A stretch of 64,000 nt of DNA from Streptomyces akebiae (GTDB taxonomy: Bacteria > Actinomycetota > Actinomycetes > Streptomycetales > Streptomycetaceae), in NCBI RefSeq assembly GCF_019599145.1, contig NZ_CP080647.1, positions 7,936,001 through 8,000,000 on the forward strand. Direction: 5' to 3'. Of this stretch, positions 1 through 64,000 are shown piece after piece (the first letter of the stretch is position 1; every line of letters begins with the position of its first letter). The translations under genes and the position numbers were made by a program. The notes under the pieces are model-generated. The model ran no database searches. It was not told the origin of the DNA and was given only the letters and a program-made list of their open reading frames with translations.

Positions 1-1
1 C

Positions 2-340
2 AACGTCAACGAGGGCTTCTCCGGCGGTGAGAAGAAGCGACACGAGATCCTCCAGCTGGAGCTGCTCCGGCCGAAGGTCGCGATCCTCGACGAGACGGAC
101 TCCGGTCTGGACGTCGACGCGCTCCGGGTCGTCTCCGAGGGCGTCAACCGCGTCCGCGAGACCGGCGAGGTCGGCACCCTGCTGATCACGCACTACACGC
201 GCATCCTGCGCTACATCAAGCCCGACCACGTGCATGTCTTCGCGAACGGCAAGATCGTGGAGTCGGGCGGCCCCGAGCTCGCCGACAAGCTGGAGAACGA
301 GGGCTACGAGGCATACACGAAGGGTGGCGCATCCGCGTGA
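2..340 (+). CDS. sufC: SufC Fe-S assembly ATPase, C-terminal part
   Basis: The gene is cut by the window start; about 112 codons remain. Visible are the ABC signature region ([14 protein letters not shown]), Walker B with the following D-loop ([14 protein letters not shown]) and the switch histidine ([10 protein letters not shown]). The spacing and the FSGGEKKR form are typical of SufC, the soluble ATPase of the SufBCD scaffold that assembles Fe-S clusters in the cytoplasm. Its stop overlaps the GTG start of the cysteine desulfurase by GTGA, so the two are translationally coupled within the suf operon. sufB and sufD should lie just upstream, outside the window. Confidence is high because both motifs and context agree. 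Confidence 0.96.
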
Positions 341-1593
341 CACAGCTGCCGGGCCTCCTCGACACCGAGGCGATCCGCAAGGACTTCCCCATCCTGGACC
401 GTCAGGTCCACGACGGCCGGAAGCTCGTGTACCTGGACAACGCGGCGACCTCGCAGAAGCCGCGCCAGGTGCTGGACGCCCTGAGCGAGTACTACGAGCG
501 CTACAACGCCAACGTCCACCGCGGTGTGCATGTGCTCGCCGAGGAGGCCACGGCGCTGTACGAGGGCGCGCGCGACAAGGTCGCGTCCTTCATCAACGCG
601 CCCAGCCGCGACGAGGTGATCTTCACCAAGAACGCCTCCGAGTCGCTGAACCTCGTGGCGAACATGCTGGGCTGGGCCGACGAGCCCTACCGGGTGGACG
701 CCGAGACCGAGATCGTCATCACCGAGATGGAGCACCACTCCAACATCGTGCCGTGGCAGCTGCTCTCGCAGCGCACGGGCGCGAAGCTGAAGTGGTTCGG
801 GCTGACCGACGACGGCCGGCTCGACCTGTCCAACATCGACGAGGTCATCACGGAGAAGACGAAGATCGTCTCCTTCGTCCTGGTGTCCAACATCCTCGGC
901 ACGGTCAACCCCGTCGAGGCGATAGTGCGCCGGGCACAGGAGGTCGGTGCCCTGGTCTGCATCGACGCCTCCCAGGCCGCGCCGCACATGCCGCTGGACG
1001 TACAGGCGCTCCAGGCCGACTTCGTGGCCTTCACCGGCCACAAGATGTGCGGCCCGACGGGCATCGGCGTGCTCTGGGGCCGCCAGGAGCTTCTGGAGGA
1101 CCTGCCCCCGTTCCTCGGCGGCGGCGAGATGATCGAGACGGTGTCGATGCACTCGTCGACGTACGCTCCCGCCCCGCACAAGTTCGAGGCGGGCACCCCG
1201 CCGATCGCGCAGGCGGTCGGCCTCGGCGCGGCGATCGACTACCTGAACTCCATCGGCATGGACAAGATCCTCGCCCATGAGCACGCGATCACCGAGTACG
1301 CGGTGAAGCGGCTGACGGAGGTACCGGACCTCAGGATCATCGGCCCCGCCACGGCCGAGGACCGGGGCGCGGCGATCTCCTTCACCCTCGGCGACATCCA
1401 CCCGCACGACGTGGGCCAGGTCCTCGACGAGCAGGGCATCGCGGTCCGGGTCGGCCACCACTGCGCCCGCCCCGTCTGCCTGCGGTACGGAATTCCCGCG
1501 ACCACCCGAGCGTCGTTCTATCTGTACTCCACGCCGGCCGAGATCGATGCCCTGGTCGACGGCCTGGAGCACGTACGGAACTTCTTCGGCTGA
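337..1593 (+). CDS. sufS: SufS cysteine desulfurase
   Basis: A 418-residue PLP enzyme of aminotransferase class V that removes sulfur from cysteine and passes it as a persulfide to SufU for Fe-S assembly. The start [10 protein letters not shown] is the family hallmark. The PLP lysine is K236 in [11 protein letters not shown], and the persulfide cysteine is C376 in [13 protein letters not shown]. The length matches SufS. The GTG start is fixed by the 4-bp overlap with the sufC stop; an ATG-started frame beginning at 234 is a shadow. The gene runs into sufU after 16 bp and is part of the same operon. Confidence 0.97.
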
Positions 1594-1609
1594 GGGGACG
1601 AGCGATCGC

Positions 1610-2080
1610 ATGAAGCTGGACTCGATGTACCAGGAAGTCATCCTGGACCACTACAAGCACCCCCACGGGCGGGGCTTGCGGGACGGTGACGCCGAGGTAC
1701 ACCACGTGAACCCGACGTGCGGCGACGAGATCACCCTGCGAGTGAAGTACGACGGCACGACCATCGCGGACGTGTCGTACGAGGGCCAGGGCTGCTCGAT
1801 CAGCCAGGCCTCGGCCTCCGTGCTGAACGACCTCCTCGTCGGCAAGGACCTCGCGGACGCGCGGAAGATCCAGGAGACCTTCCTGGAGCTGATGCAGTCC
1901 AAGGGGAAGATCGAGCCGGACGACGCGATGGAGGAGGTGCTGGAGGACGCGGTCGCGTTCGCCGGTGTCTCCAAGTACCCCGCCCGGGTCAAGTGCGCCC
2001 TCCTCAGCTGGATGGCGTGGAAGGACGCGACGGCCCAGGCGCTGGGCGCCGACGCCGACGTCGAAAGGAAGACGGCATGA
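1610..2080 (+). CDS. sufU: SufU Fe-S/sulfur-transfer protein
   Basis: A 156-residue SufU/IscU-like protein, which in Gram-positive suf systems is the zinc-dependent sulfur acceptor of SufS. The zinc and sulfur-handling cysteines are all present: C37 (NPTCGDE), C62 (GQGCSIS) and C129 (RVKCALL). The beginning MKLDSMYQEVILDHYKHP is characteristic. A longer open frame begins at 1547, inside sufS, but the ATG at 1610 starts exactly the conserved N-terminus. The stop overlaps the next start by ATGA. The gene sits between sufS and a DUF59 gene as in other actinobacterial suf operons. Confidence 0.96.
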   Translation: MKLDSMYQEVILDHYKHPHGRGLRDGDAEVHHVNPTCGDEITLRVKYDGTTIADVSYEGQGCSISQASASVLNDLLVGKDLADARKIQETFLELMQSKGKIEPDDAMEEVLEDAVAFAGVSKYPARVKCALLSWMAWKDATAQALGADADVERKTA

Positions 2081-2409
2081 GCGAGACCCTGGAGATGAAG
2101 CCGGCCTCCGAGGAGGAGGTCCGCGAGGCCCTGTACGACGTCGTGGACCCCGAGTTGGGCATCGATGTCGTCAACCTGGGCCTGATCTACGGCATCCACA
2201 TCGACGACGCGAACATCGCGACGATCGACATGACCCTGACCTCGGCGGCCTGTCCGCTGACGGACGTCATCGAGGACCAGGCCAAGTCCGCCACGGACGG
2301 CCTCGTCAACGAACTCCGTATCAACTGGGTCTGGATGCCCCCGTGGGGCCCCGACAAGATCACCGACGACGGTCGTGAGCAGCTTCGTGCGCTCGGGTTC
2401 AACGTCTGA
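2077..2409 (+). CDS. SufT-like metal-sulfur cluster assembly factor (DUF59/MIP18 family)
   Basis: A 110-residue protein, last gene of the suf operon. The core reads YDVVDPELGIDVVNLGLIY, then a TLTSAACPLTD segment with the conserved cysteine of the MIP18/DUF59 family. It ends with the WDPPW-like variant VWMPPWGPDKITDDGR. Family members assist late Fe-S maturation; the exact partner is not known from sequence. The ATG overlaps the sufU stop (ATGA), so it is coupled. A strong hairpin follows 10 bp after the stop. Confidence 0.93.
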   Translation: MSETLEMKPASEEEVREALYDVVDPELGIDVVNLGLIYGIHIDDANIATIDMTLTSAACPLTDVIEDQAKSATDGLVNELRINWVWMPPWGPDKITDDGREQLRALGFNV

Positions 2410-2418
2410 GAGCTGTGA

Positions 2419-2461
2419 CATGGGTGTGGCCCCCGGCGGTTCGCCGGGGGCCACACCCATG
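2419..2461 (+). terminator. suf operon terminator hairpin
   Basis: A perfect 20-bp inverted repeat around a 3-base loop (2419-2438 pairs with 2442-2461), starting 10 bp after the last suf gene. It has no long T-run, as is common in Streptomyces. Because the convergent AbfB gene ends 20 bp further on, the hairpin can serve both strands. Confidence 0.88.
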
Positions 2462-2481
2462 TCCGCGGTGGTGGCGTCCGG

Positions 2482-3408
2482 TCAGGAGAAGCCCTTCACC
2501 AGGTTGTACGTGGCGTCCGCGTAGAAGTAGCCGCTGTGCTCGGCGCGTTCCAGGCGGAGCTGGAAATTGCGGTGGCGGACGAAGTAGCCGGGATAGTTCA
2601 CCGACTCCAGCATGACCGAGCCCGAATAGCCCGAGCGGGGGCAGAAGGTGGCGTCCTGCATGAAGAGGCGGGAGCCGTCGTGGCCGGACGCGCGGAGCAC
2701 GAAGTTCTGGTGGCGCACGTAGCGGCCGTCCGCCATGCGGAAGGAGTAGCAGGAGGAGTTCGCGAGACCGGAGACGACCTTGAAGGAGGAGTCCTCCTTG
2801 GTCTCGCTGCCGCTGCGGGAGCTCACCTGGTCCAGCTGGATCACACCGTCGCGCAGATGCCAGTAGCGGTCCGGGTGGTTGACGGACCGTACGGACTTGC
2901 GCGTCGTCGAGGTGGACGGCGGCTTCTTGGTGGGCGCGGGGGCCTTCGACGGCTCGCTGGTCGGCTTCGCACCGCCCTGCTGCTTGTCGTCGGACGAGCC
3001 CGCGTCCTTGGAGCCGGTGTCCTCGTCCTTCTTGCCGTCGTCGCCGTTCTTCGAGTCGACCTCGGAGCCCTGGGGCTCCGACAGACCGCTCTTGCCGTCC
3101 GGCGCCGAGGTCGCGGGGGGCGACGCGGGCGGGAGGGAGAGGGAGGGCAGGACGCGGTCCTCGCCGGCGGCGGTGGTGCGCCCGTTCTTCGACGACGAGT
3201 CGTCAGGTCCGCTGCCCTGGAGGGTGATCGCGGTGACGCACGACGACACGACGGCGAGGGCCAGGGCGCCGGCCAGCCAGAGGCGGCGCGTGCCCGGTAT
3301 TCGGGTGTCGTTCGGGGCGACACCGGTCTCCCACACCTTCGCGGATCTGAGCACCGGAAGGTTGGGCGTGGTCTCGGCCGGATCAGGTCCGGGCTTTTTT
3401 GGCGGCAT
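2482..3408 (-). CDS. Membrane-anchored protein with C-terminal AbfB domain
   Basis: A 308-residue protein. A cytoplasmic N-terminus (about 40 residues) is followed by one transmembrane segment (LWLAGALALAVVSSCVTA), then a Ser/Thr/Pro/Lys-rich extracellular stalk of about 100 residues. A C-terminal beta-trefoil AbfB-type domain follows (NHPDRYWHLRDG, YVRHQNFVLR, YFVRHRNFQLRL repeats). AbfB domains (CBM42-like) bind arabinofuranose side chains, so a cell-surface sugar-binding role is plausible. No catalytic domain is visible. I chose the ATG at 3408 rather than 3453 because a GAAGGA ribosome site lies 7 bp upstream. It converges on the suf operon. Confidence 0.82.
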   Translation of the reverse strand: MPPKKPGPDPAETTPNLPVLRSAKVWETGVAPNDTRIPGTRRLWLAGALALAVVSSCVTAITLQGSGPDDSSSKNGRTTAAGEDRVLPSLSLPPASPPATSAPDGKSGLSEPQGSEVDSKNGDDGKKDEDTGSKDAGSSDDKQQGGAKPTSEPSKAPAPTKKPPSTSTTRKSVRSVNHPDRYWHLRDGVIQLDQVSSRSGSETKEDSSFKVVSGLANSSCYSFRMADGRYVRHQNFVLRASGHDGSRLFMQDATFCPRSGYSGSVMLESVNYPGYFVRHRNFQLRLERAEHSGYFYADATYNLVKGFS

Positions 3409-3685
3409 GCGCGGTTCCTTCGGCGTCGGCCCAAGGCGGACGTGAATCGTCATGCGGGTCAGGGAGGGTGGTACGTGTCACCCGTGTGCGCAAACCCTGG
3501 CGGTCGTCACACAATCGGGAGATTGACCGTTGAAACAGTAGTGGACCAAGGGGGGTGCGGGGAGCCCATTCGGAGAGCGCTTCCATAACGGAACGGCCCC
3601 GAATGCAGGGCCTCTTGGCCGTCCGCGCTGGTCAATTCCGCCCATAAGCGCGCCTGTGCCGCGCGATATGTACAGGCGTACGCAT

Positions 3686-3707
3686 CATGTGTACGATCGT
3701 ACACATG
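3686..3707. promoter_or_regulatory. Perfect 22-bp palindrome over the SMR start codon (probable TetR operator)
   Basis: Positions 3686-3707 form an uninterrupted 22-bp palindrome with GTACGATCGTAC at its centre; its last three bases are the ATG of the efflux gene. A TetR gene lies immediately downstream in the same operon, so autoregulation through this site is the simple reading. A weaker related half-site pair (GTAC motifs at about 3669-3684) lies just upstream. No ribosome site precedes the ATG. Confidence 0.7.
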
Positions 3708-4025
3708 GGATATCTGTTGCTCGCCACGGCCATAGCCGCCGAAGTGGCCGCCACCACCGCCATGAAGTACAGCGAGGGCTTCAGCAAGCTGTGGCCCTCG
3801 CTGGTCACCGGAGTGGGGTACCTCATCTCCTTCGTCCTGCTCGCCCAGGCGCTGAAGTCGATGTCGATCGGCACGGCGTACGCCATCTGGTCCGGCGTCG
3901 GCACCGCGGCGGTCGCCGCCATCGGACTGGTGCTCTTCGAGGAGGGGTTGAGCTTCGCCAAGGTCGCCGGGATCGTGCTGATCATCGCGGGAGTCGTGGT
4001 GCTGAACCTGGGGGGCGCCCACTGA
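3705..4025 (+). CDS. Small multidrug resistance (SMR/EmrE-family) efflux protein
   Basis: A 106-residue protein with four hydrophobic helices, the usual SMR length. Glu13 in the first helix (AIAAEVAATTAMK) corresponds to the essential proton/drug-coupling Glu14 of EmrE; the second helix has the family pattern SIGTAYAIWSGVG. It should exchange protons for cationic drugs across the membrane as a dimer. The ATG at 3705 gives the canonical N-terminus (MGYLLL); an upstream in-frame ATG at 3687 also lies in the palindrome. Neither has a Shine-Dalgarno sequence, suggesting a leaderless transcript. The stop overlaps the start of the TetR gene. Confidence 0.93.
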   Translation: MGYLLLATAIAAEVAATTAMKYSEGFSKLWPSLVTGVGYLISFVLLAQALKSMSIGTAYAIWSGVGTAAVAAIGLVLFEEGLSFAKVAGIVLIIAGVVVLNLGGAH

Positions 4026-4561
4026 TGGCCCGGCGCTACGACCCCGAGCGGCGGCAGCGCATCATCGACGCGGCGATCCGGGTGGTGGGGGAGAAGGGCA
4101 TCGCCGGGCTGAGCCACCGCACCGTGGCCGCCGAGGCGGACGTGCCCCTCGGTTCGACGACGTACCACTTCAAGACCCTGGACGACCTGATGGTCGCCGC
4201 GCTGCGGCAGGCCAACGAGCGCTACGCGAAGACCGTCGCCGCCCGCGAGGCCCTGCGCGACCCCGGCACCGACCTCGCCGCCGAACTGGCCGCGCTGGGC
4301 GGCGAATGGTTCGCCGGCGACCGCACGGGCCTGGAGGTGGAGTACGAGCTCTACCTCGCCGCCCTGCGCCGCCCCGCCCTGCGGCCCGTCGCCGACGAAT
4401 GGGGCCGGGGCTTCGCCGACTGCCTCGCCGAGCGCACCGACCCGGTGACCGCACGGGCCCTGGTCGCCCTCATCGACGGCATCTGCCTCCAGGTCCTGCT
4501 GACCGGTGCGCCCTACGACGAGCAGTACGCGCGGGAGGTGTTGGCGCGCGTCATTCCCTGA
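4025..4561 (+). CDS. TetR-family regulator of the SMR efflux gene
   Basis: A 178-residue TetR regulator. The N-terminal helix-turn-helix spans about residues 8-55 (RIIDAAIRVVGEKGIAGLSH, then VAAEADVPLGSTTYHFKT). The C-terminal ligand domain is unspecific. Its ATG shares one base with the efflux stop (TGATG), so translation is coupled. Together with the palindrome at 3686-3707 this suggests a drug-responsive autorepressor that frees the efflux operon when ligand binds. The ligand cannot be read from sequence. Confidence 0.92.
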   Translation: MARRYDPERRQRIIDAAIRVVGEKGIAGLSHRTVAAEADVPLGSTTYHFKTLDDLMVAALRQANERYAKTVAAREALRDPGTDLAAELAALGGEWFAGDRTGLEVEYELYLAALRRPALRPVADEWGRGFADCLAERTDPVTARALVALIDGICLQVLLTGAPYDEQYAREVLARVIP

Positions 4562-4650
4562 GCCATGGCCGGGGCGCGCGAGCCAGGGCCGAGGCGCGCG
4601 CCTGCTCCGTCGGCCGCCATGACTCCCCGGAGAGCCACGCCGGACGACTT

Positions 4651-4676
4651 CCCGAGAACCGTGAACCTTTCTCGGG
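4651..4676. repeat. Inverted repeat in the leader of the ECF sigma gene
   Basis: CCCGAGAA and TTCTCGGG, 8 bp each with a 10-base spacer. It lies 90 bp after tetR and 71 bp before the sigma factor start. It may be a weak terminator for the efflux operon or a protein-binding site in the sigma-factor promoter region. Nothing else is evident in this 185-bp gap. Confidence 0.45.
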
Positions 4677-4746
4677 CCATCGGGAAACAAGGGGTGACAG
4701 GAACACGGCGGAGGGGAGCGGTTGTGACGAGCAGGGGGAGCGCCCG

Positions 4747-5349
4747 ATGAGCGGACCACCGCCACAGGCACGCAGGGAGGACGACGCCGAGACCGTCGTC
4801 CAGTCGCTGGAGGAGCCCGAACTGTTCGCGCGGCTCTACGACCGCTACGCGCCGGACATCCACCGGTACGTGGCCCGGCGGCTCGGTGACGCGATGGCCG
4901 ACGACATCACCGCCGACACCTTCCTGACGGCGTTCCGCATCCGTGGCCGCTACGACCGGGCCCATCCCAGCGCCCGCCCCTGGCTGTACGGCATCGCGGG
5001 CAACCTCATCGGCAAGCACCGCCGTACGGAGGTCCGGGCGCTCAAGGCGCTGGCCCGCACCGGACACGATCCCGTCGCCGCGTCCTGGAGCGAGACCTGG
5101 GTCGAGCGGACCGACAGCCGGGTGGCGGCACAGGGACCGCTCGCCGGGGCGTTGGCGGCGCTGCCGGCCGGGGACCGGCACGTCCTGCTGCTCGTCGCCT
5201 GGGCCGACCTCGGCTACCAGGAGGTCGCGCAGGCCCTCGACATCCCCGTGGGAACGGTCCGCTCGCGGCTCAACCGCGCGCGACGCAAGGTGCGTACGGC
5301 GTTGGGAGCCGATCCCGCGTTCGTCGCCGACACGGCGGAGGTGGTCTGA
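4747..5349 (+). CDS. ECF sigma factor (sigma-70 family)
   Basis: A 200-residue extracytoplasmic-function sigma factor. Region 2 covers about residues 25-95 (LFARLYDRYAPDIHRYVARR with DDITADTFLTAF). Region 4 covers about 135-190 (LPAGDRHVLLLVAW, VAQALDIPVGTVRSRLNRAR). The ATG at 4747 is preceded by GGGGGAG; the frame is open from 4306, but that extension overlaps tetR and has no homology. It lies 1 bp from a membrane-protein gene, probably its partner. No classical anti-sigma zinc finger is visible. Confidence 0.93.
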   Translation: MSGPPPQARREDDAETVVQSLEEPELFARLYDRYAPDIHRYVARRLGDAMADDITADTFLTAFRIRGRYDRAHPSARPWLYGIAGNLIGKHRRTEVRALKALARTGHDPVAASWSETWVERTDSRVAAQGPLAGALAALPAGDRHVLLLVAWADLGYQEVAQALDIPVGTVRSRLNRARRKVRTALGADPAFVADTAEVV

Positions 5350-5350
5350 C

Positions 5351-6361
5351 ATGGAGGAGTTGATCGACGAGGTGACCCGCGTGCGGGAGTTGCGCGCCGG
5401 GGCGCCGACCCCCGACCGCGCCCGCCTCGCTCCCGGCCGCGCCCGGCTGCTGGACGCGGCACGGACCGGCGGGCGGCGGCGCCCGGTGTGGACGCGGCCG
5501 CGCTTCGTGATCGTGGGTGTGGCGGCGGCCGTGACCGCGGTGGCGGTGACCGCCTCGCTGCTGGTGGGCCGGGACGACACCCGAGGGCTGTCGACCCCGG
5601 CGACGCTGACGAGCGCGGACCTGAAGGGGATGACCGCGGCGGAGCTGCTGGAGCGGGCGGCGGAGGCGGTGGAGGGGCGGCCGCCGGTCGCGGAGCCTCG
5701 GGCCAAGCAGTGGATGTACGAGAAGAAGGCGGTGGAAGGACCGGACGAGGAGGAGGTGGCACAACTCGGGGACCGGGCACGCTTCTCGGAGGGCTGGATC
5801 CGCTTCGACGGCAGTGCGCACGCCTTCGAGCAACTCGATCCGTTCGGCAAGTTGATCAAGCTCCATGTCACCGAGATGCGGCTGGAGAACGGAGCGGAGG
5901 GCGACGACCGCTCGCCGAGGGAGATGTACAGGTTCGTGGCCACGCTGCCGTCGGACGGGCGGGAAGCGCTGCGCGCCATCCGCGAGAAGGACGCCATCGC
6001 CGACGAGAAGGGAGCCACCCGTGCGCAGAACGACTACAGCGAGCTCTCCGTCCTGCTCGGCACCGACATCAAGCCGTCCGAGGGAGTCGCCGGTCTCTAC
6101 CGTGCCTTCGCCACACTGCCCGATCTGACGTTGGTCGATCACCTGGTGGAGACCGCCGCCGGACGACCGGCCGTCGCCGTCCGCTACAGCGGCGACGACG
6201 ACGGCGACGGCGACGGCGAGCGCGACACCGGGCGGGAGTGGCTGATCGACCCGGAGACGTACGACGTCCTCGGCATGCGCCTGGTCAGAGACGGCAAGGT
6301 GATCGGAGGCAGTTCGGAAGTCACGCTCGCCTTCGTCGACAAGCCCGGCGAACGCGGCTGA
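5351..6361 (+). CDS. CU044_5270-type membrane protein linked to the ECF sigma factor
   Basis: A 336-residue protein that starts 1 bp after the sigma factor stop. About 45 cytoplasmic residues precede one transmembrane helix (FVIVGVAAAVTAVAVTASLL), followed by a 265-residue extracytoplasmic domain. This layout (short Glu-rich N-terminus, one helix, large outer domain) recurs in actinobacterial proteins encoded next to ECF sigma factors, so a sensor or anti-sigma role is inferred. The usual anti-sigma HxxxCxxC motif is absent. An aspartate/glycine repeat (DDDGDGDGE) near residue 280 could bind metal. Confidence 0.75.
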   Translation: MEELIDEVTRVRELRAGAPTPDRARLAPGRARLLDAARTGGRRRPVWTRPRFVIVGVAAAVTAVAVTASLLVGRDDTRGLSTPATLTSADLKGMTAAELLERAAEAVEGRPPVAEPRAKQWMYEKKAVEGPDEEEVAQLGDRARFSEGWIRFDGSAHAFEQLDPFGKLIKLHVTEMRLENGAEGDDRSPREMYRFVATLPSDGREALRAIREKDAIADEKGATRAQNDYSELSVLLGTDIKPSEGVAGLYRAFATLPDLTLVDHLVETAAGRPAVAVRYSGDDDGDGDGERDTGREWLIDPETYDVLGMRLVRDGKVIGGSSEVTLAFVDKPGERG

Positions 6362-6461
6362 CGACCCGCGCGCCATTCGCGGCCCGCTCCACGGGGGTGG
6401 GCGGGCCGCCCGGCCCGTATGTCCGTAAAGTGCCCGTCCTCTGAGACGCCCCCGGCGCGGG

Positions 6462-6492
6462 TTGGCCCGGATGCGCCCCAGGCGGTTAGGTT
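6462..6492 (+). promoter_or_regulatory. Putative dapD promoter, leaderless
   Basis: TTGGCC at 6462-6467 and TAGGTT at 6487-6492 are separated by 19 bp. The -10 hexamer ends 6 bp before the dapD ATG, so transcription would begin at or next to the start codon. No Shine-Dalgarno sequence is present, which fits a leaderless mRNA. Confidence 0.45.
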
Positions 6493-6498
6493 GCCCTC

Positions 6499-7488
6499 AT
6501 GACCGACACGACTGCTCCTCGTACCACCGGCGCCGTGGCCGCCGGCCTCGCCACGATCGCCGCCGACGGCACCGTTCTCGACACCTGGTACCCCACGCCC
6601 GAGCTCACCGCCGAGCCCGGCCCCGCCGGCACCGAGCGGCTGACCGCCGAGCGGGCCGCGGAGCTGCTGGGCGGCGGCGCGACCGCCGCGATCGGTCAGG
6701 ACACGCGCCGGGGCGTCGAGGTCGTCGCGGTCCGTACGGTCATCTCCTCGCTCGACGAGAAGCCGATCGACACGCACGACGCGTACCTGCGTCTCCACCT
6801 GCTCTCCCACCGCCTGGTCAAGCCGCACGGTCAGAGCCTGGACGGCATCTTCGGCCTCCTCGCCAACGTCGCCTGGACCTCGCTCGGCCCGGTCGCCGTC
6901 GACGAGCTGGAGAAGGTGCGCCTCAACGCGCGTGCCGAGGGTCTGCACCTCCAGGTCACGTCCGTCGACAAGTTCCCGCGGATGACGGACTACGTGGCCC
7001 CCAAGGGCGTCCGGATCGCCGACGCCGACCGGGTCCGGCTCGGCGCGCACCTCGCCGAGGGCACCACGGTCATGCACGAGGGCTTCGTCAACTTCAACGC
7101 CGGCACCCTCGGCACGTCGATGGTCGAGGGCCGGATCTCCGCCGGTGTCGTCGTCGGCGACGGCTCGGACATCGGCGGCGGCGCCTCCACCATGGGCACG
7201 CTCTCCGGCGGCGGCAACGTCATCATCTCCATCGGCGAGCGCTGCCTGGTCGGCGCCGAGGCGGGCGTCGGCATCGCGCTGGGCGACGAGTGCGTCGTCG
7301 AGGCCGGCCTGTACGTCACCGCCGGCACCCGCGTCACCATGCCCGACGGCCAGGTCGTCAAGGCCCGCGAACTCTCCGGCGCCTCGAACATCCTCTTCCG
7401 CCGCAACTCGGTCACCGGCACGGTCGAGGCCCGCCCGAACAACGCGGTCTGGGGCGGCCTGAACGAGATCCTGCACAGCCACAACTGA
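6499..7488 (+). CDS. dapD: DapD, tetrahydrodipicolinate N-succinyltransferase
   Basis: A 329-residue enzyme of the succinylase route of lysine and meso-diaminopimelate synthesis; it transfers succinyl from succinyl-CoA to tetrahydrodipicolinate in the cytoplasm. The actinobacterial form is recognised by the N-terminal alpha/beta domain (residues 1-170). A left-handed beta-helix of hexapeptide repeats follows (about 175-290: [20 protein letters not shown], then [17 protein letters not shown]). The end [17 protein letters not shown] fits the group. Length matches. It appears monocistronic, with its own promoter and terminator. Confidence 0.96.
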
Positions 7489-7528
7489 TCATCGGCGGCC
7501 GTGACCTGCGGCCGTCATGGTCATCGCT

Positions 7529-7570
7529 GAGCGCCCTTCCACGGCCCGAGGACGGCCCGGGAGGGCGCTC
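7529..7570 (+). terminator. dapD terminator
   Basis: GAGCGCCCT at 7529 pairs with AGGGCGCTC ending at 7570, extended by further G/C pairs across one mismatch. It lies 40 bp after dapD. The 200 bp that follow, up to the next gene, hold only a 7-bp GCCGGAC/GTCCGGC inverted repeat. Confidence 0.75.
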
Positions 7571-7767
7571 GTGTGTGAGCACCGCATTAGGAGTTCGATC
7601 CGGGCCCCCTTCGGCTGCGGTCGGCGACTGGGGGACGGCCGGACAGAGTCGCGGGTGTACACCCCCGTCCGGCGTCGTTGATGTCAGCCGTGGATGTCAG
7701 AACCTGGTGCGCTGTGCACGTGGTAGCGGCGATGTGGACGTTGAACCGCCTACGTCATGCAACGGCG

Positions 7768-9003
7768 TCAGACCCCTAGGCGGAAATCTTCGATCTTTTG
7801 ACGAATTACCTCACTGGGGTCGATTCCGAAAGACCTGTCGGTCAGCATCTGCACGATGTCGGCATCAGTAAGAGCCACGATCATCTTATCGTGTTGCACC
7901 CATTGACTCTTAATTGCGTGGACTGCGGACTCCTGAGGCTCTATACGTGTCATGATTAAGGCGAAGAGCCCAGTTCCATGCCTAGAAAGATAATTGGCGA
8001 CCTGAATGATCTCCTGTTTCTCGATCCCGCGTGTGTGATTTTTGGCGTCTGCGACTATATAGTCTGCGAAGTATTTATCTCTGGTGAATTTCCAAAATCC
8101 AGTATCGGCATAATTGGGGAGGATGAAGTCTCGCCGGTTCATCTCGGCATCATCCAAACTCTCCCAGACGGGGGATTTCAAAGGGGGGCAGAATAGATAT
8201 TCTGCGATGTCTCGGCAAAGACGCTGGTAGGCCGACCAGGTTGCTCGTCCGGCAGGCATCTGCGTGAGCTTATCAATCAAGGCGAGGGTGTCACTCTGTG
8301 GAGCGGCCTCGAAGTACTCTGGAGCGAGGAACTTGGATGCCTCGTCTCTCAGGCCCGCAGCCACCGACCTCTGAGCGATCCATGGCCCATCCCAAATTTC
8401 GATGCCGCTGTTTGCGAGTGGCTCCGCGCCCTTGTTTGCCAAAATTCCAGGAGCTGCCAAAACGAGGCGCTGTCTACGAGTGCTATGCTGTGTTTCCCGA
8501 GCAAGACCACCGTAATGCTTAATTTGGTTTGCGGCATCTTCAATGCGAAGGTTCGTCTGCGGCGATACGCGTTTGACCTCGATGACGAGCACGGCGTCCT
8601 TTGACTCGGCGATAATGTCCGCACGAGCCCCTGGTCCCAATAGGACGTCTTGCGATACGTTCCGGTGGCCGGTCTTAACGAGTAGCTGCACGAGGAAATC
8701 AGTGAATTCGAGCTCGCTGAAATCGAGGGCTCTGCTGTGGACTTGGAAACCAAGGCGCTCCAACCAGGCCACCGCGTGCGCCTTGCCGCCGCTGAACTCG
8801 GAGGGCTGGAGCGCACGTTCGTAGTCCCACTTGTGCGCTACTCCGGCGATAGCCTTTGCGTCATACTCCCTGCCCTGGTACACGAGGACGTATGTACGGG
8901 CCTTGTTGTAGCCATACTTCGCCAGGAAGGTATCACGCCCCAACTCGTCGTACTCTGCCAGTGCGTTGAGCACGGACTGCCGTGTGATCGCTCCTCTGCG
9001 CAT
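7768..9003 (-). CDS. Putative defence protein: ScoMcrA-like head plus two PD-(D/E)XK-like nuclease domains
   Basis: A 411-residue protein. Residues 1-85 resemble the N-terminal head of ScoMcrA-type restriction enzymes (ALAEYDELGRDTFLAKYGY, then GREYDAKAIAGVAH). Residues 90-210 look like a PD-(D/E)XK nuclease (D129, then E142-V-K144 in VLVIEVKR). Residues 285-400 look like a second one (RRDFILPN, FADYIVADAKNH with D314, D319, K321, then EIIQVANYL and IMTRIEP). The codon usage and base composition are clearly AT-richer than all neighbours. Leu349 (7957-7959) is a TTA codon, rare in Streptomyces and bldA-dependent. No helicase, methylase or toxin partner is adjacent. The domain calls are from motif reading and need profile searches. 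Confidence 0.7.
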   Translation of the reverse strand: MRRGAITRQSVLNALAEYDELGRDTFLAKYGYNKARTYVLVYQGREYDAKAIAGVAHKWDYERALQPSEFSGGKAHAVAWLERLGFQVHSRALDFSELEFTDFLVQLLVKTGHRNVSQDVLLGPGARADIIAESKDAVLVIEVKRVSPQTNLRIEDAANQIKHYGGLARETQHSTRRQRLVLAAPGILANKGAEPLANSGIEIWDGPWIAQRSVAAGLRDEASKFLAPEYFEAAPQSDTLALIDKLTQMPAGRATWSAYQRLCRDIAEYLFCPPLKSPVWESLDDAEMNRRDFILPNYADTGFWKFTRDKYFADYIVADAKNHTRGIEKQEIIQVANYLSRHGTGLFALIMTRIEPQESAVHAIKSQWVQHDKMIVALTDADIVQMLTDRSFGIDPSEVIRQKIEDFRLGV

Positions 9004-9380
9004 GACCGAAGAGTATGGCCGGGCACTGACATAGGTGGATGTTCAGTCGATCACCTGAGGCCGAGAGGCGCAGGCGGCAACCTGGGGTGCGACGCGCTGG
9101 CTGCCCGCGTCGTGCAGGCCTGCGACACACGGTGACGGGAAGGTCGGCAGCGGGCTGCTCGTACGGTCTGGCGCGCTGCTGCTTTGTTCAGCCTGACTGG
9201 CCGGTCTACTGACCGGCTTTTCCGCTGACCAGCGGGCCTTACGAAGCCCACGGCTCTGACCAGTTCAGATGCCGTGGGCTTCTGTCGTTGTTGGTCGGCG
9301 TCGGCTGACCTCGCACGGCCCGGAGACGGCCCAGCTCTCTCGCCAGAGTAGACACTCAGCCAGCAGACGTGGCGTGAGCT
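9004..9380. other. Intergenic stretch beside the acquired nuclease gene
   Basis: No supported gene. It contains two hairpins: a 7-bp stem at 9200-9217 followed by TTTT, and a 12-bp stem at 9243-9282. The low coding quality and hairpins suggest an insertion junction next to the AT-rich gene. I see no attachment site, integrase or direct repeat flanking it. Confidence 0.5.
9243..9282. terminator. Strong hairpin, probable terminator
   Basis: GAAGCCCACGGC (9243-9254) and its exact complement GCCGTGGGCTTC (9271-9282) with a 16-base loop, followed by a T-rich stretch. It lies between the start of the nuclease gene and the end of a small minus-strand gene, so it could end transcription from either strand. 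Confidence 0.6.
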
Positions 9381-9752
9381 TCAGTCGCCCCCGAACCACA
9401 GATAACTGCCGGGGGTGGCTGCGCACTCACCCAGCATCCTCGCCAGGTCGTCCAACGCGGCGAGCTGACGCTCGTCACCGCACTGTTGCTTCAGATCGCC
9501 AATCTCCTGAACGGCGGCTGCGGCCTCCTGCTCGTTCATCAACGTATCCCCGTACGGATCGACGGCAGTGAGCCGCCCGGGTACGCCGAGAAGCTGAAGC
9601 GAGCCGAGCGCATCGGCTAGAGCGTCACCATGCCCGTAGGAAGTCTGCAAGAGCGTCGCGCTCCAGACCCTGCGCGCCGGCCGTGATGAGTGCAGCTCCA
9701 GATCAATCCCCATGCTCCATGATGCACGTGTCGAGCTGCTGTACAGCCACAC
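9381..9752 (-). CDS. Hypothetical protein of about 123 residues
   Basis: I do not recognise a family. The frame is open much further upstream, but that part lies antisense to the next genes and reads as noise. The convincing part begins near VWLYSSSTRASWSMGIDLEL. It continues with DPYGDTLMNEQEAAAAVQEI and ends GSYLWFGGD. The protein is cytoplasmic, acidic and helical toward its C-terminus. The GTG at 9752 is my best start (GGGG 4-5 bases upstream), though a start near a GGGGGGAGG at about 9780 cannot be excluded. Its GC content is somewhat low, suggesting accessory DNA like its neighbour. Confidence 0.5.
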   Translation of the reverse strand: MWLYSSSTRASWSMGIDLELHSSRPARRVWSATLLQTSYGHGDALADALGSLQLLGVPGRLTAVDPYGDTLMNEQEAAAAVQEIGDLKQQCGDERQLAALDDLARMLGECAATPGSYLWFGGD

Positions 9753-9860
9753 ACTGACCCCGTAAGGGTTGCTCGGCGTGACCTCCCCCCGGTGCAGGCA
9801 GATGAACTGTCGGACGCAGTGTCCGATGAGTCGCCGAACCGATGAGATGAGGACCGAGGC

Positions 9861-10085
9861 ATGAGGAACGACCGGGCGAGGACCGTGGCACGAGTGGTCA
9901 TGGCAGGGCTGGCCACGGTGCTGCTGTGCGGGGTGGCGGGCGGAGCCGCCCACGCCGACGAGACGAACAACGCCTCGCACAACGGTCCCCGGATCGGGCT
10001 CGTCAATGTCGGGCAGGTCGACGACCCGATGGAGGACGTGCTGGAGCACACCCTGCTGTTCGGTGACGGGTACCGCTGGGGCTGA
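9861..10085 (+). CDS. Small secreted protein
   Basis: A 74-residue protein. A Sec signal peptide (RTVARVVMAGLATVLLCGVAGGAAHA) is cleaved after AHA near residue 32, leaving a mature peptide of about 42 residues (LVNVGQVDDPMEDVLEHTLL, ending GDGYRWG). No cysteine remains in the mature part. Function is unknown; such peptides are common in streptomycetes near the cell-envelope sigma genes. A strong hairpin follows 35 bp after the stop. Confidence 0.78.
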   Translation: MRNDRARTVARVVMAGLATVLLCGVAGGAAHADETNNASHNGPRIGLVNVGQVDDPMEDVLEHTLLFGDGYRWG

Positions 10086-10120
10086 CCGGCACGACCGGCG
10101 CCGGCATGCCGTCATATGGT

Positions 10121-10158
10121 CCGGGGCCCGTACGCGTTCACGCGCGTACGGGCCCCGG
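10121..10158. terminator. Strong hairpin terminator
   Basis: A 16-bp perfect stem (10121-10136 with 10143-10158) around a 6-base loop. It separates the small secreted protein from the sigma factor gene. There is no T-run, which is normal for Streptomyces. Confidence 0.82.
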
Positions 10159-10260
10159 AGCGTTCCCGGTACTTTCTTCGCCGGCCTGGCATAGCGGTGG
10201 GCGCGGCGACGCGTCTCATGGGGCACAGGGCGGACACAGGGACCGCCGGGGGAAGAGAAG

Positions 10261-10824
10261 GTGACGATGGATGCCGCAGGGCAGGAGAGTTTCCGGGAAT
10301 TCGTGGCCGGGCGGTCGTCGGCACTGCTGAAGACGGCCGTACTGCTGAGCGGCGGGGACCGGCACGCCGCCGAGGACCTGCTGCAGAACGCGCTGATCAA
10401 GGCGGCCGGACGCTGGCAGCGGATCGACGAGCCGGAGGCGTACGTACGGCAGATCCTCTACCGGCAGCAGGTCAGCCGGTGGCGGCTGAAATGGCGGCGA
10501 CGCGAGCTGACCGTCGCCGAGCCGCCCGAGGGCGGCGGTGTCGTCGACGGAGTGGCCGGTGTGGAGCTGCGTCTGGTGATGCGCGGGGCGCTGGCCCGGC
10601 TGACCGCCCGCCAGCGGACCGTGCTGGTGCTCCGCTACTTCGAGGACCTGCCGGAGGGCGAGGTGGCGCGGATCCTCGGGTGCTCCGTGGGGACCGTCCG
10701 GTCCACGACCCACCGCTCGCTCGCCCGACTGCGCGAACTCGCGCCCGAGCTGGCTGCGCTCGGCCCCGCCGCGGCCGAACAGCAGCCGTCCCGTGACTTC
10801 TCGCCCGTGGAGGTGCGTCCGTGA
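10261..10824 (+). CDS. SigE-family RNA polymerase sigma factor
   Basis: A 187-residue ECF-type sigma factor of the actinobacterial SigE subfamily. Region 2 is compact (FREFVAGRSSALLKTAVLLS, then DLLQNALIKAAGRW). Region 4 includes LTARQRTVLVLRYFEDLPEG and VARILGCSVGTVRSTTHRSL. I prefer the GTG at 10261, with a GGGGAAG ribosome site about 5-6 bases upstream, over the ATG at 10267. The stop overlaps the GTG of the next gene, so sigma factor and membrane partner are coupled. Confidence 0.93.
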   Translation: MTMDAAGQESFREFVAGRSSALLKTAVLLSGGDRHAAEDLLQNALIKAAGRWQRIDEPEAYVRQILYRQQVSRWRLKWRRRELTVAEPPEGGGVVDGVAGVELRLVMRGALARLTARQRTVLVLRYFEDLPEGEVARILGCSVGTVRSTTHRSLARLRELAPELAALGPAAAEQQPSRDFSPVEVRP

Positions 10825-12056
10825 ACGTCGATGAACTGGTGCGCGACTCCCTGCGTGAGCAGGCCGCCGAACAGCCGCCCCTGGCAGCGGACTTCGCCGC
10901 ACGGGTGCTGACCGTCCGGCGCCGCCGCCGGACCCGCAGGCTCGCGACCGTCGCCGCGGCCACCGCCGCCGTGGTCGCCGTCGCGGTGGCCGTGCCCCTG
11001 CTGGACTCCGGCAAGGACCAGGTACGGCTCGCCACCGAGATGAACAAGAGCGACATCATCGCCCACCCCGACCAGTCGCCGCCGCGCGACCTGATCGCGG
11101 CCGGGGACGTGGCGCTGGCCGCGTACTACACCTGGGACACCGTGATCACCAGGAAGAAGGACACAGTCGTCCGGCAGCGTTCCTACTCGATCCTCGACCA
11201 GGAGACCGGCAAGTACGTCGCGGATTCCCGCTGGTCCATGGTCGCGGTCGCCCCCGGCATGCGAACCGCCGCCGTCCTGGAGAAGGAACTGCCCGCCAAG
11301 CGGATCGGGCTGCTCGACCTGCTCACCGGCGAGGTCGAGCGCTGGATCCCGGTGGACCGGGGCGTGGCGAACGTGGAGTTCTCGTCCGACGGCACCAGGC
11401 TCGTCGCCACCACCTACAGCAAGAACCCCGACCTGCTGACCAAGGCGGCCAACGACCTCGACGGTGACGGCAAGAAGAACGACTTCATGCCGGATTGGTC
11501 CAAGTCGTACCGGACCGGCTTCTACATCGTCGACGTCGACTCCGGCAGGACCGAGTGGACCGAGGTCACCGATGAGGGGCCGGCGAACGGGCTGAACATG
11601 TACAACTCCCGCCAGGACTTCTCCTTCAGCGGCGACGGCAAGCTGGTCCGCTCCGGGCTGAGCACAGAATCGTACGACCAGTACTACGATCTGAAGGGCG
11701 ACAAGGTCGACAGGCCGGCCGACGAGAAGTACCTGACCTGGTGGGTGCAGGCGCGGCTCTCTCCGAACGGCAAGCTCGCGGCCGGCGATTTCGCGGGCGG
11801 CCGCAAGACCACCGCCTCCGAGATCCTCGACCCCCGCACCGGCAAGCGGCTCCACAAGATCCCCGGACAACAGCTGCTCGCCTGGGCCGACAATGAGCGG
11901 CTCGTCGCCTGGGACATCAAGGCCGGCGACAGCGAGTTCCGCAACGCCCTGGTCCTCGTCACCATCGGCAGCGACAGGACGATCCCGCTCAGCGGCGCCC
12001 GCAAGGGCGACGACGCTGCTCCCGGGCGCTGGAACCCGGTCTTCGCCACCCGCTGA
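10821..12056 (+). CDS. Membrane-anchored beta-propeller-like protein, sigma partner
   Basis: A 411-residue protein starting at a GTG that overlaps the sigma stop. The cytoplasmic N-terminus (40 residues, ending in an RRRRRTRR cluster) is followed by one helix (LATVAAATAAVVAVAVAVPL). A large outer domain has repeated WD40/TolB-like blades (VEFSSDGTRLVATTYS, FSFSGDGKLV, ARLSPNGKLAAGDF). Proteins of this build are often encoded after SigE-family sigma factors, where a sensing or anti-sigma role is assumed. No zinc-finger anti-sigma motif is visible. Confidence 0.75.
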   Translation: MNVDELVRDSLREQAAEQPPLAADFAARVLTVRRRRRTRRLATVAAATAAVVAVAVAVPLLDSGKDQVRLATEMNKSDIIAHPDQSPPRDLIAAGDVALAAYYTWDTVITRKKDTVVRQRSYSILDQETGKYVADSRWSMVAVAPGMRTAAVLEKELPAKRIGLLDLLTGEVERWIPVDRGVANVEFSSDGTRLVATTYSKNPDLLTKAANDLDGDGKKNDFMPDWSKSYRTGFYIVDVDSGRTEWTEVTDEGPANGLNMYNSRQDFSFSGDGKLVRSGLSTESYDQYYDLKGDKVDRPADEKYLTWWVQARLSPNGKLAAGDFAGGRKTTASEILDPRTGKRLHKIPGQQLLAWADNERLVAWDIKAGDSEFRNALVLVTIGSDRTIPLSGARKGDDAAPGRWNPVFATR

Positions 12057-12066
12057 CCATCCCCTC

Positions 12067-12966
12067 TCAGGCGGCCACCAGCCGTTCGTACGCCGCCAGC
12101 AGCCCGTCGGTCACCTCGTGGCCGGCGGGCCGCAGGGGTGCGCGGACCGGGCCGGACGGGAGGCCGAGCCGGCCGAGGAGCGCCTTGGCCGTGACGGAGC
12201 CGGGCAGGCCGGAGGCCATCATCAGCTCGGTGAGCGGGACGGCCAGCCGCTGGAGGCGGGCCGCCTCGCCGGTGTCGCCCGCGTCGAACGCGTCGAGGAT
12301 CGAGCGGAAGTGCCGGGGCACCGCGTTCGCGACCGTCCCGACGTAACCGGATCCGCCGAGCGCGTACAGCGCGAGGACGTACTCGTCGCATCCCGTGTAG
12401 TACGCCAGCTCCGTCTCGGCCAGTACCTTCTGGGTGCCCAGGAGGTCGTACGCGCAGTCCTTCACCGCCACGATCCGGGGATGGTCCGCCAGCCGGACCA
12501 TGGTCTCCGGTTCGATGCGGGCGCCGGTGCGGCCGGGGATGTCGTAGAGGGCGACCGGCAGCCCCGTGGCGTCGGCGAGCTCGCGGAAGTGGGCCTCGAC
12601 GGCGTCCTGCGGGGGTCTGCTGTAGTACGGCGTGACCGCCAGCAGGCCGTCCGCGCCCGCCTTCTCGGCCGCCAGCGCCAGCTCCACGGTGTGCCGGGTG
12701 TCGGCGGTGCCCACCCCGGCCACGATCACGGCCCGCCCGCCGACCGCCCCGCGCACCGCGCGGATCAGCTCCGTCTTCTCCGTGTCCGTCGTCGTCGGCG
12801 ACTCGCCCGTCGTGCCGGACAGCACCAGCCCGTCGCACCCCTCCCGCACCAGCCGGTCGGCCAGCCGCTGCGCCCCGTCGAGGTCGAGCGCGCCGGACGC
12901 GGTGAAAGGCGTGACCATCGCGCAGAGGGCGCGGCCGAAGGGAGCGGGGCGGTGGATGCGTGTCAT
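12067..12966 (-). CDS. dapA: 4-hydroxy-tetrahydrodipicolinate synthase (DapA)
   Basis: A TIM-barrel class I aldolase of 299 residues that condenses pyruvate and aspartate semialdehyde at the entry of lysine/diaminopimelate synthesis. All DapA hallmarks are present: GTTGES substrate loop, the stacking tyrosine in TPYYSRPPQ, the proton-relay YDIPGRTG with its arginine, and the Schiff-base lysine in IVAVKD. This distinguishes it from the sugar-acid DapA relatives at 36367 and 43217. The start at 12966 begins the conserved part; a GTG at 13002 would add 12 residues. Neither has a clear ribosome site. A second dapA may exist elsewhere in the genome. Confidence 0.86.
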   Translation of the reverse strand: MTRIHRPAPFGRALCAMVTPFTASGALDLDGAQRLADRLVREGCDGLVLSGTTGESPTTTDTEKTELIRAVRGAVGGRAVIVAGVGTADTRHTVELALAAEKAGADGLLAVTPYYSRPPQDAVEAHFRELADATGLPVALYDIPGRTGARIEPETMVRLADHPRIVAVKDCAYDLLGTQKVLAETELAYYTGCDEYVLALYALGGSGYVGTVANAVPRHFRSILDAFDAGDTGEAARLQRLAVPLTELMMASGLPGSVTAKALLGRLGLPSGPVRAPLRPAGHEVTDGLLAAYERLVAA

Positions 12967-13144
12967 GGGGGTAGTCTCGGCGGGCTCATTGTGAAGCTCC
13001 ACTTAATTTTTCTACGAGATATTGCGAAGTATTGCTAAGAGCGGCGGTGCTGCTCGCCTGGCCACGGCGGACGTGCCGGTGACGCAGGGGTAGTGCGAGC
13101 CGGTGAGGGTACTCGGGCGTCCCGATGTGTGAGGAGGCGACACC

Positions 13145-13606
13145 GTGACCGGGACCACCGAGACCAGGCCCACGCGATTCGTGCGCTCTGTGCGATCCGC
13201 GCGTCCGGGGCCGGAAGAACACGATCACCACTCCGTGGGCGAGCTGGTGGGGCAGGCCACCGAACAGCTCTCCCTGCTCGTACGACAGGAGGTCGCCCTC
13301 GCGAAGGAGGAGCTGGCGGAGAAGGGGCGGCGCGCGGGGCGCGGTGGTGGACTCCTCGGCGCGGCCGGCGCCGTCGCCTATGTGGGGTTCATGACCCTGG
13401 CCGGCGCCGGAGTCGCGGCGCTGTCGCTGGTGCTGGACGTGTGGGCCGCCGCGCTCATCGTCATGGGTGTGCTGTTCGTGATCGCCGCAGTGCTGGCCGC
13501 CATGGGGCGCGCGCAGCTGCGGCGGGCCACACCCCCTCGGCCGGAGCTGGCGCTCGACAGCGTCAAGGCCGACGTGGACGAGATCAAGGGGAGGGCTCGG
13601 CGATGA
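13145..13606 (+). CDS. Actinobacterial Holin-X family membrane protein
   Basis: A 153-residue protein of the putative holin superfamily III (PF07332). The amphipathic stretch SVGELVGQATEQLSLLVRQE with VALAKEELAEK is the family hallmark. It precedes two transmembrane helices (about residues 75-125) and a charged tail. Despite the name it is a chromosomal envelope protein with no phage context here. The GTG start at 13145 is set by a GAGGAG upstream. The stop overlaps the next gene by ATGA, and the pairing with a DUF3618 gene is conserved in actinobacteria. Confidence 0.88.
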   Translation: MTGTTETRPTRFVRSVRSARPGPEEHDHHSVGELVGQATEQLSLLVRQEVALAKEELAEKGRRAGRGGGLLGAAGAVAYVGFMTLAGAGVAALSLVLDVWAAALIVMGVLFVIAAVLAAMGRAQLRRATPPRPELALDSVKADVDEIKGRARR

Positions 13607-13872
13607 CACACGCATCCGGTACGGCCGGAGCTTCCGGTGGCGCGACCAACGGTTCGGTGGGCGCCAAGGGGCCCGACGAACTACGGCGGCAGATCGAGCA
13701 GACCCGGGCGCAGCTCGGCGACACGGTCGAGGAGCTGGCCGCCAAGGCCGATGTGAAGGCGAGGGTGCACTCCGCTTGGGAGCGGGTGCCGAGGGAGGCG
13801 GTCGTCGTGGGCGGCGCGAGCGTCGCGGTGGCCGCGGCGGGGGTGCTGGCCTGGCGTCACTACCACGAGTGA
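13603..13872 (+). CDS. DUF3618-domain membrane protein
   Basis: An 89-residue protein. The DUF3618 signature occupies residues 25-55 (PDELRRQIEQTRAQLGDTVE, ELAAKADVKAR) and is followed by a single C-terminal helix (VVVGGASVAVAAAGVLAW). It is translationally coupled to the Holin-X gene. The pair is thought to act at the membrane, but the function is unknown. Confidence 0.88.
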   Translation: MTHASGTAGASGGATNGSVGAKGPDELRRQIEQTRAQLGDTVEELAAKADVKARVHSAWERVPREAVVVGGASVAVAAAGVLAWRHYHE

Positions 13873-14227
13873 CTCCCGGCTCAGCCCGTTCCTGCCCACC
13901 CGCTCACCCGACTCGTCCGCTGACACGTCCGGCCCGAGGAACGAAGCCGACGGCTGACCGACGGCTGACCGCGGGCTGACGGCCGAGTGCGCCGACGACG
14001 GCATCGACGACATCGACGACATCGACGAGTGTGGTCGAGTTCGGCGCACTCCGTTCGCGGTGGCGTACTCCGTTCGCGGTGGCGCGGCCGGCGCCCGCAC
14101 GAGCCAGAGCGCGGGCCTCGGCCGCCTGCCGCCTGCCCGCCGACATCGGCCAGGGCCGCCCGCCGTCGAAACCGGAAGCCGGGGCCCGCCGTCGAGACCG
14201 GCGGCGTGGTGTTCGGATCCCTTCACT
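13873..14227. other. Convergent intergenic region with short tandem repeats
   Basis: No gene is supported. It contains GACGGCTGACC-type repeats (about 13949-13981), three ATCGACGAC units (about 14001-14030), and a 20-bp tandem duplication of an ACTCCGTTCGCGGTGGCG-containing unit (about 14048-14087). It lies between convergent genes, so the repeats are likely replication-slippage products. Confidence 0.6.
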
Positions 14228-15271
14228 TCACTCCTTGCTCAGCGAGCCCGGTGCGCCCGCGGCTCGGGTGCGGGCCTCCCGTAGGGCGCGTAGGCGGGGC
14301 GGCCAGGTGCGGGTGTCGCGCGGCTCCACGTAGGGCTCGTCGGTGGGGGAGCGGCCCTCGACGATGGCGCGTTCCCGGGAGAGTTCCGCGTCGAATTCGA
14401 GGCCCAGGAGGATCGCCAGGTTGGTGAGCCAGAGCCAGACGAGGAAGACGACGGCTCCGGCGAGGGTGCCGTACGTCTTGTTGTACGAGCCGAAGGTGGC
14501 CGCGTAGACGGCGAAGCCCGCGGACGCGGCGAGCCAGATCAGCGTGGCGAGGACACCACCGGGGCTCACCCAGCGAAAGCCCCGGCCACGGACGTTGGGC
14601 GCGGCCCAGTACAGCAGCGCGATCATCAGCGTCACCAGCACCAGCAGGACCGGCCACTTGGCGATGTCCCACGCCGCGATGGCCGCGTCACCGAGCCCGA
14701 TCGTCGTGCCCGCGCGTTCGGCCAGCGGACCCGTGAAGACGACGATCAGCGCGCTCGCCGCCAGCATCAGCATCAGCACGAGGGTCAGGACGATCCGCAA
14801 CGGCGTGAGCTTCCACACCGGGCGCCCCTCCGGCAGGTCGTACACCGCGTTGGACGTACGGATGAAGGCCGCCACGTATCCCGACGCCGACCACACCGCC
14901 GCCAGCAGGCCGACGATCGCCAGCACCCCGCCCGTACCGCCGCTGTCCCCCAGTTGGACGACCGCGTCCCGCAGGATGTCCCGCGCGGGGCCCGGAGCCA
15001 AGTCGCCGATGTTGTCCAGGATCCTTTCCGTCGCGCGCTGTCCGACGACCCCCAGCATCGACACCAGCACCAGCAGAGCGGGGAAGAGCGACAGGACGCC
15101 GTAGTACGTCAACGCGGCGGCTCGGTCGGAGAGTTCGTCGTCCTGGAACTCCTTGACCGTACGCCGTACCACCGCCCACCACGAGCGCCCCGGCAGTCCG
15201 GTGGGACCGCCCTCCGCGCCGGATTCCGGCGCCTTCCCCACCCGCTCGGCCTCCGGCCGCTTCTCGTCCAT
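14228..15271 (-). CDS. YihY/BrkB-family inner membrane protein
   Basis: A 347-residue integral membrane protein of the YihY/virulence factor BrkB family, with six or more helices from about residue 55 to 295. Family motifs include DRAAALTYYGVLSLFPALLV and YNKTYGTLAGAVVFLVWLW, ending with LTNLAILLGLEFDAEL. It was once annotated as ribonuclease BN, but the family is a membrane protein of unknown transport role. The start at 15271 (MDEKRPEAERV) follows a GGGAG; the open frame reaches 15379 but the extra part overlaps the divergent promoter. Confidence 0.9.
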   Translation of the reverse strand: MDEKRPEAERVGKAPESGAEGGPTGLPGRSWWAVVRRTVKEFQDDELSDRAAALTYYGVLSLFPALLVLVSMLGVVGQRATERILDNIGDLAPGPARDILRDAVVQLGDSGGTGGVLAIVGLLAAVWSASGYVAAFIRTSNAVYDLPEGRPVWKLTPLRIVLTLVLMLMLAASALIVVFTGPLAERAGTTIGLGDAAIAAWDIAKWPVLLVLVTLMIALLYWAAPNVRGRGFRWVSPGGVLATLIWLAASAGFAVYAATFGSYNKTYGTLAGAVVFLVWLWLTNLAILLGLEFDAELSRERAIVEGRSPTDEPYVEPRDTRTWPPRLRALREARTRAAGAPGSLSKE

Positions 15272-15340
15272 GACTCGGCGGGTCTCCCGAAACCGGGCCC
15301 CGAATCGCGGACTTGACCTGAATCTTGGTTGAGGTTGAAA

Positions 15341-15380
15341 GGTGGTCGGTGTCATCAGCGAGTACCGATCACCGACCACC
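15341..15380. promoter_or_regulatory. 11-bp inverted repeat in divergent promoter region
   Basis: GGTGGTCGGTG (15341-15351) and CACCGACCACC (15370-15380) are exact complements separated by 18 bases. They lie between the brkB-like gene and the ABM gene, ending 15 bp before the ABM start codon. It could be an operator or an RNA hairpin close to the ribosome site AGGGGAG. Confidence 0.5.
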
Positions 15381-15395
15381 GATCAGGGGAGCGTC

Positions 15396-16106
15396 ATGAC
15401 CCGACGTACGAACATCCACCCCGTCCTCGACCGCCCCGATGTCGGGGCGTCCCTCTTCAGCACCTGGGAGGTGGGCACTCCCGAGCGGCAACGCCGGACC
15501 GTCGAGGCCATCGCGGACACCTGGGAGCGGCGGCCGTGGCCGGCGAAAGGGCTGTTGGGGTACTTCGTCTACACGGCCGAGGACGGTTCCGGTCTGCTGC
15601 ACCATTCGCAGTGGGCCGACGAGCAGGCGTACGAGGCCTTCGTCAAGACCCATCGGCAGGAGCGCAACGACGCCATCGACACCGCCGTGCCCGGGATCGA
15701 ACGGGTGGGGATCGAGCGCTATCGGCGGTACCGCAGCCTCACCGGCGGCGAGGGCCGTGCCGCGCGCGAGCCGGGATGCGTGGTGATCGTCGACATCGAG
15801 TTCGACGGGCCGGACCCGGCGCGGCAGCGTGCCTGGGTGGACGCCGTGGAGGAGGCGCTCGCCGCCGAGCCGCACGCGCACCCCGGCGGCATCTCCGCCC
15901 ACTTCCACCTCGGCAGCGACGGCACCCGCGTCCTCAACTACGCCGAGTGGGAGACCGCCCGGCACCACATCGACGCCATGGCCGCCCCCGGCGAAGGCGT
16001 CGGCTCGCTCTCTCCGCTCTGGCAGCGCGTACAGACCTGGCCCGGCCTGTTGGAGACCGGCTCGGTCAAGCGGTACGAGTACGCGCTCGGCCTCGTCCCG
16101 GACTGA
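15396..16106 (+). CDS. Tandem antibiotic-biosynthesis-monooxygenase (ABM)-fold protein
   Basis: A 236-residue protein made of two dimeric alpha/beta-barrel (ABM-like) halves. The first covers about 15-115 (SLFSTWEVGTPERQRRTVEA, FVYTAEDGSGLLHHSQWADE). The second covers about 130-225 (CVVIVDIEFDGPDPARQRAW, VLNYAEWETARHHIDAM). Both halves keep the WxxxxAYEAF/WETARHH packing motif. Relatives include small monooxygenases and heme-binding proteins, but the reaction cannot be assigned. The ATG at 15396 is preceded by AGGGGAGCGTC. Confidence 0.8.
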   Translation: MTRRTNIHPVLDRPDVGASLFSTWEVGTPERQRRTVEAIADTWERRPWPAKGLLGYFVYTAEDGSGLLHHSQWADEQAYEAFVKTHRQERNDAIDTAVPGIERVGIERYRRYRSLTGGEGRAAREPGCVVIVDIEFDGPDPARQRAWVDAVEEALAAEPHAHPGGISAHFHLGSDGTRVLNYAEWETARHHIDAMAAPGEGVGSLSPLWQRVQTWPGLLETGSVKRYEYALGLVPD

Positions 16107-16120
16107 GCGACTCCGGCCGA

Positions 16121-16166
16121 TTCACCGAAAACTCCAACCGTCTGGACAAAAAAAGTTTTCGGTGAA
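16121..16166. promoter_or_regulatory. Perfect 13-bp inverted repeat, probable operator of the HTH gene
   Basis: TTCACCGAAAACT (16121-16133) and its exact complement AGTTTTCGGTGAA (16154-16166), 20-base spacer, end 11 bp before the ATG of the HTH regulator. Placement and symmetry suit autoregulation by the winged-helix protein that follows, with the SRPBCC gene under the same control. Confidence 0.68.
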
Positions 16167-16177
16167 ACGGTGGAGTC

Positions 16178-16822
16178 ATGTTGGACGTCACCGTGATCGA
16201 GGACCCCGAGGCAGCGGCGGTCTCGCTGGACCCCATACGCGCCCGGCTGCTCGCCGAACTGGCGGCCGGGCCCGCGTCGGCGGCCATGCTGGCCGGGAAG
16301 GTCGGGCTGCCGCGCCAGAAGGTGAACTACCACCTCAAGGCGCTGGAACGGCACGGCCTGGTCGAACTGGCGGGGGAGCGCCGCAAAGGCAATGTCACCG
16401 AGCGGCTGATGCGGGCCACGGCCGCGTCGTATGTGATCTCACCGCTCGCGCTCGCCGCCGTACAGCCGGACCCGGACCGTTTCCGGGACCAGCTCTCCGC
16501 GCGGTGGATGCTGGCGCTCGGCGCCCGGCTCGTCCGGGACGTCGGATCGCTGATCACCGGCGCGGCCAAGGCCCGCAAGCGCCTCGCGACCTACGCGCTC
16601 GACGGCGAGGTCACCTTCGCCTCGGCCGCCGACCGGGCCGCGTTCGTCCAGGAGCTGACGGCCGGGGTGAGCGCGCTCCTCCGCAAGTACGACGCCCCCG
16701 ACGCGCAGGGCGGCCGGGGCCACCGGATCGTCCTGGCCGTCCACCCGACGGTCAAGCCGCAGTCCGCCGTCGAGTCCGACCGGTCCGCCCTTCCCGTCCA
16801 GCCCGAACCGTCCGCCCGCTAA
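16178..16822 (+). CDS. ArsR-like winged-helix transcriptional regulator
   Basis: A 214-residue regulator. A winged helix-turn-helix lies at residues 12-80 (SLDPIRARLLAELAAGPASA, VGLPRQKVNYHLKALERHGL). A C-terminal helical domain of about 120 residues is not assignable. No metal-binding cysteine cluster is seen, so metal sensing is unlikely. ArsR-type genes directly before an SRPBCC (AHSA1-like) gene are a common actinobacterial pair. The ATG follows a GGTGGAG. Confidence 0.86.
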   Translation: MLDVTVIEDPEAAAVSLDPIRARLLAELAAGPASAAMLAGKVGLPRQKVNYHLKALERHGLVELAGERRKGNVTERLMRATAASYVISPLALAAVQPDPDRFRDQLSARWMLALGARLVRDVGSLITGAAKARKRLATYALDGEVTFASAADRAAFVQELTAGVSALLRKYDAPDAQGGRGHRIVLAVHPTVKPQSAVESDRSALPVQPEPSAR

Positions 16823-16842
16823 GACCCGTTGAGGAGCACGTC

Positions 16843-17586
16843 ATGCCCAAGGAATTCGAGATCGCCCGTGAGTTCGAGGTCGACGCCACTCCCGAGGAGG
16901 TGTGGGAGGCCGTCACCGCCGGGACCGGCGGGTGGCTGTGGCCGATGGAGGCGCCCGAGCCGCGGGTCGGCGGCAAGGGGCCGTTCGGCTCCGAGGTCAC
17001 CGTGTGGGACCCGCCGCACCGCTACACCAACCGGGTCGAGGACGTGGAGGGGATCTCCGAGCAGACCCTCAACCAGCTCGACTACACGGTCGAACCGCGC
17101 GACGACGGCCGGCGCGCCTGGGTGCGGTACGTGCACAGCGGCGTCTTCGTCGACGACTGGGACAACCAGTACGACGGCGCCGCCAAGCACACCGGTTTCT
17201 ACCTGCACACCTTGCGCCAGTACCTGACGCGCTTCGCGGGCCGGAAGATCACCGCGTTCGCGACCTTCGACGGCCCCGAGACGTCCGGCGGCGCCGACGC
17301 GCTCACCGTCGTGGAACGGGCGCTCGGTCTCGCGGACGACACCTCCGCGGGCGCCCGTGTCGAGGTCGAGGGGCCCGGCGGGCAGCGCTTCGAGGCCGTC
17401 ATCGACTATCGCGACCCGTACTTCGTCGGTCTGCGCACCGACGACGCCCTCATCCGCTTCTTCGGCCGCAACCACTGGGGCCACCGCGTCGGGATGAGCG
17501 TCCACGACTTCGCGCCGGGCGCCGACGCGGAGGCCGACGAGACCGCGTGGAAGGGCTGGCTGAACGGAGTGTTCAGCCAGCCCTGA
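16843..17586 (+). CDS. SRPBCC (AHSA1-like) domain protein
   Basis: A 247-residue protein with an SRPBCC/START-like fold in the N-terminal 150 residues (FEIAREFEVDATPEEVWEAV, then TAGTGGWLWPME). A second, less typical half (about 165-247) may be a degenerate repeat. These proteins have a hydrophobic pocket for lipids or other small molecules. It lies 20 bp after the ArsR-like regulator, with GAGGAG before the ATG, so the two are an operon controlled by the inverted repeat at 16121-16166. The substrate is unknown. Confidence 0.85.
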   Translation: MPKEFEIAREFEVDATPEEVWEAVTAGTGGWLWPMEAPEPRVGGKGPFGSEVTVWDPPHRYTNRVEDVEGISEQTLNQLDYTVEPRDDGRRAWVRYVHSGVFVDDWDNQYDGAAKHTGFYLHTLRQYLTRFAGRKITAFATFDGPETSGGADALTVVERALGLADDTSAGARVEVEGPGGQRFEAVIDYRDPYFVGLRTDDALIRFFGRNHWGHRVGMSVHDFAPGADAEADETAWKGWLNGVFSQP

Positions 17587-17614
17587 GAAGCACCGAGAGG
17601 ACCGCGGCGGACGG

Positions 17615-17668
17615 CTGCCGCGCCTGCCGCGCCTGCCGCGCCTGCCGCGCCTGCCGCGCCTGCCGCGG
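17615..17668. repeat. Six tandem 9-bp units
   Basis: CTGCCGCGC repeated five times and once as CTGCCGCGG, between two convergent gene ends. It is a pure minisatellite with no coding role; slippage makes it a likely variable locus between strains. Confidence 0.85.
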
Positions 17669-17680
17669 CAGCCGCGCCCG

Positions 17681-19504
17681 CTACGGCTCGAAGCGCAGCA
17701 CCTGCGGGTCGTGGTCGCTGATCTGGTCGTTGAACTCCGCGTTGGTGTGCACGCTGTCGTAGGTGAAGTCGCACGAGCGGCGGATCGACGGGCTGATCAG
17801 GATCTGGTCGAGGACCTGCGTGTTGCCCTGGAAGACGTACGAGTAACGCTCGCTCCTCGGCAGCGACTTGACCGCCGACCACAGGGCGCCGCCGTCCTCC
17901 AGCAGCTCGGTGGTCTTCGAGAACTCGAAGTCGTTGATGTCGCCGAGGGCGATGACGTCCGCGTTCTTCTCCTTCGCCAGGATCTCCTTGACGAAGGTGT
18001 TCACGGCCGTCGCCTGGAGGTGGCGCTCGGTCTCCGAGACGCGCGTCGGCGGCTGGAACTCCGAGTGCAGCGCCTGGTCGCCGCCCTTGGACGCGAAGTG
18101 GTTCGCGATCACGAAGACGGCCTTGCCGCGGAAGGAGAACTCGCCGACGAGCGGCTTGCGGCTGTTCGCCCAGGCGGCGTTCGCCGGATCGATACGGCCG
18201 GGGGAGACCGTCAGCCGCGCCTTGCCGTACGCCTTCGTCACCCCGACGGCGGTCGTGGCGTCGCCGCCCGCGCGGTCGGTGAAGGAGACCCGCTCGGGGT
18301 TGAACAGGAAGACCTGGCGGATGTTGCCGCCGGGCTGGCCGCCGTCGGCGAGGTTCACCGGGTCGATGGACCGCCAGTCGTACGTCGGGCCGCCGGCCGC
18401 CGTGATCGCCTCGATCAGCTTCTTCACCGTCTGGTCGGCGGCGACCGTACCGTCGTTGGTGGCGCCGCTGTTGTCCTGGATCTCCTCCAGGGTCACGATG
18501 TCGGGCGACTGCAGGTTGTGCACGATCGCCGCCGCGTGGTCCGCGAAGGTGGCGTCCGAGGGGTCCAGGTTCTCGACGTTGTACGTCGCCACCGCGAGCT
18601 CGCCGCGCTTCTGCTTGCGGGTCGTCTCGCGCTCCAGACCGCCCTGCTCCAGGGTGCCGAGCTGGTTGGCGACGAGTGTGTAACCGCCGAACTGGTTGTA
18701 GTCCAGCGGGCCCGCCGTCGTGCCCTTCAGGACGTCGCCGACGTTCGCCTTCGGGAAGTCGGCGACCGCGCCGAGCGACTGGATCTGGAGCCGGCCGGTG
18801 TTCTGCGAGGTGTAGGAGCCGTACACCGTGCCGCCGCGGCGGTTGGCGTTCTCCCGGGGCTTCACGGTGACCCACAGCTCGGTGAACGGGTCGGTGGCGC
18901 CCACCACGCGGGCGTCGGCGACCCGGACGTTCATGCCCTCGACGGACTCGTAGAAGTCCAGGGCGTACTTGGCCGGGGCGAGCGCGAGGCCGTTGACCGA
19001 GCCACCGGCGGCGGTGTCGCCGGTCGGGGCGTACCGGCTCGGCACCGATGCGGCGTCGACGACGGTCGCGGCCGGCACCGGGTTGCCGGTGGAGACCACC
19101 GTGATCGTCGGGCGGGTGATCTGCGTCACGGACTGGTTTCCGGACGAAGTGCCGCCCGGAACGAACTCGGAGACCGTGCCCGCGACCGTCACCGCGTCAC
19201 CCACGGAAACGGTCGGCCGGGAGCTGGTGAAGACGAAGACGCCCTCGCTCGTGGCCCGGTTGGCGTCCGCCTGGGTGTCCTGGATCCAGAAACCGCGCGA
19301 ACCATAGGTGCGCACGCCCGTGACGATCCCCTCCACCCCGGTCACCTGCTGACCGGCGAGCGGGGACGTCCGGGTCGTGCCCTGGATGTCGTGGATGCGT
19401 ATGGAGTCCGCCTCGGCGGGCGAGGTCAGGACCACGGCGGACACCGTGGAGCAGATGGTGGCGACGGTCAGCGCGCCGATGCGCGCGGTTCTCTTGCTCG
19501 GCAA
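17681..19504 (-). CDS. Secreted endonuclease/exonuclease/phosphatase-family nuclease
   Basis: A 607-residue extracellular nuclease. A signal peptide (residues 1-32, ending SPAEA) is followed by an OB-fold/lamin-tail-like region (35-260, GVEGIVTGVRTYGSRGFWIQ). An EEP nuclease domain follows from about 305 to 607, with metal and catalytic motifs ATYNVENLD, LEEIQD, ANHFASK, LGDINDFEFS and ISDHDPQVL. It probably scavenges extracellular DNA. The start codon is TTG at 19502-19504, supported by GGAGGG six bases upstream and by the immediate signal peptide. It converges on the SRPBCC gene. Confidence 0.9.
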   Translation of the reverse strand: MPSKRTARIGALTVATICSTVSAVVLTSPAEADSIRIHDIQGTTRTSPLAGQQVTGVEGIVTGVRTYGSRGFWIQDTQADANRATSEGVFVFTSSRPTVSVGDAVTVAGTVSEFVPGGTSSGNQSVTQITRPTITVVSTGNPVPAATVVDAASVPSRYAPTGDTAAGGSVNGLALAPAKYALDFYESVEGMNVRVADARVVGATDPFTELWVTVKPRENANRRGGTVYGSYTSQNTGRLQIQSLGAVADFPKANVGDVLKGTTAGPLDYNQFGGYTLVANQLGTLEQGGLERETTRKQKRGELAVATYNVENLDPSDATFADHAAAIVHNLQSPDIVTLEEIQDNSGATNDGTVAADQTVKKLIEAITAAGGPTYDWRSIDPVNLADGGQPGGNIRQVFLFNPERVSFTDRAGGDATTAVGVTKAYGKARLTVSPGRIDPANAAWANSRKPLVGEFSFRGKAVFVIANHFASKGGDQALHSEFQPPTRVSETERHLQATAVNTFVKEILAKEKNADVIALGDINDFEFSKTTELLEDGGALWSAVKSLPRSERYSYVFQGNTQVLDQILISPSIRRSCDFTYDSVHTNAEFNDQISDHDPQVLRFEP

Positions 19505-19898
19505 GGGGATCCCTCCGGGGACGTACGTGAGCGCCGGGACGAGAGTGGACGGGGGTGGCCTGCGACCGGTGGGGCGGTGTGACGCGCGTAGAACTCCGCC
19601 GGGCGCCGACGGGGTTCGGCGGACCCGGACGGTCGCCCCCGTGGGCGGCCCTGGAATCCGCCCAGAGCTACCCGCGAGTTTCTACGCGCGTCAATCTCCT
19701 GCCTGCTCAGGCCAGTTGTCAAGGTTTCAGCCACACCTGACTCCTGGCAGGTACATGAACCGGGCGGCATGGGTTCAAATCCGTCTAGGCTGAGCGGCTG
19801 CGTACTCGTACGCGTATCGCTCACGGGCGCCGTCTCTCGGCGGCCCCGAAACGCTCGGCCGCCGTTCGTCACCCTTTGTTCCGAGGAGATCCCCGCCG
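19505..19898. other. Divergent intergenic region
   Basis: It holds the leader of the secreted nuclease (minus strand) and of the next plus-strand gene. A likely minus-strand promoter is listed separately. A GGGTTCAAATCC stretch near 19769 looks like a tRNA T-loop, but no acceptor, D-arm or anticodon arm fits around it. No gene is supported. Confidence 0.55.
19665..19694 (-). promoter_or_regulatory. Putative promoter of the secreted nuclease gene
   Basis: On the minus strand, TTGACG (complement of 19689-19694) is followed after 18 bp by TAGCTC (complement of 19665-19670), giving a leader of about 150 bases before the TTG start. Another TTGACA (minus strand, about 19719-19724) lies upstream. 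Confidence 0.4.
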
Positions 19899-21410
19899 AT
19901 GTCAGACAGCTCGCCACTGCCGCCGGTGCGGCTTCTCCCCGAAGCGGAGCTGGCGCGGGAGGCGCTCGCCACGCCGTTGCTCTCGCGCGCCGCGCGGCTC
20001 GCCCGCTGGGCCGGCCCGGACACGCGGGTGGGCTCGGGGGGCGAACTCGTCGAGGAGCAGCTGCCCGCGGCCGCCGAGGCGCTCGGGCTCACCGGCGCGG
20101 GGACCGGGAGCGGCGAGGGCGTCGCGGGCACGGACGGCGGCGACGGCGGCGACGGCGGCGACGCCGCGGCCCTGGCGAGCGAGGCCTGGCGGGTGGCCGT
20201 GGACACCGGACTCGTCGAGATCGTGGACGAGGAGGCCGGGACGGTCGCCGTGGGAGACGAGCTCGCGCTCCTCACCTCGGGCCGACCGCAGGACGTGCTC
20301 GGCATCTGGCTCACCGCTCTGGAGACCACCCTCGCCGACGCGAGCGTGCCCGACCTCGACGGCCTCGTCGAGGCCATGGATTCCGGCGGCGAGATCGACT
20401 TCTCCGAGTTGGACTGGGACCCCGAGGCCGAGGCGGAGTTCCTCGACGGGGTGCTCGGCAACCTCTACCTCCTCACCGTCAGCGAGGACGGCCCCGACGG
20501 GCCGGTGCCGCTGCCCGCCCTCGCCGCGTCGATGGTCGTCCCCGACGACATGGGTGACCCCACCAACGACGTCCTGGAACAGGTCTCGGACGCCATGATG
20601 CGGCTCGACGACCAGTTCCGGGTGCTGGAGCCGGTCGGGCTGGTGGAGTACCAGCCCGTGGACGAGGCGCTGATGACGGACGCGGAGGAGGCCGCGGCCG
20701 CCGCCGAGGGGCCGGGGGCGCCGGCCGTCGACGACACCGATGTCACCCGGTACGGCCTGGTCCGGCTCACCCCGCTGGGGCTGTACGGGGTGCGGGCACG
20801 GCTCCAGGAGTCCGGCGTGGTCGCGCCCGCCGTGGGGGACCTCGTCGACAAGGGCGCGGACGTGCTCCTCGACGGCACCGCGGGCTTCCCGCCGGCGGCG
20901 GCCCAGGCCGAGACCGAGCAGTGGCTCGCCCGTCGTGAGGCGCTGGACGCGGCGCGGGAGCTGCTGGCCGCCGCCCGCGGCTCCGACCCGGGTGCTCCGC
21001 TGCGCCGGCTGCGCTGCCAGCAGGCGCTGTCCCTCGTGGGGGCCGTCGCCGAACCGGCCCTCCGGGAGGTCCTGGACGACCCCGAGCTGGGTGGGCTCGC
21101 CCGCGTGTGGCTGACCGAGCGCGGTGCCGACGACGTGCCCGCGCCGTCCGAGGCGATGGTCTTCTGGCTCACCATCGACACGGTCGCCGCGCAGTTGGCC
21201 GCCGAGGGGAACTCGGCGGAGCTGCGGGGGCTGGTGGAGGGGTTGGCCGCGCAGCACGGGTCGTTCTTCGCGGCGGCCTGGCGGGTGGATCATCCGGCTA
21301 CGCCGGATGTGCTGGAGGCGATGGGGAGGATCCACCCCGACAAGAAGGTGGCGAAGGAGGCCCGTAAGGCGGCGTTCAAGGCGCGGTCGCAGATGGGGCC
21401 GGGGGTCTGA
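19899..21410 (+). CDS. Conserved hypothetical protein, 503 residues
   Basis: A large acidic cytoplasmic protein with no signal peptide or membrane helix. I do not recognise a characterised family. Visible are a Gly/Asp-rich insert near residue 80-90 (GGDGGDGGD) and several helical segments rich in Leu/Ala/Glu. A C-terminal half has HEAT-like spacing (LRRLRCQQALSLVGAVAEPA, LAAQHGSFFAAAW, KVAKEARKAAFKARSQ). The N-terminal segment LLSRAARLARWAG followed by many acidic blocks is typical of streptomycete proteins annotated as hypothetical. The ATG follows GAGGAG. It is a single-gene unit. Confidence 0.75.
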   Translation: MSDSSPLPPVRLLPEAELAREALATPLLSRAARLARWAGPDTRVGSGGELVEEQLPAAAEALGLTGAGTGSGEGVAGTDGGDGGDGGDAAALASEAWRVAVDTGLVEIVDEEAGTVAVGDELALLTSGRPQDVLGIWLTALETTLADASVPDLDGLVEAMDSGGEIDFSELDWDPEAEAEFLDGVLGNLYLLTVSEDGPDGPVPLPALAASMVVPDDMGDPTNDVLEQVSDAMMRLDDQFRVLEPVGLVEYQPVDEALMTDAEEAAAAAEGPGAPAVDDTDVTRYGLVRLTPLGLYGVRARLQESGVVAPAVGDLVDKGADVLLDGTAGFPPAAAQAETEQWLARREALDAARELLAAARGSDPGAPLRRLRCQQALSLVGAVAEPALREVLDDPELGGLARVWLTERGADDVPAPSEAMVFWLTIDTVAAQLAAEGNSAELRGLVEGLAAQHGSFFAAAWRVDHPATPDVLEAMGRIHPDKKVAKEARKAAFKARSQMGPGV

Positions 21411-21506
21411 TGGGGCCGGGGGTCTGATGGGGTTGCGGGCCTGATGGGGTTGGGGCGCCTGATGATTTCGGGGTGCGCCTGATAGCTCGGGTGATTGCGG
21501 TTGTCG

Positions 21507-21681
21507 GGCGGGTGCGGGTGCGTGAGGGCTTCTCGCGCAGTTCCCCGCGCCCCTGAAAAGCAGGGGCTGCGCCCCGTGCTTTTCAGGGGCGCGGGTCCCT
21601 GGCTTTCAGGCCCTGCGGGGCCTGAAAGCCTTCAGGGGCGCGGGGAACTGCGCGATCAGCCCTCACGCACCCGCACCCGCC
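21507..21681. repeat. Long interspersed inverted repeat (copy 1)
   Basis: Two arms of about 50 bp face each other. The outer 24 bp at 21507-21530 exactly complement 21658-21681; the inner parts contain CGCGCAGTTCCCCGCGCCCC and its complement. Smaller hairpins (a CCTGAAAAGC-type stem and a GGCTTTCAGG-type stem) lie between the arms. Related sequence occurs at 45891-45939 and, reduced to the core hairpin, at 56345-56370. Before it, at 21398-21460, are short direct repeats of a GGGTCTGATGGGG-type unit. It is likely a mobile intergenic palindromic element and also a terminator. Confidence 0.8.
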
Positions 21682-21748
21682 GACGAAACAGGCACCCCGT
21701 TCCCCTGGGCGCACCCGCCTCCGCGCAGGCACCCCCGAGCCATGGGGC

Positions 21749-21770
21749 GTTCAACCGGTGTTCAGGCAGG
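21749..21770 (+). promoter_or_regulatory. Putative PHO box (PhoP site)
   Basis: Two consecutive 11-bp units, GTTCAACCGGT and GTTCAGGCAGG, match the direct-repeat design of Streptomyces PHO boxes (conserved GTTCA at 11-bp period). It lies 71 bp upstream of a PhoX-type phosphatase start, where a phosphate-starvation activator would be expected. Confidence 0.65.
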
Positions 21771-21841
21771 GGCGCGACCGTGTGGCGCGACACCCGGGGT
21801 CCGCCCCCCCCACGGTCAGCCCACGCCACGCAGGAGACAGC

Positions 21842-23356
21842 ATGTCGCTCACCCGCAGGGACTTCGCCAGACGATCCGCGGCCACCGGAACCGGTGTCGC
21901 CCTGGCCGGCAGCGTGGGCGCACTCGCCACCGCACCGAACGCCCTCGCGTCGACGGACACCGACACGGACGCCTCGGACTCCGAGACGGACGGCGGCGCG
22001 ACAGCGGACGGCACCGAACGCGGGGCGGACCGCCACGGTGGCGTCGGCTACGGACCACTCCTGCCGGACCCCGACGGCATCCTCGCCCTGCCCGCGGGCT
22101 TCACCTACCGGATCATCACCCACAGCGGCAGGACCAGGCTGGAGTCGGGCGAGTTCACCCCGGGCAAGCACGACGGCACCGCCGCCTTCCCCGGTCCCCG
22201 CGGCACCACCCTGCTCGTCAACAACCACGAGCTGAAGGGCCCCCGGGCCAACTGGGAGTTCCCGGTGCCGCTCACCGACGGGCTCGTCTACGACCCGGCG
22301 GCGGCCGGCGGCTGCACGGTGGTCGAGGTACGGCCCGACGGACGGGTCGCCGAGTGGGTCGGCATCGCGGGCACCTCCACCAACTGCGCGGGCGGCAGCA
22401 CCCCGTGGAACACCTGGCTCACCTGCGAGGAGAACTCCGACCGCGCCGGCGTCAACGGCATGACCAAGGACCACGGCTACGTCTTCGAGGTCGACCCCTG
22501 CGACCGCCGCGCCAACCGCGCCCCGAAGCCGCTGAAGTTCTTCGGCCGCTACGACCACGAGGCCGTCGTCATCGACCCCAGGCGCGGCCACGCCTACCTC
22601 ACCGAGGACGCCGCGGCCCCCAACGGCCTCTTCTTCCGCTGGACCCCGCCCCAGGGATTCACCCACGGCCCGGGGAAGTTCCGTACCCTCGCCGACGACG
22701 CGGGCGTCCTCCAGGCCCCCCGGTGCTACGACTCCGGCGGCCGGTTCGTCGACGACCTGTCCCGCGCCACCCGGATCGGCACGGTCTACGGGGTCGACTG
22801 GATCGACGTCCCCGACCGCGACGCCAGGACCGTCGCGGTGCGCAAGCAGTTCACCGACACCGAGATCACCCGCGCCCGCAAGCTGGAGGGCATGTGGTGG
22901 GGCGACGGCGGCGCGTACATCGTCTCCTCGTACGCCCGGGCCGAGAGCCCCGGTGCCGCACACGACGGCCAGGTCTGGTTCTACGACCCCAAGCGCCGCA
23001 CCCTCACCCTGAAGGTCCTCCTCGGCGTCAACCCGGACCCGTCCGCCGACGGCGCCCTCGACGGCCCCGACAACATCACCGTCTCCCCGTACGGCGGCAT
23101 CATCCTCGCCGAGGACGGCGAAGGCGTCCAACACCTGTTCGGCGCCACCGACAGCGGTCGTACCTACCCGATCGCCCGCAACGACCTGGCGATCACATCA
23201 GCTGCTACCGCAGCGGGCGGCACCGAAGAGGAGCCGGAGTACGGCGAGTTCGCCGGCGTCACCTTCTCGCCCGACGGAAAGACCCTGTACGCCAACATCC
23301 AGACCCCGGGAATCCTGCTCGCGATCACGGGGCCGTGGAAGCGGCAGAAGCGGTAG
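21842..23356 (+). CDS. PhoX-type (DUF839) secreted phosphatase
   Basis: A 504-residue protein of the PhoX alkaline phosphatase family (PF05787). The Tat signal is clear (TRRDFARRSAATGTGVALAG), with cleavage near ALAS at residue 36-38. Typical blocks are LLVNNHELKG, STNCAGGSTPWNTWLTCEEN, FGRYDHEAVVIDP, YLTEDAAAPNGLFFRW, DNITVSPYGGIILAED and FAGVTFSPDGKTLYANIQ. PhoX enzymes are calcium/iron-dependent phosphomonoesterases folded as a beta-propeller and exported already folded. The ATG follows an AGGAGA. The PHO-box-like repeat upstream fits phosphate control. Confidence 0.9.
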   Translation: MSLTRRDFARRSAATGTGVALAGSVGALATAPNALASTDTDTDASDSETDGGATADGTERGADRHGGVGYGPLLPDPDGILALPAGFTYRIITHSGRTRLESGEFTPGKHDGTAAFPGPRGTTLLVNNHELKGPRANWEFPVPLTDGLVYDPAAAGGCTVVEVRPDGRVAEWVGIAGTSTNCAGGSTPWNTWLTCEENSDRAGVNGMTKDHGYVFEVDPCDRRANRAPKPLKFFGRYDHEAVVIDPRRGHAYLTEDAAAPNGLFFRWTPPQGFTHGPGKFRTLADDAGVLQAPRCYDSGGRFVDDLSRATRIGTVYGVDWIDVPDRDARTVAVRKQFTDTEITRARKLEGMWWGDGGAYIVSSYARAESPGAAHDGQVWFYDPKRRTLTLKVLLGVNPDPSADGALDGPDNITVSPYGGIILAEDGEGVQHLFGATDSGRTYPIARNDLAITSAATAAGGTEEEPEYGEFAGVTFSPDGKTLYANIQTPGILLAITGPWKRQKR

Positions 23357-23364
23357 TTAATTCA

Positions 23365-23395
23365 TTGGCTCCGCCCTCGGTGCGCCTCCTAGAGT
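23365..23395 (+). promoter_or_regulatory. Putative promoter for the Y-like RNA region
   Basis: TTGGCT (23365-23370) and TAGAGT (23390-23395) with 19-bp spacing resemble a vegetative streptomycete promoter. Initiation about 7 bases after the -10 would fall at 23402-23403, exactly the first base of the terminal stem of the first structured RNA. Confidence 0.5.
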
Positions 23396-23402
23396 GATGC
23401 AC

Positions 23403-23541
23403 GTCCAGGTGCGAAGGCAGGACCTACTTCCACTCATAATGGGGCGGCCGCGGGTTCGAGTCCCGCCACCGGTACCAACACGCCGGTGTAGCTCAGGGGT
23501 TAGAGCACCTACGTCGGTTCCGCCGGCTTCGATCTCTGGAC
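23403..23541 (+). ncRNA. Y-like RNA A with permuted class I tRNA-like head
   Basis: About 139 bases. The terminal stem is 23403-23409 (GTCCAGG) with 23535-23541 (TCTGGAC). A conserved core follows: TGCGAAGGCAG (23410-23420) facing CCGGCTTCGATC (23523-23534), which pairs CGAAG with CTTCG. The head, in order, is: a hairpin TTCCA-CTCATAA-TGGGG (23428-23444); T-arm GCGGG-TTCGAGT-CCCGC (23450-23466); 3' acceptor strand CACCGGT (23467-23473) followed by ACCA; an 8-base loop including that ACCA; 5' acceptor strand GCCGGTG (23482-23488, seven pairs, one G-U); T8 A9; D-arm GCTC-AGGGGTTA-GAGC (23491-23506). This is tRNA order turned inside out, as expected for a Y RNA tRNA mimic whose ends leave at the anticodon-stem position. 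It lies upstream of rsr on the same strand. I infer the RNA from covariation-like pairing; expression is unproven. Confidence 0.82.
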
Positions 23542-23554
23542 ACCCAAAGCTTTA

Positions 23555-23590
23555 CGCACCTCCCGGTGCGATTCGATCTCGGGAGGCGCG
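23555..23590 (+). ncRNA. Short Y-core-like hairpin between the two Y-like RNAs
   Basis: CGC-A-CCTCCCG (23555-23565) pairs with CGGGAGG-C-GCG (23580-23590), ten pairs and one A-C mismatch. Its 14-base loop contains GTGCGA and TTCGATCT, the same bases that flank the stem in the two larger RNAs (GG-TGCG on the 5' side, CTTCGAYC-TC on the 3' side). It may be a head-less third copy of the protein-binding core or a terminator for RNA A. Confidence 0.45.
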
Positions 23591-23600
23591 GCAGATGGTG

Positions 23601-23751
23601 GGTGCCCGGTGCGCAGGCAGCGGATACTTCGGGAACTGGTGGGGGTAACTCCTCATGCGGGTTCGAATCCCGTCATCGACCCGGGGTCGGTGTGGCGGAA
23701 CGGAAGACGCGCCAGTTATAAGCACCGCCGCCGACTTCGACCTCGGGCACC
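23601..23751 (+). ncRNA. Y-like RNA B with permuted class II (Leu-type) tRNA-like head
   Basis: About 151 bases. The terminal stem is 23601-23609 (GGTGCCCGG) with 23743-23751 (TCGGGCACC), nine pairs. The core TGCGCAGGCAG (23610-23620) faces CCGACTTCGACC (23731-23742), nearly identical to RNA A. The head contains AACTGG (23634-23639) pairing with CCAGTT (23712-23717) in the anticodon-stem position. A variable arm with a GGGG/CTCC-type stem follows (23640-23656), then T-arm GCGGG-TTCGAAT-CCCGT (23657-23673). Next come 3' acceptor strand CATCGAC (23674-23680), loop CCGGG, 5' acceptor strand GTCGGTG (23686-23692, all seven pairs), TG, and D-arm GCG-GAACGGAAGA-CGC (23695-23710). The 5' half reads like tRNA-Leu (TGGCGGAA, AGACGCGC), and the long variable arm agrees. 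No own promoter is obvious; it may be co-transcribed with RNA A. Confidence 0.82.
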
Positions 23752-23782
23752 TTCCCTCTGCCGCGCCTCCCCCCAGACAACA

Positions 23783-23852
23783 GATATCTGACACCCGATG
23801 TCTGACACCCGATATCTGAAACCTGATATCTGAAACCTGGTATCCGAGCAGG
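23783..23852. repeat. Array of 14-bp direct repeats upstream of rsr
   Basis: Five consecutive 14-bp units: GATATCTGACACCC, GATGTCTGACACCC, GATATCTGAAACCT twice, and a degenerate GGTATCCGAGCAGG. Three carry the palindrome GATATC. The array is AT-rich against its surroundings and lies 52 bp upstream of the rsr ATG. An iteron-like binding array for a regulator is the likeliest role. Confidence 0.8.
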
Positions 23853-23903
23853 AATTCCACGCACGCGGTCCGCAGTGCCGAAGAGTTCGGGGGGAGTTTC
23901 ATC

Positions 23904-25490
23904 ATGGCGCGGTTCAACACGAAGACCGGAAAGGCGCAGCCCACCTCGCGGGTCACCTCGACGGGGCGTGTGCTCCGCACGTACGAGGGCGGCCGGGGCC
24001 GGGAGCGGGACGAGCGGTCGGAACTCTTTCTGCTGTCGATCGCCAACTTCGTCGCGCAGAAGACCTTCTACGAGAGCGGTGAGGACCGCGACGACCGGTT
24101 CGCCGCGCTCGTCGGCCGGCTCGCCGTCACCGACCCGGTGTGGACGGCCGGCCTGCTCGGCTGGCTGCGTGGCGAGGGCAACCTGCGTACGGCCTCGATC
24201 GTCGGAGCCGCCGAGTACGTCAAGGCGCGGCTCGACGCGGGCGCCACCGATGGGCCCACCAATCGCCAGGTCGTCGACTCGGTGCTGCGGCGCCCGGACG
24301 AGCCCGGCGAACTGCTCGCCTACTGGACCTCGCGCTACGGCCGCACCATCCCCAAGCCCGTGAAGCGGGGCGTCGCCGACGCCGTACGACGGCTCTACAG
24401 CCCCAAGTCGCTGCTGAAGTACGACACCGCGTCCAAGGGCTACCGCTTCGGCGACATCCTCAACCTGGTGCACGCGGCGCCGGACCCGGACAAGCCGTGG
24501 CAGGGGGACCTGTTCCGGTACGCCCTCGACCGGCGCCACAACCCGGACACGGCGGTCGTGCCCAGGTCGCTGCCGATGCTGGCGGCGCACCGTGACCTGA
24601 TGGAGCTGCGGCCCGCGAAGCGGCGCCGGGTCGTGACCGGTTCGGAGGGTGCCCAGCGGCTCGCGGACGCGGGCATCACCTGGGAGGCGCTGGCGGGCTG
24701 GCTGCAGGGGCCGATGGACAAGGCGGCCTGGGAGGCGGTCATTCCGTCCATGGGTGCCATGGCCCTGACGAGGAACCTGCGGAACTTCGACGAGGCGGGC
24801 GTCTCCGACGAGGTCGCGGCGCGGGTGGCGGCGCGGATCAGTGACCCGGCGGAGGTCGCGCGGTCGCGGCAGTTCCCGTTCCGGTACCTCTCGGCGTACC
24901 GGCACGCGCCCTCGCTGCGCTGGGCGTACCCGCTGGAGCAGGCGCTCGGCCACTCGCTGGCCAACGTGCCCGCGCTGCCCGGCCGGACCCTGGTCCTGGT
25001 CGACCGCTCGGGCTCGATGTTCTGCTCCCGGCTGACCGACCGCTCCTCGCTCACCTACGCCGACGCGGCGGCGATCTTCGGCACGGCGCTCGCGCTGCGG
25101 GCGGCGAACGCGGACCTCGTCGAGTTCGGGAGCACGAGCCGGGTGGTGAAGTTCGGTGCGGGCGAGTCCGTGCTGAAGATCATCGGCCGGTTCGGCGACC
25201 TGGGTGGCACCGACACCACCGAGGCCGTCCGTCGCCACTACCGCAAGCACGACCGGGTGCTGATCGTCACCGACGAACAGGCCACCTACAGCCACTACGG
25301 CGACCCGACCGCGCAGCTCCCGGCCCATGTCCCGGTCTACACCTGGAACCTCGCCGGGTACCGGGTGGGCCACGGCCCCTCCGGCAAGGCGAACCGGCAC
25401 ACGTTCGGGGGGCTCTCGGACGCGGCTTTCCGGATGGTCCCGCTGCTGGAGGCGGCGCGGAACGCCGACTGGCCGTGGGCGGCCGGCTGA
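23904..25490 (+). CDS. rsr: Rsr/Ro60 orthologue: TROVE plus vWA domain protein
   Basis: A 528-residue protein. Residues 20-340 form the TROVE ring of helical repeats (ERSELFLLSIANFVAQKTFY, then GLLGWLRGEGNLRTASIVGA; MGAMALTRNLRNFDEAGV). Residues 360-520 form a von Willebrand A domain with an intact metal site (D367, S369, S371 in LVDRSGSM; T436 in GGTDTTE; D457 in VTDEQ). Ro60 family proteins bind Y RNAs and misfolded or damaged RNAs; in Deinococcus a Y RNA tethers Rsr to polynucleotide phosphorylase for RNA decay. Two candidate partner RNAs lie directly upstream. The ATG follows GGGGGGAG. No RtcB ligase or nuclease gene is adjacent. Confidence 0.93.
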   Translation: MARFNTKTGKAQPTSRVTSTGRVLRTYEGGRGRERDERSELFLLSIANFVAQKTFYESGEDRDDRFAALVGRLAVTDPVWTAGLLGWLRGEGNLRTASIVGAAEYVKARLDAGATDGPTNRQVVDSVLRRPDEPGELLAYWTSRYGRTIPKPVKRGVADAVRRLYSPKSLLKYDTASKGYRFGDILNLVHAAPDPDKPWQGDLFRYALDRRHNPDTAVVPRSLPMLAAHRDLMELRPAKRRRVVTGSEGAQRLADAGITWEALAGWLQGPMDKAAWEAVIPSMGAMALTRNLRNFDEAGVSDEVAARVAARISDPAEVARSRQFPFRYLSAYRHAPSLRWAYPLEQALGHSLANVPALPGRTLVLVDRSGSMFCSRLTDRSSLTYADAAAIFGTALALRAANADLVEFGSTSRVVKFGAGESVLKIIGRFGDLGGTDTTEAVRRHYRKHDRVLIVTDEQATYSHYGDPTAQLPAHVPVYTWNLAGYRVGHGPSGKANRHTFGGLSDAAFRMVPLLEAARNADWPWAAG

Positions 25491-25518
25491 CTCCGGCCCG
25501 TCGGCCGACGGGGGTGAG

Positions 25519-25552
25519 TGTGGCCCGTATCCCAATGGGGGTACGGGCCACA
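25519..25552 (+). terminator. rsr terminator
   Basis: TGTGGCCCGTA (25519-25529) pairs with TACGGGCCACA (25542-25552), extended by CCC/GGG near the loop. It lies 28 bp after rsr and just before the GntR promoter. Confidence 0.85.
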
Positions 25553-25555
25553 GCC

Positions 25556-25585
25556 TTGTTCGAGGGCTGTACTGACATCTAACAT
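25556..25585 (+). promoter_or_regulatory. Putative GntR promoter, leaderless
   Basis: TTGTTC (25556-25561) and TAACAT (25580-25585) with 18-bp spacing. The -10 ends 8 bp before the ATG at 25594 and no ribosome site exists, so the transcript would start at the initiation codon. The sequence is AT-rich relative to its neighbours. Confidence 0.5.
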
Positions 25586-25593
25586 TTCAGTTC

Positions 25594-26403
25594 ATGGAGG
25601 CCATACGACCGGTCGGGCGCACCCTTCTCAGGGACCGCGCCTACCAAGCCATCCGGGACGCCATCGTGGCCGGGGAGATCGAGCCCGGTGCGGTGGTGCG
25701 CGACGCCGAGCTCGCGGAGTTGCTGGGGCTGTCCCGGGCGCCGGTGCGGGAGGCGTTCTCCCGGTTGGTCGACGAGGGGCTGCTGGAGACCAAGCCGCAG
25801 AGCTACACACGGGTCACGGCTGTCGTGGCCGCCGATGTGCGGGACGCGGCGGCCGTGGTCGGCGCCATGCACGAACTGGCCACCCGGATCGCCGTGCCCC
25901 GGCTGTTCGCGGCGGACGTCGAGACGATGCGCTCGGCCAACGAGCGGTTCGCGGCGGCCGTGCGCACCGGCGACGTGGACGCCGCCCTCGTCGCCGACGA
26001 CGAACTCCACGACGTCCTCGTCCGGGTCAGCGGCAACCGCGCGGCCGCCGCCACCATCGCCCGCTACACCCCGCTCATCCGCCGACTGGAGCGCCGGCGC
26101 TTCGGTGAGGGCGGCAACTGCCGCTCGGCCGGCCTGCACGACCAGCTGATCGAGGCCTGCGCGGCCGGTGAAACGGACGAGGCGGTCCGCGTGACAGGGG
26201 AGATCTGGCACGGCCTGGCCGCGCTCGTCGACGAGCCTGCCGACGGACCGGTTGACGAGCCTGCGGACGGACCGGCCGACGGACCGGTCGGCGGACCGGC
26301 CGACGGACCGGTCGGCGGACCGGTCGGCGACGCAGTCGGCGGGTCGGGCGAGGGGCCTGGCCGGCTCCCCGTCGCCCCGCCTGTGCTCGACGGGGACCGC
26401 TGA
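25594..26403 (+). CDS. GntR/FadR-family (FCD) regulator next to acdS
   Basis: A 269-residue regulator. The winged helix covers residues 8-75 ([40 protein letters not shown]). The FCD effector domain covers about 85-215, with metal-ligand-type His/Asp residues ([24 protein letters not shown]). The last 50 residues are an odd Pro/Gly/Asp/Val repeat ([19 protein letters not shown]) encoded by a GC-rich minisatellite. It lies 82 bp upstream of acdS on the same strand and is the natural candidate for controlling it. The ligand is unknown, perhaps ACC or an ACC product. Confidence 0.9.
26231..26330 (+). repeat. GGACCG-rich minisatellite inside the GntR gene
   Basis: Repeated GGACCGGYCGRC-type 12-bp units and variants encode the DGP/GGP tail of the regulator. 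The unit length is a multiple of three, so copy-number change keeps the frame. Confidence 0.8.
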
Positions 26404-26485
26404 CCCGACGCCACCTCGATCTCGACCTCGACCTCGCCCCACCTCGCCACGTACCGCCCCACCCCACCCCACCCCGGGAGGACCC

Positions 26486-27505
26486 GTGTCCCTTTCTTCC
26501 TTCGAGCGCTATCCGCTCCTCTTCGGGCCCTCACCGGTGCACCCGCTGGAGCGGCTGACCGCCCACCTGGGCGGGGCCTCCGTCTGGGCCAAGCGGGAGG
26601 ACTGCAACTCCGGTATCGCGTACGGCGGCAACAAGACCCGCAAGCTGGAGTACCTGGTCGCCGACGCGATCGCGCAGGGCTGCGACACCCTGGTCTCCAT
26701 CGGCGGCGTGCAGTCCAACCACACCCGCCAGGTCGCCGCCGTGGCCGCCCGCGCCGGGCTCAAGTGCGTGCTGGTGCAGGAGAGCTGGGTCGACTGGCCG
26801 GACTCCGTGTACGACAAGGTCGGCAACATCCTGATCAGCCGGCTGGCCGGCGCCGATGTACGGCTCGTCCGGGCCGGCTTCGGCATCGGCTTCAAGGAGA
26901 GCTGGGAACTGGCGCTCAGGGAGGTCGAGGAGAGCGGCGGCAAGCCGTACGCCATTCCGGCCGGCGCCTCCGACCATCCTCTCGGCGGCCTGGGTTTCGC
27001 CGGCTGGGCGTACGAAGTGGCCGAGCAGGAGAGGGAGTTGGGCGTCTTCTTCGACACGGTCGTCGTGTGCTCCGTGACGGGCTCGACCCAGGCCGGCATG
27101 GTCGCCGGGTTCGCCGCGCTGGAGGAGGCGGGCGGACGGTCGCGCCGGGTGATCGGCATCGACGCCTCGGCCAAGCCGGAAACCACCCGTGAGCAGGTCG
27201 CCCGGATCGCCCACAACACCGGACAGCTCATCGGCCTCAAGCGGGAGTTGACCCTCGCCGACGTGGAGCTGGACGACCGGTACCACGCCGGGATCTACGG
27301 CGTCCCGGACGACGCCACGCTCGTCGCCATGCAGCTCGCGGCGCGCACCGAGGGCATGGTCACCGACCCCGTCTACGAGGGCAAGTCCATGGCGGGGATG
27401 ATCGACCTGATCGAGCGCGGCGAGATCGGGCCGGAGTCCACCGTGCTGTACGCCCATCTCGGCGGCCAGCCCGCGCTGAACGCGTACAGCGGAGTGATCC
27501 AGTAG
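26486..27505 (+). CDS. acdS: 1-aminocyclopropane-1-carboxylate (ACC) deaminase
   Basis: A 339-residue PLP enzyme that opens ACC to 2-oxobutyrate and ammonia, lowering ethylene precursor in plant tissue. The block [20 protein letters not shown] contains the PLP lysine K50 (K51 in Pseudomonas). The block [18 protein letters not shown] and the end [30 protein letters not shown] match true AcdS. The Glu in YEGKSM and the Leu in HLGG separate it from D-cysteine desulfhydrases, which have Ser and Thr there. The GTG start follows GGGAGGACCC. Regulation by the upstream GntR gene is likely. Confidence 0.93.
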
Positions 27506-27537
27506 GGAGAGGGGCGCGGCCCCACCGCCTCTCGGTC

Positions 27538-27572
27538 CACCGGGCGCCCTCCGTGTGCGGGGGCGCCCGGTG
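27538..27572. terminator. Bidirectional terminator between acdS and terD-like gene
   Basis: CACCGGGCGCCC (27538-27549) pairs perfectly with GGGCGCCCGGTG (27561-27572), 11-base loop, between two convergent gene ends. Confidence 0.85.
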
Positions 27573-27586
27573 TCGTGCGCGGGCCC

Positions 27587-28813
27587 TCAGAGGGCCTGGG
27601 CCGCCGGCTTCACCATGCCCCTGACCGTGCGGGACTTCACGAAGTCGCCCATCGCGGTCATCTCCCACTCGCCGGAGAACTGCTTGATCAGCTTGGCCAT
27701 CATCACGCCGGTCTGGGCCTCGGCGTTGGTGAGGTCGAAGCGGACCAGTTCCTCGCCGGTCGCGGCGTCGAGCAGACGGCAGTAGGCCTTGGCGACCTCG
27801 GTGAACTTCTGGCCGGAGAAGGAGTTGACGGTGAAGACCAGTCCGGTGACGTCCTGGGGGAGCCGGCCGAGGTCGACCACGATCACCTCGTCGTCCCCGC
27901 CGCCCTCACCGGTGAGGTTGTCGCCGGAGTGCTTGATCGCGCCGTTGACGATGGACAGTTTGCCGAAGTAGCAGCTGTCGATGTGGTTGCGCTGGGGGCC
28001 GTACGCGATGACCGACGCGTCCAGGTCGATGTCCTTGCCCCGGAACGCCGGCTCCCAGCCGAGGCCCATCTTGACCTGGGAGAGCAGCGGGCGGCCGCCC
28101 TTGACCAGGGAGACCGTCTGGTTCTTCTGGAGGCTGACGCGGCCCTTGTCCAGGTTGATCTTCCCGGCGCCGGGCGCGGGCGGCGCGGGCGGGGCCGCGG
28201 GAGGCGGAGGTGTGGCGGCGACGCGGGGGTCGACGGGCGGGGCGGCCGGGGCCGCCGGGGGGTGCATGGCGGGGGTGGGCGGGGCGACGGGCTGCGCCGG
28301 AGCCGGGGCGGGTTCCTCCACGGTGACGCCGAAGTCCGTCGCGATGCCCGCGAGGCCGTTGGCGTACCCCTGGCCGACCGCGCGCGCCTTCCACGCGCCG
28401 TTGCGCAGATAGACCTCCACGATCACCAGGGCCGTCTCCGTGCCCAGCTGCGGCGGGGTGAACGTGGCGATCACCGAGCCGTTCGCCGCGTCGCGGATCG
28501 TGGCCGTCGGTTCGACGCCCTGGAAGGTCTGGCCGGCCGCGTCGGGGCTGGCCGTGACGACGATCTTCTCGATGCCCGCGGGCACGGCCGTCGTGTCCAC
28601 CGTGATCGAGTCGGGGGTCGTGCCGCCGCCGGAGCGGTACGTCACGCCCGGGCCGCTCGGCTGGTTGTAGAAGATGAAGTCGTCGTCCGAGCGCACCTTG
28701 CCGTCGGCGGTGAGCAGCAGGCCCGAGACGTCGAGCCGCACGGGCGCGGCGACGTCCACCGCGACGCGGGTGACGGGCAGCGGGATGTTCGAGCCGGGGG
28801 TCATAGCGGTCAT
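27587..28813 (-). CDS. TerD-family protein with two TerD domains
   Basis: A 408-residue protein. The first TerD domain spans residues 4-165 (MTPGSNIPLP, DDDFIFYNQPSGPGV, VIVEVYLRNGAWKARAVGQG). A Pro/Ala-rich linker of about 60 residues follows. The second TerD domain spans about 220-400 (INLDKGRVSLQKNQTVSLVK, MGLGWEP, IDLDASVIAYG, DEVIVVDL). TerD domains bind calcium through Asp clusters and belong to tellurite/stress-response systems, acting in the cytoplasm. Starts at 28804 and 28813 are both possible; neither has a clear ribosome site. It is divergent from the SNase-like gene. Confidence 0.9.
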   Translation of the reverse strand: MTAMTPGSNIPLPVTRVAVDVAAPVRLDVSGLLLTADGKVRSDDDFIFYNQPSGPGVTYRSGGGTTPDSITVDTTAVPAGIEKIVVTASPDAAGQTFQGVEPTATIRDAANGSVIATFTPPQLGTETALVIVEVYLRNGAWKARAVGQGYANGLAGIATDFGVTVEEPAPAPAQPVAPPTPAMHPPAAPAAPPVDPRVAATPPPPAAPPAPPAPGAGKINLDKGRVSLQKNQTVSLVKGGRPLLSQVKMGLGWEPAFRGKDIDLDASVIAYGPQRNHIDSCYFGKLSIVNGAIKHSGDNLTGEGGGDDEVIVVDLGRLPQDVTGLVFTVNSFSGQKFTEVAKAYCRLLDAATGEELVRFDLTNAEAQTGVMMAKLIKQFSGEWEMTAMGDFVKSRTVRGMVKPAAQAL

Positions 28814-28982
28814 GCCGGGAGAACGATTCAAGCCGCTTTACCGTTCCCTTACCGAGCTGGGTTGGGGCCGTGTGGGTGGGGTCGGCCGGATGCGGGTGAC
28901 GGGGAACTCCGGTCCGCCCCTCGCGTGTGTACCTTCCGTGAGGGACGAACACGCACCGTGATGCCTGGGACGGGAGTCGATC

Positions 28983-29861
28983 ATGGCCATGCTGCTGATC
29001 AGGGGAAGGTTCAAGGCGGAGGGGGGTGCCAAGCCGGACGGGGACACGCTTCCCTTCATCCCGGACGACGTGGACGACTGGAGGCTCGTCCCCGGGGACG
29101 GGCAGGTCGTGCCCAAGGCCGACGGGCGCGCGAACGTCCGGCTCGAAGGGATCGACGCCCTGGAGACCCACTACGGCGAGGATCCGCACGTGGAGCACCA
29201 GCCGCTGGGCCTCGCCCACAAGGCCGCCGACGAACTGCTGAAGTTCCTCGGCTTCGGCACCGTTCTCCGGGACGACGACGAGACCGTCGCGACCTCGCCG
29301 GACAGCGTGCCCGGCTGGATCCTCACCCGGGGCGCCGACGCCTACGGCCGCTGCGTGGCCTTCGTCGGCAAGGGCACGCCGCCCGTCTACAGCGGCTACT
29401 GGACGGGCGTCGACGAGGACCTCCTGGAGCGCACCGCCAACCACCGCCTGCTCCTGCACGGTCTGGCCTACCCCACCTTCTACTCGGGTCTGCCCCTCCA
29501 CCTGCGCGAACTGCTCACCGAGGCCTCGGAGAAGGCGAGGGCGTCCGCGAAGGGCGTGTGGCAGGCCGACCGGACCCTGGACGGCGTGAAGGTGATGGGC
29601 ATGGACTCGCTGACGGACGACAAGACCGGCGCGGTGATCCTGCCGAAGCTGTTCCGCCGGCTGAAGGACTACCTGGACTTCATGGGCAAGAACCCCTCAC
29701 TGGAGTGCTTCCGCGCCTTCCTGGCCGGCGTCCAGGACGAGTACCGCCTCCCGGACTCCGGGAAGCTCCACCGGGGCCTGCACCACATCGTCGAGGTCAC
29801 CCCCGACAACACGGTGAAGATGACCCGCCGGTGCAAGGACATCGTCTTCGTGGAGAAGTGA
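28983..29861 (+). CDS. Staphylococcal-nuclease-fold (SNase-like) protein
   Basis: A 292-residue protein whose first 190 residues look like an SNase OB fold. It has VRLEGIDALETHYGED (metal/base site), GADAYGRCVAFV (DRYGR-like) and RASAKGVWQAD (catalytic-helix-like). There is no signal peptide, so it is cytoplasmic. The catalytic arginine/glutamate set is altered (IDALETHY instead of IDAPE), so activity is uncertain. The C-terminal 100 residues (LDFMGKNPSLECFRAFLAG onward) are not recognised. The ATG at 28983 lies close to another in-frame ATG two codons on. Confidence 0.75.
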   Translation: MAMLLIRGRFKAEGGAKPDGDTLPFIPDDVDDWRLVPGDGQVVPKADGRANVRLEGIDALETHYGEDPHVEHQPLGLAHKAADELLKFLGFGTVLRDDDETVATSPDSVPGWILTRGADAYGRCVAFVGKGTPPVYSGYWTGVDEDLLERTANHRLLLHGLAYPTFYSGLPLHLRELLTEASEKARASAKGVWQADRTLDGVKVMGMDSLTDDKTGAVILPKLFRRLKDYLDFMGKNPSLECFRAFLAGVQDEYRLPDSGKLHRGLHHIVEVTPDNTVKMTRRCKDIVFVEK

Positions 29862-29888
29862 GCGGGACGCTCCCCGCGCGGGGCACGG

Positions 29889-30878
29889 TCAGGGGATCAC
29901 CACGATCTTGCGGCCGACGCCGGTGGCGAACTGGTTCAGGGCCTCGGGGTACTGGGCCAGGGGGAGGCGGTCGCTGATGAAGACGTCCGGGTCCAGGACA
30001 CCGCCCGCGAAGAGTTCCGCCGCGCGTTCGAAGCTGTGCAGGACGGCCATGGAGCCCGTGATGGTGATCTCCTGGTTGTAGACGCGGTAGGGGTCGATCG
30101 TGACCCGTGTCGCGTAGTCGGCCACTCCGAACTGGAGGAAGGTGCCGGCCTTGGCGACCCGGTCCAGGCCGTCCTGGATGGCGGCGGCGTTGCCGGTCGC
30201 GTCGATCACCACGTCCCAGCCCTGCGGCCGGTCCAGTTCGTCGGGGCCGGCGGCGGCCGCCGAGACGCCCAGCCGACGGGCGGTCTCCAGGCGGGAGGGG
30301 TTCACGTCGACCACGTCCACGCTCGCCGCGCCCGTCCGCTTCGCGAGCTCCAGCATCATCAGGCCCATCGTGCCCGAGCCGTAGACGAGGACGTGGGCGC
30401 CGAGGCGGGTGCGCAGGACGTCGTAGCCCCGTACCGCGCAGGACAGCGGCTCCACCAGTGCCGCGTCCTGCGTACGGACGTGCTCCGGGAGTCGGACGCA
30501 GTTCGCCACCGGCGCCACCGCGTACTGCGCCGCGCCTCCCGGCGTGGTGACCCCGATCGCGGCCCACCGCTCGCAGAGGTTGTTGTGGCCGGTACGGCAG
30601 TAGCGGCACTCGTGGCAGTACAGGGACGGGTCGACGGCCACCCGGTCGCCCACGGAGAGTTCCGTGACCCCGCTGCCCACGCCCACCACCTCGCCCGCGA
30701 ACTCGTGCCCCGGCACGATCGGCAGCCTGGGGGCGAACTCGCCCTGGAGGATGTGCAGATCGGTGCCGCACAGACCGCATGCGGCGACCTCGACGACGAC
30801 CTCGCGGGGGCCCGGTGTCGGGTCCGGGACCTCGGCGACGACGGCCTTGCCCACGGACTCGATGACGGCGGCCTTCAT
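29889..30878 (-). CDS. Zinc-dependent polyol/alcohol dehydrogenase (MDR family)
   Basis: A 329-residue medium-chain dehydrogenase. Catalytic zinc ligands are in ACGLCGTDLHI and GHEFAGEV. The structural zinc lobe is CHECRYCRTGHNNLC (four cysteines). The NAD(P) fold is VYGSGTMGLMMLELAKRTGA, with an acidic VVDVN end preferring NAD. It resembles sorbitol/xylitol-type dehydrogenases. The ATG overlaps the stop of the permease gene, and it is the last gene of the minus-strand transport operon. It should oxidise the imported polyol to a ketose. Confidence 0.9.
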   Translation of the reverse strand: MKAAVIESVGKAVVAEVPDPTPGPREVVVEVAACGLCGTDLHILQGEFAPRLPIVPGHEFAGEVVGVGSGVTELSVGDRVAVDPSLYCHECRYCRTGHNNLCERWAAIGVTTPGGAAQYAVAPVANCVRLPEHVRTQDAALVEPLSCAVRGYDVLRTRLGAHVLVYGSGTMGLMMLELAKRTGAASVDVVDVNPSRLETARRLGVSAAAAGPDELDRPQGWDVVIDATGNAAAIQDGLDRVAKAGTFLQFGVADYATRVTIDPYRVYNQEITITGSMAVLHSFERAAELFAGGVLDPDVFISDRLPLAQYPEALNQFATGVGRKIVVIP

Positions 30879-31777
30879 TTGACGGCTCCCAAGGAGAGGC
30901 CCTGGACCAGCTTGTCCTGGGCGGCGAACCCCGCGGCGAGCACCGGCAGGGAGATCACGAGCGACGCGGCGCACACCTTGGCCAGGAACAGGCCCTGGCT
31001 GGTGATGAAGCCGGTCAGGAAGACGGGGGCGGTCTCGGCGACGACACCGGTCAGCACCCTCGCGAACAGCAGCTCGTTCCAGCTGAAGATGAAGCAGATC
31101 AGGGCGGTCGCGGCGATGCCGGGGGCCGCTATCGGCGCCACCACCCGGGCCAGCACCGTGGGGAGCCGGGCGCCGTCCAGTTGCGCGGCCTCGATCACCG
31201 CCACCGGCACCTCCGCCAGGAAGGACCGCATCATCCAGACGGCGATCGGCAGGTTCATGGAGGTGTAGAGCAGGACGAGGAGCCAGATGTTGTCCAGCAG
31301 GCCCGTGTTCTTCGCGAAGAGGTACAGGGGGAGCAGGCCCGCCACCACCGGCAGCATCTTCGTGGAGAGGAAGAAGAACAGGACGTCCGTCCACTTCTTC
31401 ACCGGCCGGATCGACAGCGCGTACGCCGCCGGGAAGGCGAGGAGGAGGACCAGCAGCGTCGACGCCAGGGACGCCACCGTCGAGTTGATCAGGGCCGGCC
31501 AGGGGCTGGCCCCGCCGCCCACGCCGAAGAATTCACGGTAGCCGTCCAGGGTCAGGGAGGCCGCCCAGGACGGGGGGTTGGTCGCCGCGTCCGGCTCCGA
31601 GTGCAGCGAGGTCAGGACCATCCAGGCGATGGGGAGGAAGAAGAGGAGACCGAGCAGCCAGGCGGCCACGCCGAGGCCGGCGCCCCGGGCCCGGTGGGAA
31701 CGCGCCGGGCGTGTGTCCGCGGTCGTGCCGCGCGCCACCGTCCTCGTGTCGGGCATGTCTGTCGTCGCGTCGCTCAT
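30875..31777 (-). CDS. Carbohydrate (polyol-type) ABC permease, MalG family
   Basis: A 300-residue inner-membrane permease with six helices. The EAA loop is EAAQLDGARLPTVLARVVAP, which docks the ATPase. The helix patterns FFFLSTKMLPVVAGLLPLYL and WNELLFARVL follow MalG/SmoG types. It overlaps its neighbours on both sides by ATGA. No ATPase gene is present in the operon, as usual in Streptomyces, where a shared MsiK-type ATPase energises many sugar importers. Confidence 0.92.
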   Translation of the reverse strand: MSDATTDMPDTRTVARGTTADTRPARSHRARGAGLGVAAWLLGLLFFLPIAWMVLTSLHSEPDAATNPPSWAASLTLDGYREFFGVGGGASPWPALINSTVASLASTLLVLLLAFPAAYALSIRPVKKWTDVLFFFLSTKMLPVVAGLLPLYLFAKNTGLLDNIWLLVLLYTSMNLPIAVWMMRSFLAEVPVAVIEAAQLDGARLPTVLARVVAPIAAPGIAATALICFIFSWNELLFARVLTGVVAETAPVFLTGFITSQGLFLAKVCAASLVISLPVLAAGFAAQDKLVQGLSLGAVK

Positions 31778-32712
31778 CCGCGCGACACCTCCTCGCGGAA
31801 CAGCGACGACACCACGCGCAGGGCGAACGTCGCGATGATGATCGAGCCGATGACGACCAGGACGCCCGCGGCCGAGGCGAGGCCGTGCTCGTGGGCCTGG
31901 TAGAAGGTCTGGTAGACGGTGTACGGCAGGTTCGCGGTGCCCAGGCCGCCGGAGGTGATCGTGAAGACCGCGTCGAAGTTCTGCACGATGTAGATCGAGC
32001 CCAGCAGCGCGCCCAGTTCGAGGTAGCGGCGCAGGTGCGGGAGCGTCAGATGGCGGAAGATCTGCCAGTCGCTCGCGCCGTCGACGCGGGCCGCCTCGAT
32101 CTGCTGGTGGTCCCGGGACTGCAGTCCCGCCAGCAGGATCAGCATCATGAACGGCGTCCACTGCCACACCAGTGAGGCCTCGACCGCGAGCAGCGGGGCG
32201 TCCGAGATCCAGTCCGGCTGGGGGCCGCCGACATAGTGCAACAACCCGTTGAACAGGCCGTATTCGGGGTTGTAGAGCACATGCTTCCACAGGAGGGCCG
32301 CCGCCACCGGGACCACCAGGAAGGGGGCGATGAGGAGGGTGCGGACGATGCCCCTGCCCCGGAACCTCCGGTCGAGGAGCAGGGCGAGGACCAGCCCGAG
32401 GACCAGGCTGGCGAGGACCACGGCGACCGTCAGCAGGATCGTCGTCCACACCGAGCGGCGCAGGTCGGGGTCGGTGAGGACCTCGCCGTAGTTGGCGAGG
32501 CCGGCGAAGGCGCGGGCGTCCGGGTAGAGGGAGTTCCAGTCGAAGAAGGAGATCACCAGCGTGGCCACGAACGGGAGTTGGGTTACGACGATCATGAAGA
32601 TCAGGGCGGGCAGGAGCGGGGCGCGGGTCGCCCAGGCGCGCAGCCGGGCGTTCGGTGTGCCCCGGGTGCGTTCGGGGGTCGCCGCCATCGGCGCCGTCGT
32701 GGTCGCGGTCAT
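31774..32712 (-). CDS. Carbohydrate (polyol-type) ABC permease, MalF family
   Basis: A 312-residue permease with six helices (first at LLPALIFMIVVTQLPFVATL) and the EAA loop EAARVDGASDWQIFRHLTLP. The TLVISFFDWNSLYP and ILLAGLQSRDHQQIEAARVD segments resemble SmoF/MtlF mannitol-sorbitol permeases. It is coupled by 4-bp overlaps to the binding protein gene upstream and the MalG-type gene downstream. Confidence 0.92.
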   Translation of the reverse strand: MTATTTAPMAATPERTRGTPNARLRAWATRAPLLPALIFMIVVTQLPFVATLVISFFDWNSLYPDARAFAGLANYGEVLTDPDLRRSVWTTILLTVAVVLASLVLGLVLALLLDRRFRGRGIVRTLLIAPFLVVPVAAALLWKHVLYNPEYGLFNGLLHYVGGPQPDWISDAPLLAVEASLVWQWTPFMMLILLAGLQSRDHQQIEAARVDGASDWQIFRHLTLPHLRRYLELGALLGSIYIVQNFDAVFTITSGGLGTANLPYTVYQTFYQAHEHGLASAAGVLVVIGSIIIATFALRVVSSLFREEVSRG

Positions 32713-34076
32713 CGTCCCTCGTACTCCTCGGAGATCTGCTCGGCGAGCTCCTGCGATTTCCTCAGGGCCGACGCGACGGACTGGCGTCCGGCGATGGCCG
32801 CGCTGATCTCCAGGGAGACCTTGGTGCCGAGGTCGGTGAACTCGGGGATGCCGACGAACTGGATGCCGGGCGCGGGGCGCGGCTGCACCCCGGGGTCGGT
32901 GGGCCGGGCTCCCTCGATGGCCTCGCGGGTCGTCTCCTGGAACGCGGCGGCCTCCTCGCGGTAGTCCGGGTTCGCGTACGTCGACTCCCGCTTGCCGGCG
33001 GGCACGTTCGACCAGCCGATCTCGTCGCCGACCAGTTCCTCGTACTCCTTGCTCGACGCCCAGGAGACGAACTTCCAGGCCTTGTCCGGGTTCCGGGAGG
33101 CCTGCTGGATGCCCCAGGCCCAGGTGTAGAGCCAGCCGGAGGACTCGGTCTTCTCGACCGGCGCCGGTACGTAGCCGACCTTGCCCTTCACCGGGGAGTC
33201 GGCCGCCTCCAGGGAACCGGCCGCGGACGTGGCGTCGTACCACATGGCGACCTTGCCCTGGGTCATGTTGTTGAGGCACTCGGCGAAGCCGGCCTGGGCG
33301 GCGCCGGACTCGCCGTGCTCGCGCACGAGGTCCACATAGAACCTGGTCGCGCTCTCGAACTCGGGGGAGTCGAGCCGGGCCTTCCAGTCCTTGTCGAACC
33401 AGGTGCCGCCGAAGGTGTTGACGACGGTGGTGAGGGGCGCCATGACCTCGCCCCAGCCGGGCAGGCCGCGCAGACAGATGCCCTTCATGCCGTCCTCGGC
33501 CCCGTCGGCCTTCGCGGCGAGGTCGGCGACCTGCCGCCAGGTGGGGTGGTCGGGCATGGTGAGCCCCCGCTCGGCGAAGACGTCCTTGCGATACATCAGG
33601 AAGGACGACTCGCCGTAGAACGGCTGCCCGTAGAGCTTGCCGTCGTCGCCGGTCAGGGACTGGCGCATCGGCTTCAGGATGTCCTGCTGGTCGAAGGCCG
33701 GGTCCTTCGCGACGTAGGGGTCCAGTTCCTCCAGCCAGCCGTTGCGGGCGTAGATGGGTATCTCGTAGTTGCTGAGCGTGGCCACGTCGTACTGGCCCGC
33801 CTGGTTGGCGAAGTCCTGGCTGATCTTGTCGCGGACGTCGTTCTCCGGCAGCACGGTGAAGTTCACCTCGATACCGGTCTGCTTGGTGAAGTGCGCGGCG
33901 GTGAGCTTCTGCAGCTCCTGCATCTGGGGGTTGTTGACCATCAGCACATCGATGGCGTCGCCGCCGGATCCCGCCCCGCCCGCCCCGGTCCAGCAGCCGG
34001 AGAGAAGCGGGGCGAGCAGCGTCCCTGCGGCGACCGCGGCGAGTGCGCGCGGCCTCCGTCGGCTCGGGATTCGCAT
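32709..34076 (-). CDS. Polyol-binding lipoprotein of the ABC importer
   Basis: A 455-residue solute-binding lipoprotein. The signal peptide ends in lipobox LLSGC (Cys near residue 28), then a Gly-rich spacer. The mature N-terminus (VLMVNNPQMQELQKLTAAHF, then VNFTVLPENDVRDKISQDF) closely resembles the SmoE/MtlE polyol-binding group. The start at 34076 is supported by AGGAG 7 bases upstream; the frame is open to 34133. It leads a four-gene operon (binding protein, two permeases, dehydrogenase), with the DeoR regulator upstream. Confidence 0.92.
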   Translation of the reverse strand: MRIPSRRRPRALAAVAAGTLLAPLLSGCWTGAGGAGSGGDAIDVLMVNNPQMQELQKLTAAHFTKQTGIEVNFTVLPENDVRDKISQDFANQAGQYDVATLSNYEIPIYARNGWLEELDPYVAKDPAFDQQDILKPMRQSLTGDDGKLYGQPFYGESSFLMYRKDVFAERGLTMPDHPTWRQVADLAAKADGAEDGMKGICLRGLPGWGEVMAPLTTVVNTFGGTWFDKDWKARLDSPEFESATRFYVDLVREHGESGAAQAGFAECLNNMTQGKVAMWYDATSAAGSLEAADSPVKGKVGYVPAPVEKTESSGWLYTWAWGIQQASRNPDKAWKFVSWASSKEYEELVGDEIGWSNVPAGKRESTYANPDYREEAAAFQETTREAIEGARPTDPGVQPRPAPGIQFVGIPEFTDLGTKVSLEISAAIAGRQSVASALRKSQELAEQISEEYEGR

Positions 34077-34217
34077 GGATTGCTCCTGGACGTATGGGGA
34101 GAAAAGGGGTTCTTCGCGGCGCGGGTTGTTCATGGTGGGGTTCGTGGGGTTCGTGTGATGCCTCGGGGCGAGGGTTCTTCGGGGCGGGGGAGGGGCCGGG
34201 GAGTGGACCGGTGGTCC

Positions 34218-34988
34218 TCAGGCGCGGATGACCTGGGGTCCCAGCAGTGAGTACCGGTGGGCCTCCGACGTCGGCAGCAGCGTGCTCGTGACGATCGTGT
34301 CCAGGTCGCCCACCTCGGCGAACCGGCAGAAGCTGACCGCGCCGAACTTGGTGTGGACGCCCGCGAAGACCGTGCGCCGGGAGGCGCGGATCGCCTGGGC
34401 CTTGACCTCGCTGACGGCCGGGTCGGGGGTGGTGAGGCCGTGGTCGCGCGTGATGCCGTTGGCGCCGATGTACGCCAGGTCGATGACGAAGCCGGCCAGC
34501 ATCCTCGTCGTCCAGTGGTCGACGGTGGCGAGGGTGCCGGGGCGCACCCGGCCGCCGAGCAGCAGCACGGTGGTGTTGCCGGCCTCGGCGAGGGTGCCCG
34601 CCGTGGCGAGCGAGGCGGTGACCACGGTCAGCGGCCGGTCCCGGGGCAGTGCCTCGGCGATGAGCTGCGGGGTGAAGCCCTCGTCGACGAAGACCGTCTC
34701 CGCGTCGCCCAGCAGCTCGACCGCCGCGGCGGCGATCCGGCGCTTCTCGGGCACGTGGCTGGTGGCGCGGAAGGCGAGCGTCGTCTCGAAGCCGGCGCTC
34801 TCCACGGGATACGCCCCGCCGTGCGTGCGGCGGACCAGTCCGTGGTCCTCCAGGGCGCGCAGATCACGCCGTACGGTCTCCTTGGCTACGCCCAGTGCGA
34901 CGGCGAGTTCGGCGACGTCGACCGTGCCCGTGCGGCGGGCGGCCCGGACGATCTCGCGCTGCCTTTCCTCCGCGCTCATGGCCGACAC
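34218..34988 (-). CDS. DeoR/GlpR-family regulator of the polyol operon
   Basis: A 256-residue regulator. The N-terminal DeoR helix-turn-helix (VDVAELAVALGVAKETVRRD, LRALEDHGLVRRTHGGAYP) is followed by a sugar-phosphate isomerase-like sensor domain (VFVDEGFTPQLIAEAL, TVVTASLATAGTLAE, LLLGGRVRPGTLATVD, DLAYIGANGI). It likely senses a phosphorylated sugar or polyol derivative. I prefer the GTG at 34988 (GGGAG upstream) over the ATG at 34979. It lies 141 bp upstream of the transport operon in the same orientation. Confidence 0.9.
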   Translation of the reverse strand: MSAMSAEERQREIVRAARRTGTVDVAELAVALGVAKETVRRDLRALEDHGLVRRTHGGAYPVESAGFETTLAFRATSHVPEKRRIAAAAVELLGDAETVFVDEGFTPQLIAEALPRDRPLTVVTASLATAGTLAEAGNTTVLLLGGRVRPGTLATVDHWTTRMLAGFVIDLAYIGANGITRDHGLTTPDPAVSEVKAQAIRASRRTVFAGVHTKFGAVSFCRFAEVGDLDTIVTSTLLPTSEAHRYSLLGPQVIRA

Positions 34989-35187
34989 CCGCTCTCCCTC
35001 GCCTCGCCGTGCTGCTGCCCGTTCGGGCCCGCTGCGGGCCCTGGGGGAAGTTCTACAGCGGGTGCGCGGCGCCGACCAGGCCTGTTGCACGTCCGATGCT
35101 GCCCGTCCCTGACCGTTTCACACGGCCGGGGTCCGTCGCGGACCTGCGGTGGAGGGGGGATCGGGCAACGGGCGTGCCCGGATACGG

Positions 35188-35220
35188 GAGCGGGCGGGCC
35201 CGTTCGGTGCCCGCCCGCTC
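35188..35220. terminator. Terminator after the uronate dehydrogenase gene
   Basis: GAGCGGGCGGGC (35188-35199) pairs perfectly with GCCCGCCCGCTC (35209-35220), 9-base loop. It is about 70 bp downstream of the minus-strand uronate dehydrogenase gene. Confidence 0.78.
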
Positions 35221-35223
35221 CTT

Positions 35224-35262
35224 CCGTACGACGTACGGCCCTCGTTTCCCGTACGACGTACG
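35224..35262. repeat. Two CGTACG-A-CGTACG palindromes
   Basis: CGTACGACGTACG occurs twice, centred at 35231 and 35256, 25 bp apart. It lies in the 299-bp gap between the DeoR start and the uronate dehydrogenase end. It may be a regulator site upstream of the DeoR gene, or simple GTAC-type repetition. Confidence 0.5.
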
Positions 35263-35287
35263 AACCCTTGGTCGCCGACCGGTCCGG

Positions 35288-36097
35288 TCAGTACGGCCAG
35301 ATCGGCGGGTCGTTCACGAAGTGGCCGCCCAGGTTGGCGTGGGCCTCGTTCTGCGGGTCCAGCTCGCCCTGTTCGGCGATGAGCTTCTCGGCGTACGGCT
35401 CGGAGTCGTCCCTCGGCTCGTAGCCGAGGGCGCGGGCGGTGGAGAGGTCCCACCACAGGCGGGTGTTGGCGGAGGAGCCGTAGACGACGGTGTGGCCGAC
35501 GTGCTCGGCGGTAAGGGCCGCGTGGAAGAGGCGGGCGCCGTCGGCGGGGCTCATCCACAGGGAGAGCATGCGGACGCTGGTGGGTTCGGGGAAGCAGGAG
35601 CCGATGCGCACCGACACCGTCTCCAGACCGTGCTTGTCCCAGTAGAGCTGGGCCAGGTCCTCGCCGAAGGACTTGGACAGGCCGTAGAAGGTGTCGGGGC
35701 GGTGCGGGGTGTCGACCGGGATCAGCGGGTCCCCGTCCCCGGGGCGGGGCGTGAAGCCCACCGCGTGGTTGGAGGAGGCGAAGACGACACGGGGCACGCC
35801 CTCCGCGCGGGCGGCCTCGTACAGGTTGTAGGTTCCCTCGATGTTCGCCTTGAGGATCTTCTCGAAGGAGGCTTCCAGTGAGATGCCCGCGAGGTGGATG
35901 ATCGCGTCGACGCCCCGTACGGCCTCGCGTACGGCCTCCTTGTCGGCGAGGTCGGCCGTGATCGCGTCCGGCGCGCCCTCGACGGGCATCAGGTCCAACA
36001 GGCGCAGCTCGTAGCCGTGGGCCGGGAGCAGGTCCCGCATCAGGGTGCCGAGTCCACCGGCGGCACCGGTGAGCAGAACGGTGCGGGGAGCGGGCAT
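35288..36097 (-). CDS. Uronate dehydrogenase (NAD-dependent SDR)
   Basis: A 269-residue extended short-chain dehydrogenase. The glycine motif is TGAAGGLGTLMRDLLP. The catalytic Ser is in VFASSNHAVGF and the YxxxK is in YGLSKSFGED. The block VSVRIGSCFPEPTSVRMLSL and SSNTRLWWD-like NTRLWWDLS are typical of uronate dehydrogenases, which oxidise D-galacturonate or D-glucuronate to the aldaric lactone. It is divergent from a kdgD-type gene, the later step of the same oxidative pathway. The ATG has AAGGAG 8 bases upstream. Confidence 0.88.
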   Translation of the reverse strand: MPAPRTVLLTGAAGGLGTLMRDLLPAHGYELRLLDLMPVEGAPDAITADLADKEAVREAVRGVDAIIHLAGISLEASFEKILKANIEGTYNLYEAARAEGVPRVVFASSNHAVGFTPRPGDGDPLIPVDTPHRPDTFYGLSKSFGEDLAQLYWDKHGLETVSVRIGSCFPEPTSVRMLSLWMSPADGARLFHAALTAEHVGHTVVYGSSANTRLWWDLSTARALGYEPRDDSEPYAEKLIAEQGELDPQNEAHANLGGHFVNDPPIWPY

Positions 36098-36283
36098 CCG
36101 CGGATCTCCTTGCATCGCCAACCGTGCACATGGGCGTCCGGTATTCACATTCATGGACACGCTAAGGAGTGCGGTGGCGTGCGTCAAGTCAAGGGGGACG
36201 CGAGGGCGGGAAATCGCTGGTGCGGTGGGGGTTGCTCGGCTTGACCGGCCCCGCGCGGGCGCCTTAGCGTGCTCTTGTTCAGA

Positions 36284-36295
36284 AATGTAAACATT
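36284..36295. promoter_or_regulatory. Candidate operator between the uronate genes
   Basis: AATGTAAACATT, two 5-bp arms around AA, lies in an AT-rich patch between the divergent uronate dehydrogenase and kdgD-type genes, 72 bp before the latter. Its position suits one regulator controlling both directions. Confidence 0.45.
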
Positions 36296-36366
36296 GATCA
36301 GCGACATGGACCTGTGCGTCGACGTCGGCTCGGACCGTCGACTTCGGCCCGGACTTGGGAGCCCCC

Positions 36367-37323
36367 GTGACGTCAGCCCCTCTCACCGCCCGGCTCAGGG
36401 TCCCCAGCGGACCGCTGTTCTTCCCCGTCACGGCGTACGGCCCGGACGGCGCCGTCGATCTCGCCGCCTGTCGCGCGCACGTCCGCCAGGGCGTCGACGC
36501 CGGTGCCGCAGCCGTCTTCGTCGCCTGCGGCACCGGCGAGTTCCACGCGCTCACGCCCGAGGAGTTCCAGAGTTGCGTACGGGCCGCCGTCACGGAGACG
36601 GCGGGCCGGGTGCCCGTGGTGGCCGGCGCGGGCTACGGCACCGCCCTCGCCGTGCGCTACGCCCGCCTCGCCGAGGAGGCGGGCGCCGACGGCCTGCTCG
36701 CCCTGCCGCCCTACCTCGTCGTGGCCGCCCAGGAAGGGCTGCTGCGCCACTACCGGGAACTGGCCGCCGCGACCTCCCTGCCAGTCGTCGTCTACCAGCG
36801 CGACAACGCCGTCCTCACCCCGGAGACCGTCGTCGAACTGGCCCGCACGGAAGGGATCGTCGGCCTCAAGGACGGCGTCGGCGACCTGGACCTGATGACG
36901 CGGATCGTGAGCGCGGTACGCGCCGAGGCCCCGACCACCGGGGACTTCCTCTACTTCAACGGCCTGCCGACCGCCGAGCTGACCCAGCCCGCGTACCGGG
37001 GCGTCGGCGTCCCGCTGTACTCGTCGGCCGTCTTCTGCTTCGTCCCGGAGATCGCCCTCGCCTTCCACCGGGCGCTCGAAGCCGGTGACCGTGCGATCGT
37101 GGAACAACTGCTCGACGGGTTCTACCGGCCCTTCGTCGAACTCCGCGCCAAGGGCCGGGGCTATGCCGTGTCACTGGTCAAGGCCGGGGTACGGCTACGG
37201 GGACTGGACGTGGGCGGCGTACGGCCGCCGCTGCACGAGCCGGCCGAGGAACACGTCAAGCAGCTGGGCCAGTTGATCGAGCGCGGACACGCGCTGCTGG
37301 AAGAGTGCCAGGAGGGCAAGTGA
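36367..37323 (+). CDS. kdgD: 5-dehydro-4-deoxyglucarate dehydratase (KdgD-type)
   Basis: A 318-residue DapA-superfamily TIM barrel. It has the KdgD signatures: ACGTGEFHALTPEE, GYGTALAVRYARLAEEAGAD, LLALPPYLV, VVYQRDNAVLTPET, the Schiff-base lysine in GIVGLKDGVGD, and FLYFNGLPTAE. The enzyme dehydrates and decarboxylates 5-dehydro-4-deoxy-D-glucarate to 2,5-dioxovalerate on the way to 2-oxoglutarate. The GTG start has GGGAG 5 bases upstream. It is divergent from uronate dehydrogenase and coupled by GTGA to the next gene. Galactarate/glucarate dehydratase and the semialdehyde dehydrogenase are not in this window. Confidence 0.9.
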   Translation: MTSAPLTARLRVPSGPLFFPVTAYGPDGAVDLAACRAHVRQGVDAGAAAVFVACGTGEFHALTPEEFQSCVRAAVTETAGRVPVVAGAGYGTALAVRYARLAEEAGADGLLALPPYLVVAAQEGLLRHYRELAAATSLPVVVYQRDNAVLTPETVVELARTEGIVGLKDGVGDLDLMTRIVSAVRAEAPTTGDFLYFNGLPTAELTQPAYRGVGVPLYSSAVFCFVPEIALAFHRALEAGDRAIVEQLLDGFYRPFVELRAKGRGYAVSLVKAGVRLRGLDVGGVRPPLHEPAEEHVKQLGQLIERGHALLEECQEGK

Positions 37324-38486
37324 AGGCGTCGACGTTCGTCTACCCGTGGGACGTCAACGGGGACCCGGCAGCCGCGGAGCGCATCGCGGGGCTGGGCGTA
37401 CGACAGGTGACGCTCGCCTCCGCGTACCACTCCACCCGCGCGCTCACCCCCCGCCACCCCCGCCGGCGCATCGTCACCGCCGAGCACGCGGCCGTCCTGT
37501 ACCCGCCGGGCGCACGCTGGGAGGGCCGTACGCTGCGGCCGTACACGGCGGGGGAGTGGGCACCGGGCGACGCGTTCGGCGAGGCGGCGACGGCCCTCGC
37601 GCACGCCGGTCTCGACGTGCACACCTGGGTCGTCCTCGCCCACAACTCCCGGCTCGGCGCCGAGCACCCCTCGACCTCCGTGGTCAACGCCTACGGCGAC
37701 CGGTATCCGTGGGCGCCGTGTGTCGCGCAGGAGGCGACCCGGGAGTACCTCGTCGACCTGGCCGTGGAGGCGGCGGTCCGGCCGGGCGCCCGCGGCACGG
37801 AACTGGAGTCGCTCGGCTGGTACGGGTTCTCCCACCTCCACGCCCACGACAAGACGGGCGGCGTCGGCCTCGGGGACGCCGGGCAGTACCTGATGTCGCT
37901 CTGCTTCTGCGCGACCTGCCGCGCCGGTTACGCCGAGGCCGGCCAGGACCCCGAGGAACTGGCGGCGGGCGTCCGGGACGCGCTGGAACCGCTGTGGCGG
38001 GGCGATGCCGTCGACGAGGGCTGGCCGGCCGTGGAGAAGCTGCTCGGCGCGGAGCGGGCGGCGGCCACACGCGCGTGGCGCGACGCGATCGCCCGCTCCC
38101 TCCAGGAGACGGCTGTCGAGGCCGTGCGGGCCGCCGCGCCCGCGGGGTTCCGGATCCTGCTGCACGCCGACCCGGTGCCGTACCACTGCGGCGCGAACCC
38201 CGGTGTCGACCCCGAGCACATCCTCCGTGTGGCGGACGGCGTCGTCGTCCCGTGCGCGGGCGGGCCGGGTCTGCTGCCCGCCTTCGCCGAGGTCCGCGCG
38301 GCAGGCGCCGTACTGGCCGCCAACTTCGGCATCGTGTCGGGCATGGGCGGCAGCCCGGTCACCCTGGCCGAGGACGCGGGCCGGGCGGCGGAGCTGGGCG
38401 CGACCGAACTCCGGCTGTACCACGCGGGTCTGGCCTCCGACCAGGACCTGGCGGCGGTGCGGGAGGCGTTGACCGCGGTGGGGTGA
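37320..38486 (+). CDS. Unknown protein coupled to kdgD
   Basis: A 388-residue cytoplasmic protein that I cannot place in a characterised family. It begins VKASTFVYPWDVNGDPAAAE and has TIM-barrel-like alternation. A triad of motifs (LASAYHSTRALTPRHPRRR, VHTWVVLAHNSRLG, ESLGWYGFSHLHAHDKTG) looks like a glycosidase-like barrel, plus a CFCATCRAGY cysteine cluster. The later block ILRVADGVVVPC and LRLYHAGLASDQDL closes the barrel. The GTG start overlaps the kdgD stop (GTGA), so it is expressed with uronate catabolism. It might act on an oligouronide or a sugar acid, but this is only context. Confidence 0.75.
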   Translation: MKASTFVYPWDVNGDPAAAERIAGLGVRQVTLASAYHSTRALTPRHPRRRIVTAEHAAVLYPPGARWEGRTLRPYTAGEWAPGDAFGEAATALAHAGLDVHTWVVLAHNSRLGAEHPSTSVVNAYGDRYPWAPCVAQEATREYLVDLAVEAAVRPGARGTELESLGWYGFSHLHAHDKTGGVGLGDAGQYLMSLCFCATCRAGYAEAGQDPEELAAGVRDALEPLWRGDAVDEGWPAVEKLLGAERAAATRAWRDAIARSLQETAVEAVRAAAPAGFRILLHADPVPYHCGANPGVDPEHILRVADGVVVPCAGGPGLLPAFAEVRAAGAVLAANFGIVSGMGGSPVTLAEDAGRAAELGATELRLYHAGLASDQDLAAVREALTAVG

Positions 38487-38520
38487 GCCGGGTGGGGCAG
38501 GGCGCGGGCGCGCTCCCTCC

Positions 38521-39129
38521 TCAGGGCAGCACGCGGTAGGTCAGGTGGGTGACCAGGCTCGTCGGGCGGGAAGTCAGTTGCCTGAGGTTCAGCGGGGGGA
38601 CGCCGTCGAAGAGCCGGGTGCCGGAGCCGAGGGTGAACGCGGCGATGTGCAGCCGTAGTTCGTCGACGAGGCCGGCGGTCAGGTACTGGTTGACGGTCGT
38701 CGCGCCACCGAGGATCGTGACGTCGCCCTCGTCGGCCGCCGCGCGGGCCCGGGCCAGCGCGGCGGTGACGCCCTCCGTGACGAAGTGGAACGTGGTGCCA
38801 CCGGCCATCGGCCGCGGGGCGCGCGGGTGGTGGGTGAGGACGAACACCGGCGCGTGGAACGGCGGATCGTCGCCCCACCAGCCGTTCCACGGCCGGTCCC
38901 ACGCGCCGCGCACCGGGCCGAACATGTTGCGCCCCATGACGAAGGCTCCGGCCGTGTTCAACCGGGCGATCTCGGCCCGGTTCTCCTCGGGGGCGTCGAA
39001 CATCCAGGCGTGCAGCGCGGCGCCCGAACCGTCGCCGCCGTCGTCGCCGAACGGACGTTCCTCGGTCTGGTGGTGCCCCGCCGAGTAGCCGTCGAGCGAG
39101 ATCGTGATGTCGCAGCTCACCTTGCCCAT
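38521..39129 (-). CDS. Dihydrofolate-reductase-fold (RibD C-terminal-like) protein
   Basis: A 202-residue protein of the family typified by bacterial deaminase/reductase proteins. It has the N-terminal ITISLDGYSAG, FVMGRNMFG, VFVLTHHPRAP and the nucleotide loop VTILGGATTVNQYL, then TLGSGTRLFDGV. It should bind NADPH, but the substrate is unknown. The ATG at 39129 starts the conserved part; the open frame to 39147 uses a GTG with no ribosome site. Confidence 0.9.
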   Translation of the reverse strand: MGKVSCDITISLDGYSAGHHQTEERPFGDDGGDGSGAALHAWMFDAPEENRAEIARLNTAGAFVMGRNMFGPVRGAWDRPWNGWWGDDPPFHAPVFVLTHHPRAPRPMAGGTTFHFVTEGVTAALARARAAADEGDVTILGGATTVNQYLTAGLVDELRLHIAAFTLGSGTRLFDGVPPLNLRQLTSRPTSLVTHLTYRVLP

Positions 39130-39150
39130 GCGTACAGGGTCCCCCACGGG

Positions 39151-40581
39151 TCAGGGACGGCGCAGCAGCGCGGCCGCCGGCAGGAGGGAGACGGCCCCCA
39201 CCGTCACCGACAGCACCGGGAGGCCGACCGGTCCCACCAGGGCCGCGCCGATCGCGATGCCCACCGCTGTCGGGGCGAGGAGGAGGGTGTGGGCGGCGGC
39301 GGTGGCGCGGCCCAGCAGGTGGGGTGGGGTGTCGCGTTGGACGGCGGTGAGCGCGGCGACGAGGACGCACGGCAGACCGGCGCCGATCGCCGCGCCGCAC
39401 ACGAGGACGACGGTGTCGTCGGGTACGGCGCGCAGCGCGACGGCCACCCCTGTCAGGGCGATCCCGTACGCGGCGAAGCGGCGTTCGCCGAGGCGGCGCA
39501 GGAGGGGGCCGGTTGCCAGACCGACGGCGATCGAGCCGGCGCCCTGGGCGACGTGGAGGAGGCCGGCGTAGGCGGGGGAGCGGCCGAGGGCCTCGACCAC
39601 CGCGAAGACGAGCGAGCCGTTGATCCCCGAGAGCAGCATGGTCGCGCCGCCGGCGAGGACGAGGGGGCGCAGGCGCGCGCGGGTGAGCAGGTGGCGGACG
39701 CCTCCGGCTGTGCGGCCGGTTCGGGTGGGGCGGTCGGCTTGGGCCGTGCGGGGGCCGCTGGTTGTGCGGCGGGCTTCGGCCGGGCGGGAATCTTCGGTCA
39801 TGCGGGAGCTTCCGGGCGCGCGGGCGCCTCGGGCCGTGTGGGGACCATCGGTCGTGTGGGGGCCTTCGGTCGTGTGGGCCTGTGGGGCTGGGGCCTGCGG
39901 TGCAGCGGGGCGGGACCGTGCCGCCTGGTGCAGGTCCCGCTTCCGGCCCCCGGCCTGCTCCCGGTCCCCGCCCTCTTCGCGGGCGACGGCCCGCTCCCGC
40001 ACCAGCCCGTACAACCCCGCGGCCGCGACGAACGACACCGCGTCCAGCAGGGCCACCGTCGCTCCGCCGTACGCCGCGTACAGACCCGCCCCCGCCAGGG
40101 GAGCCGGCAGCTTCATGCCCTCGTTCGCCGTCATGCGCAGACCGTTGAAGTCGCCGAGGAGGGAAGGGTCGACGGTGGTGGCGACGAGGGCCGACTCCGC
40201 CGCGTCGTGGACGACGCCCGCCGTCCCGTATACGAGAAGGACCGCGTAGAGGAGCCACAGGTCGCCCGGGGCGTCGACGGCGAGGAGGGTGAGGAGGAGG
40301 GCGGCCAGGGCGAGATCGGTGGTGATGAGGAGCGCGCGGCGGCGGGGTTGGTCCGCGAGGGTGCCCAGGACGGGCCCGGCGAGCAGCGGAGCCCACAGCA
40401 CGAACGCGCACAGGGCCGCCGGCGCGTCCGAGCCGGTGAGGTCCTTGACCCAGACGCCCGCGACCAGCCACATCGCCGACGAACCGAGGCCCGAGACCAG
40501 CACCCCGGCCAGATACAGCCCGGCGTCGCGGTCCCGGAGCACCCGTGCCACCGCCCATGTCGTGGATGTCATGGATGTCAT
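39151..40581 (-). CDS. MFS transporter with a long central insert
   Basis: A 476-residue major-facilitator protein. Six helices lie in about residues 20-205 and six in about 290-475. The loop between the halves (about 205-290) is a low-complexity Ala/Pro/Arg/Thr/His segment (HTTEGPHTTDGPHTARGARA) encoded by short repeats, longer than usual. Similar proteins are drug/enterobactin exporters; the substrate is not predictable. It is divergent from a maleylpyruvate-isomerase-like gene. The start at 40581 has a second ATG three codons later and no strong ribosome site. Confidence 0.85.
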   Translation of the reverse strand: MTSMTSTTWAVARVLRDRDAGLYLAGVLVSGLGSSAMWLVAGVWVKDLTGSDAPAALCAFVLWAPLLAGPVLGTLADQPRRRALLITTDLALAALLLTLLAVDAPGDLWLLYAVLLVYGTAGVVHDAAESALVATTVDPSLLGDFNGLRMTANEGMKLPAPLAGAGLYAAYGGATVALLDAVSFVAAAGLYGLVRERAVAREEGGDREQAGGRKRDLHQAARSRPAAPQAPAPQAHTTEGPHTTDGPHTARGARAPGSSRMTEDSRPAEARRTTSGPRTAQADRPTRTGRTAGGVRHLLTRARLRPLVLAGGATMLLSGINGSLVFAVVEALGRSPAYAGLLHVAQGAGSIAVGLATGPLLRRLGERRFAAYGIALTGVAVALRAVPDDTVVLVCGAAIGAGLPCVLVAALTAVQRDTPPHLLGRATAAAHTLLLAPTAVGIAIGAALVGPVGLPVLSVTVGAVSLLPAAALLRRP

Positions 40582-40734
40582 GGCTGGTGAGCGTGGCGCT
40601 AAGGCCCCGGCGTAGGGATCGGGCGGATGCCCTGGGAATCGTCACTCGTAAAGGTGGGTGGTCCGTGGGCGATGAGTTCTCGGGACGCCGGGGGTCTACC
40701 GAACACCGACGACGAAGACGGTGAGGAGTACCGC

Positions 40735-41349
40735 ATGACCGACCACGGCCCCACCTCCCTCGACCACGGCCCGACCTCCCTCGACCTCGGCCCGCAGACC
40801 CGGATCGTCGCCCGGCTCGTCGCGGCCGTCCGGGACGACCAGCTCTCCGGCCCCACCGCGTGCCCGCAGTACGCGGTGCGCCACCTCCTCGGGCATCTGC
40901 TCGGGCTCGCCATCGCCTTCCGCGACGCGGGCCGCAAGGAGCTGGGGGCCACGACGGACACCGCCCCGCAGGCGGCGCTGCCCGACATCGGGCCCGACTG
41001 GCGCGAGGCACTGCCGCAGGTGCTCGACGAACTGGCGGACGTCTGGCGGGACCCGGCCGCGTGGACCGGTGAGACCAGGGCGGGCGGGGTGCCGCTGCCG
41101 GGGGACGTCGCCGGGGCCGTGGCGACGGACGAACTCGTCGTGCACGGCTGGGACCTCGCTCGGGCGACCGGTCAGCCGTACGAAGCCGATCCGTCGGCCC
41201 TCGCCGCGACGCACTCCTTCCTCGAAGCCTCGGTCGACGATCCCTCGCGCGGCGAGATCTTCGGCCCCGTGGTGCCCGTCCCGGACGACGAGCCGCTGCT
41301 CGACCGTGTGATCGGTCTGAGCGGACGTGATCCCAAGTGGAAGCCATAG
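40735..41349 (+). CDS. TIGR03086/mycothiol maleylpyruvate isomerase-like (DinB fold) protein
   Basis: A 204-residue protein with the four-helix DinB-like fold. It has RLVAAVRDDQLSGPTACPQY, VRHLLGHLLGLAIAF and VATDELVVHGWDLARATGQP, where the three His positions form the usual metal site. The family includes mycothiol-dependent enzymes of actinobacteria. The start ATG is preceded by GTGAGGAG. Residues 4-17 contain a duplicated GPTSLD motif, the mark of a small in-frame repeat. Confidence 0.85.
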   Translation: MTDHGPTSLDHGPTSLDLGPQTRIVARLVAAVRDDQLSGPTACPQYAVRHLLGHLLGLAIAFRDAGRKELGATTDTAPQAALPDIGPDWREALPQVLDELADVWRDPAAWTGETRAGGVPLPGDVAGAVATDELVVHGWDLARATGQPYEADPSALAATHSFLEASVDDPSRGEIFGPVVPVPDDEPLLDRVIGLSGRDPKWKP

Positions 41350-41439
41350 CGGCAACCCCGCGCACAACACCATGAGCAACCCACGAAAGAACGCACAAAC
41401 GCGGCGCGCGCCCCCGCCCGCGTCCGTACGCTCCCGAGC

Positions 41440-42189
41440 ATGCCCCTGAGCCTCACCGTCCTCGGCACCGCCTCACCGCACCCCGGCCCGGGCCGGCCCG
41501 CCTCCGGGTATCTGCTGCGTGGCGGCGGCGCCGAGATATGGGTGGACGCGGGCTTCGGTACGTTCGCCGAGTTGCAGCGGCACACGGACCCCACCCGGCT
41601 CACGGCCATCTGGATCTCCCATCTGCACGCGGACCACAGCGCGGATCTGGTGGCCGCGCTGTACGGGTTCGCGTACGGCGGCCTCACCCTGCCGGCGCCG
41701 CTGCCGGTCTACGCGCCCGGCGACTGCGCCGCCCGGGTCGCGGGGTCCCTCGGGCGGTCGGACAGCTCCTTCCTCAACGGGGTGTTCGACTTCCGCCCCC
41801 TGCACGACGGCCATACCGCCAGGCACTGGAACCTCACGCTCACCGCCCGCGCCGTCGTCCACGATGTGGAGGCGTACGGGCTGCGCGCCGAGTGCCAGGG
41901 GCGGGTGCTGGCCTACTCGGGGGACAGCGGGCCGTGCGACGCGCTGAGCGCGCTCGCCGGCAGCGCCGACCTGTTCCTGTGCGAGGCGGACATCGACACG
42001 CATCGCGAAGGCGAACCCCGGGTGCATCTCACCCCGGAGGAGGCCGGGAGGTACGCCAAGGGCGCCGGCCGGCTGCTGGTCACCCATGTGGGGCCCACGC
42101 TCACCCCGGAGGGGGCGACCGGGCGGGCGGCGGTGGTCTTCGGCGGCCCGACCGAGAGCGCGCGTGTGGGGGACACCCACACCGTGTGA
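41440..42189 (+). CDS. Metallo-beta-lactamase-fold hydrolase
   Basis: A 249-residue MBL-fold protein. The metal motif is HLHADHSAD (residues about 67-75). Further ligands are in LLVTHVGP (His), the Asp in AYSGDSGPCDAL and the His in LHDGHTARHW. It resembles RNase Z-like/phosphodiesterase-type cytoplasmic MBL proteins of Streptomyces; the substrate is not known. It is a single gene, ending before the GntR promoter region. Confidence 0.88.
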   Translation: MPLSLTVLGTASPHPGPGRPASGYLLRGGGAEIWVDAGFGTFAELQRHTDPTRLTAIWISHLHADHSADLVAALYGFAYGGLTLPAPLPVYAPGDCAARVAGSLGRSDSSFLNGVFDFRPLHDGHTARHWNLTLTARAVVHDVEAYGLRAECQGRVLAYSGDSGPCDALSALAGSADLFLCEADIDTHREGEPRVHLTPEEAGRYAKGAGRLLVTHVGPTLTPEGATGRAAVVFGGPTESARVGDTHTV

Positions 42190-42248
42190 ACTCCTCGTGT
42201 GACACCAAGATCATGTGACGGCTCGCACATCTTCTTCTGTCAGAAGCA

Positions 42249-42278
42249 TTGACGAAACACGGACGCCCTCCCTACCTT
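42249..42278 (+). promoter_or_regulatory. Putative promoter of the pectin-locus GntR gene
   Basis: TTGACG (42249-42254) and TACCTT (42273-42278) are separated by 18 bp, about 90 bp before the GntR ATG. Operator-like repeats lie just downstream in the leader. Confidence 0.5.
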
Positions 42279-42299
42279 CAACGCGTCGTACTTCGTACG

Positions 42300-42360
42300 T
42301 CATATATGAGACGCGATATGGGAGATCCCATACGTGAGATCGCATACGTGAGATCCGAGA
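42300..42360. promoter_or_regulatory. Operator-like repeats upstream of the GntR gene
   Basis: Three elements: TCATATATGA, a perfect palindrome (42300-42309); TATGGGA-GA-TCCCATA, 7-bp arms (42317-42332); and two direct copies of ATACGTGAGATC (about 42330-42341 and 42344-42355). They fill the leader to within 10 bp of the ATG, which fits strong autoregulation by a GntR dimer binding the GGGA/TCCC palindrome. Confidence 0.68.
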
Positions 42361-42367
42361 GGCGCGC

Positions 42368-43024
42368 ATGACCTCTGTGCCCACGCCGATCCCGTCCCGC
42401 ACGCAGTTCGTGCTGGAGGGGATCAAGCACCGCATCCTCACCGGGCAGTTGACGCCCGGTCAGGCCCTGGTCGAGACCGAGCTGGCCGCACAGTTCGGGG
42501 TGTCCAAGACGCCCGTCCGCGAGGCGCTCAAGACGCTGGCCGGGACCGGACTCGTCGTGATGAGCCAGTACAAGGGCGTCACGGTGCGCATGGTGGACGC
42601 GGACATGGCGCGCGAGGTCTACGACGTGCGGCTGCTCCTGGAGCCGGAGGCGCTGCGTCGCTCGGTGCGGCGCGGTGTCCCGTGGGACGCGGCGAGTGAC
42701 GCGCTGACCAGGGCCGACGAGGCCACGGACACCGCCGAACGATCGCTGGCCAACCGGGAGTTCCACCGCGCGCTGTACGTGCCGTGCGGCAATCCGCTGC
42801 TCGGCCGGATGCTCGACGAGGTACGCGACCAGGCCGCCCTGGTCTCGGCCGTCGCCTGGGCCGCCGACCCCTCCTGGGAGCGGGAGGCCGCCGAGCACCG
42901 GGAGATCCTGCGGCTCGCCCTCGACGGCGACGCCGACGGTGCCGCCGCGGCCCTGTACGCGCACATCGCCTCCTTCGTGGAACGGGCCTTCCCGGGGGCC
43001 CGCGAGGAACAGCAGGCCCAGTGA
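42368..43024 (+). CDS. GntR-family (FCD) regulator at the start of the pectin locus
   Basis: A 218-residue FCD-type GntR regulator. The winged helix spans residues 12-80 (VLEGIKHRILTGQLTPGQAL, LAAQFGVSKTPVREALKTLA). The FCD domain covers 85-210 (ARLLEPEALRR-like LLLEPEALRRSVRR, FHRALYVPCGN, AAEHREILRLALDGD) with the Asp/His positions of metal-binding FCD proteins. It lies before the sugar-acid aldolase/dehydratase pair in the same direction and is the probable local regulator, with a sugar acid as the likely effector. Confidence 0.9.
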   Translation: MTSVPTPIPSRTQFVLEGIKHRILTGQLTPGQALVETELAAQFGVSKTPVREALKTLAGTGLVVMSQYKGVTVRMVDADMAREVYDVRLLLEPEALRRSVRRGVPWDAASDALTRADEATDTAERSLANREFHRALYVPCGNPLLGRMLDEVRDQAALVSAVAWAADPSWEREAAEHREILRLALDGDADGAAAALYAHIASFVERAFPGAREEQQAQ

Positions 43025-43072
43025 GCCCGGGCGGCCAGTGGGCCCGCACGGCCAGTGAGCCCGACCGGTACG

Positions 43073-43123
43073 CCCGCAGGACCAGCAAGCCCGCAGGACC
43101 AGCAAGCCCGCAGGACCAGCAAG
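43073..43123. repeat. Three tandem 17-bp units
   Basis: CCCGCAGGACCAGCAAG repeated three times exactly, in the 192-bp gap between the GntR gene and the next gene. It is preceded by looser GGCCAGTG repeats. No binding protein can be proposed; slippage is likely. Confidence 0.85.
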
Positions 43124-43216
43124 CCCCCGAGTCCACGAGGCACGGCGGAGCCGCACGACGCGGCCCCGCCAGCCCTCCGCAGTCCTCCAAGAGTTCCTTG
43201 CAGAGGAAGGTCATCC

Positions 43217-44128
43217 ATGAGCAGCGTGACGTTCGAGACCCAACGGACGGCTCTGGCCGACGTGGTGGCGATCCCGGTGACTCCGTTCGCCGAGGACGGC
43301 ACCGTCGACCAGGGCGCCCACCGGGCCCTGCTGCGTCGGCTGCTCGACGGCGGGATCACCACCCTCACCCCGAACGGCAACACCGGTGAGTTCTACGCCC
43401 TCACCCCTGAGGAGCGCCGTCTGGTCACCGAGCTGACCATGGACGAGGTCGGCGACCGGGCCGTCGTCCTGGTCGGCGTGGGGCACGACGTGCCGACCGC
43501 CGTCGCCTCCGCCGAGCACGCCCGCGAGGCCGGGGCGCAGATGGTGATGGTCCATCAGCCGGTGCACCCGTACGTCTCGCAGCGCGGCTGGGTCGACTAC
43601 CACCGGGCGATCGCGGAGGCTGTGCCCGAACTGGGCGTGGTGCCCTACATCCGCAACGCCCAGCTCACCGGCGAACGCCTCGCCGAACTCGCCGACGCCT
43701 GCCCGAACGTGATCGGCGTCAAGTACGCCGTGCCGGACGCCGCGCGCTTCGCCGCCTTCGCCCGCGATGCCGGCCTGGAGCGCTTCGTCTGGGTGGCCGG
43801 CCTCGCCGAGCCGTACGCGCCCTCCTACTTCTCGGCCGGCGCCACCGGCTTCACCTCCGGACTGGTGAACGTCGCCCCGGCCGTCTCGCTGAACATGATC
43901 GAAGCGCTTCGATCGGGCGACTTCCCGGCCGCGATGAAGGTCTGGGAGCAGATCCGCCGCTTCGAGGAACTGCGCGCCGCCAACGGCTCCGCCAACAACG
44001 TCACCGTCGTCAAGGAGGCCCTCGCCTCCCTCGGCCTCTGCCTCCGCGACGTCCGGGCCCCCAGCAGGCAGCTGCCCGAGGAAGAACGCTCCGAGGTCGC
44101 CGCCATAGTCGCCGGGTGGTCGATATGA
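43217..44128 (+). CDS. DapA-superfamily sugar-acid aldolase/dehydratase
   Basis: A 303-residue TIM-barrel class I lyase. It shows TPNGNTGEFYALTPEE in place of the DapA GTTGES loop, MVMVHQPVHPYVSQ, VPYIRNAQLTG and the Schiff-base lysine in IGVKYAVPD. These differences exclude lysine synthesis and fit a 2-keto-3-deoxy sugar-acid enzyme. The stop overlaps the ATG of a sugar-acid dehydratase, and such pairs act in sequence: dehydratase first, then this enzyme. The ATG has AGGAAGG upstream. Confidence 0.85.
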   Translation: MSSVTFETQRTALADVVAIPVTPFAEDGTVDQGAHRALLRRLLDGGITTLTPNGNTGEFYALTPEERRLVTELTMDEVGDRAVVLVGVGHDVPTAVASAEHAREAGAQMVMVHQPVHPYVSQRGWVDYHRAIAEAVPELGVVPYIRNAQLTGERLAELADACPNVIGVKYAVPDAARFAAFARDAGLERFVWVAGLAEPYAPSYFSAGATGFTSGLVNVAPAVSLNMIEALRSGDFPAAMKVWEQIRRFEELRAANGSANNVTVVKEALASLGLCLRDVRAPSRQLPEEERSEVAAIVAGWSI

Positions 44129-45864
44129 GCGAGCCGGCCGACATGAAGAAGCCCGAAGAACTCCGAAGCCACCAGTGGTACGGCACCGACGGACTGCGTT
44201 CCTTCAGCCACCGCGCCCGTACCCGCCAGCTCGGCTACCTGCCCGAGGAGCACCTCGGCAAGCCGGTCATCGCGATCCTCAACACCTGGTCGGACATCAA
44301 CCCCTGTCATGTGCACCTCCGGGATCGCGCGCAGGCGGTCAAGCGGGGTGTCTGGCAGGCGGGCGGTTTCCCGCTGGAGTTCCCGGTCTCGACCCTCTCC
44401 GAGACCTTCCAGAAGCCGACCCCGATGCTCTACCGCAACATGCTGGCGATGGAGACCGAGGAACTGCTGCGGTCCTACCCGGTCGACGGTGCCGTGCTGA
44501 TGGGAGGCTGCGACAAGTCGACGCCCGCGCTGCTCATGGGCGCGGCCTCCGTCGACCTGCCGGCCGTGTTCGTGCCCGCCGGGCCCATGTTGCCGGGCCA
44601 CTGGCGCAACGAGGTCCTCGGCTCCGGCACCGACATGTGGAAGTACTGGGACGACAAGCGCGCCGGGCTCATCGGCGACTGCGAGATGACCGAGCTGGAG
44701 TCCGGCCTGGCGCGTTCGCCGGGGCACTGCATGACCATGGGTACGGCCTCCACGCTCACCGCCGCCGCCGAGGCCCTCGGGGTCACCGTCCCCGGCGCGT
44801 CCAGCATCCCGGCCGTCGACTCGGGCCATGACCGCATGGCGGCCGCCGCCGGTCTGCGTATCGTCGAACTGGTCCACAAGGACCGGAAGCTGAGCGACCT
44901 CCTCACCGCCGACGCCTTCGAGGACGCCGTCACCACCGTCCTCGGACTCGGTGGCTCCACCAACGCGGTCATCCACCTCATCGCGATGGCCGGCCGCGCG
45001 GGCGTCCAGCTCACCCTCGACGACTTCGACCGCATCGCCCGTACGGTCCCGGTGCTCGCCAACGTCCGGCCCGGCGGTCGGACGTACCTGATGGAGGACT
45101 TCCACTTCGCGGGGGGTCTGCCCGGGTTCCTGTCCCGGATCACCGACCTGCTGCACCTGGACCGGCCGACCGTCTCCCACGACACGATGCGCGAACAGCT
45201 CGACGGCGCGCTCGTGCACAACGACGATGTCATCCGGACCCGCGACAACCCGGTCGCCACCGAGGGCGGGGTCGCCGTCCTGCGGGGCAACCTCTGTCCG
45301 GACGGCGCGGTCATCAAGCACATCTCGGCCGAGCCGCACCTGCTGAAGCACACCGGCCCCGCGGTCGTCTTCGACGACTACAGGACCATGCAGCGGACCA
45401 TCAACGACCCGTCCCTCGGCATCACCGCCGACAGCGTGCTGGTGCTGCGCAACTCCGGCCCCAAGGGCGGGCCGGGCATGCCCGAGTACGGGATGCTGCC
45501 CATCCCCGACCATCTGCTGAAGCAGGGCGTACGGGACATGGTGCGGATCTCCGACGCCCGGATGAGCGGGACGAGTTACGGCGCCTGTGTCCTGCACGTG
45601 GCACCGGAGTCGTACATCGGCGGACCCCTCGCCCTGGTCCGCACCGGCGACTCGATCACCCTCGACGTCGGGGCCCGGAGTCTCCGGCTCAACGTGGACG
45701 ACGAGGAGCTGGAGCGCCGCCGAGCCGGGTGGACCCCACCGCCCACCCGCTATGAACGCGGCTACGGCGCCCTCTACAACGACCAGATCACCCAGGCCGA
45801 CACCGGCTGCGACTTCGAGTTCCTGGCCAGACCGGGCAAGGTCCCGGACCCCTACGCGGGCTGA
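44125..45864 (+). CDS. IlvD/EDD-family sugar-acid dehydratase ([2Fe-2S])
   Basis: A 579-residue dehydratase. The three cluster cysteines of the L-arabonate dehydratase type are present (INPCHVHL, MGGCDKSTPA, SPGHCMTMG), as is the catalytic serine region RMSGTSYGACVLHVAPES. The last motif is typical of pentonate/hexonate dehydratases rather than of dihydroxy-acid dehydratase IlvD. It probably forms a 2-keto-3-deoxy acid from a sugar acid such as L-arabonate or galactonate, which the coupled upstream enzyme then processes. The true substrate is not certain. Confidence 0.87.
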   Translation: MSEPADMKKPEELRSHQWYGTDGLRSFSHRARTRQLGYLPEEHLGKPVIAILNTWSDINPCHVHLRDRAQAVKRGVWQAGGFPLEFPVSTLSETFQKPTPMLYRNMLAMETEELLRSYPVDGAVLMGGCDKSTPALLMGAASVDLPAVFVPAGPMLPGHWRNEVLGSGTDMWKYWDDKRAGLIGDCEMTELESGLARSPGHCMTMGTASTLTAAAEALGVTVPGASSIPAVDSGHDRMAAAAGLRIVELVHKDRKLSDLLTADAFEDAVTTVLGLGGSTNAVIHLIAMAGRAGVQLTLDDFDRIARTVPVLANVRPGGRTYLMEDFHFAGGLPGFLSRITDLLHLDRPTVSHDTMREQLDGALVHNDDVIRTRDNPVATEGGVAVLRGNLCPDGAVIKHISAEPHLLKHTGPAVVFDDYRTMQRTINDPSLGITADSVLVLRNSGPKGGPGMPEYGMLPIPDHLLKQGVRDMVRISDARMSGTSYGACVLHVAPESYIGGPLALVRTGDSITLDVGARSLRLNVDDEELERRRAGWTPPPTRYERGYGALYNDQITQADTGCDFEFLARPGKVPDPYAG

Positions 45865-45890
45865 ACGACGTGACGCCGGGTGCGGTGAAA

Positions 45891-45939
45891 GGGGCGCGGG
45901 GAACCGCGCGACAAGCCCCCACGCACCCGCACACGCCGG
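45891..45939. repeat. Interspersed repeat (copy 2)
   Basis: This stretch shares GGGGCGCGGGGAAC, CGCGCGA and CCACGCACCCGCAC with the right arm of the element at 21507-21681. It is only one arm here, in the 213-bp gap before the sugar permease gene. The rest of the gap shows no gene. Confidence 0.7.
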
Positions 45940-46077
45940 CACACCGCGAGTGGCACCCCGTACCGCGCGATCCAGCACGACCACGTCCATCGAGAAAGCG
46001 CTTCCTGCTCGACGCACGACACCGCACCGCGACGCACGACGACGCACCACGACAGACCCAGAAACGGAGCCCCAGTC

Positions 46078-47013
46078 ATGGCCCAAGCCGCAGCCGTGGC
46101 GAAACCGCCCGCGCCACCCCGGCGGCGCCGTGCCTCCGCGACCCCGCGCAGGCTGCCGTACCTGCTGATCGCCCCGGCCGCCCTGCTCATGCTGGGCTTC
46201 ATCGCCTATCCGGTCGTCAGCGTCTTCTACTACAGCCTGCAGCACTACAACCCCACGAAACCCTGGCGGAACGGCTTCGCCGGCTTCGACAACTTCGTCC
46301 ACGCCTTCACCGAGGACCCCCTCTTCTGGGACACCCTCGTCTTCAGCGCCAAGTGGGTGATCGTCGAGGTCTCGCTGCAGCTGCTCTTCGGTCTCGCCCT
46401 CGCGCTCATCGTCAACCAGACCTTCGTCGGGCGTGCCCTCGGCCGTGCCCTGGTCTTCTCCCCGTGGGCCGTCTCCGGTGTGCTGACCTCCGCGATCTGG
46501 GTGCTGCTCTACAACTCCCAGACCGGCATCACCCGGTACCTCGCGGACATGGGCATCGGTGAGTACGGCACCAGCTGGCTCTCCGACACCTCCACCGTCT
46601 TCTCGGCGGCGATCGTCGCCGACCTGTGGCGCGGAGTCCCCTTCTTCGCGATCCTCATCCTCGCCGACCTCCAGTCCATCTCGAAGGACCTGTACGAGGC
46701 CGCCGAGGTCGACGGCGCCAGCCGCGTCCGGCAGTTCGTGCACATCACGCTGCCGCACCTGAAGGACGCGATCATCCTCTCCACGCTGCTGCGCGCGGTG
46801 TGGGAGTTCAACAACGTCGACCTGCTGTACACCCTGACGGGCGGCGGACCGGCCGGAGTGACCACGACCCTCCCGCTGTACATCGCCAACACCTCCGTCG
46901 ACGCCCACAACTTCGGCTACGCGTCCGCCCTGACCACGGTCGCGTTCGTGATCCTGCTCTTCTGCTCGATGGTCTATCTGCGGCTGAGCAAGTTCGGAGG
47001 CGAGTCCAAGTGA
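46078..47013 (+). CDS. Sugar ABC permease (MalF type) of the pectin locus
   Basis: A 311-residue permease with six helices (first at LLIAPAALLMLGFIAYPVVS) and the EAA loop EAAEVDGASRVRQFVHITLP. A basic N-terminus (RRRRASATPRR) is typical. It opens the operon that continues with the second permease and the pectate lyase, each coupled by 4 bp. Importing oligogalacturonides or related sugars is inferred from the neighbours. It has no ATPase partner here. Confidence 0.93.
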   Translation: MAQAAAVAKPPAPPRRRRASATPRRLPYLLIAPAALLMLGFIAYPVVSVFYYSLQHYNPTKPWRNGFAGFDNFVHAFTEDPLFWDTLVFSAKWVIVEVSLQLLFGLALALIVNQTFVGRALGRALVFSPWAVSGVLTSAIWVLLYNSQTGITRYLADMGIGEYGTSWLSDTSTVFSAAIVADLWRGVPFFAILILADLQSISKDLYEAAEVDGASRVRQFVHITLPHLKDAIILSTLLRAVWEFNNVDLLYTLTGGGPAGVTTTLPLYIANTSVDAHNFGYASALTTVAFVILLFCSMVYLRLSKFGGESK

Positions 47014-47912
47014 TCACCAAGGACGCCGAGAGGACCGTACCGGTGACGTCCGCGCCCGCTGCCGAGGAGCCCCCGCAGCGACCGGGCAAGGTCCACCGCG
47101 CCTGGGACGAGGTCCCCCGCTGGCATATCTACCTCCCGCTGTCGATCTACCTGGTCTTCACCCTCGTCCCCTTCTACTGGATCCTGCTGTTCGCGCTCCG
47201 CAAGCCCGGCTCGACCTCGCTCGTGCCCTGGCCCGTCACCTTCGAGCACTTCGAGAAGGTCTGGAACGAACGCAGCTTCGGCACCTACTTCCAGAACAGC
47301 GTGCTGGTCGGTGTCGTCACCCTGCTGATGACCACGCTCGTCGCCCTGGCCGGCGGTTACGCCCTCGCCCGGTTCGACTTCAAGATCAAGCGCGGGTTCA
47401 TGCTGGCGCTGCTCTGCTCCCAGTTCGTCCCGGGCGCACTGCTCCTGGTCCCGCTGTTCCAGATCTTCGCCGAGCTGCAGATGATCAACTCGCTCGGCAG
47501 TGTCATCCTCGCCGAGACGGTCTTCCAGCTGCCGCTGTCGATCATCCTGATCAGCAACTTCATCAAGAACGTGCCGTACTCGCTGGAGGAAGCGGCCTGG
47601 GTGGACGGCTGCAACCGCTTCACCGCGTTCCGGGTGGTCGTGCTGCCGCTGCTGCGGCCCGGCCTGATCGCCGTCGGCTCCTTCGCCTTCGTGCACTCCT
47701 GGAACCACTTCCTGTTCGCCCTGATGTTCCTCAGCAACCAGGAGAAGCAGACCATCCCGGTCGGCCTGAACACCCTGCTCAGCGCGGACAGCGTCGACCT
47801 GGGCGCGCTGGCGGCCGGTGGCATCATCGCCGCCGTCCCGGTGGTCATCGTCTTCGCCTTCATCCAGAAGTGGCTCATCACGGGCTTCAGCGCCGGGGCG
47901 GTGAAGGGATGA
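47010..47912 (+). CDS. Sugar ABC permease (MalG type) of the pectin locus
   Basis: A 300-residue permease with six helices (YLPLSIYLVFTLVPFYWILL first) and the EAA loop EAAWVDGCNRFTAFRVVVLP. The start is GTG, overlapping the previous stop by GTGA, and its own stop overlaps the ATG of the pectate lyase. The matching binding lipoprotein gene is 7 kb downstream at 54947. Confidence 0.93.
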   Translation: MITKDAERTVPVTSAPAAEEPPQRPGKVHRAWDEVPRWHIYLPLSIYLVFTLVPFYWILLFALRKPGSTSLVPWPVTFEHFEKVWNERSFGTYFQNSVLVGVVTLLMTTLVALAGGYALARFDFKIKRGFMLALLCSQFVPGALLLVPLFQIFAELQMINSLGSVILAETVFQLPLSIILISNFIKNVPYSLEEAAWVDGCNRFTAFRVVVLPLLRPGLIAVGSFAFVHSWNHFLFALMFLSNQEKQTIPVGLNTLLSADSVDLGALAAGGIIAAVPVVIVFAFIQKWLITGFSAGAVKG

Positions 47913-49234
47913 GTCCCCTGACCCTTCGGCGGAGGGGTGTGCGAGTGGTCGCCCTCGCGGGGGTGTTGGGCCTCACGCTCACCGTCCCGGCCGGGGCCGA
48001 GGCCCAGGGCGCCGGCCGGGACATCAGCCGGGACACGCTCGCGGCGGACGACGGCTGGGCGGCGGCAGACGGTGGTACCACGGGGGGTTCCACCGCCGCC
48101 GACGCCCAGGTCGTCACCGTACGCACCCGGAGCGAGCTGGTCCGCGCGCTCGACGGCGGCAGCGCCACCCCGAAGATCATCCGGATCGCCGGGACCATCG
48201 ACGCCAACACGTCCGACGACGGCGAGAAGCTCGACTGCGCCGACTACGCCACCGACGGCTACGACCTGAAGAAGTATCTGGCCGCCTACGACCCGCGCAC
48301 CTGGGGTGGCGCCAGGCTCAGCGGCCCCCAGGAGGAGGCCCGCCAGGCGTCGGCGGCCAGGCAGGCCGAGCGGATCGAGCTGGCCGTCGGCTCCAACACC
48401 ACGATCGTCGGGCTCAAGGGAGCGGTGCTCAAGGGAGCCAGCCTCCAGCTCAAGGGCGCGGACAACGTGATCGTCCGCGACCTCGAACTCCGCGACGCCT
48501 ACGACTGCTTCCCCGCCTGGCAGCCCAACACGGGCGGCCTCGGCGACTGGAAGACGGCGTACGACAACATCTGGGTGCGCGGCTCCCGCCATGTCTGGAT
48601 CGACCACGTCACGATCTCCGACAAGGGGCACCTCGACGAGGACGAGCCGACGTACTTCGGCCGCAACTACCTCCGCCACGACGGCCTGCTCGACATCACC
48701 AACGCCTCCGACCTGGTCACCGTCTCCTGGTCCCGCTTCGCCGACCACGACAAGGGCATCCTCATCGGCAACGGCGACACCGCCACCGGCGACCGGGGCA
48801 GGCTCCGGGTGACGCTGCACCACAACCAGTTCGAGAACGTCGTGCAGCGCGCGCCGCGCGTCCGCTTCGGACAGGTGCACCTCTACAACAACCGCTACGT
48901 CGTCCCGGCCGACGCCCACGACCACCGTTACTCCCTGGGCGTCTCCACCGAGTCCGCCGTGTACGCCGAGAACAACGCGTTCACCACGCCCGGCCACATC
49001 GAGGTCGCCGACCTGGTCAAGAGCTGGAACGGCACCGCCCTGCACCAGACGGGCACCCTCTTCAACGGCTATCCGGTGGATCTCCTGGCCATACACAACG
49101 CCTACAACTCCGGCAGCGAGCGAGATCTCACGGCCGACGTGGGCTGGACGCCTACCCTGCACCAGAAGATCGACAGCGCCGGTGAGGCCGACCGAGAGGT
49201 GGCACGCGGCGCGGGCGCAGGGAGGATCCGATGA
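47909..49234 (+). CDS. Secreted pectate lyase (PL1 family)
   Basis: A 441-residue lyase. The signal peptide ends near AGAEA (residue 32). The catalytic beta-helix shows GGTTGGS (start of the fold), HVWIDHVTISD (calcium site), LLDITNASDLVTVSWSRF and QRAPRVRFGQVHLYNN with the catalytic arginine. It cuts alpha-1,4 galacturonan by beta-elimination with calcium. The stop overlaps the Gfo/Idh/MocA start, so transport, lyase and oxidoreductase genes are co-translated. It is a paralogue of the lyase at 57335. Confidence 0.93.
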   Translation: MSPLTLRRRGVRVVALAGVLGLTLTVPAGAEAQGAGRDISRDTLAADDGWAAADGGTTGGSTAADAQVVTVRTRSELVRALDGGSATPKIIRIAGTIDANTSDDGEKLDCADYATDGYDLKKYLAAYDPRTWGGARLSGPQEEARQASAARQAERIELAVGSNTTIVGLKGAVLKGASLQLKGADNVIVRDLELRDAYDCFPAWQPNTGGLGDWKTAYDNIWVRGSRHVWIDHVTISDKGHLDEDEPTYFGRNYLRHDGLLDITNASDLVTVSWSRFADHDKGILIGNGDTATGDRGRLRVTLHHNQFENVVQRAPRVRFGQVHLYNNRYVVPADAHDHRYSLGVSTESAVYAENNAFTTPGHIEVADLVKSWNGTALHQTGTLFNGYPVDLLAIHNAYNSGSERDLTADVGWTPTLHQKIDSAGEADREVARGAGAGRIR

Positions 49235-50421
49235 ACACCGTGAACCCGCAGGGCACCGCCCACGAGACCCCGCTTCCGCTCGTCCTCGCGGGCGCCCGGG
49301 GCCATGGCCGCTGGCACCTGGAGAACATCCGGCGCCTCGCCGACAAGGGGATCGTCCGGCTCGCCGGGATCTGCGAACTGACCCCGCTGGGCGCGGACGA
49401 GATCCCGGACGGCCTCGGCACACCCGAGCAGTCCGCCGACTTCGGGGCGCTCCTCGACTCCACGGGCGCGGCGATCGCCGTGATCTGCACGCCCATCCCC
49501 ACCCACACCGACCTGGCGCTGACGGCCGCCGAGCGGGGCGTACACGTCCTGCTGGAGAAGCCGCCCGCCCCGTCGTACGCCGAGTTCCGCCGGATGGCCG
49601 ACGGGGTGGCGGCGGCCGGAGTGGTCTGCCAGATCGGCTTCCAGTCGCTGGGCTCGCACGCCCTGCCCGCGATCCACAAGATGGTCGCGGAAGGCCTGAT
49701 CGGCGAGGTCGTCGGCGTCGGCGGCGCCGGTGCCTGGGCCCGCGCCGAGGCGTACTACCGGCGCGCGCCCTGGGCCGGGAAGCGGCGCATGAACGGCGTG
49801 GACGTGATCGACGGGGCGCTCACCAACCCCCTCGCGCACGCCGTCGCCACGGGGCTCGCGCTCGCCGGCGCACCCCGCGCCGAGGACGTCGCCGCCATCG
49901 AGACGGAACTGCTGCGCGCCAACGACATCGAGTCCGACGACACCTCCTGCGTACGGATCACCACCGCCGACGGCGGCCGGGTCACCGTCGCCGCCACGCT
50001 GTGCGCGGAGGACCCGGACGACCCGTACAACGTCGTCCACGGCACCAGCGGCCGGATCACCTTCTGGTACAAGCAGGACCGCGTGCTCGTCCAGCGCGCC
50101 GGACACGGCCCGGAGGAGATCGAGTACGGCCGCACGGACCTGCTGGAGAACCTCGTCGACCACCTCGTCGACGGCACCGACCTGCTGGTCCCGCCGGAGG
50201 TGACCGGCGCGTTCATGAAGGTCGTCGAGGCGATCCGGGTCGCCCCGGACCCGGTCGCGCTCCCGGCCGAGGCCTGGCACAGGCTGCCCGACGAGGACCG
50301 CCGGGTCGTCGACGGCATCGACGGCCTGGTCGCGGCCGCCGCCGACGACCTCGCCCTCTACTCCGAACTCGGCGCCCCCTGGGCGCTCCCCGAAGCAACG
50401 GCGAAAGAGGTGAGCACATGA
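49231..50421 (+). CDS. Gfo/Idh/MocA-family oxidoreductase
   Basis: A 396-residue NAD(P)-dependent oxidoreductase. The Rossmann part is VLAGARGHGRWHLENI, AVICTPIPTHTDLAL, and the family motif is HVLLEKPPAPSYAEF with the catalytic-site lysine. The C-terminal alpha/beta domain carries GRITFWYKQDR. The glycine motif is GARGHGRWH rather than the usual GxGxxG. It is coupled to the pectate lyase and to a PmoA-like gene; together they may process a sugar released from rhamnogalacturonan. The substrate is not known. Confidence 0.88.
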   Translation: MNTVNPQGTAHETPLPLVLAGARGHGRWHLENIRRLADKGIVRLAGICELTPLGADEIPDGLGTPEQSADFGALLDSTGAAIAVICTPIPTHTDLALTAAERGVHVLLEKPPAPSYAEFRRMADGVAAAGVVCQIGFQSLGSHALPAIHKMVAEGLIGEVVGVGGAGAWARAEAYYRRAPWAGKRRMNGVDVIDGALTNPLAHAVATGLALAGAPRAEDVAAIETELLRANDIESDDTSCVRITTADGGRVTVAATLCAEDPDDPYNVVHGTSGRITFWYKQDRVLVQRAGHGPEEIEYGRTDLLENLVDHLVDGTDLLVPPEVTGAFMKVVEAIRVAPDPVALPAEAWHRLPDEDRRVVDGIDGLVAAAADDLALYSELGAPWALPEATAKEVST

Positions 50422-51266
50422 CGATCACCGACGACTCCCTGGTCCTGCGCGTGGCGGGCCGCCCGGTGGGCCGCTACCTCACCCGGCCCGAACTGCCCCA
50501 GCGGCTCTCCCCGCGCCCCTGTCTGCATCCCGTCACCACCCTGTCCGGTACGGCGGTCACCGAACTGAGTCCCGCCGACCACCTCCACCACCTCGGCGTC
50601 GGTGTCGCCGTTCCCGACGTCGAGGGGCACAACTTCTGGGGCGGACGGACCTATGTCCGCGACCAGGGGCCGACCGAGCTCGACAACCACGGCTCCCAGC
50701 GCCACACCGCCTTCCAACTGCGCGACCCCGACGGCTTCGTCGAGGAGCTGCGCTGGGTGGCGTCCGGCCGGGAACTGCTGCGCGAGCGCCGTACCGTCGC
50801 GGCCACCGAACTCACCGACACCGCCTGGGCGTTGGACTTCACCTTCTCCCTCACCAACATCACCGACGCCCCGGTGTCGATCGGCAGCCCCGCCACCAAC
50901 GGCCGCCCCGGCGCGGCGTACGGCGGCTTCTTCTGGCGGGCCCGCAAGGAGGCGACGGCACCCCGTGTCCTCACCGCCGAGGCGGAGGGCGAGGCCGAGG
51001 TCCACGGCAGCCGCGCCGACTGGCTCGCGCTGGTCGGCGGCACCTGGACGCTCGTCTTCGCCGGGGCCACCGACACCACCCGTCGCGACCCCTGGTTCGT
51101 CCGCGCCGACGAGTACCCGGGCGTCGGCTCCTCCCTCGCCCACACCGACCGTCTCCCGATCGAGCCGGGCGGGACGGCCGTACGCCGGGTCGTCACCGTC
51201 GTCGCCGACGGCACCCTCGACCGGGACGAGGCGGCGGCCCTCGTGCGCAAGGCGGTGAGCCCGTGA
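50418..51266 (+). CDS. PmoA-like (DUF6807) protein
   Basis: A 282-residue cytoplasmic protein of the DUF6807/PmoA-like family. It shows CLHPVTTLSG, HHLGVGVAVPDVEGHNFWGG, YVRDQG and YGGFFWRARKE blocks with conserved His/Trp. Members often neighbour Gfo/Idh/MocA genes and sugar catabolism in streptomycetes, despite the methane-oxygenase label. The fold is galactose-mutarotase-like; function is unproven. It is coupled by ATGA to the gene before and by GTGA to the GH43 gene after. Confidence 0.8.
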   Translation: MTITDDSLVLRVAGRPVGRYLTRPELPQRLSPRPCLHPVTTLSGTAVTELSPADHLHHLGVGVAVPDVEGHNFWGGRTYVRDQGPTELDNHGSQRHTAFQLRDPDGFVEELRWVASGRELLRERRTVAATELTDTAWALDFTFSLTNITDAPVSIGSPATNGRPGAAYGGFFWRARKEATAPRVLTAEAEGEAEVHGSRADWLALVGGTWTLVFAGATDTTRRDPWFVRADEYPGVGSSLAHTDRLPIEPGGTAVRRVVTVVADGTLDRDEAAALVRKAVSP

Positions 51267-52825
51267 CCACCTCGGTGAGCGCACCCGCCTTCTCCGCCGA
51301 CCGGGGCGACGGCACCTACCGCAACCCGGTCCTCGACGCCGACTGGTCCGACCCCGATGTCCTGCGCGTGGCCGACGATTTCTACCTGACGGCCTCCAGC
51401 TTCGGCCGGGCCCCGGGTCTTCCCCTGCTCCACTCCCGGGACCTGGTCAACTGGACGCTCGTCGGCCACGCGCTGCAACTCCTCGAACCGGCCGCCGAGT
51501 TCAAGGCCCCCCGCCACGACTGCGGGGTGTGGGCGCCCTCGCTGCGCCACTTCGACGACCGGTTCTGGATCTTCTGGGGCGACCCCGACCAGGGCATCTT
51601 CCAGGTCAACGCGCCCGGGATCCGCGGCCCTTGGACCCGGCCGCACCTGGTCAAGGAGGGCAGGGGGCTGATCGACCCGTGCCCGCTGTGGGACGAGGAG
51701 ACCGGCGAGGCGTACCTGGTGCACGCCTGGGCCAAGTCCCGCTCCGGCGTCAAGAACCGGCTCACGGGCCACCGGATGCGGCCCGACGGGACGGGGCTGC
51801 TCGACGAAGGCAAGATCATCGTCGACGCGGACCGGCTCCCCGGCTGGTTCACCCTGGAGGGGCCCAAGCTCTACCGGCACGACGGCTGGTACTGGATCTT
51901 CGCCCCCGCCGGGGGCGTGGAGACCGGCTGGCAGGGCGCCTTCCGCTCCCGCGACTTCTTCGGCCCGTACGAGGAGCGGATCGTCCTGGAGCAGAAGGAC
52001 ACCGACGTCAACGGGCCGCACCAGGGCGGCTGGGTGCGCACGGCGGCCGGCGAGGACTGGTTCCTGCACTTCCAGCAGCGGGGCGCGTACGGCAGGGTCG
52101 TCCACCTGCAGCCGATGCGCTGGGCGCCGGACGGCTGGCCCGTGCTCGGTGAGGAGGGCGCTCCCGTCGCCGTCCACCGCAAGCCGGAGCTGCCCGCGCA
52201 GCCGCCGGCCGCGCCCGCGCTCGACGACGACTTCCCCGGCGGCCGCTTCGGACGCCAGTGGCAGTGGACCGCGAACCCGCAGGACGGCTGGGCCACCCAG
52301 CATTCCGGCGACGGGCTGCGGCTCACGTGCGTGCGCTCCGTGCACGCGCACGACCTGCGGAAACTGGCGAATGTGCTCACACAGCGGCTGCCGGGGATCC
52401 CCGCCGTCGTCGAGGTGGAACTGAGGCTCGACAGCGAGGAACCGGGGGCGCGCGCCGGGCTCGCGGTGCTCGGGGACGCGTTCCGCTGGATCGGACTCCA
52501 GCGAGGTGCCGACGGGACCGTGCACCTCGTCCACCGGTTCGCCGAGACCGTCGCCGACCGGGAACGGGACGCCGATCACGCGCGCCCGGCGCCCGGGGGA
52601 CGCGCCCGGCTGCGGATCGAGACCTCGGCCGGGGCCCGCTGCCGGTTCTCCTACGACGTGGGGGAGGGGTGGCAGCCCTCGGGACAGGTCTTCGCCGCCA
52701 CTTCCTGGCGCTGGGTCGGCGCCCTGCTCGGCCTCTTCGCGGTCGCGCCCACCGGCGGGGGCCACGCCGGGGCGGCCACGTTCACGCAGTTCAGGATCAC
52801 CGCCGCGCCGGACGGCACCGCCTGA
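51263..52825 (+). CDS. GH43-family glycoside hydrolase
   Basis: A 520-residue protein. The five-bladed GH43 propeller covers 15-310 (YRNPVLDADWSDPDVLRVAD with the catalytic-base Asp, FYLTASSFGRAPGLPLLHSR, WAPSLRHFDDRFWIFWGD, YDFTLEG-like GWFTLEGPKLYRHDGWYW). A C-terminal beta-sandwich (about 330-520) resembles the beta-xylosidase C2 domain. No signal peptide is seen, so it acts inside on imported oligosaccharides. Arabinofuranosidase, xylosidase or galactosidase activity is possible. The start is GTG. Confidence 0.88.
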   Translation: MTTSVSAPAFSADRGDGTYRNPVLDADWSDPDVLRVADDFYLTASSFGRAPGLPLLHSRDLVNWTLVGHALQLLEPAAEFKAPRHDCGVWAPSLRHFDDRFWIFWGDPDQGIFQVNAPGIRGPWTRPHLVKEGRGLIDPCPLWDEETGEAYLVHAWAKSRSGVKNRLTGHRMRPDGTGLLDEGKIIVDADRLPGWFTLEGPKLYRHDGWYWIFAPAGGVETGWQGAFRSRDFFGPYEERIVLEQKDTDVNGPHQGGWVRTAAGEDWFLHFQQRGAYGRVVHLQPMRWAPDGWPVLGEEGAPVAVHRKPELPAQPPAAPALDDDFPGGRFGRQWQWTANPQDGWATQHSGDGLRLTCVRSVHAHDLRKLANVLTQRLPGIPAVVEVELRLDSEEPGARAGLAVLGDAFRWIGLQRGADGTVHLVHRFAETVADRERDADHARPAPGGRARLRIETSAGARCRFSYDVGEGWQPSGQVFAATSWRWVGALLGLFAVAPTGGGHAGAATFTQFRITAAPDGTA

Positions 52826-52868
52826 CCCATCGCCTGACCCCGTCTTCGTACGCCTGTTGGGAGCCGCA

Positions 52869-54875
52869 ATGACGCACCTCCGTAGCAAGCGCTTGCCGCA
52901 CAAGGGGAGAACCCTCGCCGCCGTCACCGCCCTGATCGCCTCGTTCGTCGTCGGCGCGCTCACCCCGGCGGAGGCCGCGCAGCCCCAGGAGGCCGCCGAC
53001 ACCGCCGGGTCCGCCGCCGCACCCCGCTGGACCGACCGCCCCCACGGGTTCGCCTCGCTCGACGGCGGCACCACCGGCGGCGCGGGCGGCAAGGTCGTGA
53101 CCGTCACCGACCAGGCCGCACTGGCGCGTTACGCGGCCGCCGAGGAGCCGTACGTCATCCGCGTGGCCGGGGCGATCGACGTCGCGCCCTTCGGCTCGGA
53201 CATCGTCGTGACCTCGAACAAGACGATCATCGGTGTCGGCGACACCGGCGAGATCGTCCACGGCGAACTGCACCTGGGTCCCGGGACCAGCAACGTCGTC
53301 ATCCGCAATCTGACGATCCGGGACTCCTACGTCGAGGGCGACTGGGACGGCAAGACGACCGACTTCGACGCGATCCAGATGGACTCCGCCGACCACGTCT
53401 GGATCGACCACAACCGCTTCGAGCACATGGGCGACGGGCTCCTCGACATCCGCAAGGACAGCCGGTACATCACCGTCTCCCACAACCAGTTCAAGAACCA
53501 CAACAAGGCCCTCGGCATCGGCTGGACGACGAACCTCCTGACCGAGATCACCATCGACCACAACTGGTTCACCGGCACCAAGCAGCGCAACCCCTCCGCC
53601 GACAACTGCGCCTACGCCCACCTCTACAACAACTACCTCTCGGCGCAGGTGGCCGACGGCGACCCGGTGTGGACGTACGGGAACTGGGCGCGCGGCAGGA
53701 CCAGGATGGTCATCGAGAACAGCTACTACGACGGTGTCCAGCACCCCTACCAGGCCGACGCCACCGCCGAGTTGGTGCAGCGCGGGTCGGTTCTGAAGAA
53801 CGTCACCGGACGCCAGGAGGAGTGGGGTACGGCCTTCGACCCCAGGGACTTCTACGCCTACCGGCTCGACCCGGCCGCCGCCGTCCCCGCGCTGGTCACC
53901 CGGTTCTCCGGCCCGCAGAAGTCGCTCGGCGCGAACACCGTCCTGAACGTCCCCGGCGACTACGCGACCGTCCAGGCCGCCGTGGACGCCGTGCCCGCCG
54001 GCAACGACGGCACGGTCACGATCCGCATCGCGCCCGGCACCTACCGCGCCAAGGTCCTGATCCCCGCGAACAAGCCGAACCTGGTGCTGCAGGGGACTGG
54101 ACAGGACCGCTCGGACACCGTCATCGTCCACGACACACCCGCCGCGAACGGCGGCTCCAACGGCAGCGCCACCGTGCGGATCCTCGCCAGTGACGTCACC
54201 GCCCGCAACCTCACCTTCAGCAACGACTTCGACGAGGCCGCGCACGAGGTGAACGGCGAGCAGGCGCTCGCGATGAAGACCACCGGCGACCGGATCGTCT
54301 TCGAGGACACGGCCTTCCTGGGCAACCAGGACACCCTGATGACGGACAGTCCCAAGCTCGACGTCATCAGCCGGGTCTACATCCGCGACTCGTACATCGA
54401 GGGCGATGTCGACTTCATCTACGGCCGGGCCACCACGGTCATCGAGCGTTCCCTGATCAAGGCGCTCAGCCGGGGCTCGGACAGCAACAACGGCTACATC
54501 ACGGCCGCCTCGACCTGGAAGGACAACCCCTACGGGTTCCTGATCACCCGGTCGAAGGTCGTCAGCGACGCGCCCGCCGGGACGTACCACCTCGGCAGGC
54601 CCTGGCACCCGGGCGGTGAGCCGAACGCCGTCGCCCAGGTGCTCTTCCGGGAGACCGAACTGCCCGCCGCGATCAAGTCGTCGCCGTGGACGGACATGAG
54701 CGGCTTCTCGTGGAAGGACGCGCGGTTCGCGGAGTACCGGACGTACGGGCCGGGATCCGGTGTCACCGCCGACCGGCCGCAGCTCGACGACGCGGCCGCC
54801 TCGACCCACACGGTCGCCAAGTACCTCGCGGGGACGGACGGCTGGGCACCGCATCGCGGTCGCGCCGGCCACTGA
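52869..54875 (+). CDS. Fused PL1 pectate lyase and CE8 pectinesterase, secreted
   Basis: A 668-residue two-enzyme protein. The signal peptide ends about residue 36 (TPAEAA). The PL1 lyase covers about 55-345 (ASLDGGTTGGAGGKVVTVTD, DSADHVWIDHNRFEHMGDGL, NPSADNCAYAHLYNNYLS). The CE8 esterase covers 360-660 (YATVQAAVDAVPAGNDGTVT, FLGNQDTL, EGDVDFIYGRATTV with the catalytic Asp, LGRPWHPGG with the Arg). The fusion can demethylate and cut the same chain. The frame is open from 52506, but the ATG at 52869 starts the signal peptide. The lyase half has the short PL1 layout and is distinct from the other two lyases. Confidence 0.93.
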   Translation: MTHLRSKRLPHKGRTLAAVTALIASFVVGALTPAEAAQPQEAADTAGSAAAPRWTDRPHGFASLDGGTTGGAGGKVVTVTDQAALARYAAAEEPYVIRVAGAIDVAPFGSDIVVTSNKTIIGVGDTGEIVHGELHLGPGTSNVVIRNLTIRDSYVEGDWDGKTTDFDAIQMDSADHVWIDHNRFEHMGDGLLDIRKDSRYITVSHNQFKNHNKALGIGWTTNLLTEITIDHNWFTGTKQRNPSADNCAYAHLYNNYLSAQVADGDPVWTYGNWARGRTRMVIENSYYDGVQHPYQADATAELVQRGSVLKNVTGRQEEWGTAFDPRDFYAYRLDPAAAVPALVTRFSGPQKSLGANTVLNVPGDYATVQAAVDAVPAGNDGTVTIRIAPGTYRAKVLIPANKPNLVLQGTGQDRSDTVIVHDTPAANGGSNGSATVRILASDVTARNLTFSNDFDEAAHEVNGEQALAMKTTGDRIVFEDTAFLGNQDTLMTDSPKLDVISRVYIRDSYIEGDVDFIYGRATTVIERSLIKALSRGSDSNNGYITAASTWKDNPYGFLITRSKVVSDAPAGTYHLGRPWHPGGEPNAVAQVLFRETELPAAIKSSPWTDMSGFSWKDARFAEYRTYGPGSGVTADRPQLDDAAASTHTVAKYLAGTDGWAPHRGRAGH

Positions 54876-54946
54876 GTCCGCCCCGGGGACAGCACAGACC
54901 CCCCACAACTTCATAACCCTCGTATCCAGAAGAAGAGAGCCGTTCA

Positions 54947-56290
54947 ATGAAGATCAGCAATCGCAGAAGCAGGCGTGCCGCCGTGGCCATCGCCCTGGGA
55001 TCCGTACTCGCCCTGACCGCCACCGCCTGCGGTGACGACGGCAGCGGCGCGGGCGGGGACAAGGGCTCCGAGGGCAGCGGCAAGGGCGAGATCGTCTTCT
55101 GGGACAACAACGGCGGTGTCCGCACCGACATCTGGAAGGAGGTCATCGCCGACTTCGAGAAGGCCAACCCGGACATCGACGTCGAGTACGTCGGGATCGC
55201 CTCCACGGAGTACCAGTCCAAGGTGGACACGGCCATCCAGGGCGGCGGCCTGCCGGACGTCGGCGGTGTCGGCGCGGCCATGGCCGCCGGCTTCGCCGCC
55301 CAGGGCGCGCTGGAGCCGCTCGACGACCGGCTCTCCAAGTCCTCCCTGAGCGGCAAGCTCAACGAGGCGATGGTCGAGTCGCTGAAGTCCGCCGGCGGCG
55401 GCGACGCCCTCTACTCGATCCCGACCTCCGCCAACAACGGTGTCCTCTACTACCGCACCGACCTGTTCAAGGCGGCGGGCCTGGCCGAGCCGACCGACTG
55501 GGACAAGTTCTACGAGGCCGCCGAGAAGCTCACCGACAAGGACAAGAACAAGTTCGGCTACACCATCCGCGGTGGCGCCGGCTCCATCGCGCAGGCGCTG
55601 GACGCGATGTACGGGCAGTCGGGGATCACCGAGTTCTGGGACGCGAGCGGTGAGAAGACCACCGTGAACGACCCGAAGAACGTCGAGGCCCTGGAGAAGT
55701 ACGTCGGCCTCTACAAGAAGGTCACGCCCGCGGCCGACCTCAACAACGACTTCACCAAGATGGTCGCGCAGTTCGACTCCGGCACGATCGGGATGCTGAA
55801 CCACAACCTGGGCTCGTACCAGGACCACGTGAAGGCGTTCGGCGACAAGTTCCGGGGCATCCCGCAGCCGACCGGGCCCGGCGGCAAGCGGGTCCAGGTG
55901 TCCAACCCGGTCGACGGGCTCGGCTTGTTCAAGAGCTCGAAGAACAAGGAAGCCGCCTGGAAGTTCATCGAGTTCGCCACCTCGCACGAGGAGAACTCCA
56001 AGTTCAACAAGTCGGCCGGGCAGGTGCCGTCGAACAACGACGCCGCGAAGGACGCCTGGATCTCCGAGGCGGAGCCGACGAAGCTGGCCGCCGCCGCGCT
56101 GACCGACGGGTCGACGACGATCGTGCAGCTGCCGTACTACCTGCCGGACTGGAACACGATCTCCAAGGCCGACAACGAGCCGGCCTTCCAGAAGGTGATG
56201 GACGGGCAGAGCACGGCGAAGGAGTTCCTGGACACGCTGGCCGAGCAGCTGAACAAGGCGCAGGCCGAATGGCAGGAGCAGAAGGGCTGA
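54947..56290 (+). CDS. Sugar-binding lipoprotein of the pectin-locus ABC importer
   Basis: A 447-residue family-1 solute-binding lipoprotein. A basic N-terminus (NRRSRR), a hydrophobic stretch and the lipobox LTATAC give a lipidated Cys about residue 28, followed by a Gly/Asp spacer. The mature protein starts EIVFWDNNGGVRTDIWKEVI and has the usual two-lobe motifs (YYRTDLFKAAGLAEPTDWDK). It lies downstream of the enzymes and 7 kb from the permeases. A terminator follows. Confidence 0.92.
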   Translation: MKISNRRSRRAAVAIALGSVLALTATACGDDGSGAGGDKGSEGSGKGEIVFWDNNGGVRTDIWKEVIADFEKANPDIDVEYVGIASTEYQSKVDTAIQGGGLPDVGGVGAAMAAGFAAQGALEPLDDRLSKSSLSGKLNEAMVESLKSAGGGDALYSIPTSANNGVLYYRTDLFKAAGLAEPTDWDKFYEAAEKLTDKDKNKFGYTIRGGAGSIAQALDAMYGQSGITEFWDASGEKTTVNDPKNVEALEKYVGLYKKVTPAADLNNDFTKMVAQFDSGTIGMLNHNLGSYQDHVKAFGDKFRGIPQPTGPGGKRVQVSNPVDGLGLFKSSKNKEAAWKFIEFATSHEENSKFNKSAGQVPSNNDAAKDAWISEAEPTKLAAAALTDGSTTIVQLPYYLPDWNTISKADNEPAFQKVMDGQSTAKEFLDTLAEQLNKAQAEWQEQKG

Positions 56291-56313
56291 CGCTCGGCCG
56301 GCAGCGACCCTCC

Positions 56314-56370
56314 GCCGCCGGTCCGTCGTGACCGGCGGCTGGTTCCCCGCGCCCCGACAGGGGCGCGGGG
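56314..56370 (+). terminator. Double terminator after the binding protein gene
   Basis: Two hairpins in a row: GCCGCCGGT with ACCGGCGGC (56314-56339), then CCCCGCGCCCC with GGGGCGCGGGG, loop GACA (56345-56370). The second is the core of the interspersed repeat seen at 21507 and 45891 and may have been inserted behind the first. Confidence 0.8.
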
Positions 56371-56442
56371 GGCACCCCCCACCGGAAAGGCATCGCACAA
56401 CCCCCCTACTTCGCACGCCCTGTTGAGAAAGGCACCCCGCAC

Positions 56443-57249
56443 GTGTCACTCACCCGCAGACAGGTCACCGGCGCGGCGCTCGCCGCCGTTCCGCTCGCCG
56501 TCGCCGCCACGGGGCCCGCGTACGCCGCGGGTTCGCCCGGCGGGTCACGCCGCGAGCGCACCCTCTACATCGCCGGCGATTCCACCGCCGCCCAGAAGTA
56601 CGCCGACGCCGCGCCCGAGACCGGGTGGGGGATGGCGCTGCCGTTCTTCCTCGGAAAAGGGCTGGCCGTCTCCAACCACGCCGTGAACGGGCGGAGTTCG
56701 AAGAGCTTCATCGACGAGGGGCGCCTGGACGTCATCCTCGGAGCCCTTCGCCCCGGGGACTTCCTGATCGTCCAGTTCGGGCACAACGACTCCAAGATCG
56801 CCGATCCCACGCGGTACACCGAGCCGTGGACGACCTACCAGGACCATCTGCGCCAGTACATCGACGGCGCACGGGCACGGGGCGCGCGGCCGGTGCTCGC
56901 CACCTCCGTCGAGCGCAGGAAGTTCGACCCGGACGGCAACGCCCTGCCGACCCACGGCGACTATCCGGCAGCGGCGATCGCTCTCGCCGCGGAGGAGGGG
57001 GTCGCCCTCCTCGACATCCAGGCGCTGTCGATCGCGTTGTGGCAGAGGCTCGGGGTCGAGGAGACCAAGAAGTACTTCAACTGGACCGGGACCGAGCAGG
57101 ACAACACGCACTTCAACCCGCCGGGGGCGATCGCCGTCGCGCGGACGGTGGCCTCCGAGCTGCTTCGTCGACGGGTCCTCGCGCGTCGTGACGTGCGCCG
57201 TCTGGACGAAGAGGTGCCGGACTCCTGGATCACGTGGCCCGTGGCGTAG
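56443..57249 (+). CDS. Secreted rhamnogalacturonan acetylesterase (CE12, GDSL/SGNH)
   Basis: A 268-residue SGNH esterase. The Tat-like signal (TRRQVTGAALAAVPLAVAA) is cleaved near AYAA. Block I is YIAGDSTAAQKY with the catalytic Ser, block III is FGHNDSK, and the DxxH pair lies in DNTHFNPPGA. The motifs SVERRKFD and YPAAAIALAAEEGVALLDIQ are typical of rhamnogalacturonan acetylesterases, which deacetylate the pectin backbone for lyases. The start is GTG with GAAAGG upstream. Confidence 0.92.
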   Translation: MSLTRRQVTGAALAAVPLAVAATGPAYAAGSPGGSRRERTLYIAGDSTAAQKYADAAPETGWGMALPFFLGKGLAVSNHAVNGRSSKSFIDEGRLDVILGALRPGDFLIVQFGHNDSKIADPTRYTEPWTTYQDHLRQYIDGARARGARPVLATSVERRKFDPDGNALPTHGDYPAAAIALAAEEGVALLDIQALSIALWQRLGVEETKKYFNWTGTEQDNTHFNPPGAIAVARTVASELLRRRVLARRDVRRLDEEVPDSWITWPVA

Positions 57250-57334
57250 TCGCCCGTCCCCGCGGTCCACCGCGCCCTCGCACGCTCCCACGAGAAGACC
57301 TCCCTCCCCCTTTGCTGTGAAAGGAACCGCACCC

Positions 57335-58654
57335 ATGCGTCCTCGTATCTGGCATGCCCATGTCATGACATCCGTCGTCGGCTGTACCGCGCTGGTGCTC
57401 GGGGTCGCCGGCTCCGGCGTCGCCCAGGCCCAGGCCCAGGCCCAGGAGCGTGATCTCGCCCGCCAGGTCCTCGGTGCCGGAGACGGGTGGGGATCGGCGG
57501 AAGGCGGCACCACCGGCGGTTCGGCGGCCGACGCCGACCACGTCTACACCGTCACCACCTGGGCGGAGTTCAAGGCCGCACTGGCCGCCGGCGGAGACGC
57601 GCCGAAGATCATCAAGGTGAAGGGGATGATCGACGCCGTCTCCGAGGGCTGCGAGGCCTTCGTCACGGGCGGCTACGACCTCCAGCAGTACCTCAAGGAC
57701 TACGACCCGGCCGTCTACGGCAACGACCAGGTCGCCAAGGGTCCGCAGGAGGACGCGCGGGTCGCGTCCATGGCCAACCAGGACTCGGCGATCAAGGCCA
57801 ACATCCCGTCCAACACCACCATCGTCGGCGTCGGCAAGAACTCCGGCATCCTCGGCGGCAGCCTCCAGATCAAGGGCGTCTCGAACGTCATCATGCGCAA
57901 CCTCACCATCGAGGCCCCGCTCGACTGCTTCCCCAAGTGGGACCCCACCGACGACAACAACACCGGCAACTGGAACTCCGAGTACGACACCGTGGTCGTC
58001 TACGGCACCGACCACGTGTGGCTCGACCACAACACGTTCACCGACGGGCGTTACCCCGACAGCGAGCGGCCGGTCTACTTCGGCAAGGTCTTCCAGCAGC
58101 ACGACGGGCTGACGGACATCGTGCGCGGCTCCAACTACGTGACGGTGTCCTGGAACCGCTACGAGAACCACGACAAGAACATGCTGATCGGCAACGGCGA
58201 CGGCCTCGCCGCCACGGACGGCGGCAAGCTCAAGGTCACCATGCACCACAACCGCTTCGACGGGATCCTCCAGCGCTCCCCGCGCGTGCGGTTCGGCCAG
58301 GTCGACGTCTACAACAACCACTACGTCGTCACCGAGGAGCAGAAGGACGACTACTACATCTTCGGTGTCGGCATCTCCTCGCAACTGCACGCCAGCGACA
58401 ACGCGATCACGCTGCCCGCGGGCGCGAGCGTCGGCAAGGCCCTGAAGAGGTGGAACGACTCCCCGCTCACCGCCGAGAACAACTACGTCAACGGCAGGCT
58501 GACGGACCTCATCGCCGTCCACAACGCCGAGATCCCCTCGGAGTTCCTCCGGTCCGGCGCCGGGTGGACGCCCACCCTGCGGACCAAGGTCGACAAGCCG
58601 CGCGCCGTGCCGGGCATCGTCGCGAACCGCGCGGGCGCCGGGAAGGTCTGCTGA
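57335..58654 (+). CDS. Secreted pectate lyase (PL1 family), second copy
   Basis: A 439-residue paralogue of the lyase at 47909. The signal peptide ends near AQAQA (residue 33), with a short AQ repeat. The beta-helix motifs match: EGGTTGGSAADADHVYTVTT, SNTTIVGVGKNSGILGGSLQ, DHVWLDHNTFTDG, QRSPRVRFGQVDVYNN with the catalytic Arg. The frame is open to 57188; the ATG at 57335 with AAGGA upstream begins the signal peptide. It shares one base with the following pectinesterase start. Confidence 0.93.
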   Translation: MRPRIWHAHVMTSVVGCTALVLGVAGSGVAQAQAQAQERDLARQVLGAGDGWGSAEGGTTGGSAADADHVYTVTTWAEFKAALAAGGDAPKIIKVKGMIDAVSEGCEAFVTGGYDLQQYLKDYDPAVYGNDQVAKGPQEDARVASMANQDSAIKANIPSNTTIVGVGKNSGILGGSLQIKGVSNVIMRNLTIEAPLDCFPKWDPTDDNNTGNWNSEYDTVVVYGTDHVWLDHNTFTDGRYPDSERPVYFGKVFQQHDGLTDIVRGSNYVTVSWNRYENHDKNMLIGNGDGLAATDGGKLKVTMHHNRFDGILQRSPRVRFGQVDVYNNHYVVTEEQKDDYYIFGVGISSQLHASDNAITLPAGASVGKALKRWNDSPLTAENNYVNGRLTDLIAVHNAEIPSEFLRSGAGWTPTLRTKVDKPRAVPGIVANRAGAGKVC

Positions 58655-59799
58655 TGGCCGAGCGCCAAGGAGGGCTGAGCAGACGGTCGTTCGTGGCCGC
58701 CGGGGTCGGGACCGCACTCGCGCTCGCCGTCGCGCCCGGGGCCCAGGCGGCACCGGCGGCCGAGGCCGACCGCGCCGCCCGTGGCCGCCGGGTCTTCGGG
58801 CGGTACGGATCGCCGGCCGCCCGCCTCGACGACCGGACCCTGTACGTGGACGCCGGCGGCGCGGGTGACTTCACCACCGTCCAGGCCGCCGTCACCGCGG
58901 CGAGCGGCACCGGACACACGCTGGTCGTCGCGCCCGGCGTGTACCGGGAGACCGTCGCCGTCGGCGTCGCCCGTAAGGAGATGACCTGGATCGGGGCCTC
59001 CGGGGACGCCCGGGACGTCGTGGTCGTGTACGACAACGCGGCCGGCACCCCGAAGCCCGGCGGTGGCACCTACGGCACCACCGGGTCCGCCACGACCCTG
59101 GTGCAGGCCGACGGGTTCACCGCGCGGGACATCACCTTCGCCAACGACTGGCTGCGCGCCGACCACCCCGGGATCAGCGGCACCCAGGCCGTCGCCCTCA
59201 AGGTGCAGGGCGACAGGTCGGCGTTCCTGCGGTGCCGGTTCCTGGGGCACCAGGACACGCTCTACGCCGACTCGATGGCGCTCGGCACCTTCGCCCGGCA
59301 GTACTTCCGCGACTGCTACGCCGAGGGGGACGTGGACTTCGTCTTCGGGCGGGCCACGGCCGTCTTCGAACGCTGCCACTTCCACACCCTGACCAGGACC
59401 GACCTGGGGTCCGCGCCGTACGGGTTCGTCTTCGCGCCCTCCACGGCCGGCGCCAACCCGCGCGGCTATCTGGTGAGCCGGAGCCGGATCACCAGCGAGG
59501 CCCCCGACGCCTACTACAAGCTGGCCCGCCCCTGGGTGCCCAGCTCGGACACCACCGCCCGGCCCATGCTCACCGTGCGCGAGACCCGCCTCGGTGCCGG
59601 GATCGACGCGGTCGCGCCCTACACCAACATGTCGTCGGGCTTCCCCTGGCAGGACCAGCGGTTCGCCGAGTACCGGAACACCGGACCCGGCGCCGTCGTC
59701 TCCGTCCCGGAGAACCGGCCCCAGCTCACGGCCGCCGAAGCCGCCTCCGCCACCCGTGAGGCGTACCTCGGCGACTGGACCCCGTGGGAGAGGTGCTGA
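58654..59799 (+). CDS. Secreted pectinesterase (CE8)
   Basis: A 381-residue pectin methylesterase. The Tat-type signal (SRRSFVAAGVGTALALAVAP) ends near AQA. The beta-helix carries DFTTVQAAVTAASGTGHTLV, TFANDWLRADHPGISGTQAV, FLGHQDTLYADS (first catalytic Asp), EGDVDFVFGRATAVFERCHF (second Asp) and ARPWVPSS (Arg). It removes methyl groups from homogalacturonan. Its ATG overlaps the lyase stop by one base, so the genes are coupled. It is followed after 1 bp by a close paralogue. Confidence 0.93.
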   Translation: MAERQGGLSRRSFVAAGVGTALALAVAPGAQAAPAAEADRAARGRRVFGRYGSPAARLDDRTLYVDAGGAGDFTTVQAAVTAASGTGHTLVVAPGVYRETVAVGVARKEMTWIGASGDARDVVVVYDNAAGTPKPGGGTYGTTGSATTLVQADGFTARDITFANDWLRADHPGISGTQAVALKVQGDRSAFLRCRFLGHQDTLYADSMALGTFARQYFRDCYAEGDVDFVFGRATAVFERCHFHTLTRTDLGSAPYGFVFAPSTAGANPRGYLVSRSRITSEAPDAYYKLARPWVPSSDTTARPMLTVRETRLGAGIDAVAPYTNMSSGFPWQDQRFAEYRNTGPGAVVSVPENRPQLTAAEAASATREAYLGDWTPWERC

Positions 59800-59800
59800 G

Positions 59801-60829
59801 ATGCGCCGACGCACCCTGCTCGGCGGGATCGCCGGCGGCCTGGTGGCCGCCGGCGCGGCCCCCGCCCTCGCCCACGGCCGCCGGGTCCTGCACGTCCGGC
59901 CCGGCGGATCGGTCCAGGCCGCCGTGGACGCCGTCACCGGACCCGGCTGGACGATCGTGGTCCACCCGGGGACGTACCGCGAGGTCGTCAACATCCCAGT
60001 GGGCAAAGGACAGTTGACCCTGCGGGGCGTCTCCCGCGACCCCCGCGCCGCCGTGATCGTCTTCGACCGGGCCAACGGCACCCCCAGGCCCGAGGGCGGC
60101 ACGTACGGCACTGCGGGCTCCGCCACCTTCACCTCGGCGGCGCCGGGCCTGACCGTACGCGACCTGACCCTCGCCAACGACTGGCTGCGCGCGGACCACC
60201 CGGACTACACCGGAACCCAGGCGGTCGCCGCGTACGTCACCGGGGACCGCTCGCACTTCGAGAACGTCCGGTTCCTCGCCCACCAGGACACGCTGTTCGC
60301 GGACACCACCGCGCTCGACGCCTTCGACCGGCAGTACTACCGCCACTGCTACATCGAGGGCGACGTCGACTTCGTGTTCGGGCGGGCCCGCGCCGTCTTC
60401 GACTCCTGCCACTTCCGCACCCTCCGGCGGGACGTGTCCTTCACCCCCAAGGGCATGGTCTTCGCCCCCGCCACCGCCCGCGCCAACCCCTACGGCTTCC
60501 TCGCCCTGCGCGGCCGGATCACCTCCGGCGCCGAGGACGCCGCGTACAAGATCGCCCGGCCCTGGGTGCCCTCGTACGAGACGACCGCCTGGCCCTCGCT
60601 GGTCGTGCGGGACACCTGGATCGGCCCCGGGATCGACGCCGTCGCGCCCTACACCAACATGCGCGACGCCTACCCCTGGCAGACCATGCGCTTTCGCGAG
60701 TACGCCAACTCCGGCCCGGGCGCGGTCGTCTCCGTGCCGGAGAACCGGCCCCAGCTGACGGCGGCCGAGGCGAGCGAGCACACCCGGCGGACCTATCTCG
60801 GGGACTGGAGGCCGTATGCCGGCCGGTGA
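59801..60829 (+). CDS. Secreted pectinesterase (CE8), second copy
   Basis: A 342-residue paralogue of the upstream gene, shorter at its N-terminus. The Tat-like signal is MRRRTLLGGIAGGLVAAGAA with cleavage near ALAHG. The catalytic motifs are FLAHQDTLFADT, EGDVDFVFGRARAVFDSCHF and ARPWVPSYETT. The two esterases share FANDWLRADHP-type and IDAVAPYTNM blocks, so they are a tandem duplication that has diverged. The gene overlaps the next one by 14 bp. Confidence 0.93.
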   Translation: MRRRTLLGGIAGGLVAAGAAPALAHGRRVLHVRPGGSVQAAVDAVTGPGWTIVVHPGTYREVVNIPVGKGQLTLRGVSRDPRAAVIVFDRANGTPRPEGGTYGTAGSATFTSAAPGLTVRDLTLANDWLRADHPDYTGTQAVAAYVTGDRSHFENVRFLAHQDTLFADTTALDAFDRQYYRHCYIEGDVDFVFGRARAVFDSCHFRTLRRDVSFTPKGMVFAPATARANPYGFLALRGRITSGAEDAAYKIARPWVPSYETTAWPSLVVRDTWIGPGIDAVAPYTNMRDAYPWQTMRFREYANSGPGAVVSVPENRPQLTAAEASEHTRRTYLGDWRPYAGR

Positions 60830-62033
60830 ACCGGCGGGCGGCCCCGACCCGCCCGGGACCCGTGGATCCGTGGGGCGCCGGGCGTTCGTCGTGGGCGCGG
60901 GGGCGGCGGCGTTCACGGGCGCCGGAACGGCCGCGGCGGCCGGGGCGGAGCCGTCGGGCGTCGCCGGGGCCGCCCTGGCCGGCACCCTCCCCGACTTCCA
61001 CCCCCTCCTCAAGGACGAGCTCCGCTTCCCGCTCGCCTGGGGCACCTCCCCGATCCGGGACTTCCGCACCTGGAGGCGAGTCGCCCGGGCCAAGGTCGAG
61101 GACCATCTCCTCGTCGCCCGGGACGACACCCCGTACGACCCCGAGTTCGACGCACGGCGAGCCGAAGGCGACGGCTACGTCCGTGAGTCGGTGACCTTCT
61201 CCCTCACCCGGTACGGCCGCGTCCGGGGCGCCCTGCTCACCCCGCACGGCACCGGACCGTTCCCGGCCGTCCTCCTTCTGCACGACCACGGCGCCAAGTT
61301 CGACATCGGCAAGGAGAAACTCGTCCTGCCGTGGTCCGACGAGAGCCGGCTGGCCTCCGCGCGGGCCTGGGCCGACCGGTACTTCAGCGGCCGGTTCGTC
61401 GGCGACGAACTGGCCCGCCGCGGCTATGTCGTCCTCGCCGTCGACGCGCTCGGCTGGGGCGACCGGGGACCGGTCGGTTACGAGGAACAGCAGGCCCTCG
61501 CGAGCAACCTCTACAACCTGGGCTCCTCGCTCGCCGGGCTGATGGCCAGGGAGGACGTGCGCGCCGCGGGCTTCCTGGCCGGCCTCGACCGGGTGGACCG
61601 GCGCCGGGTCGCGGCCCTCGGGTTCTCGATGGGCGCGTTCCGGGCCTGGCAGACGGCCGCGCTCAGCGACGACATCGCGGCCGCCGCGAGCGTGTGCTGG
61701 ATGACCGGCCTCAAGGAGGTCATGGTCCCCGGCAACAACATCCTGCGCGGCCAGTCCTCCTACTACATGCTCCACCCCGGGCTCGCCCGGCACCTCGACT
61801 TCCCCGACGTGGCGAGCATCGGCGCCCCCAAGCCGATGTTCTTCCTGAACGGCGGCCTCGATCCGCTGTTCCCCGCCGACGGCGTCCGCGCGGCCCACGA
61901 CAAGCTGCGCGCCGTCTGGCGGTCCCGCCACGCCGAGGAGCGGCTGCGGCTGAAGACCTGGCCCGACCTCGGCCACGTGTTCACCGCGCCCCTGCAGGAC
62001 GAGGTCGTCGACTGGTTCGACTCCGTCCTGTGA
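60816..62033 (+). CDS. Secreted alpha/beta-hydrolase esterase
   Basis: A 405-residue protein of the dienelactone/acetyl-xylan-esterase type. A Tat-like signal lies at residues 15-45 (GRRAFVVGAGAAAFTGAGTA). The triad is Ser in GFSMGAFRAWQ, Asp in NGGLDPLFPADG and His in DLGHVFTAP; the oxyanion region is LLLHDHGAKFDIGKE. A pectin or feruloyl/acetyl esterase role fits the locus, but the exact acyl group is not known. It overlaps the pectinesterase by 14 bp and ends 35 bp before the PL9 gene. Confidence 0.83.
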   Translation: MPAGEPAGGPDPPGTRGSVGRRAFVVGAGAAAFTGAGTAAAAGAEPSGVAGAALAGTLPDFHPLLKDELRFPLAWGTSPIRDFRTWRRVARAKVEDHLLVARDDTPYDPEFDARRAEGDGYVRESVTFSLTRYGRVRGALLTPHGTGPFPAVLLLHDHGAKFDIGKEKLVLPWSDESRLASARAWADRYFSGRFVGDELARRGYVVLAVDALGWGDRGPVGYEEQQALASNLYNLGSSLAGLMAREDVRAAGFLAGLDRVDRRRVAALGFSMGAFRAWQTAALSDDIAAAASVCWMTGLKEVMVPGNNILRGQSSYYMLHPGLARHLDFPDVASIGAPKPMFFLNGGLDPLFPADGVRAAHDKLRAVWRSRHAEERLRLKTWPDLGHVFTAPLQDEVVDWFDSVL

Positions 62034-62068
62034 AGCACCCCACCCGCACGAGAAAGGAACCGCTCTCC

Positions 62069-63181
62069 ATGTCTCGTCGTACCGCTCTGGCCCTGGGCAC
62101 CGCCCTGGCCCTCGGCACCGGTCTGGCCGTGCTCCCCACCCAGGCGCACGCCGCGACCGTGGTCGTCAGCAACTCCACCGACCTGGCCAACGCCATCAAG
62201 AACGCCACCGCCGGCACCGTCATCCAGGTGCGCGGCGGCACGTACTACCCGACGGCGACCCTCCAGTCGACGGCCAACGGCACCTCCTCCAGCCGGATAC
62301 ACCTCCAGCCGTACGGCTCGGAGACCGTGAAGATCGACGGCTCGAACCTCCCCGACGGCGACTGGATCTTCAAGCTGACCGCCGACTACTGGACCGTCTC
62401 CGGGATCACCTTCCAGAACTCCCCGGACAGCGCGGTCGTCTGCCAGTCCTGCGCCTCCACGGTGTGGGACAACATCAAGACCATCAACGGCGGCGACTCC
62501 GGCTTCACGCTCACCGGCGACAGCACCACCAACAACACCGTCCGCAACATCGACTCCTACGGCCACTACGACCCGGCCAACCACGGGGAGAACGCCGACG
62601 GCATCGCCGTGAAGTACGGCTCAGGCAGCGGCAACCTCATCACCGGCGCCCGCCTCTACAACAACTCGGACGACGGCCTGGACTTCTGGTCCTTCTCCTC
62701 GCCCGTCACCGTCGAGCACACCTGGGCGATGGGCAACGGCAAGAACCGCTGGGGGGACTCCGCGTTCGCCGGCGACGGCAACGGCTACAAGCTCGGCGGC
62801 GACGGCGAGACCGTGGCCCACGTCATCAACAACTCGGCGGCCTGGGACAACGCGGGCAACGGCTTCACCGAGAACAGCAACAAGGGCGCCATCGTCATCA
62901 ACCGCACCACCGCCTACGCCAACGCCAAGTGGGGCTACTACTTCGCCACCGGAGCGGCCCGCCTCGGCAAGAACCTGGCGGTGGGCAACGGCGGCGGCTC
63001 GGCCAACAAGGGTTCGTCCGTCGTGTCGTCCGGCAACAACTGGGACTCCGGCATCTCGACCCCGTCGTTCCGCTCCACCGACGCCTCCTCGACGTACAAC
63101 GCCCGTTCGTCGAGCGGCACCCTGCCCGCGACCACCTTCCTGACCACGGGCAGTACGACGATCGGCGCGACGATGAACTGA
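62069..63181 (+). CDS. Secreted pectate lyase (PL9-like right-handed beta-helix)
   Basis: A 370-residue lyase. The signal peptide ends at AHAA (residue 29). The beta-helix starts with VVSNSTDLANAIKNATAGTV and has HGENADGIAVKYGSGSGNLI, NNSDDGLDFW and GDGNGYKLGGDGETVAHV. The last motif holds the catalytic Lys and calcium-binding Asp of PL9 lyases. It cuts polygalacturonate internally or exolytically. The ATG follows AAAGGAAC. It is the last enzyme of the pectin operon here and is followed by a hairpin. Confidence 0.9.
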   Translation: MSRRTALALGTALALGTGLAVLPTQAHAATVVVSNSTDLANAIKNATAGTVIQVRGGTYYPTATLQSTANGTSSSRIHLQPYGSETVKIDGSNLPDGDWIFKLTADYWTVSGITFQNSPDSAVVCQSCASTVWDNIKTINGGDSGFTLTGDSTTNNTVRNIDSYGHYDPANHGENADGIAVKYGSGSGNLITGARLYNNSDDGLDFWSFSSPVTVEHTWAMGNGKNRWGDSAFAGDGNGYKLGGDGETVAHVINNSAAWDNAGNGFTENSNKGAIVINRTTAYANAKWGYYFATGAARLGKNLAVGNGGGSANKGSSVVSSGNNWDSGISTPSFRSTDASSTYNARSSSGTLPATTFLTTGSTTIGATMN

Positions 63182-63208
63182 CCGGCGCGTGCTCGTCCGG
63201 CACGCCGG
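63182..63208 (+). terminator. Terminator after the PL9 lyase
   Basis: CCGGCGCGTGC pairs with GCACGCCGG, with a 2-base bulge, immediately after the stop. It is followed by AAAACG. It closes the pectin locus. Confidence 0.6.
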
Positions 63209-63298
63209 GCAAAACGATTCTGTCGACATGGAGCCGGTGCGACCCCACACAGTGTTGCGCGACGAACAGCGCATGCGCATCTGAGTGGAGTGGTCCTC

Positions 63299-64000
63299 GT
63301 GGTCGGTAGTCCTCGCCCGCTGATCCTGATTCGCGGATTCGGCGGCCCCGGTGTGTCGGACGAACGGCGCGACGCGTATCAGGGATTCAACAACGGCAGC
63401 GTCTACGCGGAGCGCTACGGCGAGAACTACATCTACGAGGGATTCGTCCTGCGCGCCCTCAAGTCGCGGCTCCACCCGTACCGGGACGCGACCAACGTCG
63501 TCGGCTACTACGAGAAGGAGCAGAAGCCCAGACCGGGCGAGCGCGACGGATGGCCCGAGCACCTGCTCACCGGCACCATGGTGGTGGACGTCCCCATGGC
63601 GCGCGAGGTGCTGGGCCAGGGCGCCCTCGGGACCCTGTGGATCTACCGCTACTACGACCTCCTTCCCCGGAAGATCGACCGCTTCGGGGAAGGACTGGTC
63701 AGGCTCATCGAGATCATCCGGCACGGCATGCGCCCGGACGAGGAGTTCACCGGTGTGGACATCGTCGCGCACAGCATGGGCGGCCTCGTCACCCGGGCCG
63801 CCCTGAGCCGGCTGGGGGACGGCAGCGCGGACGTCATCCACCGCATCGTCACCCTGGGCACACCGCACCGGGGGATCGCGTTCCAGTACCTGCCCGACGC
63901 GCTGGTCAAGTGCCTGCCCGACGCGGTCGCGGACGAGATCGCCGCCTTCGACCCGGACCGCACGGACATCCGGGCCATCCCGTTCCCCGTCAGGCGGATC
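63299..64000 (+). CDS. Lipase/esterase-like alpha/beta hydrolase, 5' part
   Basis: The frame runs from GTG at 63299 (GGAG 8 bases upstream) to the window end, 234 codons and still open. It begins VVGSPRPLILIRGFGGPGVS, with the oxyanion-type RGFGGPG loop. It has the nucleophile elbow VAHSMGGLVTRA and the block VTLGTPHRGIAFQY, as in triacylglycerol lipase/PGAP1-type hydrolases. No signal peptide is visible. A GTG at 63290 is an alternative start. The Asp and His of the triad lie outside the window. Confidence 0.8.
   Translation, partial: MVGSPRPLILIRGFGGPGVSDERRDAYQGFNNGSVYAERYGENYIYEGFVLRALKSRLHPYRDATNVVGYYEKEQKPRPGERDGWPEHLLTGTMVVDVPMAREVLGQGALGTLWIYRYYDLLPRKIDRFGEGLVRLIEIIRHGMRPDEEFTGVDIVAHSMGGLVTRAALSRLGDGSADVIHRIVTLGTPHRGIAFQYLPDALVKCLPDAVADEIAAFDPDRTDIRAIPFPVRRI

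Follow-up and report, generated by a model that had tools for sequence, protein, structure and literature searches.

Permuted tRNA-like Y RNAs beside a Ro60-family gene of Streptomyces akebiae, one with a predicted anticodon arm

What do the RNAs encoded directly upstream of the Ro60-family gene rsr of Streptomyces akebiae imitate, and which partners might such imitation serve? To address this question, we analysed a window of 64,000 nucleotides (the whole stretch of DNA under study) together with related loci. The rsr product contains a TROVE domain (PF05731; E 1e-12, 48.5 bits against a curated cut-off of 23) and matches the PDB TROVE proteins 9kop and 9l5y (E 4.5e-26). The locus comprises the following elements, in window positions:

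23390..23395, + strand: putative -10-like promoter box TAGAGT just 5′ of RNA A (sequence and relatives)
23403..23541, + strand: RNA A, a Y RNA with a predicted head in the form of a full tRNA of four arms, its point of permutation lying between positions 26 and 27 (alignments, covariation, own covariance model)
23557..23586, + strand: M stub, probably what is left of a third Y RNA after loss of its head, with basal stem and GGUGCG/GAUCUC core retained
23582..23595, + strand: 5′ strand of a predicted outer helix round RNA B, its GGAGG common to the basal stem of M
23601..23751, + strand: RNA B, a Y RNA whose predicted permuted tRNA-like head is opened inside the anticodon loop (alignments, covariation, covariance model)
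23757..23770, + strand: 3′ strand of the outer helix round RNA B
23904..25490, + strand: rsr, TROVE/vWA (Ro60 family) protein of 528 aa (Pfam PF05731)

The initial annotation had described two Y-like RNAs upstream of a TROVE/Ro60 gene, with heads running T arm, 3′ acceptor strand, loop, 5′ acceptor strand and D arm, seven acceptor pairs in each, and an order that linear tRNA finders would miss. This description holds: both RNAs were located with the 528-aa protein downstream, the head order is present in A and B, the acceptor stem can form its seven pairs in each (CACCGGU/GCCGGUG in A, CAUCGAC/GUCGGUG in B), and ARAGORN called no tRNA in the window. Its inventory of elements stood for A and B but lacked the anticodon stem-loop of A, the anticodon stem of B, the helix enclosing B, and M.

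The case for these structures is comparative, since single-sequence fold energies of A (z -1.18) and B (z -0.63) showed no excess over shuffles; the minimum-energy structure predicted for A contains its T, acceptor and D arms and lacks the anticodon hairpin, and that for B lacks the permuted head. From Streptomyces alignments, RNAalifold recovered both permuted heads, with 99.3% of paired cells kept in A (29 sequences) and 98.3% in B (31 sequences). Pairs changed on both sides numbered 9 in A (shuffled mean 3.2) and 15 in B (shuffled mean 7.4), counts reached by 0/500 shuffles for either RNA. Taken as one piece, the region 23400-23775 has a more stable fold than its 100 shuffles (z -3.43). Judged by comparative structure, the head is an imitation of tRNA.

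Computational un-permutation made this likeness visible to a standard tRNA finder: ARAGORN called a tRNA in 112/112 un-permuted A heads (controls: 0/1120 shuffles, 0/112 reversed joins), in 112/112 A heads with halves swapped between species and in 125/132 roughly un-permuted B heads, and in 7/113 A RNAs left in native order. As proof of the anticodon arm of A these calls were rejected, because 531 of 550 heads were still called with the hairpin shuffled; ARAGORN therefore supports the acceptor, D and T arms only. Rfam at its own cut-offs called nothing in the window; at E<=1, RNA A matched YrlA (RF02553) with 32.6 bits, short of the gathering cut-off of 69, and RNA B had no YrlA match. The Rfam score was likewise set aside as evidence, since tandem tRNA genes equal or exceed it: in this genome, two tRNA genes in tandem reached 39.3 bits with Rfam YrlA and 57.7 bits with our model of A. 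That model scores RNA A, which is among the sequences that built it, at 167 bits and picks up RNA B at 60 bits.

On comparative evidence, RNA A appears to be a whole tRNA with four arms, opened between positions 26 and 27. Its predicted parts are as follows:

23428..23444, + strand: anticodon stem-loop, UUCCA-CUCAUAA-UGGGG (RNAalifold consensus, compensatory changes, column pattern)
23445..23449, + strand: variable loop of 5 nt, CGGCC (column pattern)
23450..23466, + strand: T arm (RNAalifold consensus, covariation)
23467..23488, + strand: acceptor stem, 3′ strand first, loop-closed (RNAalifold consensus, covariation)
23491..23506, + strand: D arm (RNAalifold consensus; four invariant pairs, hence no covariation test)

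The anticodon-like hairpin, of 5 bp with a 7-nt loop CU-NNN-AA, lies between the Y stem and the T arm, shows compensatory changes at 2/5 pairs, and presents an anticodon-like CAU at 23435-23437 (loop CUCAUAA). In the Streptomyces alignment, columns without constraint in real tRNA (16, 17, 20, 47 and 59) vary, as does the column labelled 19, probably through misalignment, D-loop numbering being approximate; columns 8, 14, 15, 45, 46, 48 and 54-58 show little or no change. Within the variable loop, nearly fixed positions 45, 46 and 48 and variable 47 follow the pattern of real tRNA. Upstream, TTGGCT at 23365-23370 is separated from TAGAGT by a 19-nt spacer, and 4/6 columns of the promoter-like box are kept in 112-113 of 113 relatives.

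The letters of this anticodon change while its frame is kept (U33, mostly purine 37; positions 34-35 free). Twelve different triplets occur among 112 A RNAs, and the anticodon loop differs in 19/27 close species pairs, many of which share species and are non-independent. With 31 changes, position 34 exceeds every other column of RNA A. Positive selection on the anticodon was considered and rejected, because counts as high or higher occur at rsr third-codon sites and in the upstream spacer: the fastest third-codon site equals 31 changes (99th percentile 30), counts that may be lowered by our use of a tree built from rsr sites, and the fastest upstream site has 36. As position 34 matches neutral sites in speed, diversifying selection is not claimed. 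The nearest own tRNAs of A are mostly those for Met, Thr, Lys and Arg, with agreement of the anticodon in 27/112.

For RNA B, the cut would instead fall within the anticodon loop, as its predicted parts indicate:

23635..23639, + strand: 3′ strand of the anticodon stem, ACUGG, partner CCAGU at 23712-23716 (covariation)
23657..23673, + strand: T arm (RNAalifold, covariation)
23674..23692, + strand: acceptor stem, loop-closed (RNAalifold, covariation)
23712..23716, + strand: 5′ strand of the anticodon stem, CCAGU (covariation)

All five pairs of this anticodon stem show compensatory changes. An outer helix of at least 8 bp was found in 87/132 loci, against 143/3000 shuffles. A class-II variable arm in B was considered and dropped: B RNAs with Leu-like D arms (60/134) have a segment about 10 nt longer (median 26 nt vs 16), with overlapping ranges (15-28 vs 13-19).

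Between A and B, M is full-length in 127/170 loci and a stub in 19/170; the stub hairpin of the window has a z of -2.94 against shuffles. The full-length M of relatives has a lone hairpin resembling an anticodon arm, a likeness confined to a lone pyrimidine/purine hairpin.

We scanned Streptomyces loci with an rsr match (170, window included) by motif pattern, finding A before rsr in 113, B in 134 and both in 99; the patterns overlook loci recovered by the covariance model (L113, L147, L168, L170). Among the more diverged TROVE loci of Streptomyces, 13 gave no match to the A model. A covariance-model search of actinomycetes, of the kind proposed by the initial annotation, did find homologues: of 40 stretches picked where the A model matched over its full length, 25 have a clear same-strand TROVE gene downstream, at a distance of some 300 nt or less in 22. 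From 81 matches, 72 were examined for their heads, after removal of the window's own two and of seven that were mostly partial. The rsr synteny extends to other actinomycete families, with RNA number and kind differing between them. Together with the Streptomyces synteny, these 25/40 stretches make the earlier proposal that A and B are partners of their own Rsr the best reading. Outside Streptomyces, 44 TROVE-adjacent heads occur in 21 loci of five families, 41 of them with a T arm; the anticodon hairpin is in place in 21/41 (3.8 expected by shuffling), with five perfect pairs in 17 (1.4 expected), U33 in 19/21 and purine 37 in 18/21, and is missing in the other 20/41. Of nine phage Ro genes read, five sit in large tRNA clusters; phage motifs have the hairpin at 13/31 against 6.9 expected, a count modestly above chance that includes some T arms.

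Several known systems share parts of this design. The core of A and B may resemble the Ro-binding helix of animal Ro60 Y RNAs, as the initial annotation proposed; these animal RNAs are not known to carry a tRNA-like head. In the permuted tRNA genes of red algae the 3′ half comes first and meets the 5′ half at the acceptor end; A and B have the same half order but are held in a Y stem beside rsr and give no sign of maturation to tRNA, and RNA A lacks the conserved decoding anticodon that is a trait of functional permuted tRNA genes. Deinococcus Y RNA, of the Rsr-Y RNA-PNPase complex RYPER, is encoded with an Rsr orthologue as here, a likeness of gene arrangement. The closest parallel is YrlA (RF02553; Salmonella structure 6CU1): YrlA and the locus RNAs alike lie beside rsr, with a terminal stem, here with a conserved core, a permuted T arm, acceptor and D arm, and a UAC element before the head. 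At Rfam YrlA positions 14-95 there is a closing stem and no anticodon hairpin, where RNA A has the hairpin and a 5-nt variable loop; RNA B, like the YrlA model positions examined, is without an anticodon arm. Excerpts of PMC11472068 give the permuted tRNA-like head as the YrlA design, and excerpts of PMC8394870 describe YrlA as a substrate of the tRNA enzymes DusA and TruB and report its binding to PNPase. Permuted tRNA mimicry is therefore already published; beyond the initial annotation, this analysis adds the apparent four-arm A with its changing triplets, the probable opening of B in the anticodon loop, and M.

We favour the reading that the locus RNAs are probably Rsr-binding tethers showing tRNA surfaces to partner proteins. 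The locus would supply its Ro60-like protein with a few Y RNAs of its own, with the basal stem and its almost invariant core binding Rsr, by analogy. RNA A would show the whole tRNA surface, anticodon loop included, its Y stem exiting at the junction of D stem and anticodon stem, and RNA B would show acceptor, T and D arms, its anticodon stem continuing into the Y stem. The heads would then probably hold a tRNA-binding or RNA-degrading partner (PNPase in the published RYPER complexes) against the Rsr ring, allowing Rsr to act on structured or damaged RNA. A bolder, unlikely alternative makes the heads, arrayed with varied anticodons within one genome, decoys or guards that bait or block anticodon-loop enzymes (VapC, PrrC, colicin-like nucleases), Rsr holding or clearing the complex. 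The twelve triplets, the non-independent loop differences between close species, neighbouring heads, two or three together, whose loops differ in 5/21 non-Streptomyces loci (L241-L244, L246) and the phage Ro genes within tRNA clusters would suit it; the abstract of PMC10264068 proposes that loop changes let phage tRNAs dodge anticodon nucleases, and a competitive-inhibitor role was suggested for YrlA (excerpts of PMC7790460). Against it, position 34 changes at neutral-like speed, and the same excerpts of PMC7790460 describe cut tRNAs yet no YrlA fragments.

That A, M and B form a cis leader, a structured 5′ region for control of rsr in which the M and outer-B helices are mutually exclusive, is improbable: the conserved promoter-like box, the shared GGAGG and the folding of the whole region would agree with it, but two complete Y RNAs, each with a compensated head, exceed what a leader needs, and RNA number and kind vary among families. 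Maturation of permuted genes into working tRNAs seems very improbable, although every un-permuted A is called and the similarity of the window's A to the closest tRNA of its genome (0.74) is on a par with that between real tRNAs of unlike kinds (mean 0.73), because the anticodon letters change at the rate of neutral sites, just 21/112 A RNAs have CCA after position 73, and an invariant Y stem ties both ends. Least probable of all are chance or tandem tRNA gene remnants; despite the scores of the tandem pair, this explanation is already contradicted by covarying acceptor strands and rsr synteny, with full-length matches that include the Y stem.

Beyond the tethering that we favour, it is a tentative and rather doubtful extension that actinomycete and phage Y RNA arrays with freely changing anticodons are interchangeable Rsr baits for tRNA-targeting nucleases or modification enzymes, offering whole or partial tRNA surfaces, anticodon loop included. 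Some phage features annotated as tRNAs may be Y RNAs. Why bacterial Y RNAs mimic tRNA is a question that related loci make directly testable: they offer a natural series, from a whole tRNA with anticodon through a tRNA opened at the anticodon and a lone anticodon-like hairpin to a bare stem, which separates the parts, and the apparently fake, freely changing anticodon of RNA A hints at possible interaction partners of Y RNAs.

The initial annotation had placed two Y-like RNAs, A and B, upstream of a Ro60 orthologue (rsr), and both were recovered between a PhoX gene and a gene with a PF05731 match, in the following arrangement:

21758–23356, PhoX gene, upstream of RNAs A and B
23403–23541 (+), RNA A
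23557–23586 (+), headless stub of a third Y RNA, M
23601–23751 (+), RNA B
23904–25490 (+), rsr, TROVE protein (PF05731, E 1e-12), downstream of RNAs A and B

The PDB chains closest to Rsr are the TROVE proteins 9kop and 9l5y (E 4.5e-26), and a single rsr was found in the 10.5 Mb Streptomyces-like genome, of which the window spans 7936001–8000000. A covariance model built for A scored the window's A at 167 bits (this sequence itself being part of the model) and its B at 60 bits. The sole support for expression of the RNAs is a conserved promoter-like box.

To describe the head of A, 29 diverse sequences were submitted to RNAalifold with no tRNA model supplied. In the consensus fold, the Y stem leads into a 5-bp hairpin (7-nt loop); after five unpaired bases come a 5-bp T arm, likewise with a 7-nt loop, a 7-bp loop-closed acceptor and a 4-bp D arm. 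In total, 99.3% of alignment cells pair. Changes on both sides occur at nine pairs (shuffled mean, 3.2), a count that falls to 0–1 when the alignment is slid by 1–3 columns, and the hairpin itself carries compensatory changes (C-G to G-C in four sequences, A-U to G-C in one). Given where the variable loop and T arm lie, this hairpin occupies the position of the anticodon arm, and its loop reads C32 U33 N34 N35 U36 A37 A38 in nearly all sequences (of 113: U33 in 113, U36 in 110, A37 in 103 and A38 in 112). Parsimony on the rsr tree places 31 changes at position 34 and 22 at position 35, compared with 9 at 37 and 0–2 at 32, 33, 36 and 38. Elsewhere in A, variation falls mostly in columns that tRNA leaves free (47, 59 and the D-loop), and columns of tertiary contacts are fixed or nearly fixed. 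When rearranged to tRNA order, 112 of 112 A heads were called by ARAGORN versus 0 of 1120 shuffles; 531 of 550 heads were still called after shuffling the anticodon hairpin alone, so it is covariation and the column pattern that support an anticodon arm. Together with the hairpin's placement, these lines of evidence make A best understood as a tRNA whose permutation point lies between positions 26 and 27. Folded alone, the window's A favours a structure without the anticodon hairpin, and the A of one other locus (L143) has lost most of it.

Twelve anticodon triplets occur among 112 A RNAs (one irregular A left out), most commonly CAU (48) and GAU (33). Positions 34–35 change at the rate of neutral sites, so no arms race is shown; what the data indicate is an anticodon whose frame is conserved and whose letters vary freely.

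RNA B is arranged differently. Its consensus fold has the T, acceptor and D arms, plus an anticodon stem of five pairs, each of which shows compensatory change. Since this stem runs on into the Y stem, the cut in B falls inside the anticodon loop and no anticodon is displayed. Two-sided changes were counted at 15 pairs and 89 cells, against shuffled means of 7.4 and 23.7 and against 2–5 pairs and 2–7 cells in slid alignments. The permuted, covarying tRNA-like heads originally claimed for both RNAs are confirmed at the level of the alignments; the single-sequence fold of the window's B does not form the head. The D arm of B is Leu-like (UGGCGGAA) in 60 of 134 loci and of another type in 74.

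Relatives of Rsr were matched by protein search, in some cases weakly, in 169 of 295 Streptomyces genomes. Of the 170 loci sampled, 30 came from this search (the window's own among them) and 80 were the best of 321 named loci; the other 60 were upstream stretches chosen for their lower identity. By motif pattern, A is present at 113 of these loci and B at 134, with the two together at 99; 17 loci show none of A, M or B. Four of these 17 match the covariance model. At the other 13, which are more divergent TROVE loci (L151–L155, L157–L159, L161, L162 and L164–L166), no Y RNA of type A was detected upstream. Nine of these genes are second copies in genomes that also have a closer TROVE gene, and each of the other four is its genome's sole listed copy. 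L169, also a second copy, does match (122 bits).

M, a roughly 75-nt Y RNA between A and B, is present in 127 of 170 loci, sharing the core GGUGCG...UACUUC...GAUCUC and bearing a short head; its basal hairpin alone is left in 19, the window included. Among 123 full M RNAs from a stricter pattern, 108 have a hairpin with a 7-nt loop beginning at UUC. In all 108 loops (37 distinct), position 32 is a pyrimidine and position 33 is U, and in 93 position 37 is A or G, a likeness to the anticodon arm that is suggestive only. A helix of at least 8 bp encloses B in 87 of 132 loci versus 143 of 3000 shuffles. Because a GGAGG is common to this outer helix and the basal stem of M (23557–23595 in the window), the two are mutually exclusive, and their competition is a possible processing or folding switch.

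The initial annotation had suggested a covariance-model search near TROVE genes. The A model (E≤0.001) matched 152 of 394 genomes of the class, and many listed matches, at positions 30–110, resemble tandem tRNA genes, as checked in the window's own genome: the anticodon–T–acceptor half of one gene is followed by the acceptor–D half of the next. These matches also serve as a control, and such tandem genes may be the origin of the permutation. From full-length matches, 40 stretches were picked (some from Streptomyces), and 25 have a clear same-strand downstream TROVE gene, 22 of them within about 300 nt. This gene lies about 0.9 kb downstream in L258, and the N-terminal part of its product is unmatched in L250 and L276. 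The remaining 15 comprise four with weak or partial TROVE matches and 11 with none, some of these being plain tRNA genes. Outside Streptomyces, 21 TROVE-adjacent loci from five families contain 44 heads, 41 with a T arm. An anticodon hairpin accompanies 21 of these 41 (3.8 expected by shuffling), with five perfect pairs in 17 (1.4 expected); U33 is found in 19 of the 21 hairpins and a purine at 37 in 18. In five of the 21 loci, there are two or three heads whose loops differ. In L253 and L255, genes only weakly similar to TROVE are accompanied by Y-like heads whose core differs (GGGTCGAAG), possibly a second Rsr/Y RNA lineage, and extra copies in L245, L249 and L275 have more Y cores with other short heads (e.g., UACUUCUGGUNA).

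An Rsr relative is also encoded in 84 phage records (some duplicates), 13 of them from Streptomyces phages. Across nine phage stretches, the Ro gene is preceded by 31 Y-type UACUUC motifs, those in Kela lying behind an RNA ligase gene. Of the 31, 13 are followed by a hairpin with a 7-nt loop (6.9 expected), with U33 in 10 and a purine at 37 in 8; some of these 13 hairpins are T arms. The Ro gene lies inside a large tRNA cluster in five of the nine stretches (L313–L315, L317 and L321; four Streptomyces phages and one Arthrobacter phage). In Gordonia phage VanLee (L316:2704–2775), an annotated tRNA-Arg(tct) overlaps a 97-bit A-model match. Similar overlaps of a tRNA annotation with a Y-like motif or match are seen in GiJojo (L314, Arg cct), Frankenweenie (L319, Pro tgg) and Alone3 (L321, Ser gct). 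Given these overlaps, what is annotated as a tRNA in phages is probably, in some cases, a Y RNA.

The tRNA-mimicking YrlA is described as resembling D, T and acceptor arms, being modified by DusA and TruB and binding PNPase (PMC8394870), and its structure, circularly permuted, as superposing on tRNA (PMC11472068); the YrlA domain might inhibit an anticodon nuclease, with no YrlA fragments seen (PMC7790460). Within the literature searched, which covered YrlA and anticodons, Y RNAs and Rsr in Streptomyces and other actinobacteria, and the TROVE domain in Streptomyces, no Y RNA was seen to be described with an anticodon arm; priority would be decided by Chen 2014, Wang 2018 and Sim and Wolin 2018. 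Sequence, comparative structure and synteny bear out what was first observed at this locus, and the interpretation drawn from it is supported overall. Judged from sequence comparison, A appears to be a new variant, a Y RNA seemingly imitating a complete tRNA, anticodon arm included; Rsr would be bound by the invariant Y core, and the head may tether a putative partner.
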